DNA from: Betaproteobacteria bacterium
GTDB taxonomy: Bacteria; Pseudomonadota; Gammaproteobacteria; Burkholderiales; JAHFQX01
Assembly: GCA_023259135.1 (NCBI GenBank)
Contig: JAHFQX010000015.1
Span: 1-44,954, forward strand
Length of the DNA stretch: 44,954 bases
Reading direction: 5' to 3'
In this document: positions 1 to 44,954 of the stretch, piece by piece
Numbering within the stretch: position 1 is the first letter of the stretch
Layout of the letters: each line of letters opens with the position of its first letter
Position numbers and translations under genes: made by a program
The notes under the pieces: model-generated
The model's database searches: none
What the model was told of the DNA's origin: nothing
Seen by the model: only the letters and a program-made list of their open reading frames with translations

Positions 1-116
1 TCTCGATCACGGTGAGCCTGATTGCGCCGATTGCCATGGAAGAGGGCTTACGGTTCGCGATTCGCGAAGGCGGCCGCACCGTCGGCGCCGGCGTCGTCGC
101 TAAAGTCATCGAGTGA
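1..116 (+). CDS. tuf: Elongation factor Tu, C-terminal end (partial)
   Basis: The window opens inside a reading frame (first full codon at 3) whose last residues, including [18 protein letters not shown] and a terminal VVAKVIE, match the end of the third beta-barrel domain of EF-Tu. EF-Tu is the cytoplasmic GTPase that delivers aminoacyl-tRNA to the ribosome. Only about 37 codons are visible, so GTPase motifs cannot be checked. It lies 52 nt before rpsJ, the classical str-to-S10 junction, and no terminator is seen between them, so read-through into the S10 cluster is likely. Confidence 0.95.
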
Positions 117-168
117 GGTTGGATGGGGCTGGGCGCGAGCCCGGCAATCCCAAACCCGGGAAGAAACT

Positions 169-477
169 ATGCAAAGTCAGAAAATTCGTATCCGCTTGAA
201 GGCCTTCGACTACCGGCTTATCGATCAATCCGCGGTAGAGATCGTTGAAACGGCGAAGCGCACGGGAGCGGTGGTTAGGGGCCCGGTGCCCTTGCCTACT
301 CGCATCGAGCGGTTCGACGTATTGCGTTCGCCGCATGTGAATAAGACTTCCCGCGATCAACTCGAAATTCGCACCCATTTGCGTTTGCTCGATATCGTCG
401 ATCCCACCGATAAAACGGTGGACGCCCTGATGAAGCTGGATTTGCCGGCAGGGGTGGATGTGGAGATTAAACTGTAG
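169..477 (+). CDS. rpsJ: 30S ribosomal protein S10 (NusE)
   Basis: A 102-residue protein starting [17 protein letters not shown], the usual S10 beginning and length. S10 sits in the head of the 30S subunit and also acts as NusE in transcription antitermination with NusB. The frame stays open upstream to position 22, but the ATG at 169 follows a GGGAAG ribosome-binding site and gives the conserved N-terminus. It is the first gene of the S10 cluster. The short 52-nt gap to tuf leaves no room for the long regulatory leader known upstream of the E. coli S10 operon. Confidence 0.97.
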
Positions 478-489
478 CTTGGCTTAACC

Positions 490-504
490 GCCGGCAATGC
501 CGGC
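490..504 (+). other. Small hairpin between rpsJ and rplC
   Basis: GCCGGC, a three-base AAT spacer, then GCCGGC again, in the 70-nt gap between rpsJ and rplC. It has no following T-run, so it is not a typical terminator. It could be a processing or autoregulatory element, but nothing in the sequence shows this. Confidence 0.35.
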
Positions 505-547
505 CGCCAGTCAATCGTAACCGGCGCCTTGTTAAGGAAAACACAAA

Positions 548-1192
548 ATGAGTTTGGGATTGGTCGGCCGCAAGATCGGCATGACGCGGATTTTCACTGA
601 GGACGGCGATGCCGTTCCGGTGACCGTGCTGGATGTTTCGAACAATCGGGTTACTCAGATCAAGACTCCGGGCGCCGATGGGTATGCCGCCGTCCAGGTG
701 GCCTTCGGCAAGCGCCGGCCGGGTCGGGTGAGCAAGCCCCAAGCGGGTCATTTCGCCAAAGCCGGCGTGGAAGCCGGTCATGGGGTCCGAGAATTTCGCG
801 CGACTCCCGAAGAACTGGCTGACTTGAAGCCGGGTAGCGTACTGGGGCCGGATGTGTTCCGAGCCGGGCAGAAAGTGGACGTGACCGGGACGACCATCGG
901 TAAGGGGTTTACCGGCGTCATCAAGCGCCACCACTTTTCTTCTGGCCGGGCCAGTCACGGCAACTCGGTTTCCCACAACAAGCCGGGTTCCATCGGACAA
1001 GCCCAAGATCCCGGGCGGGTGTTTCCCGGCAAGCGGATGGCGGGCCATTATGGCGGCGATCGCCGCACGGTCCAGAATCTCGAAGTGTTTCGGGTGGACG
1101 CGGAGCGCCAATTGCTGTTGGTGAAGGGGGCAGTCCCGGGATCCGCCGGGGGTGATGTGCTGGTGCGACCGGCGGTGAAGGCGGGTGCATAA
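548..1192 (+). CDS. rplC: 50S ribosomal protein L3
   Basis: A 214-residue protein with the L3 start ([16 protein letters not shown]) and the L3 signature around residues 118-140 ([20 protein letters not shown]). L3 is an early 50S assembly protein whose internal loop reaches the peptidyl-transferase centre. A glutamine at 151 in [10 protein letters not shown] corresponds to the residue methylated by PrmB in E. coli, so the modification may be conserved. Its stop shares one base with the rplD start, indicating translational coupling. Confidence 0.97.
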
Positions 1193-1815
1193 TGGAACTC
1201 AAAGTCATCGATGCCAGCGGCAAGCCTGCCGAGAGCCTGGCCGGTTCCGATGCGTTGTTCGGCCGGGAGTACAACGAGGCCTTGGTGCATCAAGTGGTCA
1301 CCGCGTACTTGGCCAATGCCCGGCAGGGTAGCCGGGCGCAGAAAGGCCGGAGCGACGTGAATAAGAGCACCCGCAAGCCGTGGCGCCAAAAAGGCACCGG
1401 GCGGGCGCGGGCAGGTATGGCGTCGAGCCCGCTGTGGCGCGGCGGCGGAAAAATTTTTCCCAACTCTCCCGACGAGAATTTCACCCATAAGGTGAACCGC
1501 AAGATGTATCGGGCGGCATTGCGCGCCATCTTCTCCCGGCTGGTCCAGGAAGGGCGTTTGTCGGTGGTGGATTCCTTCTCCATCGAGGTTCCCAAAACCA
1601 AGGTGTTGGCCGAGAAAATCAAGGGAATGGGGTTTGTTGGGGCGGTGCTGCTCATCACCGATAAGCTGGACGATAATCTTTACCTGTCCGCCCGCAACCT
1701 GCAAGATGTTTTGGTGCTGGAGCCGAGCCAAGCCGATCCGGTGTCTCTTGTCCACTACCCCAGCGTCCTATTGACCCGGGGCGCCGTGGCCCAACTGGAG
1801 GAGATGTTCGCATGA
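1192..1815 (+). CDS. rplD: 50S ribosomal protein L4
   Basis: A 207-residue L4 protein. The extended loop that lines the peptide exit tunnel is recognisable (residues about 60-95, [14 protein letters not shown] followed by a GGGK stretch). In E. coli L4 also represses its own S10 operon through a leader. No comparable leader is visible here, so that control may be absent or different. The gene overlaps rplC by one base and rplW by four (ATGA), typical of a tightly coupled operon. Confidence 0.97.
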
Positions 1816-2126
1816 ATGCGCGGAACGTCAGTCAAGAAAATCTATTGCAGGTGTTGCTGGCTCCGCAAGTGTCCGAAAAAGCCACTTGGGTTGCGGACAA
1901 GCACAACCAGATTATTTTCCGGGTTGCCGCGGGCGCAACCCGGCAACAGGTGAAAGCCGCTGTTGAATCGCTGTTCAAGGTTCGGGTATTGGGTGTCCAG
2001 GTGGCCAATGTCAAGGGCAAGGAAAAGCGCTTTGGCGGCATGATCGGCCGCCGCGGCGGCTGGAAAAAGGCATTTGTCCGCCTTGAGGCCGGCCAGGACC
2101 TCAACCTTTCCGGGGAACTCAAATAA
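1812..2126 (+). CDS. rplW: 50S ribosomal protein L23
   Basis: A 104-residue protein with the L23 features APQVSEKAT near the N-terminus and the [24 protein letters not shown] region. L23 lies at the tunnel exit and is the docking site for trigger factor and signal recognition particle. The start overlaps the end of rplD by four bases and the stop shares one base with rplB. Confidence 0.97.
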
Positions 2127-2959
2127 TGGCGCTCGTCAAAGTCAAACCCACATCCCCTGGACGCCGGGCAGTGGTCAAGGTGGTGACGCCGGGGCTACAC
2201 AAGGGCAAGCCCCACGACAAGCTCGTGGAGAAAAAATCCCGCACCGGCGGGCGCAACAGCCAGGGACATATCACCACCCGGCATCAGGGGGGGGGGCATA
2301 AGCAACATTACCGTATCGTGGATTTCCGGCGGAATAAGGACGGCATTTCGGCCGAGGTCGAGCGCCTGGAATACGATCCCAATCGTAGCGCTCACCTTGC
2401 TCTGCTGTGCTACGCCGATGGGGAGCGCCGGTACATTATCGCTCCCAAAGGCATTGCGGCCGGCGCCCAGATTATGAGCGGGACGGATGCTCCTATCAAG
2501 GCCGGCAATGCGATGCCTTTGAAGAACATCCCGGTGGGCACTACCCTACACTGCATTGAATTGCAGCCCGGCAAGGGGGCCCAATTGGCCAGGTCCGCCG
2601 GGGCATCGGTGCAGTTGTTGGCACGGGAGGGCAGCCACGCTCAATTACGATTGCGTTCCGGAGAAATCCGCCGGGTTCATGTGGACTGCCGGGCGACTAT
2701 CGGTGAAGTCGGCAACGAGGAGCACTCCTTGCGCTCCATCGGGAAAGCGGGCGCTCAACGGTGGCGCGGAATTCGGCCGACGGTACGGGGCGTGGCGATG
2801 AACCCTGTCGACCATCCGCATGGCGGGGGTGAGGGGAAAACCGCGGCGGGCCGGGATCCGGTCAGTCCTTGGGGCACTCCCACCAAGGGATATCGTACGC
2901 GCCGGAACAAGCGGACCGCCAGCATGATCGTGCGGCGCCGTCATGTGGTGAAAGGGTAA
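2126..2959 (+). CDS. rplB: 50S ribosomal protein L2
   Basis: A 277-residue L2 protein. It shows the RNA-binding domain ([15 protein letters not shown] at about 52-66) and the C-terminal L2 signature [20 protein letters not shown], which contains the histidine implicated in peptidyl-transferase function. L2 is needed for subunit joining and tRNA binding. The gene includes an uninterrupted run of ten G bases at 2287-2296 that encodes the conserved GGG; the frame is intact across it. The stop is followed seven bases later by rpsS. Confidence 0.97.
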
Positions 2960-2966
2960 TCGGATC

Positions 2967-3257
2967 ATGGCACGTTCTCTTAAAAAAGGGCCGTTCGTCG
3001 ACGGCCACTTATTCGCCAAGGTAGAGGCGGCCCGTAAGGTAAACGACCGGCGCCCGATCAAAACCTGGTCGCGCCGGTCCACCGTGCTGCCCGATTTTGT
3101 CGGGTTGACCATTGCGATCCATAACGGAAGACAGCACGTTCCGATTTATGTTTCCGAGAACATGGTGGGGCACAAGCTGGGTGAGTTTGCTCCCACCCGT
3201 ACCTTCAAGGGCCACGCCGCCGACAAAAAGGCGGCGGTCAAGAAATCGGGGGCATGA
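2967..3257 (+). CDS. rpsS: 30S ribosomal protein S19
   Basis: A 96-residue S19 protein with the canonical start [15 protein letters not shown] and the C-terminal [15 protein letters not shown] segment. S19 is in the 30S head, pairs with S13 and contacts the A-site tRNA and 50S bridge. It is a few residues longer than E. coli S19 because of a Lys/Ala tail. The end overlaps rplV by four bases. Confidence 0.97.
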
Positions 3258-3586
3258 TGGGCACTAAAGCCGTATTGCGTGGCGTCCGCCTTTCCGCCCA
3301 AAAGGGCCGGCTGATCGCTGATTTGGTTCGGGGGCAGCCGGTGGAGCGGGCACTGAATATCCTGGCCTTCAATCCCCGCAAAGGGGCGAAGATCATCCGC
3401 AAGGTGCTGGAGTCCGCCATCGCCAACGCCGAGCACAATGATAACGCGGATGTCGATGCCCTTAGGGTCTCGACGATACACGTCGAACAAGGTCCCAGCC
3501 TCAAGCGGTTTGCCGCTCGGGCCAAAGGGCGGGGCAACCGTATCACCAAGCCGACTTGTCACATTTACGTGACCGTCGGGGAATAA
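3254..3586 (+). CDS. rplV: 50S ribosomal protein L22
   Basis: A 110-residue L22 protein containing the conserved hairpin region near the C-terminus ([20 protein letters not shown]) that extends to the exit tunnel, where macrolide-resistance changes are known to map. Two in-frame ATGs open the gene (3254 and 3257). The first gives an ATGA overlap with rpsS, but either could be used. Confidence 0.96.
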
Positions 3587-3599
3587 AGGGCATTTATTT

Positions 3600-4310
3600 A
3601 TGGGACAAAAAATTCATCCGACGGGGTTTCGGCTGGTCGTTCGGCGTAATTGGACGTCCAAATGGTACGCTGGGGACAAGAACTTTCCCGCAATGCTGCA
3701 AGGAGATGTCGCGGTGAGGGCTTTCCTGCGGAAAAAATTGGCCCATGCTGCGGTGGGCCGGGTGGTCATCGAGCGGCCCGCCAAAAATGCCCGGATCACC
3801 ATTTTCAGCGCTCGCCCGGGGGTGGTGATCGGCAAAAAGGGTGAGGATATCGAGTCCTTGAAGATCCAACTGCAGAAAATGATGGGAGTGCCGGTCCACG
3901 TCAATATCGAGGAAATCCGCAAACCCGAGGTGGATGCCCAATTGATTGCCGATAGCATCTCCGCTCAGTTGGAAAAGCGCATCATGTTCCGCCGGGCCAT
4001 GAAGCGGGCCATGACTAACGCCATGCGATTGGGGGCTCAAGGCATCAAGATCATGAGCGCCGGACGTCTCAACGGCATCGAAATCGCCCGTACCGAGTGG
4101 TACCGGGAAGGCCGAGTTCCCTTGCATACCCTGCGGGCGGATATTGACTACGGCGTCTCGGAAGCCAAGACGACCTACGGAGTGATCGGCGTCAAGGTAT
4201 GGGTGTTCAGGGGCGAGACCCTCGGCAAGGGGGAGCAACCGGCGACACCCGCCGCCGAGCCGGAGAAGCGAACTAAAAGGCCTGGAGTGAAACATGCTGC
4301 AGCCAGCTAA
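3600..4310 (+). CDS. rpsC: 30S ribosomal protein S3
   Basis: A 236-residue S3 protein starting [14 protein letters not shown]. It has a KH-type RNA-binding domain with the GKKG loop ([14 protein letters not shown], about residues 76-89) followed by the S3 C-terminal domain. S3 forms part of the mRNA entry channel and its helicase. The last 25 residues are a basic, Pro/Ala-rich tail. The gene overlaps rplP by 17 bases. Confidence 0.97.
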
Positions 4311-4707
4311 GACCAAATACCGTAAACAGCAAAAAGGCCGCAACGTCGGAATTGCCACCCGCGGCGCCAAGGTGAGCTTCGGTGAATTCGGCCTGAAAGC
4401 GACTAGCCGGGGACGCCTGACTTCCCGGCAAATCGAGGCCGCCCGGCGCGCCATGACCCGGCATATCAAGCGCGGCGGACGCATCTGGATCAGGGTGTTT
4501 CCCGACAAGCCCGTCTCCAAGAAGCCCGCGGAGGTTCGGATGGGAAACGGCAAGGGAAACACCGAGTACTATGTTGCCGAGATCCAGCCGGGCAAGGTGC
4601 TGTATGAAATGGACGGGGTCAGCGAGCAAGTGGCGCGGGAAGCTTTTCGGCTTGCCTCATCGAAGCTCCCGCTTCTGACGACATTCGTGATCAGACAGGT
4701 GGGCTAA
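4294..4707 (+). CDS. rplP: 50S ribosomal protein L16
   Basis: A 137-residue L16 protein with the usual start ([16 protein letters not shown]) and the [17 protein letters not shown] segment whose arginine is the hydroxylation site known in E. coli. L16 organises the A-site region of the 50S subunit. The 17-base overlap with rpsC means its ribosome-binding site lies inside rpsC, so translation is probably coupled. Confidence 0.97.
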
Positions 4708-4710
4708 GCT

Positions 4711-4905
4711 ATGAAAGCGGCGGAATTGAGGGGAAAGTCCGAACAGGATTTGCAGCAGGAGTTGCTGGATCTGCTGAAAGCCCAGTTCGGTTTGCGGATG
4801 CAGCACGCTACGCAGCAGTTGGCCGATGTTAGCCAGTTCAGGAAAGTCCGGCGCGACATCGCCCGGACCCGAACCCTGCTGGCGGAAAAGTCGAGGCAGG
4901 CATGA
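4711..4905 (+). CDS. rpmC: 50S ribosomal protein L29
   Basis: A 64-residue L29 protein with the pattern [19 protein letters not shown] and a C-terminal [15 protein letters not shown] helix. L29 is near the tunnel exit next to L23. It begins three bases after rplP and overlaps rpsQ by four bases. Confidence 0.95.
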
Positions 4906-5159
4906 GCGATACGACGAGCAACAGCCGGAGGTTGACCGGCCGCGTGGTCAGCGACAAGATGCAAAAGACCGTTACGGTGCTGGTCGAGCGCCGGGTGAAG
5001 CATCCCCTATACAGCAAAGTCATTATCCAGTCGAAAAAGTACCATGCTCATGATGAACGGGATGAGTTTAAGGTCGGTGATGTGGTAGTGATCGAGGAGT
5101 GCCGCCCTCTGGCCAAGACCAAGACTTGGCGGGTGGCGGGGTTCGCCCGGCAGCAATAA
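4902..5159 (+). CDS. rpsQ: 30S ribosomal protein S17
   Basis: An 85-residue S17 protein with an OB-fold and the signature [20 protein letters not shown], then HPLYSKVI and [15 protein letters not shown]17 is a primary 16S rRNA binder important for early 30S assembly. It is the last gene of the S10 cluster here and is followed by a 149-nt gap that carries the spc promoter. Confidence 0.97.
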
Positions 5160-5172
5160 GCGATTAAAGTCT

Positions 5173-5201
5173 TTGTAAAAAGTCGGGTCGCGTGTTAAGA
5201 T
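5173..5201 (+). promoter_or_regulatory. Candidate spc-operon promoter
   Basis: TTGTAA at 5173-5178, a 17-base spacer, then TAAGAT at 5196-5201: a good match to sigma70 -35 and -10 elements with ideal spacing. It lies in the only sizeable gap of the ribosomal run, about 100 nt before rplN, exactly where the E. coli spc promoter is found. It should give extra initiation for rplN to secY and beyond. A GC-rich stretch with hairpin potential follows at about 5214-5235. Confidence 0.75.
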
Positions 5202-5308
5202 TCGCCCCTTTTTTCGCGCTGCTACGCGGCAGCGCTCAACCCTGACGGGATCCAATACTGACCGCTTGGCCTCTCGGGCCAGCGGATAAAGTTGGAGAGG
5301 TTTCAAAA

Positions 5309-5677
5309 ATGATACAAATGCAGTCGGTGCTGGATGTCGCGGACAATACCGGCGCCCGGACAATCATGTGCATCAAGGTGTTGGGCGGGTCGAAGCGGCG
5401 CTATGCCGGGATCGGCGACGTCATTAAGGTCACCGTGAAGGATGCCGCGCCGCGGGGCCGGGTCAAGAAGGGTGAAATATACAATGCCGTGGTGGTGCGT
5501 ACCGCCCACGGGGTTCGCCGCTCCGACGGCTCCAGAGTCAAGTTCGACCGCAATGCCGCGGTGCTCCTCAACAATAAGCTGGAGCCTATCGGCACCCGGA
5601 TTTTCGGCCCGGTGACTCGGGAGCTGCGTACCGAGCGGTTTATGAAAATTGTTTCACTGGCACCCGAAGTTCTGTAG
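5309..5677 (+). CDS. rplN: 50S ribosomal protein L14
   Basis: A 122-residue L14 protein, exactly the family length, starting [17 protein letters not shown] with the L14 signature [17 protein letters not shown]14 sits at the subunit interface and is the binding site of the silencing factor RsfS. It is the first gene of the spc cluster, preceded by a GGAGAGG ribosome-binding site. Confidence 0.97.
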
Positions 5678-5688
5678 AGGGGCTGGAT

Positions 5689-6006
5689 ATGCGAAAGATC
5701 AGGAAAAACGACGAAGTAATCGTGATTGCCGGCGGGGATAAGGGGAAGCGCGGAACCGTACTACGGGTACTGGATACCGGCCGGCTGCTGGTGGAGGGGG
5801 TCAACAAGGTGAAAAAGCACCAGCGGCCCAACCCTGCACGGGGAGAAGTGGGGGGCATCGTCGAAAAAGAGATGCCCGTTCACGTGTCCAACCTGGCCCT
5901 GTTCAATCCTGTCACCCAAAAGCCGGATCGGATCGGAATTCGGGTGCTGGAGGATGGCCGCAAAGCGCGTTACTTCAAATCCAACAGCGAATTGCTGGAT
6001 GTCTGA
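5689..6006 (+). CDS. rplX: 50S ribosomal protein L24
   Basis: A 105-residue L24 protein whose KOW motif is visible near the start ([21 protein letters not shown], cut here to its core GGDKGKRG at about residues 16-23). L24 is an assembly initiator for the 50S subunit. It lies 11 bases after rplN and is followed by rplE after a GGGAGGAG ribosome-binding site. Confidence 0.96.
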
Positions 6007-6016
6007 GGGAGGAGTG

Positions 6017-6556
6017 ATGGCGCGCTTGCAAGAATACTACCGGGGTACAGTGGTCAAGCAGCTTACGCAGCAATTTGGCTACAAGTCGCCGATGGATGTT
6101 CCGCGGGTTACCAAGATCACTCTGAATATGGGGGTGGGAGAGGCGGCCGCGGACAAGAAGCTGATCGAAAACGCCATGGGCGATTTGCGGCGGATTGCCG
6201 GGCAGAAGCCGGTGGCGACCAAGGCGAGAATATCGGTCGCCGGCTTCAAGATCCGGGAGGGGTATCCCATCGGTTGCATGGTTACGTTGCGCCGGAACCG
6301 GATGTACGAGTTTATGGATCGGTTGATTTCGGTCGCGATCCCGCGCATCCGGGATTTTCGGGGGATTTCCGGCCGGTCTTTCGACGGGCGCGGGAATTTC
6401 AATATGGGGGTGAAGGAGCAAATCATTTTCCCCGAAATCGAGTACGACAAGGTGGACGCGCTCAGGGGGTTGAATATTTCCATCACCACCACCGCCAAGA
6501 CCGACGAGGAAGCGCGTGCTTTGTTGGCGGCATTCAAGTTTCCTCTCAGGAGTTGA
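6017..6556 (+). CDS. rplE: 50S ribosomal protein L5
   Basis: A 179-residue L5 protein, the same length as in E. coli, starting [10 protein letters not shown] and containing [16 protein letters not shown] and [19 protein letters not shown]5 binds 5S rRNA and contacts S13 across the subunit interface. The frame is open further upstream (5954), but the ATG at 6017 follows a strong GGGAGGAG site and gives the family N-terminus. Confidence 0.97.
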
Positions 6557-6562
6557 ACCAGC

Positions 6563-6868
6563 ATGGCGAAGAAGTCGTTAGTCAACCGCGAGCGGAAGCG
6601 GCGGGATACGGTGAAAAAGTACGCGGCTAAGCGGGGCGAGTTGTTGGCGGTGGCCGAGAGCGCGAAATTTTCCGAGGAAGAGCGCTATGCGGCTCGTCTC
6701 GAGCTTCAGCAGTTGCCACGCAACGCCAGTCCGACCCGCTTGCGTAATCGGTGCGCCATTACGGGGCGTCCCCGCGGCGTTTACAAGAAATTCGGGCTGG
6801 GCCGCAGCAAGCTTCGGGAATTGGCCATGCGGGGCGAAATCCCGGGCGTGGTCAAGGCCAGTTGGTGA
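6563..6868 (+). CDS. rpsN: 30S ribosomal protein S14, zinc-free type
   Basis: A 101-residue S14 protein of the long, zinc-free class: it starts [17 protein letters not shown] and has only one Cys (in [12 protein letters not shown]), so the CxxC zinc ribbon of short S14 is missing. S14 completes the 30S head. It follows rplE by six bases. The zinc-free state contrasts with S4 and L36 in this same window, which keep zinc ligands. Confidence 0.97.
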
Positions 6869-6884
6869 GTCGGGGAGAATCGAT

Positions 6885-7280
6885 ATGAGCATGAGCGATC
6901 CGATTGCCGATATGCTGACCCGCATTCGCAATGCCCAGGCCGCGGATAAGTCTTCGGTGATGATGCCGACGAGCAAAATCAAGGCCGAAATTGCCCGGGT
7001 GTTGAAGGAGGAGGGCTACGTCGAGGACTTCGCGGTTCGTAACGCGGAAGGCAAGGGGGTTCTGGAGATCGGCCTCAAATATTATGCGGGACGGCCGGTG
7101 ATCGAGCGCATCGAGCGGATCAGCCGCCCGGGATTGCGTATTTACAAGCATTGCAAGGACATCCCCCGTGTCATGAACGGATTGGGGGTTGCCATCGTTT
7201 CCACCTCCAGGGGGGTCATGACGGACCACAAAGCGCGAGCTTCGGGTCTGGGAGGCGAAGTCCTGTGCATCGTGGCCTAG
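6885..7280 (+). CDS. rpsH: 30S ribosomal protein S8
   Basis: A 131-residue S8 protein starting [17 protein letters not shown] and ending with the S8 signature ([20 protein letters not shown]). S8 binds the central domain of 16S rRNA, and in E. coli it represses the spc operon by binding the rplE start region. The chosen ATG at 6885 has a GGGGAG site at proper distance; the second ATG at 6891 is possible. The frame is open to 6687 but that part overlaps rpsN. Confidence 0.96.
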
Positions 7281-7314
7281 CACAGCCGGTTTAAAGAGGC
7301 GGGGTATATAGGAT

Positions 7315-7848
7315 ATGTCGCGAATTGCAAAATACCCGGTGGAGATTCCGGCCGGCGTCGAGGTGGAGCTGGCTCCCCGGAAAATTTCCGTCAAAGGACC
7401 TTTGGGTGCTTTGGCCCAGGCTTGGCAAGGAGATGTTGAAGTCGCCAAGGACGGGAATGGGCTGCAAGTGAAGGCTCTGGGCGACTCGATTCAAGCCAAA
7501 GCGATGTCCGGCACGCTGCGGGCGCTGATCGCCAACATGGTGCAAGGGGTCAGCAAGGGCTTTGAAAAAAAATTGACCTTGGTCGGAGTCGGCTACAGAG
7601 CGCAAGCCAGCGGCGAAACTTTGAACTTGACCCTGGGGTTCTCCCACCCTATCGCCTTTAAGGTTCCTCGGGGGGTGAAGGTGGAAACCCCGAGCCAGAC
7701 CGAAGTGCTCCTTAAGGGAATCGACAAGCAGCAAGTGGGTCAAGTGGCGGCCGAAGTCCGCGCCCTGCGTCCGCCGGAGCCTTATAAAGGCAAGGGGGTG
7801 CGGTACGCCGACGAGCTGGTGGTCCTCAAAGAGACCAAGAAAAAATAA
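7315..7848 (+). CDS. rplF: 50S ribosomal protein L6
   Basis: A 177-residue L6 protein with the usual start [17 protein letters not shown] and the C-terminal signature [17 protein letters not shown]6 lies near the sarcin-ricin loop and is required for late 50S assembly. It is separated from rpsH by 34 nt and from rplR by 34 nt. Confidence 0.97.
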
Positions 7849-7882
7849 TCGTCGGATCATTTAAGGATCAGGGACTTTCGAA

Positions 7883-8236
7883 ATGGACAAGAAGCAATCG
7901 CGGCTGCGGAGAGCGCGGCAAACCCGCGCCAGAATCGCCCAGTTGGGGGCGACGCGGCTGATGGTATTTCGCTCCAACGAGCATATTTATGCCCAAGTTA
8001 TAGATGGCGGCAAGGGACAGGTACTGGCCAGCGCTTCGACATTGGATCGGGATATCCGGGGAACGTTGCCTCACGGGCGAGGGGTCGAAGCCGCCACCTT
8101 GGTGGGGCGCCGCATCGCCGAGAAAGCCAAGCAGGCGGGAGTGGAGGCGGTGGCCTTCGATCGTTCCGGCTATCGTTATCACGGCCGTGTCAAGGCGCTG
8201 GCGGAAGCGGCTCGGCAGCACGGGCTCAAGTTTTAA
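7883..8236 (+). CDS. rplR: 50S ribosomal protein L18
   Basis: A 117-residue L18 protein, the normal length, starting [18 protein letters not shown] and ending [15 protein letters not shown]. The basic N-terminal tail and the [13 protein letters not shown] core bind 5S rRNA together with L5. It is followed 12 bases later by rpsE. Confidence 0.97.
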
Positions 8237-8248
8237 TCCGGGGGTTGC

Positions 8249-8770
8249 ATGGCGAGAATGCACGGCAAGGGCCAAGTCTCGGAGGAACGCTCCGACGGGC
8301 TGAAGGAAAAAATGGTGGCGGTCAATCGGGTCACCAAGGTGGTCAAGGGCGGGCGAGTGCTGAGCTTTGCCGCCCTCAGCGTGGTGGGCGATGGCGACGG
8401 CGGCATTGGCATGGGCAAGGGCAAGGCCCGGGAAGTTCCGGTGGCGGTGCAGAAAGCCATGGAAGAAGCCCGCCGCAAGCTGGTCAAGATTCCCTTGAAA
8501 AGCGGGACGCTGCACCACTCCGTGGTCGGCATCCATGGGGCGGCGAAGGTGTATATGCAGCCCGCTTCGGAAGGTACCGGGATTATTGCCGGGGGGCCGA
8601 TGCGGGCGGTATTCGAAGTCATGGGCGTCCATAACATTCTGGCCAAATGCATCGGCTCGACCAATCCCTACAACGTGGTTCGGGCGACCTTGAACGGCTT
8701 GCTGAGCATGAGAACTCCCGCCGAGGTCGCCGCCAAACGAGGCAAGACCGTCGAAGAGATCAGAGGTTAA
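8249..8770 (+). CDS. rpsE: 30S ribosomal protein S5
   Basis: A 173-residue S5 protein. The double-stranded RNA-binding N-terminal domain contains [18 protein letters not shown] and [18 protein letters not shown]. The C-terminal half carries [17 protein letters not shown]5 shapes the decoding centre and helicase region of the mRNA entry. The ribosome-binding site is weak, which fits coupling with rplR. Confidence 0.97.
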
Positions 8771-8775
8771 GGTTT

Positions 8776-8970
8776 ATGGAACGCCCTCAACAAACCGAAA
8801 AAATACGGGTGACGCTGAAGCGCAGTCTCATCGGCACCATTCAATCTCACCGAGCTTGTGTCAGGGGCTTGGGATTGCGGCGGCTTAATCATACCGTCGA
8901 GGTGGAAAACACCCCGGCTGTTCGCGGCATGATTGCAAAAGTGAGCTATTTGGTGAAGCGCGAGGATTGA
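8776..8970 (+). CDS. rpmD: 50S ribosomal protein L30
   Basis: A 64-residue L30 protein with the motifs [32 protein letters not shown] and a final [10 protein letters not shown]. The ATG at 8776 is chosen because it gives the family length; a longer frame opens at 8647 but lies inside rpsE. It begins five bases after rpsE and ends one base before rplO. Confidence 0.95.
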
Positions 8971-8971
8971 T

Positions 8972-9406
8972 ATGCGGTTGAACGGAATTCAGCCTGCCTT
9001 GGGCAGTCGCAAGCAAAGAAGGCGTGTTGGCCGGGGCATCGGCAGCGGCCTGGGCAAGACTGCCGGGCGGGGCCATAAAGGCCAAAAATCCCGTTCCGGC
9101 GGCTTCCATAAGGTCGGCTTCGAGGGCGGGCAAATGCCGCTACAGCGGCGCCTTCCCAAGCGGGGATTCGTGTCTTTGACGCGTCGCCATGTGGCTCAGG
9201 TCCGCCTGTCGGACTTGGGCCGAGTGGCCGGGGACGTGGCGGACATTCACGCTCTCAAGGCCGCCGGCCTGGTCCCGGGCTCGGCGGTGGCGGCGAAAGT
9301 GTTCTTGTCGGGACAGTTGGCGCGGCCGCTGACCGTGCGCGGCGTCGGGGTGTCGAAGGGCGCCCGGCAGGCAGTGGAAGCCGCCGGCGGAAAGGTGGAA
9401 GGCTAG
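8972..9406 (+). CDS. rplO: 50S ribosomal protein L15
   Basis: A 144-residue L15 protein starting [20 protein letters not shown] with the Gly/Arg-rich extension [13 protein letters not shown] that penetrates the 50S core, and a globular C-terminal domain ending [12 protein letters not shown]15 is a late assembly protein. It sits immediately after rpmD and five bases before secY. Confidence 0.97.
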
Positions 9407-9411
9407 CTTCG

Positions 9412-10728
9412 GTGGCGACCGGTTCCGCATTGGGCATCGCAGGGAAGCTGGGGGACCTGAAGCGTCGCCTATTGTTCCTGCTGGGGGCGCTAGTGGTGTA
9501 TCGCATCGGTGCTCATATTCCCGTTCCCGGGATTGATCCGGCCCAACTGGCGGAGTTGTTCCGGTCGCAGCGGGGGGGCATCCTGGACATGTTCAACATG
9601 TTTTCCGGCGGCGCCTTGTCCCGTTTTACGATCTTCGCCCTGGGGATCATGCCCTACATTTCGGCATCCATCATCATGCAACTCATGACAGTGGTGTCGC
9701 CCCAGTTGGAGCAGTTGCGCAAGGAAGGCGAAACGGGTCGCCGCAAAATCACCCAGTACACCCGCTATGGCACCTTGGCGCTGGCGCTGTTCCAGGGTTT
9801 GGGCATCGCCATCGCCCTGGAATCGCAGCCGGGCCTGGTCATTCACCCCGGCATCCTGTTTCGGCTGACCACGGTCACCACCCTGGTCACGGGGACCATG
9901 TTCTTGATGTGGCTGGGAGAGCAGATTACCGAGCGCGGCGTCGGTAACGGCATTTCGATGATTATTTTCGCCGGCATCGCCGCCGGATTGCCGCACGCCA
10001 TTGGCGGAACTTTGGAGCTGGCCAGCACGGGGGCGTTCTCGGTGCCTTTGGTGCTGTTCCTGTTCATTGCGGCGATCGCCGTGACTGGCTTCGTGGTGTT
10101 CGTGGAGCGGGGACAACGGAAGATTCTGGTCAATTATGCCAAGCGGCAAGTGGGCCGGAGAGTCTATGGGGGGCAGGCGTCCCACTTGCCTCTCAAGCTC
10201 AACATGTCCGGGGTGATTCCTCCGATATTCGCTTCCAGCATGATTTTGTTTCCGGCGACGGCGGCGGGCTGGTTCGGCAGCTCGGAGAATCTCGGGTGGC
10301 TGAGAGATGCGGCGGCCACGCTGCACCCCGGCCAACCCATTTATGTGGTGTTGTATGCCTCGGCGATCGTGTTCTTCTGTTTCTTTTACACGGCCTTGGT
10401 GTTCAATCCCAAGGAAACGGCGGACAACCTGAAAAAGAGCGGGGCCTTCGTGCCCGGAATCCGGCCTGGCGAGCAAACCGCCCGCCACATCGAGCGGGTG
10501 ACGATGCGGCTGACTTTGGTGGGAGCGATTTACATCACCCTGGTTTGCCTGCTTCCCGAATTTCTGATCGTTAAATGGAACGTGCCGTTTTATTTCGGCG
10601 GAACGTCGTTGTTGATCATCGTGGTGGTCACCATGGATTTCATGGCGCAGGTGCAGTCCTACATTATGTCCCACCAGTACGAGAGCCTGTTGAAGAAGGC
10701 GAATTTCAAGGGCGGCGGTTTCCGGTAG
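9412..10728 (+). CDS. secY: Protein translocase subunit SecY
   Basis: A 438-residue integral membrane protein, the channel-forming subunit of the SecYEG translocon. It starts at GTG with [20 protein letters not shown], and ten hydrophobic segments can be followed. The SecY signatures [17 protein letters not shown] and the cytoplasmic loop [20 protein letters not shown] are present, as is the plug region after IPVPGID. It is translated directly after L15 with little ribosome-binding site, so coupling is likely. Being in the spc cluster links translocon supply to ribosome supply. Confidence 0.98.
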
Positions 10729-10732
10729 GCGC

Positions 10733-10951
10733 ATGGCGAAAGAGGAAACCATCCAGATGCAGGGGGAGGTTCTGGAGAATCTGCCCAATGCGATGTTTAG
10801 AGTGAAATTGGAAAATGGACATACGGTGCTGGCCCATATTTCCGGGAAGATGCGCATGCATTACATCCGCATTCTTCCTGGCGATAAAGTGACGGTGGAG
10901 CTAACCCCATACGATCTGAGCCGAGCCAGGATTGTGTTCCGGGCGAAGTGA
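10733..10951 (+). CDS. infA: Translation initiation factor IF-1
   Basis: A 72-residue S1-type OB-fold protein with [20 protein letters not shown] and GHISGK-like [20 protein letters not shown]-1 binds the ribosomal A site and assists IF-2 and IF-3 in initiation. Its location between secY and rpmJ, four bases after secY, is the arrangement common in Betaproteobacteria rather than in E. coli, where infA lies elsewhere. The sequence wording is also of the betaproteobacterial kind. Confidence 0.97.
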
Positions 10952-10990
10952 CGGATCGGATTGAAGCGAGAAAAAAGCAAGGAGTCATCC

Positions 10991-11104
10991 ATGAAAGTGC
11001 AGGCGTCCGTCAAGAAAATTTGCCGCAACTGCAAGATCGTGCGCCGTAACCGGGTAGTGCGGGTGATTTGCAGCGACCCGCGCCATAAGCAGCGCCAAGG
11101 TTGA
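10991..11104 (+). CDS. rpmJ: 50S ribosomal protein L36, zinc-binding type
   Basis: A 37-residue protein ([20 protein letters not shown] at its start, ending HKQRQG). Zinc ligands Cys11, Cys14, Cys27 and His32 are all present, so this is the zinc-containing form. L36 binds domain II/VI of 23S rRNA in late assembly. A GCAAGGAG ribosome-binding site precedes the ATG. Confidence 0.97.
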
Positions 11105-11110
11105 AGATGA

Positions 11111-11134
11111 GCCGGCCGCCAACGGCGGTTCGGC
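11111..11134 (+). promoter_or_regulatory. Hairpin in the rpmJ-rpsM gap (possible S4 control site)
   Basis: An inverted repeat with outer arms GCCG/CGGC and inner arms CCGCC/GGCGG around an AAC loop lies about 20 nt before rpsM. In E. coli the region before rpsM folds into the structure that S4 binds to repress the alpha operon. The position is the same here, but the full pseudoknot cannot be demonstrated by eye, so the regulatory role is inference. Confidence 0.35.
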
Positions 11135-11154
11135 ATTACTTGAGGGTATAAAGA

Positions 11155-11517
11155 ATGGCCCGTATTGCCGGGGTGAATATCCCCAATCTGAAGCACGCGG
11201 AAATCGCGTTGACCGCTATTTATGGCATTGGCCGCAGCCGTGCGCGCAAGCTTTGCGAGGCGGCGGGAGTGAGCGTTTCGGCAAAAGTGAAGGATTTGTC
11301 CGAAGCCGAGTTGGAGAAGCTGCGGGAACAAGTTGCCAGGTTTACCGTCGAAGGCGACTTGCGGCGGGAAATCTCCATGAACATCAAGCGCCTCATGGAC
11401 TTGGGCTGCTACCGCGGGTTGCGGCATCGGCGCGGTTTGCCGGTTCGTGGCCAGCGCACCCGTACCAATGCGCGGACCAGAAAGGGACCCCGGCGCATGG
11501 TTCGGGCGGCGAAATAA
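11155..11517 (+). CDS. rpsM: 30S ribosomal protein S13
   Basis: A 120-residue S13 protein starting [20 protein letters not shown]. It has the helix-hairpin-helix core ([17 protein letters not shown]) and the C-terminal signature [20 protein letters not shown] with a basic tail that reaches the P site. It is the first gene of the alpha cluster. GAGGGT precedes the start. Confidence 0.97.
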
Positions 11518-11551
11518 CCAATTGTGACAGACCAGAACAGGTAGGAAATTC

Positions 11552-11941
11552 ATGGCAAAGGCAAGCACTCGGGTGCGCAAGAAGGTCAAGAAGAACGTGG
11601 CGGAAGGCATCGCCCATATTCATGCTTCCTTCAACAATACGATCATCACGATCACCGACCGGCAAGGAAATGCCCTGGCATGGTCCACGGCGGGAGGCAG
11701 CGGCTTCAAGGGCTCCAAGAAGAGCACGCCCTTTGCCGCCCAGGTGGCGGCCGAGCAGGCCGGCAAGCTTGCCCAGGAATGCGGGGTGAAGAATCTCGAA
11801 GTGAGGATCAAGGGGCCGGGGCCGGGTCGGGAATCCGCGGTGCGGGCTTTGAATGCGGTGGGCTTCAAGATCACCAGCATTTCCGATGTTACGCCGGTTC
11901 CCCACAACGGCTGCCGCCCCCCCAAGCGGCGTCGTATTTAA
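11552..11941 (+). CDS. rpsK: 30S ribosomal protein S11
   Basis: A 129-residue S11 protein with [20 protein letters not shown] and the conserved C-terminus [21 protein letters not shown]11 lines the platform of the 30S subunit near the Shine-Dalgarno helix. It is preceded by a GTAGGA ribosome-binding site and followed after 15 bases by rpsD. Confidence 0.97.
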
Positions 11942-11956
11942 TCGTAAGGAGTCGTC

Positions 11957-12583
11957 GTGGCAAGAAATCTGGATCCGAAGTGCCGGCAGTGCCGCCGGGA
12001 AGGCGAAAAGCTATTCCTGAAGGGGGAAAAGTGTTTTACCGACAAGTGCGGCGTGGAGCGGCGGGACTATGCTCCGGGGCAGCACGGGCAGAAGATGGTG
12101 CGTCGCTCGGACTATGCCGTGCAACTTCGGGAAAAGCAGAAATTGCGGCGCAGCTACGGCCTATTGGAAGGCCAGTTCCGGATCACTTATGAGCGGGCCG
12201 AGAGCATGCGCGGGGTGACCGGCGAAAATCTGCTCCAGCAACTGGAGAGCCGCCTGGACAACGTGGTCTATCGCATGGGCTTCGGCGCATCCCGTTCCGA
12301 GGCGCGCCAAGTGGTGCGCCACAACGGCATTCTGGTGAACGGCCGCCGCGTCAATATCCCCTCTTATCAGGTGCGTCCCGGAGACGCGGTGGAGGTTGCG
12401 GAGAAAGGCAAGGGCCAACTGCGCATCAAGGCTGCCGCGCAGGCGGCGGAGAGTCGCGGCTTTCCCGAGTGGGTGGAAGTGGATGCCAGCGCCCTGAAAG
12501 GGATCTTCAAGGCCAAACCGCAACGTTCCGATTTGCCGGCGACCATCAATGAGTCGCTGGTGGTGGAACTGTATTCCAAGTGA
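11957..12583 (+). CDS. rpsD: 30S ribosomal protein S4, zinc-binding type
   Basis: A 208-residue S4 protein starting at GTG after a strong AAGGAG site. The N-terminus carries four cysteines, Cys9, Cys12, Cys26 and Cys31 (within [13 protein letters not shown] and GEKCFTDKC), the pattern of zinc-binding S4 known from Thermus. The S4 RNA-binding domain follows at about residues 98-160 ([20 protein letters not shown]). S4 nucleates 30S assembly, lies at the mRNA entry, and in E. coli represses the alpha operon. Many Proteobacteria have lost these cysteines, so the zinc form is worth noting. Confidence 0.97.
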
Positions 12584-12617
12584 TCTCCTGCCGTAGCAGG
12601 TTCCAGAGGGTTAAGCT

Positions 12618-13595
12618 ATGACCAGCAGCGCGCTTTTGAAACCCCGTATCGTCGATGTGCAGAGCATTTCCCCATTCCGGGCGAAGGTGACCATGGAGCC
12701 CTTTGAGCGGGGTTACGGCCACACCCTGGGCAATGCCTTGCGCCGGGTGCTGTTGTCCAGCATGCCGGGAGCGGCTCCCACCGAGGTGGAAATCGGCGGG
12801 GTGCTGCATGAATATTCCACCCTGGACGGCATCCAGGAAGATGTGGTGGATATTCTGCTGAACCTCAAGGGCATTGCGATTCGTCTCCATAACCGGACCG
12901 AAGCGATGCTCACTTTGAAGAAAAAAGGCGACGGGGTGGTAACCGCAGGGGATATCGAATTGCCCCATGACGTGGAAATCGTCAACCCCGACCACGTTAT
13001 CGCCCATCTATCCAAAGGCGGCGCACTGGATATGCAGATCAAGGTGGAGCGGGGCCGAGGCTACGTTCCCAGCACCGTTCGGGCCATTCCCGGCGAGCAT
13101 CGGAGCCTGGGCCGAGTGTTGCTGGACGCCTCCTTCAGCCCGGTGAGCCGCGTCAGCTACGCCGTGGAAAGCGCCCGGGTCGAGCAGCGCACCGATCTGG
13201 ACAAGTTGATTTTGGATGTCGAAACCAATGGCGCCATCGAACCGGAGGAGGCGATTCGTTATGCGGCCCGCATTCTGGTGGATCAGTTGTCCGCCTTTGC
13301 CGACCTCAAGGGAACCGCGCTGCCGGAGGATTTGCCGAAATCGGCCTTGGTGGATCCCATCCTGCTGCGGCCGGTGGACGAGCTGGAGTTGACCGTCCGC
13401 TCGGCGAACTGCCTGAAGGCGGAAAATATTTTCTACATCGGCGATTTGATTCAGCGCACCGAGCCGGAGCTGCTCCGCACTCCGAATCTGGGCAGGAAAT
13501 CCCTCAACGAGATCAAGGAAGTCCTGGCGTCACGGGGACTGACCTTGGGAATGAAACTGGAAAACTGGCCGCCTGTCGGCCTGGAAAAGCCTTAA
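12618..13595 (+). CDS. rpoA: DNA-directed RNA polymerase subunit alpha
   Basis: A 325-residue alpha subunit. The N-terminal dimerisation domain contains [20 protein letters not shown]; the C-terminal domain (about residues 250-315) contains [20 protein letters not shown] and [16 protein letters not shown]. The arginine of VRSAN corresponds to E. coli Arg265, the key contact to UP elements and activators, so activator-dependent control should be normal. It sits between rpsD and rplQ, the standard alpha operon order. Confidence 0.98.
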
Positions 13596-13604
13596 GGAGC
13601 CCCC

Positions 13605-13988
13605 ATGCGCCACCGTCAGGGCTTGCGAAAGCTCAATCGAACCAGCAGCCATCGCTTGGCGATGCTGCGCAATCTAACCAATGCCTTGCTGCGCCATGAA
13701 ACCATCAAGACCACTTTGCCCAAGGCCAAGGAATTGCGCCGGGTGGCCGAGCCGCTCATTACCCTGGGCAAGCGGCCTACCGTGGCCAATCGCCGGCTGG
13801 CCTTCGCCCGCTTGCGGGACCGGGACATGGTGGTCAAACTGTTCAATGAATTGGGTCCCCGCTACGCGCAGCGGCCGGGAGGGTATCTGCGGATCCTGAA
13901 GTTCGGCTTCCGGCAGGGCGACAATGCGCCCATGGCCCTGGTGGAACTGTTGGACCGGCCCCAGAGCGGAGCCGAAACCGCGAAGTAG
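13605..13988 (+). CDS. rplQ: 50S ribosomal protein L17
   Basis: A 127-residue L17 protein starting [20 protein letters not shown], with [20 protein letters not shown] and a conserved end [15 protein letters not shown]17 lies near the tunnel exit. It follows rpoA after nine bases with a TAAGGAG site, and is the last gene of the ribosomal run, followed by a strong terminator. Confidence 0.97.
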
Positions 13989-14005
13989 CCGGATTCAGCC
14001 AAACA

Positions 14006-14039
14006 AAAACCGCCCGAGGGAAATTCTCCGGGCGGTTTT
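14006..14039 (+). terminator. Bidirectional intrinsic terminator after rplQ
   Basis: A perfect 11-bp stem (AAAACCGCCCG / CGGGCGGTTTT) with a 12-nt loop. On the + strand it is followed by T-rich sequence (TTTTGCTTTGTTTTG). On the - strand the stem is followed by TTTTTGTTTGG. It therefore suits both the ribosomal run arriving from the left and the wzz-like gene arriving from the right. Confidence 0.9.
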
Positions 14040-14132
14040 GCTTTGTTTTGCTTTGTTGTCGCTAGGGGAATCGGGTGGGCGGGATCGGCGGTTGCGCGCC
14101 ATTTCTGGTAGTTCGCCAACCAGTTTTTAGGT

Positions 14133-15344
14133 TCACTTGCCCCGCAGATAGCGGCGCAAAGTATCCAGGCGCTCGGCTTGCTGCGGATTCTGTCGGGCGC
14201 GTTCGCCGGCTTCCTTGACGAAGGCCCAGATCACCGCGATGAAGCCGGCGGCCAAGGCGGAGAGCAGCACGATGAGGGTGCGTTTCGGCTTGGATTTTTT
14301 CTCGGGCTCGATGGCGGGGTCCAAGACCTGCACGATGGATGTGTCCCTAGCCTCGTCGATCTTGGCGATTTCGTACTGCTTGGCCAACAATTCGAAGATG
14401 GTCTCGTAGTATTTCACATCCCGCAGCTTCCGCAGGTATTCCAGCCCGGCTTCGGGTATTTTTCCGGTGGGAACCAGAATGTTGCCCCGCTCCAGAGCCT
14501 GGTTGTTTCGTTCGGATTTGGCGAGTTGTCCCTTCAAGCCGGCCAATTCCTGTTGAGCGCGCACCAGGTCCGGGTTCTGCGCGGCGGCGAAGGTGCGCAT
14601 GGCGCCGATTTGGACTTCCTTGGCGGCCACCTGGGCCTTCAGTTGAGCCACGGCCTCGATGATGGCCTTGCCCTGATCGTCCAATTTAATGAGTCCGGTG
14701 GTTTCCTGGGTTTGCTTTAAGCCGATTTCGGCGTCGGCCAGCTCTTGCTTGGCTTGCTTGAGCTGCTTCTCGAAGAACAGCCGCCGCTGGGAGGCTTCGG
14801 TGATGGCCAGGGTTTGGGTGAGCTTGGTGAGTTCCTCGATGAAGCCGCCGGCCATGGCGGCGGCCCGCTTGGGATCCAGGTCGTCCACTTCGATGGCGAT
14901 GATGCCATCCTTGCCGGCGGTGACCGCGAACTTGGATTCCAGGGCCTTGCGGGTGGCCTGCATGGTTTCCTGGTCGTAAATCTTCTTGAGGTCGAAGCGG
15001 GCGATGAGGCTATCGGCCACGGTGCGGCTTTTGAGCATGCCGATGTAGAGGTCCGCGGGGCTCTTGATGCCCAGGGCGCCCCCCGCGATTCCGGCGAGTC
15101 CGCCCAACTGCCCCAGCATGGCCGCCGCGCTGGATTGGCCCTGTTGGGGCGGCAGGATGCGGGCGGTGGCGGTGTAGACGTTGGGCATCAGCAGGGCGAC
15201 GATGGCCGCCACGATGCCGGCGGCGACCGGCAGGCCGGCGACCAGGCGCTTGTGCTTGGCCAGCACGATCAGCAAATCCAGCAAGCTGATCTCGTCTTCC
15301 TCGGCGGGCAGCGGCCCGGGCAGCGTTTCGGAATTTTCGGACAT
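14133..15344 (-). CDS. Wzz/GNVR-type polysaccharide chain-length determinant
   Basis: A 403-residue inner-membrane protein with two membrane segments, at about residues 33-54 and 356-376, the second preceded by a Pro/Lys-rich stretch (EPEKKSKPKR). Between them lies a large periplasmic region with long predicted coiled coils (about 175-290), the layout of Wzz/polysaccharide co-polymerases. Such proteins set the length of exported polysaccharides. The cytoplasmic tail has no tyrosine-kinase domain. It lies 29 nt downstream of the SLBB export gene and is surely co-transcribed with it. Length and topology fit the family; the polymer involved is unknown. Confidence 0.88.
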   Translation of the reverse strand: MSENSETLPGPLPAEEDEISLLDLLIVLAKHKRLVAGLPVAAGIVAAIVALLMPNVYTATARILPPQQGQSSAAAMLGQLGGLAGIAGGALGIKSPADLYIGMLKSRTVADSLIARFDLKKIYDQETMQATRKALESKFAVTAGKDGIIAIEVDDLDPKRAAAMAGGFIEELTKLTQTLAITEASQRRLFFEKQLKQAKQELADAEIGLKQTQETTGLIKLDDQGKAIIEAVAQLKAQVAAKEVQIGAMRTFAAAQNPDLVRAQQELAGLKGQLAKSERNNQALERGNILVPTGKIPEAGLEYLRKLRDVKYYETIFELLAKQYEIAKIDEARDTSIVQVLDPAIEPEKKSKPKRTLIVLLSALAAGFIAVIWAFVKEAGERARQNPQQAERLDTLRRYLRGK

Positions 15345-15373
15345 GGGAAGATTCGGCTAAACGGTAACGGTCA

Positions 15374-17761
15374 TCACTTGAGGGTTTGGTAGGCGGCGGC
15401 TCCCAAGGCGAACTGGTAGAGAATCTGGGTCCAGTCCTTGATCTCCTTGGTGAGGTTGAGGGGCTTCAAGTCCTCCGGCACCACCACGGTGTCTCCCGGC
15501 ATCAAGCGGGCGCCGTCGAAGCCGCTGACGCTGAACCAGCCGGATTGTCGCTTGCTGTGCACCGAACCGTCGGCCCGCAGCACGAACAGCGCGCCGGTGT
15601 CGGCGGTGCGGGTGGGCCCCCCGGCCTGAGCCAAATAGTCGCCGAGCCGCTTGCCGGGTTTGAAGAGAAAGGCGTTTTCGTTGTAGACGGAGCCGATGAC
15701 GGCCACGGTGGAGGGGCGATTGGGCACGAAGAAGCGGTCGCCGTCTTCCAGGGCGATGTCCGGGATGTCCTTGAGTTCCAGCCGTTCCGGGTCCAGCTCC
15801 AGCACGATGCGACCGGTGGCCTTCGCTTGGCGCAGCCGGGTGACCAAGGCCCGCTGCGCATCCAGTTGGTTGCGCAGGCTGGAAGCCTCTTCGGCGCTGA
15901 CGGCGACGCGGCCGCCGGCGGTGCGTTCGATGTCCAGCTCCAGCCGGTTGACGGCTTCTTCCAACTGTTTCTGTTGCAGGATGCGGGTGGATTCCCGGGT
16001 GAATTCGGCGCCGTACAGGTAGGCGCCGGGGGAGAGCCCGCCGACCCGGGCCACCAACTGCCGCAAGGTTTCGCCGGGTTCCACCTTGTAGACGCCGGCG
16101 GCGGCGAATTCTCCCTCCAGCCGGACGTACTTGCTCTGCTTGGCGACGGGAACCTGGATGTCTTCCTTGGAGAACACCGTCACCACGTCGCCGGGCTGCA
16201 GGGGTAGATTGTGCTGGAAATCGCCCTCCAGCGCCTTGCCTAAATTGAAGGGCAGCAGGGCGGTGGAAAGATCGGGCAGCAGCCGCTCCACCACCGCGTA
16301 ATCCCAGTTGATCTCGCTGTTGCTGCGCTTGATGGCCGCTTGCAGCTTGGCTTGGCCGCTGGTGCCGGCGCCGCCGAGGAGATTGGCGCTGCCCTCGGAC
16401 TTGAATTCCTGGCTGAAGGGGCCCAGTTCAGTGGGCCGATTGATGTTCCACGGAGAGAGGTTGTCCGGACGGGCATTGAGCGGGGTTGGGAATATCCAGT
16501 TGCCCGGGCGCCCTTGCTGATTGCGCTGGACCCAGTAATCCGGAACCAGCAGGGAATCCTTGTCGGGGATGATGTCCCGAATCCGCAGGCCTTCCCGCCA
16601 GGGAAAGCGCATCGTCTGGGCCACGTTGCCGCGCAGGCTGACGGCGTTGTCGAAGCGCGGCGAGAGGGCGTAGACCGTCACCAGGTCGCCGTCTTGCAGC
16701 AGCTGGGCGCGGCCTGCCTGGCTCAGGGAAAATTCCTCGACACTGCGGCTCTTGCGGTCCTTGATGCGCTCCAGGGTCACCTTCTGGCCGGCCGCAGTGG
16801 TGGCGAGCCCCCCAGCCAGGGCGATCAGGCTCTGCAGGGGCGTGGCGCCCTTGAGCTCGTAAATGGCCGGCACGTTGACGCTGCCGGAGACCGCCACTTG
16901 CGGCCCCGTCGGCGGGATGTAGATGACGTCCCCGGGCAGCAGCCGGACGTCCTTGGATTTATCTCCGCTCAGCAACAGATCGTAGAAGTCGAACTCGGTG
17001 ACCAATTGGTTGCCGCGCTTGAGCTGGATTTGCCGCATGGAGCCCTTCAGGCTCGGGCCGCCGGAGGCGAACAGCGCGTTCACCAGGGTGCTCAAGGCGC
17101 TGACGGTATAGGCCCCCGGCCGCTTGGCCTGGCCCACCACGAACACCTGGATCGACTTGAGTTGGCCCAGGCTGACGTTCAACTCGAAATTCTGGAACAC
17201 CCGGCCGATGGCGGTCTTGAGGTAACCGTGGAGGTCCTGGAACTTCAAGCCGGCGACGTGGACATTGCCGACTTTGGGAATGAAGATGTTCCCCAAGCGG
17301 TCCACCTCCAGCCGCAGGTCGGCGTCGATCTGGCCCCAGCCCCGCAGCAGGATTTCGTCACCGGGGCCCACTTGGTAATCGGAGGTCACGGGAATTCGGT
17401 CCACCGGCGCGAAGGTGGAGGGGGGACGGAGAAACAAATTCTGGCCGAACACGGGCAGGACTTGTCCCACCGACTGGGCCACGAAATTCTGGAATTCGCT
17501 GGGCTCGGCGGGCGCTGGGGCTCTGAATTCGTCCTCCCGCAGCGACTCGGGCTGGGTCCTCTGGCGGCTGTCGCCGCGGCTCGGTCCCGCCGCCGTATCG
17601 GCGCCCGCCGGCTGCGGCGCGGAACGCAGCATCGTTGGGCCTTGCTGCGGGGCGGGAAGCCCCGGATTGGGCAAGGCGTTGGGGGAGGGGAGGAATTGAC
17701 CCGGCGCCAGGGTCGGGAGCAGTGCGGCGAAGACGAACACGGCGCGGAGCAAAAAGCGCAT
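15374..17761 (-). CDS. Large SLBB-domain polysaccharide export protein (Wza-like)
   Basis: A 795-residue protein with an N-terminal signal peptide (hydrophobic residues about 4-19, probable cut near APG). A Pro-rich linker follows, then a polysaccharide-export domain from about residue 126 (SDYQVGPGDEILLRGWGQI). Several SLBB-type beta-grasp repeats come after it, e.g. at about 205-290 (VFVVGQAKRPGAYTVSALST) and others marked by PGDVIYIPP, PGDVVTVFS and PGDTVVVPE. Wza-family proteins form the outer-membrane channel for capsule or exopolysaccharide. There is no lipobox cysteine, unlike Wza, and the protein is about twice its length because of extra SLBB repeats. No clear ribosome-binding site precedes the ATG. 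Confidence 0.88.
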   Translation of the reverse strand: MRFLLRAVFVFAALLPTLAPGQFLPSPNALPNPGLPAPQQGPTMLRSAPQPAGADTAAGPSRGDSRQRTQPESLREDEFRAPAPAEPSEFQNFVAQSVGQVLPVFGQNLFLRPPSTFAPVDRIPVTSDYQVGPGDEILLRGWGQIDADLRLEVDRLGNIFIPKVGNVHVAGLKFQDLHGYLKTAIGRVFQNFELNVSLGQLKSIQVFVVGQAKRPGAYTVSALSTLVNALFASGGPSLKGSMRQIQLKRGNQLVTEFDFYDLLLSGDKSKDVRLLPGDVIYIPPTGPQVAVSGSVNVPAIYELKGATPLQSLIALAGGLATTAAGQKVTLERIKDRKSRSVEEFSLSQAGRAQLLQDGDLVTVYALSPRFDNAVSLRGNVAQTMRFPWREGLRIRDIIPDKDSLLVPDYWVQRNQQGRPGNWIFPTPLNARPDNLSPWNINRPTELGPFSQEFKSEGSANLLGGAGTSGQAKLQAAIKRSNSEINWDYAVVERLLPDLSTALLPFNLGKALEGDFQHNLPLQPGDVVTVFSKEDIQVPVAKQSKYVRLEGEFAAAGVYKVEPGETLRQLVARVGGLSPGAYLYGAEFTRESTRILQQKQLEEAVNRLELDIERTAGGRVAVSAEEASSLRNQLDAQRALVTRLRQAKATGRIVLELDPERLELKDIPDIALEDGDRFFVPNRPSTVAVIGSVYNENAFLFKPGKRLGDYLAQAGGPTRTADTGALFVLRADGSVHSKRQSGWFSVSGFDGARLMPGDTVVVPEDLKPLNLTKEIKDWTQILYQFALGAAAYQTLK

Positions 17762-17798
17762 GATTTTGAAGTGGTTTGGTTGGATCGGAGATGCTGCT

Positions 17799-17804
17799 AG
17801 TATA
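17799..17804 (-). promoter_or_regulatory. Candidate -10 box for the SLBB/wzz pair
   Basis: On the - strand TATACT lies about 38 bases before the SLBB gene start. A transcript would begin near 17792 with a leader of about 30 nt. No convincing -35 element is seen 16-18 bases further upstream. Confidence 0.45.
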
Positions 17805-17856
17805 CAAGGATTCCGCGGTCGGATGGGGGCGCTACGCCGCCTGCCGCAATAGGCGC

Positions 17857-19134
17857 TTAGCCCTGGCGTTTTTCCAGGACCGCGGCGAAAAATCCGTCGC
17901 AGCCGTGGAGGTCGGGAAACAGTTGCAGATATTCGCCGCTGTTGACCGAAATGCCTTGTTCACGGAGCAAATCCTCCGCCCGCAGCAGGGCGAATTCCGG
18001 GTGGCTGTCCCGGAAAATCGCCACGATCGCTGGGTTTTCCTCCGGCAACAGGCTGCACGTGGCGTAGATCAGCCGTCCGCCGGGTTTCACCAGCCGGGCG
18101 GCGGCGGCCAGGATGGCGGATTGCTTGCGGGTGAGCTGCGCCACTCCGGCCGCGCTTTGGCGCCATTTAAGATCCGGATTGCGGCGCAGGGTGCCGGTGC
18201 CGCTGCAGGGAGCGTCCACCAGGACTCGATCGGCCTTGCCGACCAGCCGATCCAATTTCGGATCGGTCGCCCCGTCGATGCGCCAGGGCTGCACATTGCT
18301 CAAATCGGCTCGGCGGATGCGGGTCAGGGCCCGGGCCAGGCGCCGCTCGGCAACGTCCAGGGCGTAAAGCTGTCCCCGGCCTCCCATGAGGGCTCCCAGC
18401 AACAGGGTCTTGCCGCCGGCGCCGGCACAAAAATCCACCACCAAATGCTGGCGGCGGGGAGCCACCAGGAAGCCGACGAGTTGGCTGCCCTCGTCTTGGA
18501 CCTCCACCGCGCCCTGGGTGAATAAGGGATGGCTCCCGAGGGCCGGCCGGCCCCGCAGGCGAATACCCAGGGGGGAATAGGGGGTGGGTTCGGCCTCCAG
18601 GCCGCTGCCGCGGAGTTCCGCCAAGGCTTTTTCGCGGGTGATCTTGAGAGGGTGGATGCGCAAATCCAGGGGCGCGGGCTGCTGCAAGCTGCTGCCCAGG
18701 GCGAGAATGCGCTCCGGCGGAAAAACCGCGGCCAACTTGTCGACGATCCAATCCGGCAGATCCGCCTGAATCCCCAAGGGCAACTCCGGCCCGGCATCGG
18801 CCTGGATGCGCTCCTGGTCTTTCGGACCGAGCCGGGCCTCCGATTGACGCTGGCTGATCCCTCGTATCCGCGTCAGGTAAGTCAGCACCAGGGAGCGCGG
18901 ATCCCGGCCTCCGGTGAGATGCTCCAGCAACCGGCCGTGGCGCAGTACCCCGAACACCGTCTCGGCGATGGCTTGCCGGTCCCTTGCCCCCATTCCGGGG
19001 TGCCGCTTGAAGAAGCGGTGCAGCACCCGGTCGGCGGGCTCGGCGAATTGCAGCACCTGGGCTAGGGCCGAGGCCACCGGCTCCAGGCGGAGGGCGGGAG
19101 ATTCAGTAGCTGATGCGGGTTGCGACTTGGTCAA
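17857..19134 (-). CDS. rsmB: RsmB/NOP-family RNA cytosine-C5 methyltransferase
   Basis: A 425-residue SAM-dependent methyltransferase of the RsmB (Sun/Fmu) family, which methylates C967 of 16S rRNA in E. coli. An N-terminal NusB-like helical region is followed by the SAM-binding motif VVDFCAGAGGKTLLLG at about residue 240, and by the two catalytic cysteine motifs DAPCSGTGTLRRNPDLKW and IYATCSLLPEENPA. It is the last gene of the purM-purN-DUF3108 operon. Its start overlaps the end of the DUF3108 gene by 32 bases, so a somewhat later start cannot be excluded. Orthology to E. coli RsmB rather than a related RNA methylase is probable, not proven. Confidence 0.87.
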   Translation of the reverse strand: MTKSQPASATESPALRLEPVASALAQVLQFAEPADRVLHRFFKRHPGMGARDRQAIAETVFGVLRHGRLLEHLTGGRDPRSLVLTYLTRIRGISQRQSEARLGPKDQERIQADAGPELPLGIQADLPDWIVDKLAAVFPPERILALGSSLQQPAPLDLRIHPLKITREKALAELRGSGLEAEPTPYSPLGIRLRGRPALGSHPLFTQGAVEVQDEGSQLVGFLVAPRRQHLVVDFCAGAGGKTLLLGALMGGRGQLYALDVAERRLARALTRIRRADLSNVQPWRIDGATDPKLDRLVGKADRVLVDAPCSGTGTLRRNPDLKWRQSAAGVAQLTRKQSAILAAAARLVKPGGRLIYATCSLLPEENPAIVAIFRDSHPEFALLRAEDLLREQGISVNSGEYLQLFPDLHGCDGFFAAVLEKRQG

Positions 19135-19852
19135 GGGTGCCGCCGTCTTCTTCGATGACCAGGATGCGCACGGGGAGCAGATGGTGCTGGATGGCCAGCC
19201 ACAGTTCGGTGCCGGCTTCGTCGGGGGCTTTTTGGCGGACCAGGTGCAGGGTTTCCAATTCTCCCATGGGGGTGGAAAGGCGCTCCTTGCCCTTGATCCG
19301 GTACAGGTAGTCGGTGATCCGCTTGCCGTCGGTCATGGAGAGCTTGATTTCGCTGCCGGCCGGGGGGGCGAAGGCGAAGCCGTAGGGAAAGCTCAAGCGG
19401 TCCTGGGTGCCGGGGGGCAGAGGAAGGCTGGCGCGTTGTTCGCCTTGTTCCAGAAATAGGATTTTGCGCTCCCAATCGAAGCGGGCCACCGTGGCGGGCC
19501 GGTCGGTTCGCTGATCCCGGAATATTCCGGGCCGCAAGCCCTCCGGGCCGATTTTTCCTCGACTGGAACGCGTAATGGCGCCCCGTTGCAGCAGCGCCAG
19601 CCAGCCGGCGGCCCGGGCTTCGCTGGTAATGCTATAGCCGTCGCTGCCGAGTTCCAGGACTTCCGAAACCGTGGCGACGGGCAGGCTCCCCTTGCTGAGG
19701 TTGTAGGTGATTTGGGTGCGGGGGGGCAGCGAGGGGCTGGCCCAGGCAGGGCAAAGCAGGGCGAGCAGCAATCCGCCGCAGCCCAACAAGGCCCCAGCGG
19801 CCGGCCAGCGCTTAGCGGCGCGGCGATTCGGAAAAGCGTACATAGCAAACAT
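19103..19852 (-). CDS. DUF3108-family periplasmic protein
   Basis: A protein of 249 residues (246 if the ATG at 19843 is used) with an N-terminal hydrophobic signal segment (GALLGCGGLLLALLCPAWA). A beta-rich body follows, containing ITYNLSKGSLPVATVSEVLE and YLYRIKGKERLSTPMGELET, typical of DUF3108 proteins. The molecular function of this family is not known to me. It is probably periplasmic. It lies 32 bases after purN and overlaps rsmB, in the order purM-purN-DUF3108-rsmB that I associate with Betaproteobacteria. The frame stays open for a further 1.3 kb upstream across purN and into purM, but that part is not real coding sequence. Confidence 0.8.
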   Translation of the reverse strand: MFAMYAFPNRRAAKRWPAAGALLGCGGLLLALLCPAWASPSLPPRTQITYNLSKGSLPVATVSEVLELGSDGYSITSEARAAGWLALLQRGAITRSSRGKIGPEGLRPGIFRDQRTDRPATVARFDWERKILFLEQGEQRASLPLPPGTQDRLSFPYGFAFAPPAGSEIKLSMTDGKRITDYLYRIKGKERLSTPMGELETLHLVRQKAPDEAGTELWLAIQHHLLPVRILVIEEDGGTLDQVATRISY

Positions 19853-19884
19853 GGACAGGGGGACGACGCAAAAGTGCCGGGGGG

Positions 19885-20520
19885 TTAGGATCCCGAAGGA
19901 TTCACCAATGCATCGAGTGGGGCGTAGCCGTCTTTGAGCAAGGCGTGATTTTCTTGGAGGGTCAGACGGCCTTCGGCGAACCAGCGGACGGCCAAGGGAT
20001 AGATGCGGTGCTCCTGTTCCAGCACTCGGGCCGCCAGGGTCTCCTCGGTGTCGTCCGGCAGCACCGGCACCGCCGCCTGGACGACGATGGGGCCTTGGTC
20101 CACTTGGGGGGTGACGAAATGCACGGTGCAGCCGTGGATTTTCACCCCGGCTTGCAGCGCTTGCCGGTGGGTGCGCAGGCCGGGGAAAGCCGGTAGCAGC
20201 GAGGGATGGATGTTCAGCAGCCGTCCCCGGTAGCGGGTGACGAAACCCGGCGTCAGCACCCGCATGAAGCCGGCCAGCAGCACCAGATCCGGCTGCCGGG
20301 CATCGATGGCGGCGGCCAAGGCCCCGTCGAAATCCTCCCGGTAAGGATGGTCCCGGTGATCCACTACCTCGGTGGCGATATTCCGCTGCCGGGCCAAGGC
20401 CAAGCCCTCGGCCTGCGGGTTGTTGCCGATGACGGCGCCGACCCGGATGGGAAGATCGGCTTCCAGCAAGGCTTTTAGATTGCTGCCTCGTCCGGAGACG
20501 AGAATGACGGCAGTGATCAC
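19885..20520 (-). CDS. purN: Phosphoribosylglycinamide formyltransferase (PurN)
   Basis: A 211-residue GAR transformylase, which uses 10-formyl-tetrahydrofolate for the third step of purine synthesis. Motifs: [16 protein letters not shown] near the start, the catalytic Asn/His in [12 protein letters not shown], and the catalytic Asp in [12 protein letters not shown]. The start is GTG at 20520, overlapping the purM stop as GTGA. Without a clear ribosome-binding site this implies coupling to purM. A longer frame to 20739 exists only because the frame is open inside purM. Confidence 0.95.
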
Positions 20521-21560
20521 GACAGCAGCAGCGGCGGCTCGCCGGCTTGCCGGGGCTCGATGCGCCCCGCCACCCAAGGCTGTTGCCCCCATTCCCGCAG
20601 CGTTGCGATGGCGGGATCGGCGTCGGCTTCCCGCACCACCGCCACCATGCCGATGCCGCAGTTGAAGACCCGGAACAGCTCGGCATCTTCCACCCGGCCA
20701 GCTTGCTGCAGCCAGCCGAACAGCGGCGGCAGACTCCAACTAGAGCGGAAGATGCGGGCCTTGAGGCCTTCCGGCAGCACCCGGGGGACATTGCCGGGCA
20801 AGCCGCCGCCGGTGATGTGGGCCAAGCCCCGCACCGGCAGCCGGCGCAGTAGATCGAGAAGCGGCTTGACGTAGATGCGGGTGGGGGCCAGCAGCGCCTC
20901 CCCCAGCGTCGCCCCTTCGAAGGCCGTGTCGAGGCGGTAGCCGCCTTGCTCGAGGATTTTGCGGACCAGCGAGTAGCCGTTGGAATGCAGGCCGCTGCTG
21001 GGCAAGGCCAGCACCACGTCGCCGGCTTGGGTGCCGCGGCCGTCGATGATCTCGGATTTTTCCACCACGCCCACGGCGAAGCCCGCCAGGTCATATTCGC
21101 CCGGCGGGTACATGCCGGGCATTTCCGCGGTTTCACCGCCGATGAGGGCACAGCCGGCCAGTTCGCAACCGGCGGCGATGCCTTGCACCACTTGGCTGGC
21201 GGTATCCACGTCGAGTTGGCCGCAGGCGAAATAGTCCAGGAAAAATAGCGGTTCGGCGCCCTGCACCAGGATGTCGTTGACGCTCATGGCCACCAAGTCG
21301 ATGCCGATGGTGTCGTGGCGGCCCAGTTGGAAAGCCAGCTTGAGCTTGGTGCCGACCCCGTCGGTGCCCGACACCAGCACCGGCTGTCGCAGCCCGGCGG
21401 GCATTTGGAACAGGGCGCCGAAGCCGCCGATGCCGGCCAGCACCTCCTTCCTGCGGCTGCGGGCGGCCAGGGGCTTGATGCGCTCCACCAGGGCGTCCCC
21501 GGCGTCGAGGTCGACGCCGGCGTCGCGGTAGGAAAGGGGTTTCGGATCGGGAGAGGTCAA
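20517..21560 (-). CDS. purM: Phosphoribosylformylglycinamidine cyclo-ligase (AIR synthetase)
   Basis: A 347-residue AIR synthetase, which closes the imidazole ring in purine synthesis. Family motifs include [55 protein letters not shown] and [16 protein letters not shown]. The start codon is TTG at 21560 with a GAGGA site just upstream; an ATG overlapping that site is out of frame and stops after two codons. It leads the purM-purN-DUF3108-rsmB operon and is divergent from hda. Confidence 0.95.
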
Positions 21561-21629
21561 GGCATCCTCGGCAACGGGGAGTAGGCGACGCGGGAAAGGG
21601 CCGGCAAGCGGCCCCGGGCAATGCGGGGC

Positions 21630-21658
21630 ATTTTACCGGAAAGCGGCCGCCCTTGCAG
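21630..21658 (-). promoter_or_regulatory. Candidate purM promoter
   Basis: On the - strand CTGCAA (21658-21653), 17 bases, then TAAAAT (21635-21630). The -10 is good, the -35 weak. The leader of about 60 nt contains an inverted repeat GCCCCG/CGGGGC (21611-21616 and 21624-21629) close to the start point, which could affect initiation or stability. Confidence 0.45.
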
Positions 21659-21670
21659 AGGCCGGCCTTG

Positions 21671-21676
21671 TATAAT
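21671..21676 (+). promoter_or_regulatory. Perfect -10 box immediately before hda
   Basis: TATAAT, a consensus -10 element, ends ten bases before the hda ATG at 21687. Transcription would start near 21683, leaving almost no 5' leader. The alternative ATG at 21675 lies inside this box and could not be used from this promoter. The -35 region is weak. Confidence 0.6.
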
Positions 21677-21686
21677 GACCGCCCCT

Positions 21687-22379
21687 ATGAAGCAACTTCT
21701 CTTGCCTTTTCCCGAAAAGCCGCCCCTGGCGCTGGCGGATTTTTTTCCGGGGCGCAACGGCGAATTGCTGGCGGCGCTGGAAGCTTTATTGGAGCCCAAT
21801 CCCCGTGAGTGTTTCCTCACTCTGTGGGGCCCGCCGGGCTGCGGCAAAACCCATTTACTCCAGGGTTTGGTGGCCGAGGGGCGGGACCGCGGCTTGCGGG
21901 CCGGGTATTTTTCCCCGGATCGGGTCGCTTCGGCCTTTGCCGACGGCCCCTGGGATTTGGCGGCGGTGGACGATGCCCAGCATTTGGATGCGGCCGGCCA
22001 GATCGAATGGATGGCTTTGTACCAACTCCAGCGGGAAGCTGGAGGGCGGCTGGCGATGGCGCTGGACGTTCCGCCTCGGCAGGCGGGGCTGCGTCCCGAT
22101 CTCGCCACGCGGCTGGCCGGGGGGCTGCTGTACCAGGTTCATGGCCTGGAGGAAGAAGAAAAAGCGCAAGCTCTCAAGGAGCGGGCAGCCGGTTTGGGCA
22201 TCGCGCTTTCCGATGAAGTGATCCGTTACTGTTTGCGCCACGCCCCTCGCGACCTGTCGTCCTTGGCGGCCCTGGTGGGGGCCTTGGATCGCCGCTCCCT
22301 GGAGACCCACCGGGCGGTGACCCTGCCGCTGCTGCGGGAAGTGATGGCCGCCCAGGATGGGCCGGAGCGCCATCGATGA
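21687..22379 (+). CDS. hda: DnaA regulatory inactivator Hda
   Basis: A 230-residue AAA+ protein of the DnaA/Hda family. The N-terminus MKQLLLPFPEKPP contains a QLLLPF sequence, the beta-clamp-binding motif expected in Hda, which supports the ATG at 21687. Walker A is canonical (LWGPPGCGKTHLLQGL, about residues 48-63) and a Walker B-like LAAVDDAQHLD follows. Hda with the sliding clamp stimulates ATP hydrolysis by DnaA to limit re-initiation. There is no C-terminal DNA-binding domain, which separates it from DnaA. It overlaps the next gene by four bases. Confidence 0.92.
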   Translation: MKQLLLPFPEKPPLALADFFPGRNGELLAALEALLEPNPRECFLTLWGPPGCGKTHLLQGLVAEGRDRGLRAGYFSPDRVASAFADGPWDLAAVDDAQHLDAAGQIEWMALYQLQREAGGRLAMALDVPPRQAGLRPDLATRLAGGLLYQVHGLEEEEKAQALKERAAGLGIALSDEVIRYCLRHAPRDLSSLAALVGALDRRSLETHRAVTLPLLREVMAAQDGPERHR

Positions 22380-23032
22380 AGCTGGCGCTGTTTGATTTGG
22401 ACAACACCCTGCTGTCGGGGGACAGCGATTTCGAATGGGCTCAGTTCCTCATCGCCAAGGGGGTGCTGGACCCAGAAGTCTACGAGGCCCGCAATCTGCA
22501 TTTCTACCAGCAATATAAAGCCGGGACTTTGGATATCCATGAGTTTTTGGATTTTCAGCTCAAGCCTCTGTCCCGCCACCCCCGGCGGATGCTGGAAGCC
22601 TGGCACCGGGAGTTCATGGCCGAACGCATCCTGCCTCTCATCGGCGAGCCGGCCCGGCGCCTGGTGGAGCAGCACCGGGAGGATCTGCGGGTGGTGATTA
22701 CCGCCACCAACCGGTTCGTCACCGCCCCCATTGTCCGGGAATTCGGCATCCGGCATCTTATCGCCACCGAGCCGGAGGAACGGGAGGAAGAATTTACCGG
22801 CCAGGTGGCCGGGGTGCCGAGCTTCCGGGAGGGGAAGATCGTCCGCCTGGAGGACTGGCTGCGGCGGCAGGGACGGACTTTGGGGGATTTCTCGCAAAGC
22901 TGGTTCTACAGCGATTCCCTCAATGACTTGCCGCTTTTGGCCCGTGTCACCCATCCCGTCGCCGTGGATCCCGACGAGACCCTGATGGCCCACGCCCGAG
23001 AAGCCGGCTGGCCGATCATCAGTCTGCGGTGA
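22376..23032 (+). CDS. HAD-IB family phosphatase (SerB/CicA-like)
   Basis: A 218-residue HAD hydrolase of subfamily IB. Motif I is FDLDNTLL (nucleophile Asp7), motif II VVITATNRF, motif III a Lys in the FREGKIVRLEDW region, and motif IV YSDSLNDLPLL. A helical cap lies between motifs I and II. The family includes phosphoserine and histidinol-phosphate phosphatases, and the substrate here is not determinable. The position between hda and pcnB is conserved in Betaproteobacteria, where it usually carries only a generic HAD annotation. ATGA overlap with hda indicates coupling. Confidence 0.85.
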   Translation: MKLALFDLDNTLLSGDSDFEWAQFLIAKGVLDPEVYEARNLHFYQQYKAGTLDIHEFLDFQLKPLSRHPRRMLEAWHREFMAERILPLIGEPARRLVEQHREDLRVVITATNRFVTAPIVREFGIRHLIATEPEEREEEFTGQVAGVPSFREGKIVRLEDWLRRQGRTLGDFSQSWFYSDSLNDLPLLARVTHPVAVDPDETLMAHAREAGWPIISLR

Positions 23033-23048
23033 CAGGCCCAGGCCCATG

Positions 23049-23054
23049 TATAAT
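23049..23054 (+). promoter_or_regulatory. Candidate -10 box before pcnB
   Basis: TATAAT about 62 bases before the pcnB start. No good -35 at 16-18 bases. The leader begins with a C-rich run (CCCCCCC at about 23061) and a small GC hairpin. It would separate pcnB-folK expression from hda. Confidence 0.5.
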
Positions 23055-23115
23055 GCGGTGCCCCCCCGCCAAGCGGGGCCTTGCCGCTCTCCTTCTATCC
23101 GATTAACCCCACTCC

Positions 23116-24489
23116 ATGATCCGCAAGTTGCTGCGCCGCGTTTTTTCCAAACCCTTGCCTGATTCCTCTTCTTCTTCTCCCCTCGTGATCCCCGTGGCGA
23201 CCCATGGAGTTCGCCGGGAGCAGATCAGCCCCTGCGCCGCAAAAGTGGTGGCGGCCCTCCAGGAACGGGGCTTCCAGGCTTTCGTCGTAGGGGGGGCGGT
23301 ACGGGATTTGTTGCTGGGAAAACACCCCAAGGATTTCGACGTCGCCACTGATGCCCGGCCGGAGCAGGTGCGGGCGGTGGTCAAGCGTTCTCGAGTCATC
23401 GGCCGGCGCTTCCGACTGGTCCACGCCTATTGCGGCGACGAGATCGTCGAGGTGTCTACCTTCCGGGGCGAGCACGGCGTTGCTGAAACCGATGAGGCGC
23501 GGGCCGACGAGCACGGCCGAATCCTGCGGGACAACGTATTCGGTACCCAGGAACAGGATGCCAAGCGCCGGGATTTCACCGTCAACGCCCTGTTCTACGA
23601 TCCCCAGAGCCAGGAGATCTGGGACTGCACCGGCGGTTACCGGGACTTGCAGGCTCGGCGGCTTTGCATGATCGGCGATCCGGCCACCCGCTATCGGGAG
23701 GATCCGGTGCGCATGCTGCGGGCGGTGCGGCTCGCCGCATCCCTGGGGCTCGCCATCGAGCCCCGCAGCCGGGCGCCCATTTCGGAGCTGGCGCCGTTGC
23801 TGCACCATGTCCCCCCCTCCCGCCTGTTCGAGGAGATGCTCAAGCTGTTGTTGTCGGGCCAATCCCAGGAATGCCTGCGGCAGCTTCGGGAGGAAGGGTT
23901 GCACCATGGCCTGTTTCCCATGCTGGACGTAATCCTGGAACAGCCCATGGGAGAGCGGTTCGTCAATCTGGCGCTGGCCAACACCGACCGGCGCATCAAG
24001 GAAGACAAGCGGGTGTCCCCGGCCTTTTTGCTCGCCGCCTTGCTCTGGCACGAGGTGTTGAATGCCTGGCGACAGGCGGAAGCCGAGGGTTTCAAGCCCG
24101 TCCCCGCCCTGTATCAGGCCATGGATCAGGTGCTGGCCAGCCAGGCGGAAAAGCTCGCCATCCCGCGGCGCTTTTGCTCTCCCATGAAAGAGCTGTGGGC
24201 GTTGCAACAGCGCTTTGCCCACCGGTCCGGCAAGCGGCCGTTCCGCTTGCCGGAACATCCCCGCTTCCGGGCCGGGCTGGATTTCCTGCTGTTGCGCTGC
24301 GAGAGCGGCGAAGTAGCGCCGGAGCTGGGGCAATGGTGGGCCGATTTCTATGCCGCCGACGAAGTCGCTCGGCTACAAATGGTGACCCCTGAACCTCGTC
24401 CCCGTCGACGTCCCCGCTCCAGGAAAGGCGCCGGTTCCAGGGAGGCCCCGGCGGCCGAACCGACCTCAGGGCGGTTGGCGGGGGAGTAG
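23116..24489 (+). CDS. pcnB: Poly(A) polymerase I
   Basis: A 457-residue class II nucleotidyltransferase. The catalytic head shows VVGGAVRDLLLGKHPKDFDV at about residues 56-75, and the sequence IGRRFRLVHAYCGDEIVEVS, which fits the poly(A) polymerase signature rather than that of CCA-adding enzymes. An RNA-binding region follows (DPVRMLRAVRLAASLG), then a very basic tail (RPRRRPRSRKG). The enzyme adds 3' A tails that promote RNA decay. The first 35 residues are Ser-rich and poorly conserved, so a start slightly downstream cannot be excluded. Confidence 0.92.
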   Translation: MIRKLLRRVFSKPLPDSSSSSPLVIPVATHGVRREQISPCAAKVVAALQERGFQAFVVGGAVRDLLLGKHPKDFDVATDARPEQVRAVVKRSRVIGRRFRLVHAYCGDEIVEVSTFRGEHGVAETDEARADEHGRILRDNVFGTQEQDAKRRDFTVNALFYDPQSQEIWDCTGGYRDLQARRLCMIGDPATRYREDPVRMLRAVRLAASLGLAIEPRSRAPISELAPLLHHVPPSRLFEEMLKLLLSGQSQECLRQLREEGLHHGLFPMLDVILEQPMGERFVNLALANTDRRIKEDKRVSPAFLLAALLWHEVLNAWRQAEAEGFKPVPALYQAMDQVLASQAEKLAIPRRFCSPMKELWALQQRFAHRSGKRPFRLPEHPRFRAGLDFLLLRCESGEVAPELGQWWADFYAADEVARLQMVTPEPRPRRRPRSRKGAGSREAPAAEPTSGRLAGE

Positions 24490-24504
24490 GCTCCGGAGCG
24501 AGTC

Positions 24505-24999
24505 GTGGGCAACAGAGACGCGCTGCCGGCGTTTATCGGGATCGGCAGCAATCTGGGAGATGCCGAAGCTTATGTGGCGCGGGCTTGGGACGAACTGGGG
24601 CGCTTGCCCAGGACGCGGCTGGCGGCCCGATCCAGCCTGTATCGAAGCGCTCCCCTTTACTATACCGAGCAAGCCGATTTCGTGAATGCCGTGGCCCGTT
24701 TGGATACGAGCTTGCCGGCCCTGGATCTGCTGGACGCCTTGCTGTCCATCGAGCGGCGGTGCGGCCGGCAACGGCGACGGCTCAATGGGCCCCGCACCTT
24801 GGATTTGGACTTGCTGCTGTATGGCCGGCAAGTCATCACCCATGGCCGGCTGACGGTGCCCCATCCGGGGCTGGCGGTGCGCCGTTTCGCCCTGGAACCC
24901 TTGTTGGAACTGGATCCGGACTGCGTCATTCCGGGCGTCGGGGCGGCGGCCGATTGTCTTGAGCGGTGTTTGGATCAGCCTCTGAAAAAAATCGCTTGA
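24505..24999 (+). CDS. folK: 2-amino-4-hydroxy-6-hydroxymethyldihydropteridine pyrophosphokinase
   Basis: A 164-residue HPPK, the enzyme that transfers pyrophosphate from ATP to the pterin precursor of folate. Motifs FIGIGSNLGDAEAYV, SLYRSAPLYYTEQADFVNAV and the metal-binding signature NGPRTLDLDLLLYG are all present. GTG at 24505 is the start, 15 bases after pcnB. The pcnB-folK-panB order is typical of Betaproteobacteria; it joins folate and pantothenate supply. Confidence 0.94.
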   Translation: MGNRDALPAFIGIGSNLGDAEAYVARAWDELGRLPRTRLAARSSLYRSAPLYYTEQADFVNAVARLDTSLPALDLLDALLSIERRCGRQRRRLNGPRTLDLDLLLYGRQVITHGRLTVPHPGLAVRRFALEPLLELDPDCVIPGVGAAADCLERCLDQPLKKIA

Positions 25000-25015
25000 G
25001 CCTGTAAAAATCCCG

Positions 25016-25021
25016 TATCAT
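25016..25021 (+). promoter_or_regulatory. Possible -10 box before panB
   Basis: TATCAT 52 bases before the panB start, in the 73-nt folK-panB gap. A TTGAGC at 24996-25001 is too close (14 bases) for a standard promoter, so this is tentative. Confidence 0.3.
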
Positions 25022-25072
25022 GATGCCCCCATTTGAAGCCTCGATCGAGCCGGCCATCAACGCGAGGATCCT

Positions 25073-25864
25073 ATGCGCACGACCCTAAGCACTCTGCGGA
25101 AGCTGGTTGAAGAGCGGCGACCCATCGCCATGCTGACTTGCTACGACGCGAGCTTCGCCGCGCTGCTGGACAATGCCGGGGTCGACGTGCTGCTGGTGGG
25201 GGACTCCCTGGGCATGGTGCTGCAAGGCCACGATTCCACCTTGCCCGTGACCCTGGATGACATGGCCTACCACACGGCTTGCGTCGCCCGGGGCTCCAGA
25301 AAAGCCTTTCTGGTGGCCGATATGCCTTTCGGCAGCTATCAGGTGGGGCCGGAGCGGGCTTTCAAGAACGCGGTTCGGCTGATGGCGGCGGGAGCCCAGA
25401 TGGTTAAGCTCGAGGGCGGGGAAGAAATGGCGGATACCGTCGAATACCTGACCCGACGTGGCATTCCGGTGTGCGGCCATTTGGGGTTGACGCCGCAGTC
25501 GGTGCATCAGTTGGGGGGCTACCGGGTGCAAGGCAAGACCGCGGATCAGGCTCAGCGCCTGCTGCGCGATGCCCAGTTGCTGGAACGGGCCGGGGCCGGG
25601 ATGGTGGTGCTGGAAATGGTCCCCGCCGGTTTGGCCAAGGAGCTGACCGAGGCGCTGACCATGCCCACCATCGGCATCGGCGCCGGCCCCGACTGTGCCG
25701 GGCAGGTGCTGGTGCTGCATGACATGCTGAATGTCTATCCGGGCAAGAAAGCCCGCTTCGTCAAGAATTTCATGGAAGGCGCGGCCAGCATCCAGCAGGC
25801 GGTGGAGGCCTACGTCGCCGAGGTCAAGGCGCGGACCTTTCCCGCCGCCGAACACGGCTTCTGA
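25073..25864 (+). CDS. panB: Ketopantoate hydroxymethyltransferase
   Basis: A 263-residue PanB, which makes ketopantoate from alpha-ketoisovalerate and methylene-tetrahydrofolate. Motifs: [39 protein letters not shown] and the [20 protein letters not shown] segment. Length is normal. It begins the panB-panC pair, with panC starting five bases after the stop. The folate-dependent reaction gives a functional link to folK upstream. Confidence 0.96.
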
Positions 25865-25869
25865 GCGCC

Positions 25870-26718
25870 GTGGATATTCTCACCGGGATTGATTCGGTCC
25901 GGGCCCGGCTGCGGGCGGAACCGGCGGTGGCTCTGGTTCCCACCATGGGCAACCTCCACGAGGGGCACTTGACCCTGGTTCGCCGGGCCAAGCAATTGGC
26001 CGGCTGCGTGGCGGTTTCCATTTTCGTCAACCGCTTGCAATTCGGCGCCAACGAGGATTTTGGCCGCTATCCCCGCACCTTCGCCGCCGACTGCGACAAG
26101 CTGCGGGAAGCCGGGGCGGATGTGGTGTTCGCTCCGGACGAGACTGAGCTCTACCCCGTTCCCCAACAGGTGCTGGTGGAACCGCCGCCCATCGCCGATG
26201 AACTGTGCGGCGCTTTCCGCCCCGGCCATTTCAAGGGCATGGCCACGGTCGTGCTCAAGCTGTTTAACATCGTGCGGCCCCACGTGGCGCTGTTCGGCAA
26301 GAAGGATTACCAGCAGCTTTGCATCATCCGCGCCATGGCAGAGCAGTTGAACGTGCCGGTGACGGTGGTGGGGGTGGATACGGTACGTGGCGCCGACGGC
26401 TTGGCCCTAAGCTCCCGGAACGGCTACTTGACCCCCGAAGAGCGGCAGCGGGCGACCTTGTTGTACCGCGTTTTGACCGGAATCCGGGATGCCGTGCAGG
26501 GCGGAAACCGGGATTTTTCTGCCCTGGAACAGCAGGGTGAAAAAATTCTTGACAGGGAGGGGTGGCGCGTGGATTATGTGGCGCTCCGTGCGGCGGCCAC
26601 TCTGGATCCGGCGGGCCCGGAAGACCGGGAATGGGTGGTGCTGGCGGCGGCCTGGTTGGGCAACACCCGCTTGATCGACAATATTGAATTTGTATCCAAG
26701 CCGGATTCGTTATTATAA
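25870..26718 (+). CDS. panC: Pantothenate synthetase
   Basis: A 282-residue ATP-dependent ligase joining pantoate and beta-alanine. The N-terminal [19 protein letters not shown] has the HxGH nucleotide-binding motif, and [13 protein letters not shown] and SSRNGYL follow. Start is GTG at 25870, right after panB, so translation is coupled. It is probably made from the panB transcript. Confidence 0.96.
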
Positions 26719-26730
26719 TGTCCGGACATT
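26690..26730 (+). promoter_or_regulatory. panD promoter with a palindrome at the start site
   Basis: TTGTAT (26690-26695), 18 bases, TATAAT (26714-26719). A perfect 14-bp palindrome, AATGTCCGGACATT (26717-26730), overlaps the -10 box and the expected start point, in the right place for a repressor to act. Parts of the same TGTCCGGA element abut two further candidate promoters in this window. Confidence 0.6.
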
Positions 26731-26754
26731 GCCGGAACGTGACGGAGTGACCTC

Positions 26755-27135
26755 ATGCAACGAACTATGCTGAAGTCCAAAATTCATCGGGTGCATGTCA
26801 CCCATTCCGAGTTGCACTATGAGGGATCGTGCGCCATTGACGAGAATCTTCTGGAAGCCGCGGATATCCGCGAATACCAGCAGATCGACATCTACAATGT
26901 CAACAACGGCGAGCGGTTCGCCACTTATGCCATTCGCGGCAAGCGGGATTCCGGGATCATTTCCGTCAACGGCGCGGCGGCTCGCAAGGCCAGCCCCGGT
27001 GATATTTTGATCATCGCCTGCTACGCCGCCTATTCCGAGATCGAGCTGCAGAAATACCATCCCGATTTGGTCTATGTCGATGAACATAATCGCATCGTCC
27101 AGAAAAAAGGCAGCATCCCGGTGCAGGCCGCTTAG
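26755..27135 (+). CDS. panD: Aspartate 1-decarboxylase proenzyme
   Basis: A 126-residue PanD, the pyruvoyl enzyme that makes beta-alanine from aspartate. The self-cleavage site is visible as [10 protein letters not shown], with Gly24-Ser25; Ser25 becomes the pyruvoyl group. Other conserved parts are [10 protein letters not shown] and [16 protein letters not shown]. It completes the pathway with panB and panC, but has its own promoter and a strong terminator. Full-length PanD is encoded, so maturation may need an accessory factor as in enterics; none is seen here. Confidence 0.97.
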
Positions 27136-27155
27136 CCTCCAAATCCCAATTCCAG

Positions 27156-27186
27156 AAAAAAACCGCGCTTAGGCGCGGTTTTTTTT
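27156..27186 (+). terminator. Strong intrinsic terminator after panD
   Basis: A stem AACCGCGC / GCGCGGTT with TTAG loop, extended by flanking A and T runs, ends in eight T bases. This marks the sharp right-hand end of the housekeeping genes and the start of the accessory island. Confidence 0.95.
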
Positions 27187-27258
27187 CGGGCGGCCGCCAC
27201 GGGGTGGACCGCGGAGAAGCAGCCGGTCCGTTCACGGCGGGGGGAAGTATGCTTCGGG

Positions 27259-27264
27259 TACAAT
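27259..27264 (+). promoter_or_regulatory. Possible -10 box before dctP1
   Basis: TACAAT about 84 bases before the first binding-protein gene. No clear -35 is present at standard spacing. The surrounding 27187-27347 holds no gene. Confidence 0.3.
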
Positions 27265-27347
27265 AGGCGAGCCTTGCTGTCCCGATCCGGGGTGGGCGGG
27301 GAAGGGGTGGGAACATAACGCTGATCGATATGCAGAGGAGAGACAAG

Positions 27348-28391
27348 ATGACTCCGGTACCGAGAAACCGATTTTTCGCAGTGGGGATCGCGGCGTTGAC
27401 GGCGATGCTGGCTGCGACGCCGCTCCATGCCCAGGACAAAAAACTGGTGTTGCGGGTGGCGGACTCCTTTCCGCAAGGACATTACCTTTCTCGCTATGCC
27501 ACCAAATATTGGATGGAAACGGTCACCGCGGCCACCAAGGGCGGGGTGGAATTCGAGCATTATCCGGCGGAGCAATTGGGCAAGGCCAAGGATCTGCTGG
27601 CCCTGACGCTTTCCGGGGTCACGGACGTGGGCTACGTGGGGCCGTCTTATGTTTCCGACAAGATGCCGCTGTCGGCGGTGGCGCAGCTGCCCGGCAGTTT
27701 TGCCACATCCTGCGAGGGCACCTTGGCGTACTGGAAGTTGGCGAAGGACGGCATTCTCGCCCAGACAGAATTCGCTGCCAATGGGGTGAGGCTGTTGTTT
27801 ACCGTGGTGCTGGCCCCTTATCAGGTGGGCACGACCAAGCAAAAGATCGACGGGCTGAAGAGCCTGGAAGGCCTCAAGCTGCGCAGCACGGGGGGCGCGT
27901 TGGACGTGGTGGTGCGCAAGTTGAAGGCGGTTCCCGTGCAAATCGCCGCCCCGGACGTCTACGAAGCCATGTCCCGCGGCACCGTGGACGGTGGCGTGCT
28001 GCCCTATTCCAGCCTGTTTCCCTACGAGCTGCACAAGCTGCTGAAGTATTCCACCATCGGCGAGAATCTGGGGAGCTTTGTCGCCAACTACGTCATCAGC
28101 GAAGCCCGCTGGAAGCAATTGCCGGAGAATGTGCGCAAGGCAATGGAAGACGCGGGCGAGGCGGCCACCAAGCGAGCTTGCGCCTTGGTGGACAAGGATC
28201 AGGATGTCGATACCGAGAGGCTCCGGCAAGCGGGAGTGACTTTGGTGAAATTGCCCCCGGCCGAGCGGGCGGCGCTGGCCGGTCTGATGGCCTCCGTGAA
28301 TACCGAGTGGGCCGAGACCTTGGACAAGCGGGGCAAGCCGGGGACCGAGGTGCTTAAAGCCTTCAACGAGACCCTGAAGCGGACTCGCTAA
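27348..28391 (+). CDS. TRAP-type substrate-binding protein, copy 1 (DctP family)
   Basis: A 347-residue periplasmic protein. The signal peptide ends near residue 28 (PLHA before QDKKLVLRVADSF). The DctP fold is recognisable by HYPAEQLGKAKDLLALTLSG, by GLKLRS (Arg179, where the family's ligand-carboxylate-binding arginine sits) and by SRGTVDGG. Two cysteines, Cys122 (ATSCEG) and Cys278 (KRACALVDKD), and the C-terminal WAETLDKRGKPGTEVLKAF recur in all its full-length paralogues here. Ligand is unknown; TRAP proteins usually bind organic acids. The ATG at 27348 is chosen because GAGGAG precedes it. It converges on an acyl-CoA dehydrogenase gene. Confidence 0.88.
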   Translation: MTPVPRNRFFAVGIAALTAMLAATPLHAQDKKLVLRVADSFPQGHYLSRYATKYWMETVTAATKGGVEFEHYPAEQLGKAKDLLALTLSGVTDVGYVGPSYVSDKMPLSAVAQLPGSFATSCEGTLAYWKLAKDGILAQTEFAANGVRLLFTVVLAPYQVGTTKQKIDGLKSLEGLKLRSTGGALDVVVRKLKAVPVQIAAPDVYEAMSRGTVDGGVLPYSSLFPYELHKLLKYSTIGENLGSFVANYVISEARWKQLPENVRKAMEDAGEAATKRACALVDKDQDVDTERLRQAGVTLVKLPPAERAALAGLMASVNTEWAETLDKRGKPGTEVLKAFNETLKRTR

Positions 28392-28395
28392 AAAA

Positions 28396-28417
28396 TCCCG
28401 GGGGCTTCGCCCCGGGA
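28396..28417 (-). terminator. Terminator between dctP1 and acyl-CoA dehydrogenase 1
   Basis: A GC-rich hairpin (TCCCGGGG / CCCCGGGA around GCTTCG) lies between the converging genes. Read on the - strand it is followed by six T bases, so it is a canonical terminator for the dehydrogenase genes. On the + strand it has no T-run and would act more weakly for dctP1. Confidence 0.8.
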
Positions 28418-28428
28418 TGGGCCGAGAT

Positions 28429-29574
28429 CTATTTCAAGCGCATGGCCTGGGCGATCATGGTGCGCTGCACCTGGGAGGTTCCGCCGCCGACGGTGGCCTG
28501 CATGCCCTCGCGGAAATGGCGCTCCATGTCGGCATCGGGCAGCATGCCGTGGCCGCCCATGATCTGCATGCCGTTGCGGGAGACGGTTTGCAGGGTTTCC
28601 GAGGCGAACAGCTTGGCCATGGCGACTTCCTTGCCGCACGGCAAGCCCTTGGAGGCCATGTCGGCGGCGCGATAAGTGAGCAGCCGGGCGGCATCCACCT
28701 GGGTCTGCATGTCGGCCAGCATGTGGCGCAGCACCTGGAACTCGAAGATCGGCTGGCCGAACTGGACCCGCTGGTGGGCGTAGTTCAACGCGTCGGTCAC
28801 CGCCCCTTGGGCGCTGCCCATATACCCGGCGGCGGCACAAACTCTTTCTAGCAATAGATGCTCGCCGCCGATGATTTTCCAGCCGTCGCCGGGCTTGCCG
28901 AGCATTTGCGAAGCCGGGATGCGGACGTTGTCGAGGAAGATTTCGGTGGTGCTGACCGAGCGCCGGGCCAGGGTGGGCAGGGAGCGGATATCGAGGCCGG
29001 GGGTGGTGTTGGGGATGAGCAGCACCGACAGGCCCTTGCGCTTGTCCTCGGTTTTCTCGGTGCGGACCAGCATGACGATGACGGTGTTTTTCAGGCCGGC
29101 GCCGCTGCACCAGAGCTTCTGGCCGTTGACCACGTATTCATCGCCGACCCGCTCGGCGCGGGTCTGGGTGTTGGCGGCGTCGGAGCCGGCATTGGGCTCG
29201 GAAATGGACACCGAGAAGCGGATATCTCCTCTGAAGAACGGCTCCAGATATTGTTTCTGCTGCTCGGGAGTCCCGTGGTGAGCGATATTCATGGCGGTGA
29301 AGGTGGGTAAGGTAATGGCCACGCCGAAATCCACTCCGTATTTGCTCAGCATTTCCACCATGATGGCGTAGTCGAAGGCGCTCATGCCGTCGCCGCCGAC
29401 TTCCGTCGGGAACAGCAGTTTCATCCAGCCCATCTTGACGATCTTCTGATAGGCCTCATCGGGATGCTGCCGGTTGACGTCGCACTTGCGGATGTATTCG
29501 CGGCCGATTTCCTGGTCGACGAAGCGCTCCACCGAGTCGCGCCACATGATTTGTTCTTCGGTGAGAAAATTCAT
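28429..29574 (-). CDS. Acyl-CoA dehydrogenase, copy 1
   Basis: A 381-residue FAD-dependent acyl-CoA dehydrogenase: alpha N-terminal domain, middle beta domain with SISEPNAGSDAANTQTRAER, and C-terminal domain with the QRVQFGQPI segment. The usual C-terminal catalytic Glu is replaced (TVGGGTSQVQ, residues 361-370). A Glu at 243 in LLLERVCAAAG aligns with the helix-G base of isovaleryl-CoA dehydrogenase, so activity is expected, perhaps on branched or cyclic acyl-CoA. From codon 122 on it is identical at DNA level to copy 2 next door. A longer frame from 29592 is possible, but the ATG at 29574 matches copies 2 and 3. Confidence 0.92.
   Translation of the reverse strand: MNFLTEEQIMWRDSVERFVDQEIGREYIRKCDVNRQHPDEAYQKIVKMGWMKLLFPTEVGGDGMSAFDYAIMVEMLSKYGVDFGVAITLPTFTAMNIAHHGTPEQQKQYLEPFFRGDIRFSVSISEPNAGSDAANTQTRAERVGDEYVVNGQKLWCSGAGLKNTVIVMLVRTEKTEDKRKGLSVLLIPNTTPGLDIRSLPTLARRSVSTTEIFLDNVRIPASQMLGKPGDGWKIIGGEHLLLERVCAAAGYMGSAQGAVTDALNYAHQRVQFGQPIFEFQVLRHMLADMQTQVDAARLLTYRAADMASKGLPCGKEVAMAKLFASETLQTVSRNGMQIMGGHGMLPDADMERHFREGMQATVGGGTSQVQRTMIAQAMRLK
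28439..29211. repeat. 773-bp identical block, left copy
   Basis: This stretch is identical base for base, as far as reading by eye shows, to 29630-30402 (offset 1191). It covers codons 122 to nearly the end of acyl-CoA dehydrogenase 1. Flanking parts of the two genes differ clearly. No terminal inverted repeats or transposase are associated with it. Confidence 0.92.
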
Positions 29575-29619
29575 GGATTCCCCTTGCGGCAAATAAATGT
29601 TGAGAAGATGGGATGGCCG

Positions 29620-30765
29620 TTACTTGATCCGCATGGCCTGGGCGATCATGGTGCGCTGCACCTGGGAGGTTCCGCCGCCGACGGTGGCCTGCATGCCCTC
29701 GCGGAAATGGCGCTCCATGTCGGCATCGGGCAGCATGCCGTGGCCGCCCATGATCTGCATGCCGTTGCGGGAGACGGTTTGCAGGGTTTCCGAGGCGAAC
29801 AGCTTGGCCATGGCGACTTCCTTGCCGCACGGCAAGCCCTTGGAGGCCATGTCGGCGGCGCGATAAGTGAGCAGCCGGGCGGCATCCACCTGGGTCTGCA
29901 TGTCGGCCAGCATGTGGCGCAGCACCTGGAACTCGAAGATCGGCTGGCCGAACTGGACCCGCTGGTGGGCGTAGTTCAACGCGTCGGTCACCGCCCCTTG
30001 GGCGCTGCCCATATACCCGGCGGCGGCACAAACTCTTTCTAGCAATAGATGCTCGCCGCCGATGATTTTCCAGCCGTCGCCGGGCTTGCCGAGCATTTGC
30101 GAAGCCGGGATGCGGACGTTGTCGAGGAAGATTTCGGTGGTGCTGACCGAGCGCCGGGCCAGGGTGGGCAGGGAGCGGATATCGAGGCCGGGGGTGGTGT
30201 TGGGGATGAGCAGCACCGACAGGCCCTTGCGCTTGTCCTCGGTTTTCTCGGTGCGGACCAGCATGACGATGACGGTGTTTTTCAGGCCGGCGCCGCTGCA
30301 CCAGAGCTTCTGGCCGTTGACCACGTATTCATCGCCGACCCGCTCGGCGCGGGTCTGGGTGTTGGCGGCGTCGGAGCCGGCATTGGGCTCGGAAATGGAC
30401 ACGGCAAAACGGATTTTCCCCTCGAAGAAAGGATCGAGATATTGCTTTCTCTGTTCCGGGGTCCCGTGTCTGGCGATATTCATGGCGGTGAAGGTGGGCA
30501 GCATGATGGCGACGCCGAAATCCACCCCATACTTGCTCAGCATCTCGCACATGATGGCATAGTCGAACACGCTCACGCCGTCCCCCCCCACCTCCGGCGG
30601 GAACATGAGCTTGAGCCAGCCCATCTTGGCGATCTTCTGATAGGCCTCATCGGGATGCTGCCGGTTGACGTCGCACTTGCGGATATATTCGCGGCCGATT
30701 TCCTGGTCGACGAAGCGCTCCACCGAATCGCGCCACATGATTTGTTCTTCGCTTAAGAAATTCAT
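29620..30765 (-). CDS. Acyl-CoA dehydrogenase, copy 2
   Basis: A 381-residue paralogue of copy 1, 45 nt upstream of it in the same orientation and probably in one transcript. The first 121 residues differ from copy 1 at 15 positions (for example M51L, T57P, V73C, R115E, D117K); the rest is identical except the penultimate residue. It keeps the Glu243 base and the Gly-rich TVGGGTSQVQ. The N-terminal differences include positions that could line the acyl pocket or the dimer interface, so the two may differ in substrate or partner. A GGAGGAAC site precedes the ATG, and a good promoter lies about 165 bases upstream. Confidence 0.92.
   Translation of the reverse strand: MNFLSEEQIMWRDSVERFVDQEIGREYIRKCDVNRQHPDEAYQKIAKMGWLKLMFPPEVGGDGVSVFDYAIMCEMLSKYGVDFGVAIMLPTFTAMNIARHGTPEQRKQYLDPFFEGKIRFAVSISEPNAGSDAANTQTRAERVGDEYVVNGQKLWCSGAGLKNTVIVMLVRTEKTEDKRKGLSVLLIPNTTPGLDIRSLPTLARRSVSTTEIFLDNVRIPASQMLGKPGDGWKIIGGEHLLLERVCAAAGYMGSAQGAVTDALNYAHQRVQFGQPIFEFQVLRHMLADMQTQVDAARLLTYRAADMASKGLPCGKEVAMAKLFASETLQTVSRNGMQIMGGHGMLPDADMERHFREGMQATVGGGTSQVQRTMIAQAMRIK
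29630..30402. repeat. 773-bp identical block, right copy
   Basis: Partner of the block at 28439-29211, within acyl-CoA dehydrogenase 2. Identity ends abruptly at both sides, while the adjoining 5' parts of the two genes show many base changes. This is the mark of recent gene conversion or of a recombination between tandem copies. Confidence 0.92.
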
Positions 30766-31128
30766 GATTTAGTTCCTCCGGTTGTTGAATCAGGGGGTGA
30801 ATGGCAAAGCAATCCGAGCCTTGCCTTTGGGAAGGCTTCAGGGAAGGGCTACAGGGAGACGGGATCTCCACACGGCCACTCCCCAACCGCCACGGAAGCC
30901 AAGCCCCGTAGCGGCGCCGCAAATGTCCGGATGTTAAGCCCAGGAAAGGGGGGTTGTCAAAGAGAATGACAAGAGCAGGCGCGCCTTGCCCGCCGGTCAA
31001 GCACTTGCTTGCTTTACGGCGTGACTTGAGGCTGATTAGGATAGCGGTGACCGGGTAAGGGCGCCTATAATCCCGCACGGAGCAGTGGTCGATGAAACTC
31101 AAAATAACCCGACCCAGGAGGAGATTCC
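30766..31128. other. 363-bp divergent intergenic region
   Basis: No gene seen. It separates acyl-CoA dehydrogenase 2 (leftward) from dctP2 (rightward). Contents: a long leader for the dehydrogenase with a small hairpin GGAGA/TCTCC (30855-30869); the leftward promoter at 30931-30960; and, for dctP2, a TATAAT at 31066-31071 without a clear -35, giving a leader of about 50 nt. An AGGAGGAG ribosome-binding site for dctP2 lies at 31116-31123. Confidence 0.6.
30922..30960 (-). promoter_or_regulatory. Promoter of acyl-CoA dehydrogenases 2 and 1
   Basis: On the - strand consensus TTGACA (30960-30955), 18 bases, TAACAT (30936-30931). Directly after the -10 comes CCGGACATT, part of an imperfect palindrome (30922-30935) at the expected start point. 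The transcript would have a leader of roughly 160 nt. Confidence 0.65.
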
Positions 31129-32181
31129 ATGAAAAACTTGCGTTTTTACGCCATTGCGGCAGCTTTACTGGTTTTGTCCGCCGGCGGCGGGACCGTTTGG
31201 GCTCAGGTAGCCCAGAATCAAAATCGGCCACTAGAAAAGAAAATCCGCCTGCGGGTCGCGGACGCTTTTCCGGTGGGCCACTATATCGCCGAGTACGCCA
31301 CCCGCTATTGGATGGATCAGGTGACGCAGCTCACCGGCGGGGCCGTCGAGTTCGAATATTACCCGGCCGAGCAGTTGGGCAAGGCCAAGGACTTGCTGGC
31401 GCTGACTCTTTCCGGGGTGACGGACGTCGGTTACGTGGTTCCGTCCTACGTCTCCGATAAAATGCCGTTGTCGGCGGTGGCCGAACTGCCCGGCGGCTTC
31501 CCGACCTCTTGCGCCGGGGTGGCGGCCTACTGGAAGCTTTCCAAGGACGGTTTCCTGGCCCAGAAGGAATTCACTCCTAACGGGGTCCGGGTCTTGTTCT
31601 CCTTCGTATTGGCCCCCTATCAGATTGCCGTGAAGCCGAAATTTCAAGGGCTCAAGGATTTGGAGGGATTGAAGCTGCGCTCCATCGGTGGCGCTCAGGA
31701 CATCACGGTGCGGAAATTTAAGGCCGTGCCGGTGCGCATGGCGTCTCCGGAAGTTTTCGAATCCATGTCCCGGGGTACCATCGATGGCGCTATATTCCCG
31801 TATGCCAGCATGGTGACCTATGACTTGCCGGTGAAGTATGTCTCCGTGGGCGAAAACTTCGGCACCGCCGCCGGCCATTACATGATGAGCGAGAGCCGCT
31901 GGAAAACCCTGCCGGCCGGTGTGCAGAAAGCCATGCTGGAAGCGGGGGACGCCACCGCCAAGCATGCCTGCGCCTTGTTCGACAAGGACGTGGACGCGGC
32001 CCTCGATAAGCTCAAGCAACGGCAAGTTACCCCGGTGCAACTGAGTCTGGAAGAAAAGCGGCAACTGGCCGCGGCTCTGGTCACGGTAGGAGCGGAGTGG
32101 GCCGAAGGCCTCGACAAGCGGGGCAAGCCCGGAACGGAAACCTTAAAAGCTTTTCGGGAAGCTTTGCCGCCCGCCCGTTAA
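31129..32181 (+). CDS. TRAP-type substrate-binding protein, copy 2 (DctP family)
   Basis: A 350-residue periplasmic protein with a signal peptide ending near residue 25 (GTVWA before Q). It shares EYYPAEQLGKAKDLLALTLSG, the binding-site arginine (Arg184 in GLKLRS), Cys128 and Cys281, and the C-terminal WAEGLDKRGKPGTETLKAF with the other copies. It is closest by eye to copy 1 (SDKMPLSAV, VPSYV, SRGT). The AGGAGGAG site is excellent, suggesting high expression. dctP3 follows 62 bases later. Ligand unknown. Confidence 0.88.
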   Translation: MKNLRFYAIAAALLVLSAGGGTVWAQVAQNQNRPLEKKIRLRVADAFPVGHYIAEYATRYWMDQVTQLTGGAVEFEYYPAEQLGKAKDLLALTLSGVTDVGYVVPSYVSDKMPLSAVAELPGGFPTSCAGVAAYWKLSKDGFLAQKEFTPNGVRVLFSFVLAPYQIAVKPKFQGLKDLEGLKLRSIGGAQDITVRKFKAVPVRMASPEVFESMSRGTIDGAIFPYASMVTYDLPVKYVSVGENFGTAAGHYMMSESRWKTLPAGVQKAMLEAGDATAKHACALFDKDVDAALDKLKQRQVTPVQLSLEEKRQLAAALVTVGAEWAEGLDKRGKPGTETLKAFREALPPAR

Positions 32182-32199
32182 GCGCTGCCATTGGAGAAT

Positions 32200-32219
32200 C
32201 GGGGGTAATTCCGCCCCCG
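32200..32219 (+). other. Intergenic hairpin dctP2-dctP3
   Basis: CGGGGG and CCCCCG arms separated by TAATTCCG. There is no T-run after it, so it is more likely an RNA-stability or partial attenuation element than a full terminator. Confidence 0.45.
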
Positions 32220-32243
32220 TGTTTGAGTCATTGGAGGTAGACA

Positions 32244-33269
32244 ATGAAGCTGCTATGCAAAGGTTTTGCATTGTTGATGCTCTTGGGCGGCGCAAGCGTC
32301 GTCTTCGCCCAGGGGAAACTGACGCTGCGGGTTTCCGACCAATTTCCTCCCGCCCATTTTGTTTACGACAGCATCAAGTTCTGGATGGCCGAGGTGGAAA
32401 AGGCGGCCGGCGGGGCGGTGAAGTTCGACTATTTTCCCGGCGAGCAGTTGGGCAAGGCCAAGGATCAACTGGCGTTGATCCAGTCCGGCGTGGTGGATGT
32501 CAGCTTGGTGGTGCCCTCCTACACCTCGGACAAGATGCCCCTGTCCGCCGTCGCCGAGCTTCCGGGGATGGTCGATCCCAAAACATCCTGCGCGGGCAGC
32601 GTCGCCTATACCCAACTTGCCCAGACTGGGATTTTCGCCAAGCAGGAATACGATCCGGCCGGGGTGCGGATGATTTGGGGCTTTGCCTATCCCCCTTATC
32701 AACTCATGATGGCTCAGCGGCTGCTGACCTCGTTGAAGGACGTTGAGGGCGCCAAGATCCGCACGTTGGGGAACTCCATGGACATTCTGGTGCGTCATCT
32801 CAAGGGGGTGCCGGTGAGAATCCCCCTGCCGGATGTGTACGAGGCCTTGTCCCGGGGTACCATCGACGGGTTGATGTACACCCATGCGGGAATGTATGCC
32901 TACAAGATGGAGGGGCTGATCAAGTCCGCTACCACGAGCGGCAGCTTCGGTAGCGCGGTGGGGGGGTACAGCATCAGCGAAAAGCGCTGGAAGGAACTCC
33001 CCGCGCCGATCCAGAAGGCGATGATGGATGCCGGAGAGAGGGCTACTCGCCACTTGTGCGCCCGCATGGACAAGGATGCCCAGGAAGCCTTGGAGAAATT
33101 AAAGCAGCGTGGAGTAACGATGGCGTCTTTCTCTCCGGCGGACCAGAAAGAGTTGGAAAAAATCTACGCCATGACAGCCAACGAGTGGGTCGCCGGCATG
33201 GACAAGCGGGGCAAGCCGGGCGGCGAGGCTCTCAAGGCATTTCGCGAAGCGGTGGCCCAGGCTCGCTGA
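32244..33269 (+). CDS. TRAP-type substrate-binding protein, copy 3 (DctP family)
   Basis: A 341-residue periplasmic protein; signal peptide to about residue 22 (VVFA before Q). It has FPGEQLGKAKDQLALIQSG, the arginine in GAKIRTLG, Cys116 and Cys272, and the tail WVAGMDKRGKPGGEALKAF. It is the most divergent of the full-length copies: the ligand-side segment reads SRGTIDGLMYTHAGMYAY instead of the usual DGxxxPYSS pattern, which points to a different ligand. A GGAGG site precedes the ATG. It converges on acyl-CoA dehydrogenase 3. Confidence 0.87.
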   Translation: MKLLCKGFALLMLLGGASVVFAQGKLTLRVSDQFPPAHFVYDSIKFWMAEVEKAAGGAVKFDYFPGEQLGKAKDQLALIQSGVVDVSLVVPSYTSDKMPLSAVAELPGMVDPKTSCAGSVAYTQLAQTGIFAKQEYDPAGVRMIWGFAYPPYQLMMAQRLLTSLKDVEGAKIRTLGNSMDILVRHLKGVPVRIPLPDVYEALSRGTIDGLMYTHAGMYAYKMEGLIKSATTSGSFGSAVGGYSISEKRWKELPAPIQKAMMDAGERATRHLCARMDKDAQEALEKLKQRGVTMASFSPADQKELEKIYAMTANEWVAGMDKRGKPGGEALKAFREAVAQAR

Positions 33270-33286
33270 GAAGGGGCTCCGGGAGA

Positions 33287-33314
33287 GGCCGAGAGGGGAT
33301 TGCCCCTCTCGGCC
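33287..33314. terminator. Strong hairpin between dctP3 and acyl-CoA dehydrogenase 3
   Basis: A perfect 12-bp stem (GGCCGAGAGGGG / CCCCTCTCGGCC) with a four-base loop, in the 58-bp gap between converging genes. T-runs are lacking on both sides, but stem strength and position suggest termination or 3'-end protection for both transcripts. Confidence 0.65.
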
Positions 33315-33327
33315 CCCGTATACCCGA

Positions 33328-34473
33328 TCAGCGCAGCCGCATCTCCTGGGAAATCATGGTGCGCTGGATCTGGGAGGTGCCGCCGCCGACGGTGGCCTGC
33401 ATGCCTTCGCGGAAATAGCGTTCCATGTCGCCATCCGGCAGCATGCCGTGGCCGCCCATGATCTGCATGCCGTTGCGGGAAACGGTTTGCAGGGTCTCCG
33501 AGGCGAACAGCTTGGCCATGGCGACCTCCTTGCGGCAGGGCAGGCCCTGGCTGGCCATTTCGGCGGCACGATAGGTGAGCAGCCGAGCGGCATCCACTTG
33601 AGTTTGCATGTCGGCCAGCATGTGGCGCAGCACCTGAAACTCGAAGATCGGCTGACCGAACTGTACTCGTTGGTGGGCATAGCGCAGCGCATCGGTGACC
33701 GCGCCTTGGGCATTGCCGACATAGCCGGCGGCGATGGCGATGCGCTCCAGCTGCAGATGCTCGCCGCCGATGATTTTCCAGCCGTCGCCGGGCTTGCCCA
33801 GCATTTGGGCAGCGGGGATCCGCACGTTGTCCAGGAAGATCTCCGTGGTGGTAATGGAGCGGCGGGCCAGGGTGCTAAGGGGCCGGATGTCGAGGCCGGG
33901 AGTGGTGTTGGGAATGATGAATACCGACAATCCCTTGCGCTTGTCATCGGTTTTTTCGGTCCGCACCAGCATCAGGATGACCGCGTCTTTGTTGGCGGCG
34001 CCGCTGCACCAGAGCTTCTGGCCGTTGACCACGTATTCATCGCCGACCCGCTCGGCGCGGGTCTGGGTGTTGGCGGCGTCGGAGCCGGCATTGGGCTCGG
34101 AGATGGAAATGGGGATGCGGATCTCGCCCCGCATGAAGGGCTCCAGGTATTGCTTCTTTTGCTCGGGGGTGCCGTGCAATACCAGATTCATGGCGGTGAA
34201 AGTCGAGCCGGTGATGGCAGCGGAAAAATCGAAGCCGTACTTGGCCAAGCCCTCGCACATCAGCGCATAAGCGAAGATGTCGGCGCCGTCGCCACCATCG
34301 GCTTCCGGGATGATCAGCCGGTGCCAGCCCAATTGGGCGGCTTTTTCATAGGCCTCGAAGGGGAAGCGTCGTTCGACGTCGCACTTGCGAATGTATTCGC
34401 GGCCGATCTCCTGGTCGACCCAGCGCTCCACGGTATCTTTCCAAAGCTGTTGCTCCTCGGTGAGAAAATTCAT
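33328..34473 (-). CDS. Acyl-CoA dehydrogenase, copy 3
   Basis: A 381-residue paralogue of copies 1 and 2, same length and motifs: SISEPNAGSDAANTQTRAER, a Glu in LQLERIAIAAG at the helix-G position, and TVGGGTSQIQ in place of the usual C-terminal catalytic Glu. It is more diverged overall (WVDQ, IIPEADGGDGADIFAYALM), except for a 106-bp tract at 33996-34101 that is identical to copies 1 and 2. It is divergent from the CoA-transferase operon. The frame is open far upstream of the true ATG, but that extension overlaps the divergent gene and is not coding. Confidence 0.92.
   Translation of the reverse strand: MNFLTEEQQLWKDTVERWVDQEIGREYIRKCDVERRFPFEAYEKAAQLGWHRLIIPEADGGDGADIFAYALMCEGLAKYGFDFSAAITGSTFTAMNLVLHGTPEQKKQYLEPFMRGEIRIPISISEPNAGSDAANTQTRAERVGDEYVVNGQKLWCSGAANKDAVILMLVRTEKTDDKRKGLSVFIIPNTTPGLDIRPLSTLARRSITTTEIFLDNVRIPAAQMLGKPGDGWKIIGGEHLQLERIAIAAGYVGNAQGAVTDALRYAHQRVQFGQPIFEFQVLRHMLADMQTQVDAARLLTYRAAEMASQGLPCRKEVAMAKLFASETLQTVSRNGMQIMGGHGMLPDGDMERYFREGMQATVGGGTSQIQRTMISQEMRLR
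33996..34101. repeat. 106-bp tract shared by all three acyl-CoA dehydrogenase copies
   Basis: Identical to 29097-29202 (and so to the same part of copy 2), while sequence on either side differs. It encodes the SEPNAGSDAANTQ flavin/substrate region. A short conversion tract or very strong codon-level constraint would explain it. Confidence 0.75.
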
Positions 34474-34555
34474 GTCGGTTGCCTCTCTAAGGTTTGGTGG
34501 ATAATCAACGGCCGAGCTCTCTGCGGGGGCTTTTCTTGGGGCCCGGGGGGTGTGA

Positions 34556-34587
34556 TAACATGTTTGTCCGGACCTTACAAGCCGGAC
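34556..34587 (+). promoter_or_regulatory. Candidate caiB operon promoter and inverted repeat
   Basis: TAACAT at 34556-34561 may be the -10 box (the -35, TTCTTG, is weak). Three bases later TGTCCGGA begins, and an inverted repeat GTCCGG (34566-34571) / CCGGAC (34582-34587) with a ten-base spacer lies across the start point and early leader. It could be an operator or a leader hairpin. A GAGGAG ribosome-binding site follows before the ATG at 34609. Confidence 0.45.
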
Positions 34588-34608
34588 GATAAGAGGAGAA
34601 ATCATTTC

Positions 34609-35799
34609 ATGCCCGATATTCTGAAGGGGGTCACGGTTCTTGACCTTACGCAAAACATTGCCGGACCCTTTTGCGCCCAATTGCTGGGGGATTTCGGCGC
34701 CGAGGTGTTCAAGGTGGAGCGTCCCGGCAGCGGCGACGATGCCCGCAAGTGGACGCCTCCGGCGTGGCATGGCGTGGGCACCGCTTTTCTGGCGGTGAAC
34801 CGCAACAAGAAGAGCGTTGGGGTGGACCTCAATGCGCCCGAAGGCCAAGAAATCATCCGCCGCCTTGCCGGCAAGGCCGATGTGCTGGTCCATTCCACCC
34901 GTCCCGGAAGTCTGGAATCCCGGGGCCTGGGATACGATCACCTGAAGGCCGCCAATCCCGGCCTGGTGTATTGCGCCATCAGCGCCTTCGGCGAATCCGG
35001 CCCGCTGGCCCGGGATCCCGGCTATGACCCGCTGATCCAGGCGTTTACCGGCATCATGAGCGTCACTGGTCACCCCGACCGCCCGCCGGCACGGGTGGGG
35101 GTGTCCATCATCGACATGGGCACCGGGCTGTGGGCCTTTTCTGGCGTGCTGGCGGCGCTGTACCGGCGCAGGGAAACCGGGCAGGGAGGAAAAGTTGCCA
35201 CCAGCTTGATGGAAACCGGGGTCAACTGGATGTCTATTTTCCTGGCCCACTACATGGGGGCCGAGCATATCGGCGCCCGCATGGGGGATGTGACGCCCAT
35301 GACCTCCCCCTACGAATCCTTCAAGACCCAAGACGGGGCGGTGCTCATCACCGCCGCCAATGATAACTTGTTCACCAACGTGTGCCGTGCCTTGGGGGTG
35401 CCCGAGTTGGCCCAAGACTCCCGTTTCAACAGCAACAACCAACGGGTGGTGAACCGGCCCGAGCTGCATGTCCTGTTGGAGGCCCGCACCTCCCGGATCA
35501 CCTCCGACGAGTGCGTCGCCTTGATGCGGCAGGCCGGAGCGCCGTGCTCCACCATCAACACGGTGGATGCAGTGTATCGGAACGAACAGGTGAACGCCAT
35601 GGGCATGATCCGCCCGTTGGCTGCCCCCCATCTGCCCGATTTCAAGACGGTGGACCTGCCGGTCAGCATCGACGGCGAGAAGGCCTTCCTACGAGAGGCG
35701 CCCCCTGCCTTGGGTACCCACACCGACGAGGTGCTGGGCCGGGCCGGCTATTCCGCCGACGAAATCGTCGCGCTGCGGGCCCGCAAGGTGGTCGGCTGA
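34609..35799 (+). CDS. Class III (CaiB/BaiF) CoA-transferase 1
   Basis: A 396-residue CoA-transferase. The N-terminal LDLTQNIAGPFCAQLLGDFG and FKVERPGSGDDARKW are typical, and Asp169 in IIDMGTGL aligns with the catalytic aspartate of formyl-CoA transferase, which forms the aspartyl-CoA intermediate. These enzymes move CoA from one acyl-CoA to another acid without ATP. It is followed one base later by a second copy, then by a binding protein and a MaoC-fold gene. That context suggests activation of an imported carboxylic acid. The acid and the CoA donor are unknown. An open extension upstream to 33448 is not coding. Confidence 0.92.
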   Translation: MPDILKGVTVLDLTQNIAGPFCAQLLGDFGAEVFKVERPGSGDDARKWTPPAWHGVGTAFLAVNRNKKSVGVDLNAPEGQEIIRRLAGKADVLVHSTRPGSLESRGLGYDHLKAANPGLVYCAISAFGESGPLARDPGYDPLIQAFTGIMSVTGHPDRPPARVGVSIIDMGTGLWAFSGVLAALYRRRETGQGGKVATSLMETGVNWMSIFLAHYMGAEHIGARMGDVTPMTSPYESFKTQDGAVLITAANDNLFTNVCRALGVPELAQDSRFNSNNQRVVNRPELHVLLEARTSRITSDECVALMRQAGAPCSTINTVDAVYRNEQVNAMGMIRPLAAPHLPDFKTVDLPVSIDGEKAFLREAPPALGTHTDEVLGRAGYSADEIVALRARKVVG

Positions 35800-35800
35800 G

Positions 35801-36994
35801 ATGAGCGGAATTCTGGACGGCATCACCGTCATCGATCCGTCCCTCAATATCGCCGGGCCCTACTGTACCCAAGTGCTGGGAGACTTCGGAGCCAGGGTCA
35901 TCAAGATCGAGCGCCCCGGATCCGGGGACGATTCCAGGAAATGGCGGCCTCCCGAATGGCACGGCGAATCCACCGGGTTCCTGGCCACCAATCGCAACAA
36001 GCAAAGCATCTGCGTGGATCTCGATCAGCCCGCTGGGCAAGAGGTGGTGAAGCGCCTAGTCCGGGACGCCGACGTGTTGGTCCATGCCATGAAACCCGGC
36101 AGCATGGAAGCAAGGGGTTTGGGCTACGACGAACTGGCAATCCTCAATCCGCGCCTGGTGTACTGCGCCATCAGCGGATTCGGCGAGACCGGGCCGTGGG
36201 CCGCCAAGCCGGGCTATGATCCGGTGATCCAGGCCTACTCCGGCATCATGAGCGTGACGGGTTATCCCGACCGGCCGCCGGCTCGCAGCGGGGTGCCGGT
36301 GATCGACATGGGCACCGGACTGTGGGCGGTGATCGGGATTCTGGGGGCTTTGTTGCGCCGGGCCCAGACCGGGCAGGGCGGACGGGTGGGTGCGAGCTTG
36401 ATGGATACCGGCATTGCCTGGATGGCGATCCACTTGCTGACGGTGCTGGCCGGCGGCAAGCCTCCTCAGCGCTTGGGTTCCGGGGTCGAAATCGTGGTGC
36501 CCCACCAGGCTTTCCGTACCGCCGGGGAGGGCTGGATTCTCATCGCGGCGCCCAATGACCGCTTGTTTCAGGCGCTTTGCGAAGCGCTGGAGATGCCCGA
36601 GGTGGCCCGGGATCCCCGCTTCAATGCCAATTCCCAGCGTGTGCGGCATCGCGAAGCGCTGATTGCCCTGTTGGAGCAACGTACCCTGGCCCGCACCGCG
36701 GAAGCATGGGTTCCCGTGCTGGAGCGGGCGGGGGTGGCCTGCGCGCCGATTCGCACTGCCGACCAAGTGCTGGCCGACCCGCTGGTGACGGCCGGGGGCA
36801 TGCTTGTAGGTTTGGGCGGCGCGGCGCCGCCGGATTTGCGGCTCATCAACCTGCCGGTGATGATCGACGGACAACGCGCCGGCCGGCTTGATCCGCCGCC
36901 CAAATTGGGCGCCCATACCGATGTTGTGCTGGCGGGCGCGGGTTATTCGATAGAGGAGGTCGCCGCGTTGCGGGCGGCCAAGGTGATAGGGTAG
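35801..36994 (+). CDS. Class III (CaiB/BaiF) CoA-transferase 2
   Basis: A 397-residue paralogue of the preceding gene, alignable from end to end without gaps over at least the first 170 residues (LNIAGPYCTQVLGDFGARV, IERPGSGDDSRKWRPPEWHG), and it too keeps Asp169 (VIDMGTGL). Both are therefore probably active, either on different acids or as a heteromer. Divergence is largest in the middle third (for example the KPPQRLGSGVEIVV segment versus MGDVTPMTSPYESF), which surrounds the acyl site. The start follows the upstream stop by one base. Confidence 0.92.
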   Translation: MSGILDGITVIDPSLNIAGPYCTQVLGDFGARVIKIERPGSGDDSRKWRPPEWHGESTGFLATNRNKQSICVDLDQPAGQEVVKRLVRDADVLVHAMKPGSMEARGLGYDELAILNPRLVYCAISGFGETGPWAAKPGYDPVIQAYSGIMSVTGYPDRPPARSGVPVIDMGTGLWAVIGILGALLRRAQTGQGGRVGASLMDTGIAWMAIHLLTVLAGGKPPQRLGSGVEIVVPHQAFRTAGEGWILIAAPNDRLFQALCEALEMPEVARDPRFNANSQRVRHREALIALLEQRTLARTAEAWVPVLERAGVACAPIRTADQVLADPLVTAGGMLVGLGGAAPPDLRLINLPVMIDGQRAGRLDPPPKLGAHTDVVLAGAGYSIEEVAALRAAKVIG

Positions 36995-37024
36995 TTAACC
37001 GTCAAGATGAAGGAGGAGGGGACT

Positions 37025-38068
37025 ATGAAGCGTTATTGGAAGCTGGTTGGGTGGTGCGGCGTATTGTTCTCGGTTTGGGGGAATGGGGCCCTGGCCCAAG
37101 GCAAGGAAAAGCTGGCCCTGCGGGTGGCGGATTCGTTTCCCACCAGCGGCCACTGGATGGTGGATAATGCCACCAAATTCTGGATGGAGGCGGTGACCCG
37201 GGCCACGGGAGGGGCGGTGAGCTTCGAGTACTACCCCTCGGAGCAGTTGGGCAAGACCAAGGATATGCTGTCCTTGACCCAGTCGGGGGTGGCGGACATT
37301 GCTTACGTTGCTCCTTCCTTCATTGCCGACAACAAGATGCCCTTGTCCAGCGTGGCGGAATTGCCTGGCAGCTTCACCACCTCGTGCCAGGGGACGCTGG
37401 CTTACTGGAAGCTGGCTACCAAGGACCGCATCCTGGCGGAAAAGGATTTCGCTGCCAACGGCGTCCGGTTGCTGTGGGGGGTGGTGATGCCTCCCTATCA
37501 GATTGTGACCAGCAAAAAGAAAATCGAATCGCTGAAGGACGTGGAAGGGCTGAAGCTCCGTACCGCCGGGGCGGCGCTCGATATGACAGCCCGCAAGCTG
37601 AAGGCGGTCCCGGTGCGGCTGGCCACCCCCGAAATCTACGATGCCCTGTCCCGCGGGACCATCGACGGCATGATTTTCCCGTTTTCCAGCCTGGTGCCGT
37701 ATAAGCTCGACGGGCTGGTGAAATACGCCACCGTCGACGAAAGCCTGGGAGCCATCGTCGCCAATTACGTCATCAGCGAAGCCCGCTGGAAGAAACTGCC
37801 GGAGAGCGTCCAGAAAGCCATGATGGACGCCGGCGAGGAGGCGACTCGACGGGTCTGCGCGGCCCTGGACCGGGATCTGCAAACCGATATCGCCAAGCTC
37901 AAGCAGCAGGGGCTGACCACTATCCAGCTTCCGGTGGCCGACAAGAAGGAACTGCAAGGGTTGCTGGCCAATGTCCAGACGGAGTGGGCCGAAGGGCTGG
38001 ATAAGCGCGGCAAGCCGGGGAGCGAGGTGCTGAAGGCTTTTCGCGGCGCCTTGCAGCAGGGTCGTTAG
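37025..38068 (+). CDS. TRAP-type substrate-binding protein, copy 4 (DctP family)
   Basis: A 347-residue periplasmic protein; signal peptide to about residue 24 (NGALA before Q). It has the arginine in GLKLRTAG, the cysteines in FTTSCQG and RRVCAALDRD, and the tail WAEGLDKRGKPGSEVLKAF. The ATG at 37025 is preceded by AAGGAGGAGGGG; an earlier ATG at 37007 overlaps that site and is unlikely. It lies 30 bases after CoA-transferase 2 and 29 bases before the MaoC-fold gene, so this binding protein is made together with the acid-activating enzymes. Confidence 0.9.
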   Translation: MKRYWKLVGWCGVLFSVWGNGALAQGKEKLALRVADSFPTSGHWMVDNATKFWMEAVTRATGGAVSFEYYPSEQLGKTKDMLSLTQSGVADIAYVAPSFIADNKMPLSSVAELPGSFTTSCQGTLAYWKLATKDRILAEKDFAANGVRLLWGVVMPPYQIVTSKKKIESLKDVEGLKLRTAGAALDMTARKLKAVPVRLATPEIYDALSRGTIDGMIFPFSSLVPYKLDGLVKYATVDESLGAIVANYVISEARWKKLPESVQKAMMDAGEEATRRVCAALDRDLQTDIAKLKQQGLTTIQLPVADKKELQGLLANVQTEWAEGLDKRGKPGSEVLKAFRGALQQGR

Positions 38069-38097
38069 AATTTCCAACAACGTAAAGGAGCAGCAGC

Positions 38098-38559
38098 ATG
38101 GCCAATCGCTATCTGGATGATTTCAATGTGGGTGACGAATTCAAGAGCTACGGACGCACCGTCACCGAGGCGGATATCGTCAACTTCACCTGCCTCGCGG
38201 GGCTCAAAGTGCCTATTTTCATCAACGACGACTTCGCCAGGAAGTACACCTCCTACGGCGGGCGCATCACCCCGGGATTGCTGACCGCCACCTTGGCGGC
38301 GGGGATGATGGAGGAGATTCTGGGTCCCTCCACTATTGCCGCCCTGGAGCTCAGCAATTTCAAGTTCACCGTGCCGGTCAAGCCGGGAGATACGTTGCGG
38401 GCGACGGTTACGGTGGAGGACAAGAAGAACCTTTCCGATGGCGAGCGGGGCGTCTTCTCCGGCCGGGTACGGGTGTTCAACCAGCGCAAGGAGCAGGTGT
38501 TGGAGTTCACCGAGAAGCTGATGATGCGTCGGTTTCCGCCCAAGGACATGGACTATTGA
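38098..38559 (+). CDS. MaoC-fold (hot-dog) protein lacking the usual catalytic dyad
   Basis: A 153-residue single hot-dog-domain protein. The segment TEADIVNFTCLAGLKVPIF, then INDDFARKY and GGRITPGLL, aligns with the MaoC/R-hydratase signature, but the catalytic Asp of GDxNPxH is Leu35, the His is Phe41, and the usual HG after the GGRI turn is PG. Classical (R)-enoyl-CoA hydratase chemistry is therefore doubtful. It may bind acyl-CoA, act with different residues, or be a subunit. It closes the caiB-caiB-dctP4 group and is preceded by AAAGGAG. Confidence 0.85.
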   Translation: MANRYLDDFNVGDEFKSYGRTVTEADIVNFTCLAGLKVPIFINDDFARKYTSYGGRITPGLLTATLAAGMMEEILGPSTIAALELSNFKFTVPVKPGDTLRATVTVEDKKNLSDGERGVFSGRVRVFNQRKEQVLEFTEKLMMRRFPPKDMDY

Positions 38560-38650
38560 GGAGCAACGCCAGCCATGCCTAGAACCTAGAAAGGAATCAC
38601 GGTTGTCGGCGTTTCCCAGACTCATCGCGAACGGCGGAGGAGGATCGATC

Positions 38651-39691
38651 ATGGGTCGATGCAAAGGGCAGAAAAGTTTTGTTTTAGGCGTAGGCATGCT
38701 GGCTACGGCCGTTCTGGCTTCCCAGCCGGTCATGGCCCAGGACAAGAAATTGGTGCTCAGAGTGGCCGATCAATTTCCCCTTACGCATTACGTGCCCCGC
38801 TATGCCATTAAGCCCTGGATGGAGCAAGTCACCAAGGCCACCAAGGGGATGGTTCAATTCGAGCATTATCCCGCGGAGCAACTGGGTAAGGCGAAGGATT
38901 TGCTGTCCCTCGTCCAATCCGGAGTGGCGGATATCGTGCTGATCGCTCCCTCTTATGTCTCAGAGAAAATGCCTCTGACCGCGGTAGTGGAATTGCCTGG
39001 AATGGTCACGGGTGCTTGCCGAGGAAACTCCGTCTACTGGAAGTTGGCCAGAGAGGGCGGTATTTTGGCCGAGAAAGAATATGCCCCCAATGGGGTACGG
39101 GTGCTTTTTTCAGCGGTTTTCCCTCCTTATCAAATCATTTCCGCCAAGCGCAAGCTTGACAGCCCCAAGGACATAGAGGGCATGAAGCTGCGCATCCTGG
39201 GGGGAGCCATGGACATGACCGTGCGCAAGCTGAAAGCGATTGGCGTAAAGATGGCGACTCCCGATACCTTGGAAGCGATCAGTCGAGGCACGCTGGACGG
39301 GGGCATCTTTTCTTACGGAGTCACGGTGAACTATAAGATTCCGGCCAAATATGTCACGGCCGGGGAGGCTTTTGGCACAGCCGGGGCCATTTTCATCATC
39401 AGCGAGAACCGCTGGAAGCAGTTTCCCGACTCCGTGAAAAAAACCATGACCGAGGCGGGAGAAATAGCCGGCCAAAATTTATGCGCAGGCGTTGACAAGG
39501 AGGAGGCCGAAGATTTAGAGAAACTGAAGCAAAATGGGGTGACGGTGGTGCGCTGGTCGGCCGCGGACAAGAAGGAAATAGACGCGGTGCTGGCGTCGGT
39601 GGCCAACGAATGGGCCGCGGAAATGGACAAGCGCGGCAAGCCGGGGAGCGAGGTGCTGAAGGCCGCGCTGGAAGCCCGGGACAGCCGTTGA
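38651..39691 (+). CDS. TRAP-type substrate-binding protein, copy 5 (DctP family)
   Basis: A 346-residue periplasmic protein; signal peptide ends at about PVMA before QDKKLVLRVADQF. GMKLRILG carries the binding-site arginine; the cysteines are in VTGACRG and QNLCAGVDKE; the tail is WAAEMDKRGKPGSEVLKAA. It is very similar to copy 6, its downstream neighbour, sharing long runs such as KPWMEQVTKAT and GAMD-TVRKLK, so it arose by tandem duplication. The ATG at 38651 is chosen for its GGAGGAGG site. The gene is separated from the MaoC-fold gene by 91 bases. Confidence 0.89.
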   Translation: MGRCKGQKSFVLGVGMLATAVLASQPVMAQDKKLVLRVADQFPLTHYVPRYAIKPWMEQVTKATKGMVQFEHYPAEQLGKAKDLLSLVQSGVADIVLIAPSYVSEKMPLTAVVELPGMVTGACRGNSVYWKLAREGGILAEKEYAPNGVRVLFSAVFPPYQIISAKRKLDSPKDIEGMKLRILGGAMDMTVRKLKAIGVKMATPDTLEAISRGTLDGGIFSYGVTVNYKIPAKYVTAGEAFGTAGAIFIISENRWKQFPDSVKKTMTEAGEIAGQNLCAGVDKEEAEDLEKLKQNGVTVVRWSAADKKEIDAVLASVANEWAAEMDKRGKPGSEVLKAALEARDSR

Positions 39692-39745
39692 GGCGGTGAT
39701 CCGGAAACAGATCATTTTTGGAAGTGCTTTTTTGGAGAAATCAAA

Positions 39746-40780
39746 ATGTATAAACACAATGCATTGAAAACTTTTGCCGTGGGAATCTTGGCCGTCTCCG
39801 CCCTGGCTTCCCAGCCGGTTGTCGCCCAGGACAAGAAACTGGTGCTCAGAGTGGCCGATCAATTTCCCCAAGGCCATTTTTTGCCGCGGTACGCCATCAA
39901 GCCCTGGATGGAGCAGGTGACCAAAGCCACCAACGGCGAGGTTCAGTTCGAATACTACCCCGGCGAGCAGTTGGGCAAAGCCAAGGATCTGTTGTCGTTG
40001 GTGCAATCGGGAGTCGCGGACGTGGTGTTGTTCGCTCCCTCCTATGCCTCGGACAAGATGCCGCTGACCGCGGTGATGGAGTTGCCCGGGATGTTTACCA
40101 GCTCCTGCCAGGCGACCCTTACCCACTCGAAGCTCGCAAAAGAGGGCAGTATCCTGGCCCAGCGAGAATACGCTCCCAACGGGGTGCGGGTTTTGTTCTC
40201 GGCCATCTACCCTCCCTATCAGTTGGTCTCCGCCAAACGCAAGATCGATGGCCCCAAGGACATTGAAGGCATGAAGCTGCGCGTCCTGGGCGGGGCCATG
40301 GATCTCACCGTGCGCAAGCTGAAGGGCGTTGGGGTGAAAATGGCCTCGCCCGAGGCCTTTGAGGCCATTTCCCGGGGCACCTTGGACGGGGCTATCTTCT
40401 CCTATGGAGTCACGGTGAATTACAACATTCCCACCAAGTATGCGACTGCGGGAGGGGGGTTCGGCTCGGCGGCGGCGATCTTCATCATCAGCGAGAACCG
40501 CTGGAAGCAGCTTCCCGACCCTGTGAAAAAAGCCATGACCGAGGCGGGAGAAGCCGCTAGCCGCAACGCGTGCGCCGGCATGGATAAAGAGGAAGCCGGC
40601 GACCTCGAGAAACTCAAGCAAAAAGGCGTGACCGTGGTCCGTTGGTCGGAGGCCGACAAGAAGGAAATGGATGTGATCCTGGCATCCGTGGCCAGCGAAT
40701 GGGCCGCGGAGGTAGACAAACGGGGCAAGCCCGGCAGCGAGGTGCTGAAAGCCACTCTGGAAGCGCGAGACGGCCGTTGA
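39746..40780 (+). CDS. TRAP-type substrate-binding protein, copy 6 (DctP family)
   Basis: A 344-residue periplasmic protein with signal peptide ending at about PVVA before QDKKLVLRVADQF. The arginine is in GMKLRVLG, the cysteines in FTSSCQA and RNACAGMDKE, and the tail is WAAEVDKRGKPGSEVLKAT. Near-duplicate of copy 5, with differences grouped around residues 115-135 (MFTSSCQATLTHSKL versus MVTGACRGNSVYWKL), a segment that may face the ligand cleft. A TTGGAG site precedes the ATG. Confidence 0.89.
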   Translation: MYKHNALKTFAVGILAVSALASQPVVAQDKKLVLRVADQFPQGHFLPRYAIKPWMEQVTKATNGEVQFEYYPGEQLGKAKDLLSLVQSGVADVVLFAPSYASDKMPLTAVMELPGMFTSSCQATLTHSKLAKEGSILAQREYAPNGVRVLFSAIYPPYQLVSAKRKIDGPKDIEGMKLRVLGGAMDLTVRKLKGVGVKMASPEAFEAISRGTLDGAIFSYGVTVNYNIPTKYATAGGGFGSAAAIFIISENRWKQLPDPVKKAMTEAGEAASRNACAGMDKEEAGDLEKLKQKGVTVVRWSEADKKEMDVILASVASEWAAEVDKRGKPGSEVLKATLEARDGR

Positions 40781-40814
40781 TCCTGTGATGGTCGTGTAAA
40801 CATCGGATCGGTCT

Positions 40815-40841
40815 GCCGGGGGAAGAAGGCGTTCCCCCGGC
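40815..40841 (+). terminator. Hairpin between dctP6 and dctP7
   Basis: A perfect 10-bp stem (GCCGGGGGAA / TTCCCCCGGC) with a seven-base loop. Only a short TTT follows after several bases, so it is a partial terminator or an mRNA-stability element at the end of copy 6. Confidence 0.55.
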
Positions 40842-40888
40842 GGAAGTTTCACAGGTTCCTAACAGCCACGTAATACGCGAGGGTCGAT

Positions 40889-41908
40889 ATGAGTATGCAG
40901 GGAGTCTTGAAAATTTTCATGGCCGGAATAGCCGCCGCCTTGACGGCCCAGCCTGCGCTGGCCCAGGAGAAGCTGGTTTTGCGAGCGGCGGATCCGTTTC
41001 CTCCTGGACACTATCTTCATCGCCATGGGCTCAAGCCATGGATGGAGGCGGTGACCCTGGCGACGCAGGGCCGGGTTCAATTCGAGCACTACCCCGCGGA
41101 GCAGTTGGGGAAGGCCAAAGATCTGCTTTCCCTGGCTCAGGCCGGCGTCGCCGACGTCGTCCTCACGGGGGCGGCCTACCATTCCGAGAAGATGCCGCTG
41201 ACCGCTGCGCTGGAAACCCCGGGATTGTTCACCGACTCCTGTCAGGGAGCCCGAACTTACCAGAAACTGGCCGAAGGCGTTCTCGGCGAGAAGGAATACG
41301 CCGTCAATGGTGTCCGTGTGCTGGTTCCGGCCATTTTGCCTACTTACCATGTGGTTTCCGCCATCCGGAAAATTCAATCTCTGAAAGATGTGGAGGGGAT
41401 GAAGCTGAGGACGCTGGCCGGGGCCCAAGAGCTCACCATGCGCAAATTCAAGGCCGTGCCGGTGCGAATGCCCTCGTCCGAACTTTTCGAGGCGATGTCC
41501 AGAGGCACGGTGGACGGCGCCATCTTTAGTTATGAGGGCGTGGTGAACAACAAGCTTCCCATCAAATACGTTACATCGGAAGTGGGATTCGGTTCGGGAG
41601 CAGCCATGATCTTCATCGCCGAGAACCGCTGGAACAAGCTGCCGGAGGAAGTCAAAAAAGCCATGCTGGAGGCCGGCAAAGCGGCTACTCAGACTTTATG
41701 CTCCGGCATGATGCGGGAGGAGACCGCCAGCCTGGAAAAGCTGAAGCAGGCGGGAGTCACGGTGGTCCGTTGGTCTGCCGAGGATAAAAAGGAAATGGAA
41801 AGGGTCATGGCAGCGGTCGCCGACGAATGGGCATCGCAAATGGACAAGCGGGGCAAGCCTGGCAGCCAAGTGTTGAAAGCCGTGCTGGAAGCGCGAGACA
41901 GCCGTTGA
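40889..41908 (+). CDS. TRAP-type substrate-binding protein, copy 7 (DctP family)
   Basis: A 339-residue periplasmic protein with a short signal peptide (to about PALA before QEKLVLRAADPF). It has the arginine in GMKLRTLAG, cysteines in FTDSCQG and QTLCSGMMRE, and the tail WASQMDKRGKPGSQVLKAV. It groups with copies 5 and 6 by the shared C-terminal GVTVVRWS pattern, but is more diverged. The ribosome-binding site (GCGAGGG) is weaker than those of its neighbours. The next gene, a flavoprotein, starts 95 bases later. Confidence 0.88.
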   Translation: MSMQGVLKIFMAGIAAALTAQPALAQEKLVLRAADPFPPGHYLHRHGLKPWMEAVTLATQGRVQFEHYPAEQLGKAKDLLSLAQAGVADVVLTGAAYHSEKMPLTAALETPGLFTDSCQGARTYQKLAEGVLGEKEYAVNGVRVLVPAILPTYHVVSAIRKIQSLKDVEGMKLRTLAGAQELTMRKFKAVPVRMPSSELFEAMSRGTVDGAIFSYEGVVNNKLPIKYVTSEVGFGSGAAMIFIAENRWNKLPEEVKKAMLEAGKAATQTLCSGMMREETASLEKLKQAGVTVVRWSAEDKKEMERVMAAVADEWASQMDKRGKPGSQVLKAVLEARDSR

Positions 41909-42003
41909 ATTATTTGGCGGTTATGACCTGCGTGACATCCCGGTAAAGCGTCGGAGTGCGGGGGCGCTTGGCTATCCTGCTCCACCCAAAACCGGAGGAT
42001 TGA

Positions 42004-43116
42004 ATGAAAACCAAGATGTGCGAGATGTTCGGAATCGAAGTACCCATCTTTGCGTTCTCGCATTGCCGCGATGTGGTGGCCGAGGTATCGAAGGCCGGCG
42101 GCATGGGCGTGTTCGGTGTTGCCTATAAGACGGCCGAGCAACTCGACGCGGAACTGAAGTGGATCGATGAGCGCGTCGGCGGAAAGCCTTACGGCATCGA
42201 CGTGCTTTTGCCCAACAAATACGAAAAGCTCGGCGAGAAGCAGGTCACTACCGATGACCTGCCCCAGGCCCAGGTCGAATTTATGCGCCGTGTGCTGGAT
42301 GAGGCGGGAATCCCGCGCCTGCCGGAAGGCGATGCCAGGACCATGGTCCAGGAATCCCTCGACCGCATCAACATGACCCGCGAGCAGACCGAGGCACTGC
42401 TGGAGGTGGCATTGCGCCACCCCATCAAGGTGGTGGTGAGCGCGCTGGGCACCCCGCCGAGGGAGACGGTGGAGCGGCTGCACGGTCTGGGAATCAAGGT
42501 GGGCGCCCTGGCGGGGAAGCCCCAGCACGCTGTCCGTCACAAGGAGGCGGGGGTCGATTTCATCGTCGCCCAGGGCATGGAGGCGGGGGGGCATACCGGC
42601 AAGATCACCTCGATGATCTTGTGGCCCCAGGTGATCGACGCCGTGGCGCCGCTTCCCGTGCTGGCGGCGGGTGGCATCGGCCGGGGGCGGCAGATGGCGG
42701 CTGCCATGGCGCTGGGCGCGGAGGGCGTCTGGTGCGGATCCATCTGGCTGGGGACGAAGGAGAGCGAGTTGACCTCCGACCTGAAGGAGCGGTTTTTCGC
42801 GGCCGGCACGGAAGACACGGTCCAGAGCCGGTTGCGCTCCGGCAAGCCGGCGCGCGTGCTGCGCAGCAAACTCTCCGATGCCTGGGAGCGGCCTGACGCG
42901 CCGCCCTTCGCGCCCATGCCCTACCAGACCCTGCTGATGGCCGAACCGCATCTGCGCGTCGAACGGGGCAAGCTCAAGGAGTGGATGTACTATCCTGTCG
43001 GCCAAGTAGTCGGCGATATGAAGGCGGAAACCACTTGTAGACAGGTCATCTACGACATGATGAGCGAATTCATCGAGGCAACGGAGCGCCTCGGCCGGCT
43101 CATGCAGGCCGACTAA
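42004..43116 (+). CDS. Nitronate monooxygenase-family flavoprotein (divergent)
   Basis: A 370-residue TIM-barrel FMN protein of the nitronate monooxygenase / FabK superfamily. The flavin and active-site segment VAQGMEAGGHTGKIT (with the conserved His) and the phosphate-binding LPVLAAGGIGRGRQM are clear, as is KEAGVDFI. The N-terminal QAPM motif common in the family is replaced (VPIFAFSHCRDVV). True nitronate oxidation is therefore uncertain. In this CoA-rich setting a reductase or oxygenase acting on an unsaturated acyl-CoA is as likely; IpdC of steroid catabolism is a superfamily precedent. CCGGAGGA precedes the ATG. Acyl-CoA dehydrogenase 4 follows after 30 bases. Confidence 0.8.
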   Translation: MKTKMCEMFGIEVPIFAFSHCRDVVAEVSKAGGMGVFGVAYKTAEQLDAELKWIDERVGGKPYGIDVLLPNKYEKLGEKQVTTDDLPQAQVEFMRRVLDEAGIPRLPEGDARTMVQESLDRINMTREQTEALLEVALRHPIKVVVSALGTPPRETVERLHGLGIKVGALAGKPQHAVRHKEAGVDFIVAQGMEAGGHTGKITSMILWPQVIDAVAPLPVLAAGGIGRGRQMAAAMALGAEGVWCGSIWLGTKESELTSDLKERFFAAGTEDTVQSRLRSGKPARVLRSKLSDAWERPDAPPFAPMPYQTLLMAEPHLRVERGKLKEWMYYPVGQVVGDMKAETTCRQVIYDMMSEFIEATERLGRLMQAD

Positions 43117-43146
43117 TCCCCTTGATAGGTTTTTTAAGGAGCGACA

Positions 43147-44319
43147 GTGGACTTTGAGTTAACACCGGAGCAGACGGCGGCCCGGGATATGGCGCTGGAT
43201 TTCGCCCGCAAGGAAATCACCCCCCATTGGCGGCAGCGGGAGGCCGAAGGGGTGTTTCACCGGGATCTCATCGAAAAGATGGCGGCGGCCGGGATGTTCG
43301 GCTGCCTGTTCCCGGAGGAGTACGGAGGAAGCGGGCTGGGGTTCGTGGCCCAGGTGCTCATCATGGAGGAGATGATGCGGGCCTCCATCGAGAGCGGCAT
43401 GCCCTTCAACAATCAGGGGGTGAATGTCCCCATGGCCATTTACCGCTGGGGCACCGAGGCGCAGAAACGCAAGTACGTGCCGGGGCTGGTGTCGGCCAAG
43501 TATATCGGCTGCTTCGGGCTGACCGAGCCGGGAGGAGGGTCGGATTCGGCCGCCATGAAAACCCGGGCGGTGCGCCAGGGGGATCGCTACATCATCAATG
43601 GCAGCAAGATGTGGAGCACCTTGGGTTCGGTGGCCGATTTGATCCTGCTGTTCGCCAAGACCGATCCGGACCGGGGCCATGCCGGGGTCTCCGCTTTCCT
43701 GGTGGAAACAAAAGGGCTCAAGGGCTTCGGCGCCCGACCGATTCCGTCCGACATCGGCACCAGTTGCATTCCCACCGCCGAGTTGTCGTTCCAGGACGTG
43801 GAGATTCCCGCCGACAGCTTGTTGGGCGGAGTCGAGGGCCAGGGTTTCAAGGCCGCCATGAGCACCTTGCACTATGGCCGGGTGTGCGTCCCAGCACGAG
43901 GGCTGGGCATCGCCCAAGCCTGCCTGGACATGGCGGTGCAGTACGCCAACGAGCGGGTGGCGTTCGGCAAGAAGATTGGCGAATTCCAGGCTATCCAGCA
44001 CACCATCGCCGACATGCTGGCCAAGACCGAGGCGTCGCGCTGGCTCATCTATCGGGCGGCGGCCCGGGCCGACCAAGGATTGCCGTTCGGACGGGAAGCT
44101 TCCATCGCCAAGTATTTCGCCGGCGAGGCGGTGATGGATGTCACCGAGAAATGCCTGGAGATTTACGGCGGTTATGGATTCGCCAAGGAGTTTCCCGTAT
44201 TCCGCTATTTCACCTGCGCCCGGGTGATGCGTACCGGAGAAGGTTCCGCCAACATCCAGAAGAATCTGCTGGGAATGGACGAGCTGGGCTGGAAGAAGAT
44301 CGACCGGCATGCCGTGTGA
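43147..44319 (+). CDS. Acyl-CoA dehydrogenase 4 (different subtype)
   Basis: A 390-residue acyl-CoA dehydrogenase starting at GTG after AAGGAG. It has GCFGLTEPGGGSDSAAMKTR (flavin/substrate region), ANERVAFGKKIGEFQAIQ, and a C-terminal GEGSANIQ in which Glu365 is at the catalytic position of medium-chain dehydrogenases. The helix-G position is not Glu (LHYGRVCVPARG). It is therefore a separate lineage from copies 1-3, whose base is at 243, and likely acts on another acyl-CoA. It is tightly linked to the flavoprotein upstream and to dctP8 downstream, suggesting one transcript. Confidence 0.93.
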   Translation: MDFELTPEQTAARDMALDFARKEITPHWRQREAEGVFHRDLIEKMAAAGMFGCLFPEEYGGSGLGFVAQVLIMEEMMRASIESGMPFNNQGVNVPMAIYRWGTEAQKRKYVPGLVSAKYIGCFGLTEPGGGSDSAAMKTRAVRQGDRYIINGSKMWSTLGSVADLILLFAKTDPDRGHAGVSAFLVETKGLKGFGARPIPSDIGTSCIPTAELSFQDVEIPADSLLGGVEGQGFKAAMSTLHYGRVCVPARGLGIAQACLDMAVQYANERVAFGKKIGEFQAIQHTIADMLAKTEASRWLIYRAAARADQGLPFGREASIAKYFAGEAVMDVTEKCLEIYGGYGFAKEFPVFRYFTCARVMRTGEGSANIQKNLLGMDELGWKKIDRHAV

Positions 44320-44366
44320 CTAAGGATTCCCAGCACGGATTTAAACGAAACGATGAGGAGGATGAG

Positions 44367-44954
44367 ATGATCAGACTGACCAAGAGAATCGCTGGGGCAA
44401 TGGCTGTTTTGACGCTGATGCTTGTTTTCTCGGGCGGCCATGCCCAGGACAAGAAAATCGTCCTGCGCGTCGCGGATCACCTGCCCCCCAACCATTTCCT
44501 GATGGAGCCGATGGTGAAGTATTGGATGAATGCGGTGACCAAGGGCGCCGGAGGAACGGTGGAATTCGAATACTATCCGGCGGAGCAGTTGGGAAAAGCG
44601 AAGGATATGCTGTCCTTGGCATTGTCCGGGGTCACCGATATCGCGGGGGTGGTGCCGGCCTATATCTCCGACAAGCTGCCCTTGTCGGTGGTGGCGGAGC
44701 TGCCGGGCAGCTTTGAAACCTCTTGCGCGGGAACATTTTCTTTCTGGCGCCTGGCCAAGGAAGGCGGGGCGATCGCGGCGAAGGAATACGCCCCCTTGGG
44801 ATTCCGGCCTCTGTTCGCCATTGTGCTGCCCCCCTATCAGATTTTTTCGCGCCACAAGTTGGAGTCGGTCAAAAGCCTTGAAGGGCTGAAGCTCCAGACC
44901 GCGGGAGGAGCCAAGGAGATCATGGTCCGCAAGATGAAGGCGGTGCCCATCAAG
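44367..44954 (+). CDS. TRAP-type substrate-binding protein, copy 8 (partial, DctP family)
   Basis: The first 196 codons of an eighth paralogue, running off the right edge. Signal peptide to about GGHA before QDKKIVLRVADHL; EYYPAEQLGKAKDMLSLALSG and the first conserved cysteine (ETSCAG) are present. The binding-site arginine of GLKxR is replaced by glutamine (GLKLQTAGGA), unlike in the other seven. The second Arg in VRKMKAVP is kept. A GAGGAGG site precedes the ATG at 44367; an ATG at 44362 stops at once. It lies 47 bases after acyl-CoA dehydrogenase 4. Confidence 0.88.
   Translation, partial: MIRLTKRIAGAMAVLTLMLVFSGGHAQDKKIVLRVADHLPPNHFLMEPMVKYWMNAVTKGAGGTVEFEYYPAEQLGKAKDMLSLALSGVTDIAGVVPAYISDKLPLSVVAELPGSFETSCAGTFSFWRLAKEGGAIAAKEYAPLGFRPLFAIVLPPYQIFSRHKLESVKSLEGLKLQTAGGAKEIMVRKMKAVPIK

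Follow-up and report, generated by a model that had tools for sequence, protein, structure and literature searches.

Evidence for gene conversion between old tandem acyl-CoA dehydrogenase duplicates that spares an N-terminal island in a betaproteobacterium

Gene conversion that is limited to one part of a protein has been described in several systems. In mammals, the tandem paralogues TLR1 and TLR6 resemble the genes analysed here, as their N-terminal ligand-binding part follows orthology and their C-terminal part has been converted separately in each species, with almost the same interval affected (PMC2077338). However, TLR1 and TLR6 are animal receptors, whereas the present case concerns bacterial flavoenzymes of several subfamilies and an apparent exchange among three genes. 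Conversion in domain 3 of the release factors RF1 and RF2 is likewise restricted to the domain with the shared function and spares the recognition part (PMC4530459), but it is ancient and rare and affects essential single genes, in contrast to the recent and recurrent events in clustered metabolic paralogues described here. In methanogens, the same-operon paralogues mtrA-1 and mtrA-2 have a common domain that is homogenised by lineage and another domain that differs (PMC4632066); there the difference is an added transmembrane domain, whereas here it is a substrate-pocket segment. Domain-limited conversion is already known; what is new is that it recurs across several groups of paralogues within a single enzyme family and that the tracts have an edge in common. 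A limited literature search found no report of domain-limited conversion in acyl-CoA dehydrogenases (ACADs).

The genes were analysed within a 44,954-nucleotide stretch of betaproteobacterial DNA (the window). Gene A (28429..29574, minus strand) and gene B (29620..30765, minus strand) are open reading frames of 381 codons each, with 96% amino-acid identity between their products. B lies 45 bp upstream of A, and the two genes likely form one transcription unit with B first and A second, since a terminator-like hairpin of the intrinsic type (28395..28418, minus strand; a consensus match only) is located directly 3′ of A and a sigma-70-like promoter match (30931..30960, minus strand; 10/12 bases, 0.6 expected by chance, consensus only) is located upstream of B. 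A, B and a third paralogue, gene C, score above cut-off for all of the Pfam N-terminal, middle and C-terminal ACAD domains (PF02771, PF02770 and PF00441). Like the LCAD/IVD-type ACADs (PMC11153573), A and B combine the three ACAD domains with a putative catalytic glutamate, Glu243 in the motif LLLER, which aligns by eye with LCAD Glu291 and the IVD position; at the position of MCAD Glu376 both have glycine (GGGTSQ) and no glutamate. The glutamate position suggests that A and B are ACADs of the LCAD/IVD type, but they differ from the families of that type in scoring far below every NCBIfam equivalog cut-off.

An earlier note on this DNA had reported that the blocks 28439..29211 (A) and 29630..30402 (B) are identical over 773 bp, and that the first 121 codons of the two genes encode 15 amino-acid differences. 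The match is exact and breaks off at those very bases at both ends (minus strand; gene positions 364–1136, codons 122–379), and the count of 15 was confirmed. The step from diverged to identical sequence described in the same note is real at its 3′ edge. However, the diverged part does not extend to the start of the gene but forms a two-sided island, codons 46–121 (gene positions 137–363; 29212..29438 in A and 30403..30629 in B, minus strand), as gene positions 15–136 (29439..29560 in A and 30630..30751 in B, minus strand) are again near-identical, with 2 differences in 122 bp; only one edge of the island had thus been caught. The island carries 52 differences in 227 bp (23%), out of 63 nucleotide differences in total, together with 14 of the 15 N-terminal residue differences. 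The remaining residue difference of the 16 found overall is at codon 380, and the first codons, the last 10 bp and the flanks of the two genes are also diverged.

Synonymous differences along the length of the genes, which the earlier note had proposed to plot, followed the same layout. Silent differences were found at 4/24 sites in codons 1–45, at 32 of ~48 sites in the island (dS 1.56; Fisher p=1e-4 against codons 1–45) and at 0/189 sites in codons 122–378 (dS 0; Fisher p=5e-28 against the island). In a permutation test using third-position sites, the A–B run of 188 consecutive silent polymorphic sites was matched by 0/2000 permutations, which excludes chance. The dN/dS of the island was 0.08, indicating purifying and not diversifying selection, with no sign of positive selection. 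Silent divergence between C and its orthologue L079, from the groundwater betaproteobacterium JACRAS, was ~0.3 in most segments (range 0.11–0.55). On this scale, the duplication that gave A and B appears to predate the C/L079 species split by a wide margin, and the homogenisation would be far younger.

Gene C (33331..34473, minus strand; 81% amino-acid identity to B) is located 3 kb away from A and B and is the candidate conversion partner of both. A 106-bp tract in C (33996..34101, minus strand; gene positions 373–478) is identical in A and B, and its 5′ edge is 9 nt from the A/B edge. The permutation test gave A–C and B–C runs of 26 silent polymorphic sites (p<=5e-4, at gene positions 375–480) and no significant run for inter-genome pairs. 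Moreover, the segment tree of the island placed A and B as sisters (88/88) inside the L009/L010 clade (100/99), and that of codons 122–160 placed them beside C and L079, with weak support (52/90). The tract and the segment trees together suggest that A, B and C exchange sequence among all three.

A second tandem ACAD pair of the same genome, p and q on contig C44, differs at only 1/444 nt in codons 226–375 and by 20% 5′ of codon 226. The orthologous pair in G202 (Rhodocyclaceae MAG Bin_77) is 28% different in codons 1–123 and 1.8% beyond, while the p–p and q–q comparisons between the two genomes showed a flat difference of 20–22%, with no change-point at the junction. For the N domain of p/q, the AU test rejected a paralogue clade (p=2e-4), and the two q genes grouped together in the N-domain tree with support of 90/96; for the middle and C-terminal part, orthologue clades were rejected (p about 1e-36). 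These results indicated that the p/q duplication predates the split of the two lineages, that each N domain retained its p or q character and that the remainder was homogenised per lineage. The back part of p/q is homogenised independently in two lineages, and the N domain still follows orthology.

Of the hallmarks of concerted evolution, closer similarity between paralogues than between orthologues was found in p/q and, on the within-genome side only, in A/B; in the spared N domain of p/q the orthologues were the closer pair, and homogenised silent sites were found in codons 122–378 of A/B. Searches of the genus, family and class turned up nothing closely related to the A/B pair, DNA matches at the order level were weak, and no orthologous A/B pair was found among the genomes searched. 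Further tracts were detected in ACADs on C28/C9 and C44/C69. In addition, the p gene of another genome, G200, is cut by a contig end within its C-terminal part, a position that is suggestive of a repeat. In the L138/L142 group, the copies of the present genome cluster in the C domain and two G200 copies do not, and this group appears to be weaker evidence of inter-genome concerted evolution than p/q. No tract longer than 18 bp was found in 80 contig stretches of other relatives, 54 of them with at least two ACADs, indicating that the phenomenon is not universal. Control comparisons in the window gave no comparable tract among the TRAP substrate-binding protein genes, where SBP5/SBP6 reached only p=0.013, or among the CoA-transferase genes, where CaiB amounted to two sequences with no shared polymorphic reference.

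The position of the tracts within the genes was also evaluated, with tract edges placed by unsupervised change-points. Five tracts, spanning four ACAD subfamilies and two genomes, have their 5′ edges at gene positions 364, 373, 364, 356 and 370, that is, within 18 nt. These edges fall where the N-terminal domain ends (Pfam N 5–116, M 121–217), at the junction between the N domain and the beta-barrel. Such a cluster arose in 3.5e-5 of draws under simulated uniform placement, and 0/8 tracts overlap gene positions 151–355 (product of placement chances about 1e-4); both tests assume independent tracts, several of which share genes or a genome, and the tracts had been picked by the change-point method ahead of the clustering test.

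The residues that differ in the island were mapped using human LCAD as the reference for pocket and ETF-patch sites (PMC11153573), through a fragment of the human protein that was checked against the PDB. The A/B differences at residue 73 (LCAD Trp121) and residue 88 (LCAD Ile136 in the ungapped multiple alignment, 135 in the gapped pairwise one) are predicted to lie at the acyl pocket or next to it, and that at residue 64 (LCAD Gly112) in the ETF patch. In A/B alone, pocket sites hold only 2/14 island substitutions. The residues that are diagnostic of the p and q types in both genomes fall within the first 121 positions in 11/13 cases, and among those alignable to the LCAD fragment, 5/9 are at pocket sites, compared with 7/71 of the others (p=0.003). 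A and B differ at two of these enriched pocket sites, LCAD 121 and 136. The pocket-site enrichment in p/q may be taken as the best, albeit indirect, indication that one scaffold carries two specificities. The earlier note had read the N-terminal domain as being kept different, hinting at selection of this kind. Its reading gains from the persistence of the p/q types across genera and from the enrichment, and loses from the island dN/dS of 0.08 and from a competing neutral account discussed below; judged from the sequences, selection for two acyl pockets is plausible.

Concerning the recombination itself, the earlier note had left open whether gene conversion or unequal crossing-over was responsible. 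Unequal crossing-over was considered and rejected, as it would leave a single junction, a change in copy number and shared flanks, whereas the tracts are two-sided and the flanks are unrelated. Tracts bounded inside the gene, unrelated and intact flanks and a constant copy number argue against both unequal crossing-over and a fresh duplication. On the other side, near-saturated silent divergence of the island beside zero divergence, the tract in the third copy and the independent recurrence in further ACAD pairs and in a second genome point to conversion, and gene conversion between old duplicates is well supported.

Given the tracts observed, where they begin and end, the contrast in age and the independent repetition in two genomes for p/q, the best explanation, to which we assign a probability of about 0.82, would be that A and B are old duplicates whose back part was converted and whose island was spared. 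A and B would have arisen as tandem duplicates of one ACAD gene. An earlier exchange may have produced the short tract in common with C, and a recent non-reciprocal recombination would have copied codons 122–379, comprising the middle and C-terminal domains, one way between A and B. Codons 46–121, which are predicted to encode the helix D–E portion of the acyl pocket together with some of the ETF-docking patch, would have been left unconverted although both sides were homogenised. The same process probably acts on other ACAD paralogue groups, both here and in one or more related genomes, its tracts often starting at the junction between the N domain and the beta-barrel. We infer that selection eliminates conversions that enter the N-terminal domain, with the copies serving different acyl-CoA substrates and having the FAD/CoA-binding, catalytic and tetramer part in common.

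The strongest competitor, which we consider a tentative but real contender at somewhat below even odds, is neutral conversion anchored by homology, with no selection for different pockets. On this account recombination requires near-identical DNA, the conserved (S/T)EPxAGSD block after codon 121 is where it enters, and pairing fails in the N domain for excess of divergence. In unconverted paralogues, codons 121–130 show 15.8% nucleotide difference compared with 31% just upstream, codons 231–240 form another local conservation peak, and the tract starts at codons 119–125 and 226 lie at or near these peaks; the exact edge may therefore mark where homology suffices for pairing. However, unconverted pairs show little excess divergence in the N domain (27%, compared with 24% and 22% elsewhere), and A and B are homogenised on both sides of the island. 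Furthermore, the N-terminal types of p/q persist across genera and show the pocket-site enrichment. We consider it improbable that a recent duplication was followed by replacement of codons 46–121 of one copy from an unsampled homologue. The identical part would fit a very recent duplication, and the silent divergence of the island is as large as that to genes of other genomes, but a fresh tandem should share its start, ribosome-binding site, stop or flanks, whereas those ends differ between A and B. Moreover, the island copies are sisters in one clade, and p/q has the opposite history, with old N domains and a converted back part. An assembly artefact, in which copies were collapsed and small differences lost or a false tandem was created, is very hard to sustain: the draft metagenome assembly consists of 86 contigs, and C9, C28 and C31 break off within ACAD repeats or immediately next to them, but the B 5′ end, repeat and B 3′ end followed by the A 5′ end, repeat and A 3′ end leave a single graph path, so that a false tandem seems unlikely, and the same pattern is seen in the A–C tract and, in two different assemblies, in p/q.

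Conversion between old ACAD duplicates, as favoured here, provides a case among metabolic enzymes, repeated in two genomes and in several groups of paralogues, of a protein with one part homogenised and the substrate-facing part spared. ACADs are among the largest families of enzymes that degrade aliphatic and aromatic acids, and the case points to residues expected to separate substrates within this family. It also shows why whole-gene ACAD trees can mislead calls of orthology and function. With 16 residue differences, 14 of them in the island, the natural A/B pair resembles a ready-made domain swap. A broader possibility, which we place at somewhat below even odds, is that the large ACAD family is modular in this betaproteobacterial lineage, with a uniform FAD/CoA-catalytic body maintained by recurrent conversion across subfamilies and N-terminal pocket segments protected by selection, such that a single body would serve many substrate specificities.

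Several other features of the window and the genomes were noted. Eight DctP-type TRAP substrate-binding protein genes are located in one 18-kb stretch (27330–28391, 31129–33269, 37007–41908 and 44400–44954), interspersed with ACAD, CaiB CoA-transferase and nitronate-monooxygenase-like genes, and no DctQ/DctM-like gene was recognised among the open reading frames read in the window. Two adjoining substrate-binding protein genes (38603–39691 and 39746–40780) are 76% identical and have a weak shared silent-site run (p=0.013). With about 48 ACAD genes in 2.58 Mb, the genome seems to have an unusually high density of them for its size. In the same genome, contigs C9 (at its start), C28 and C31 (both at their ends) stop within or next to C-terminal parts that are near-identical and belong to one ACAD subfamily, suggesting a longer ACAD array broken up by the assembler. 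L126 (G202:C52:10648-11766) and G202:C51:8-1036 are ACADs with one in-frame stop each (TAG and TGA, respectively), reflecting either pseudogenes or sequence errors. Finally, L010 (NZ_DAIEIF010000029.1), titled as the alphaproteobacterium Acidocella, encodes an ACAD that is 81% identical in amino acids to B, indicating either a transfer or a mislabelled bin.
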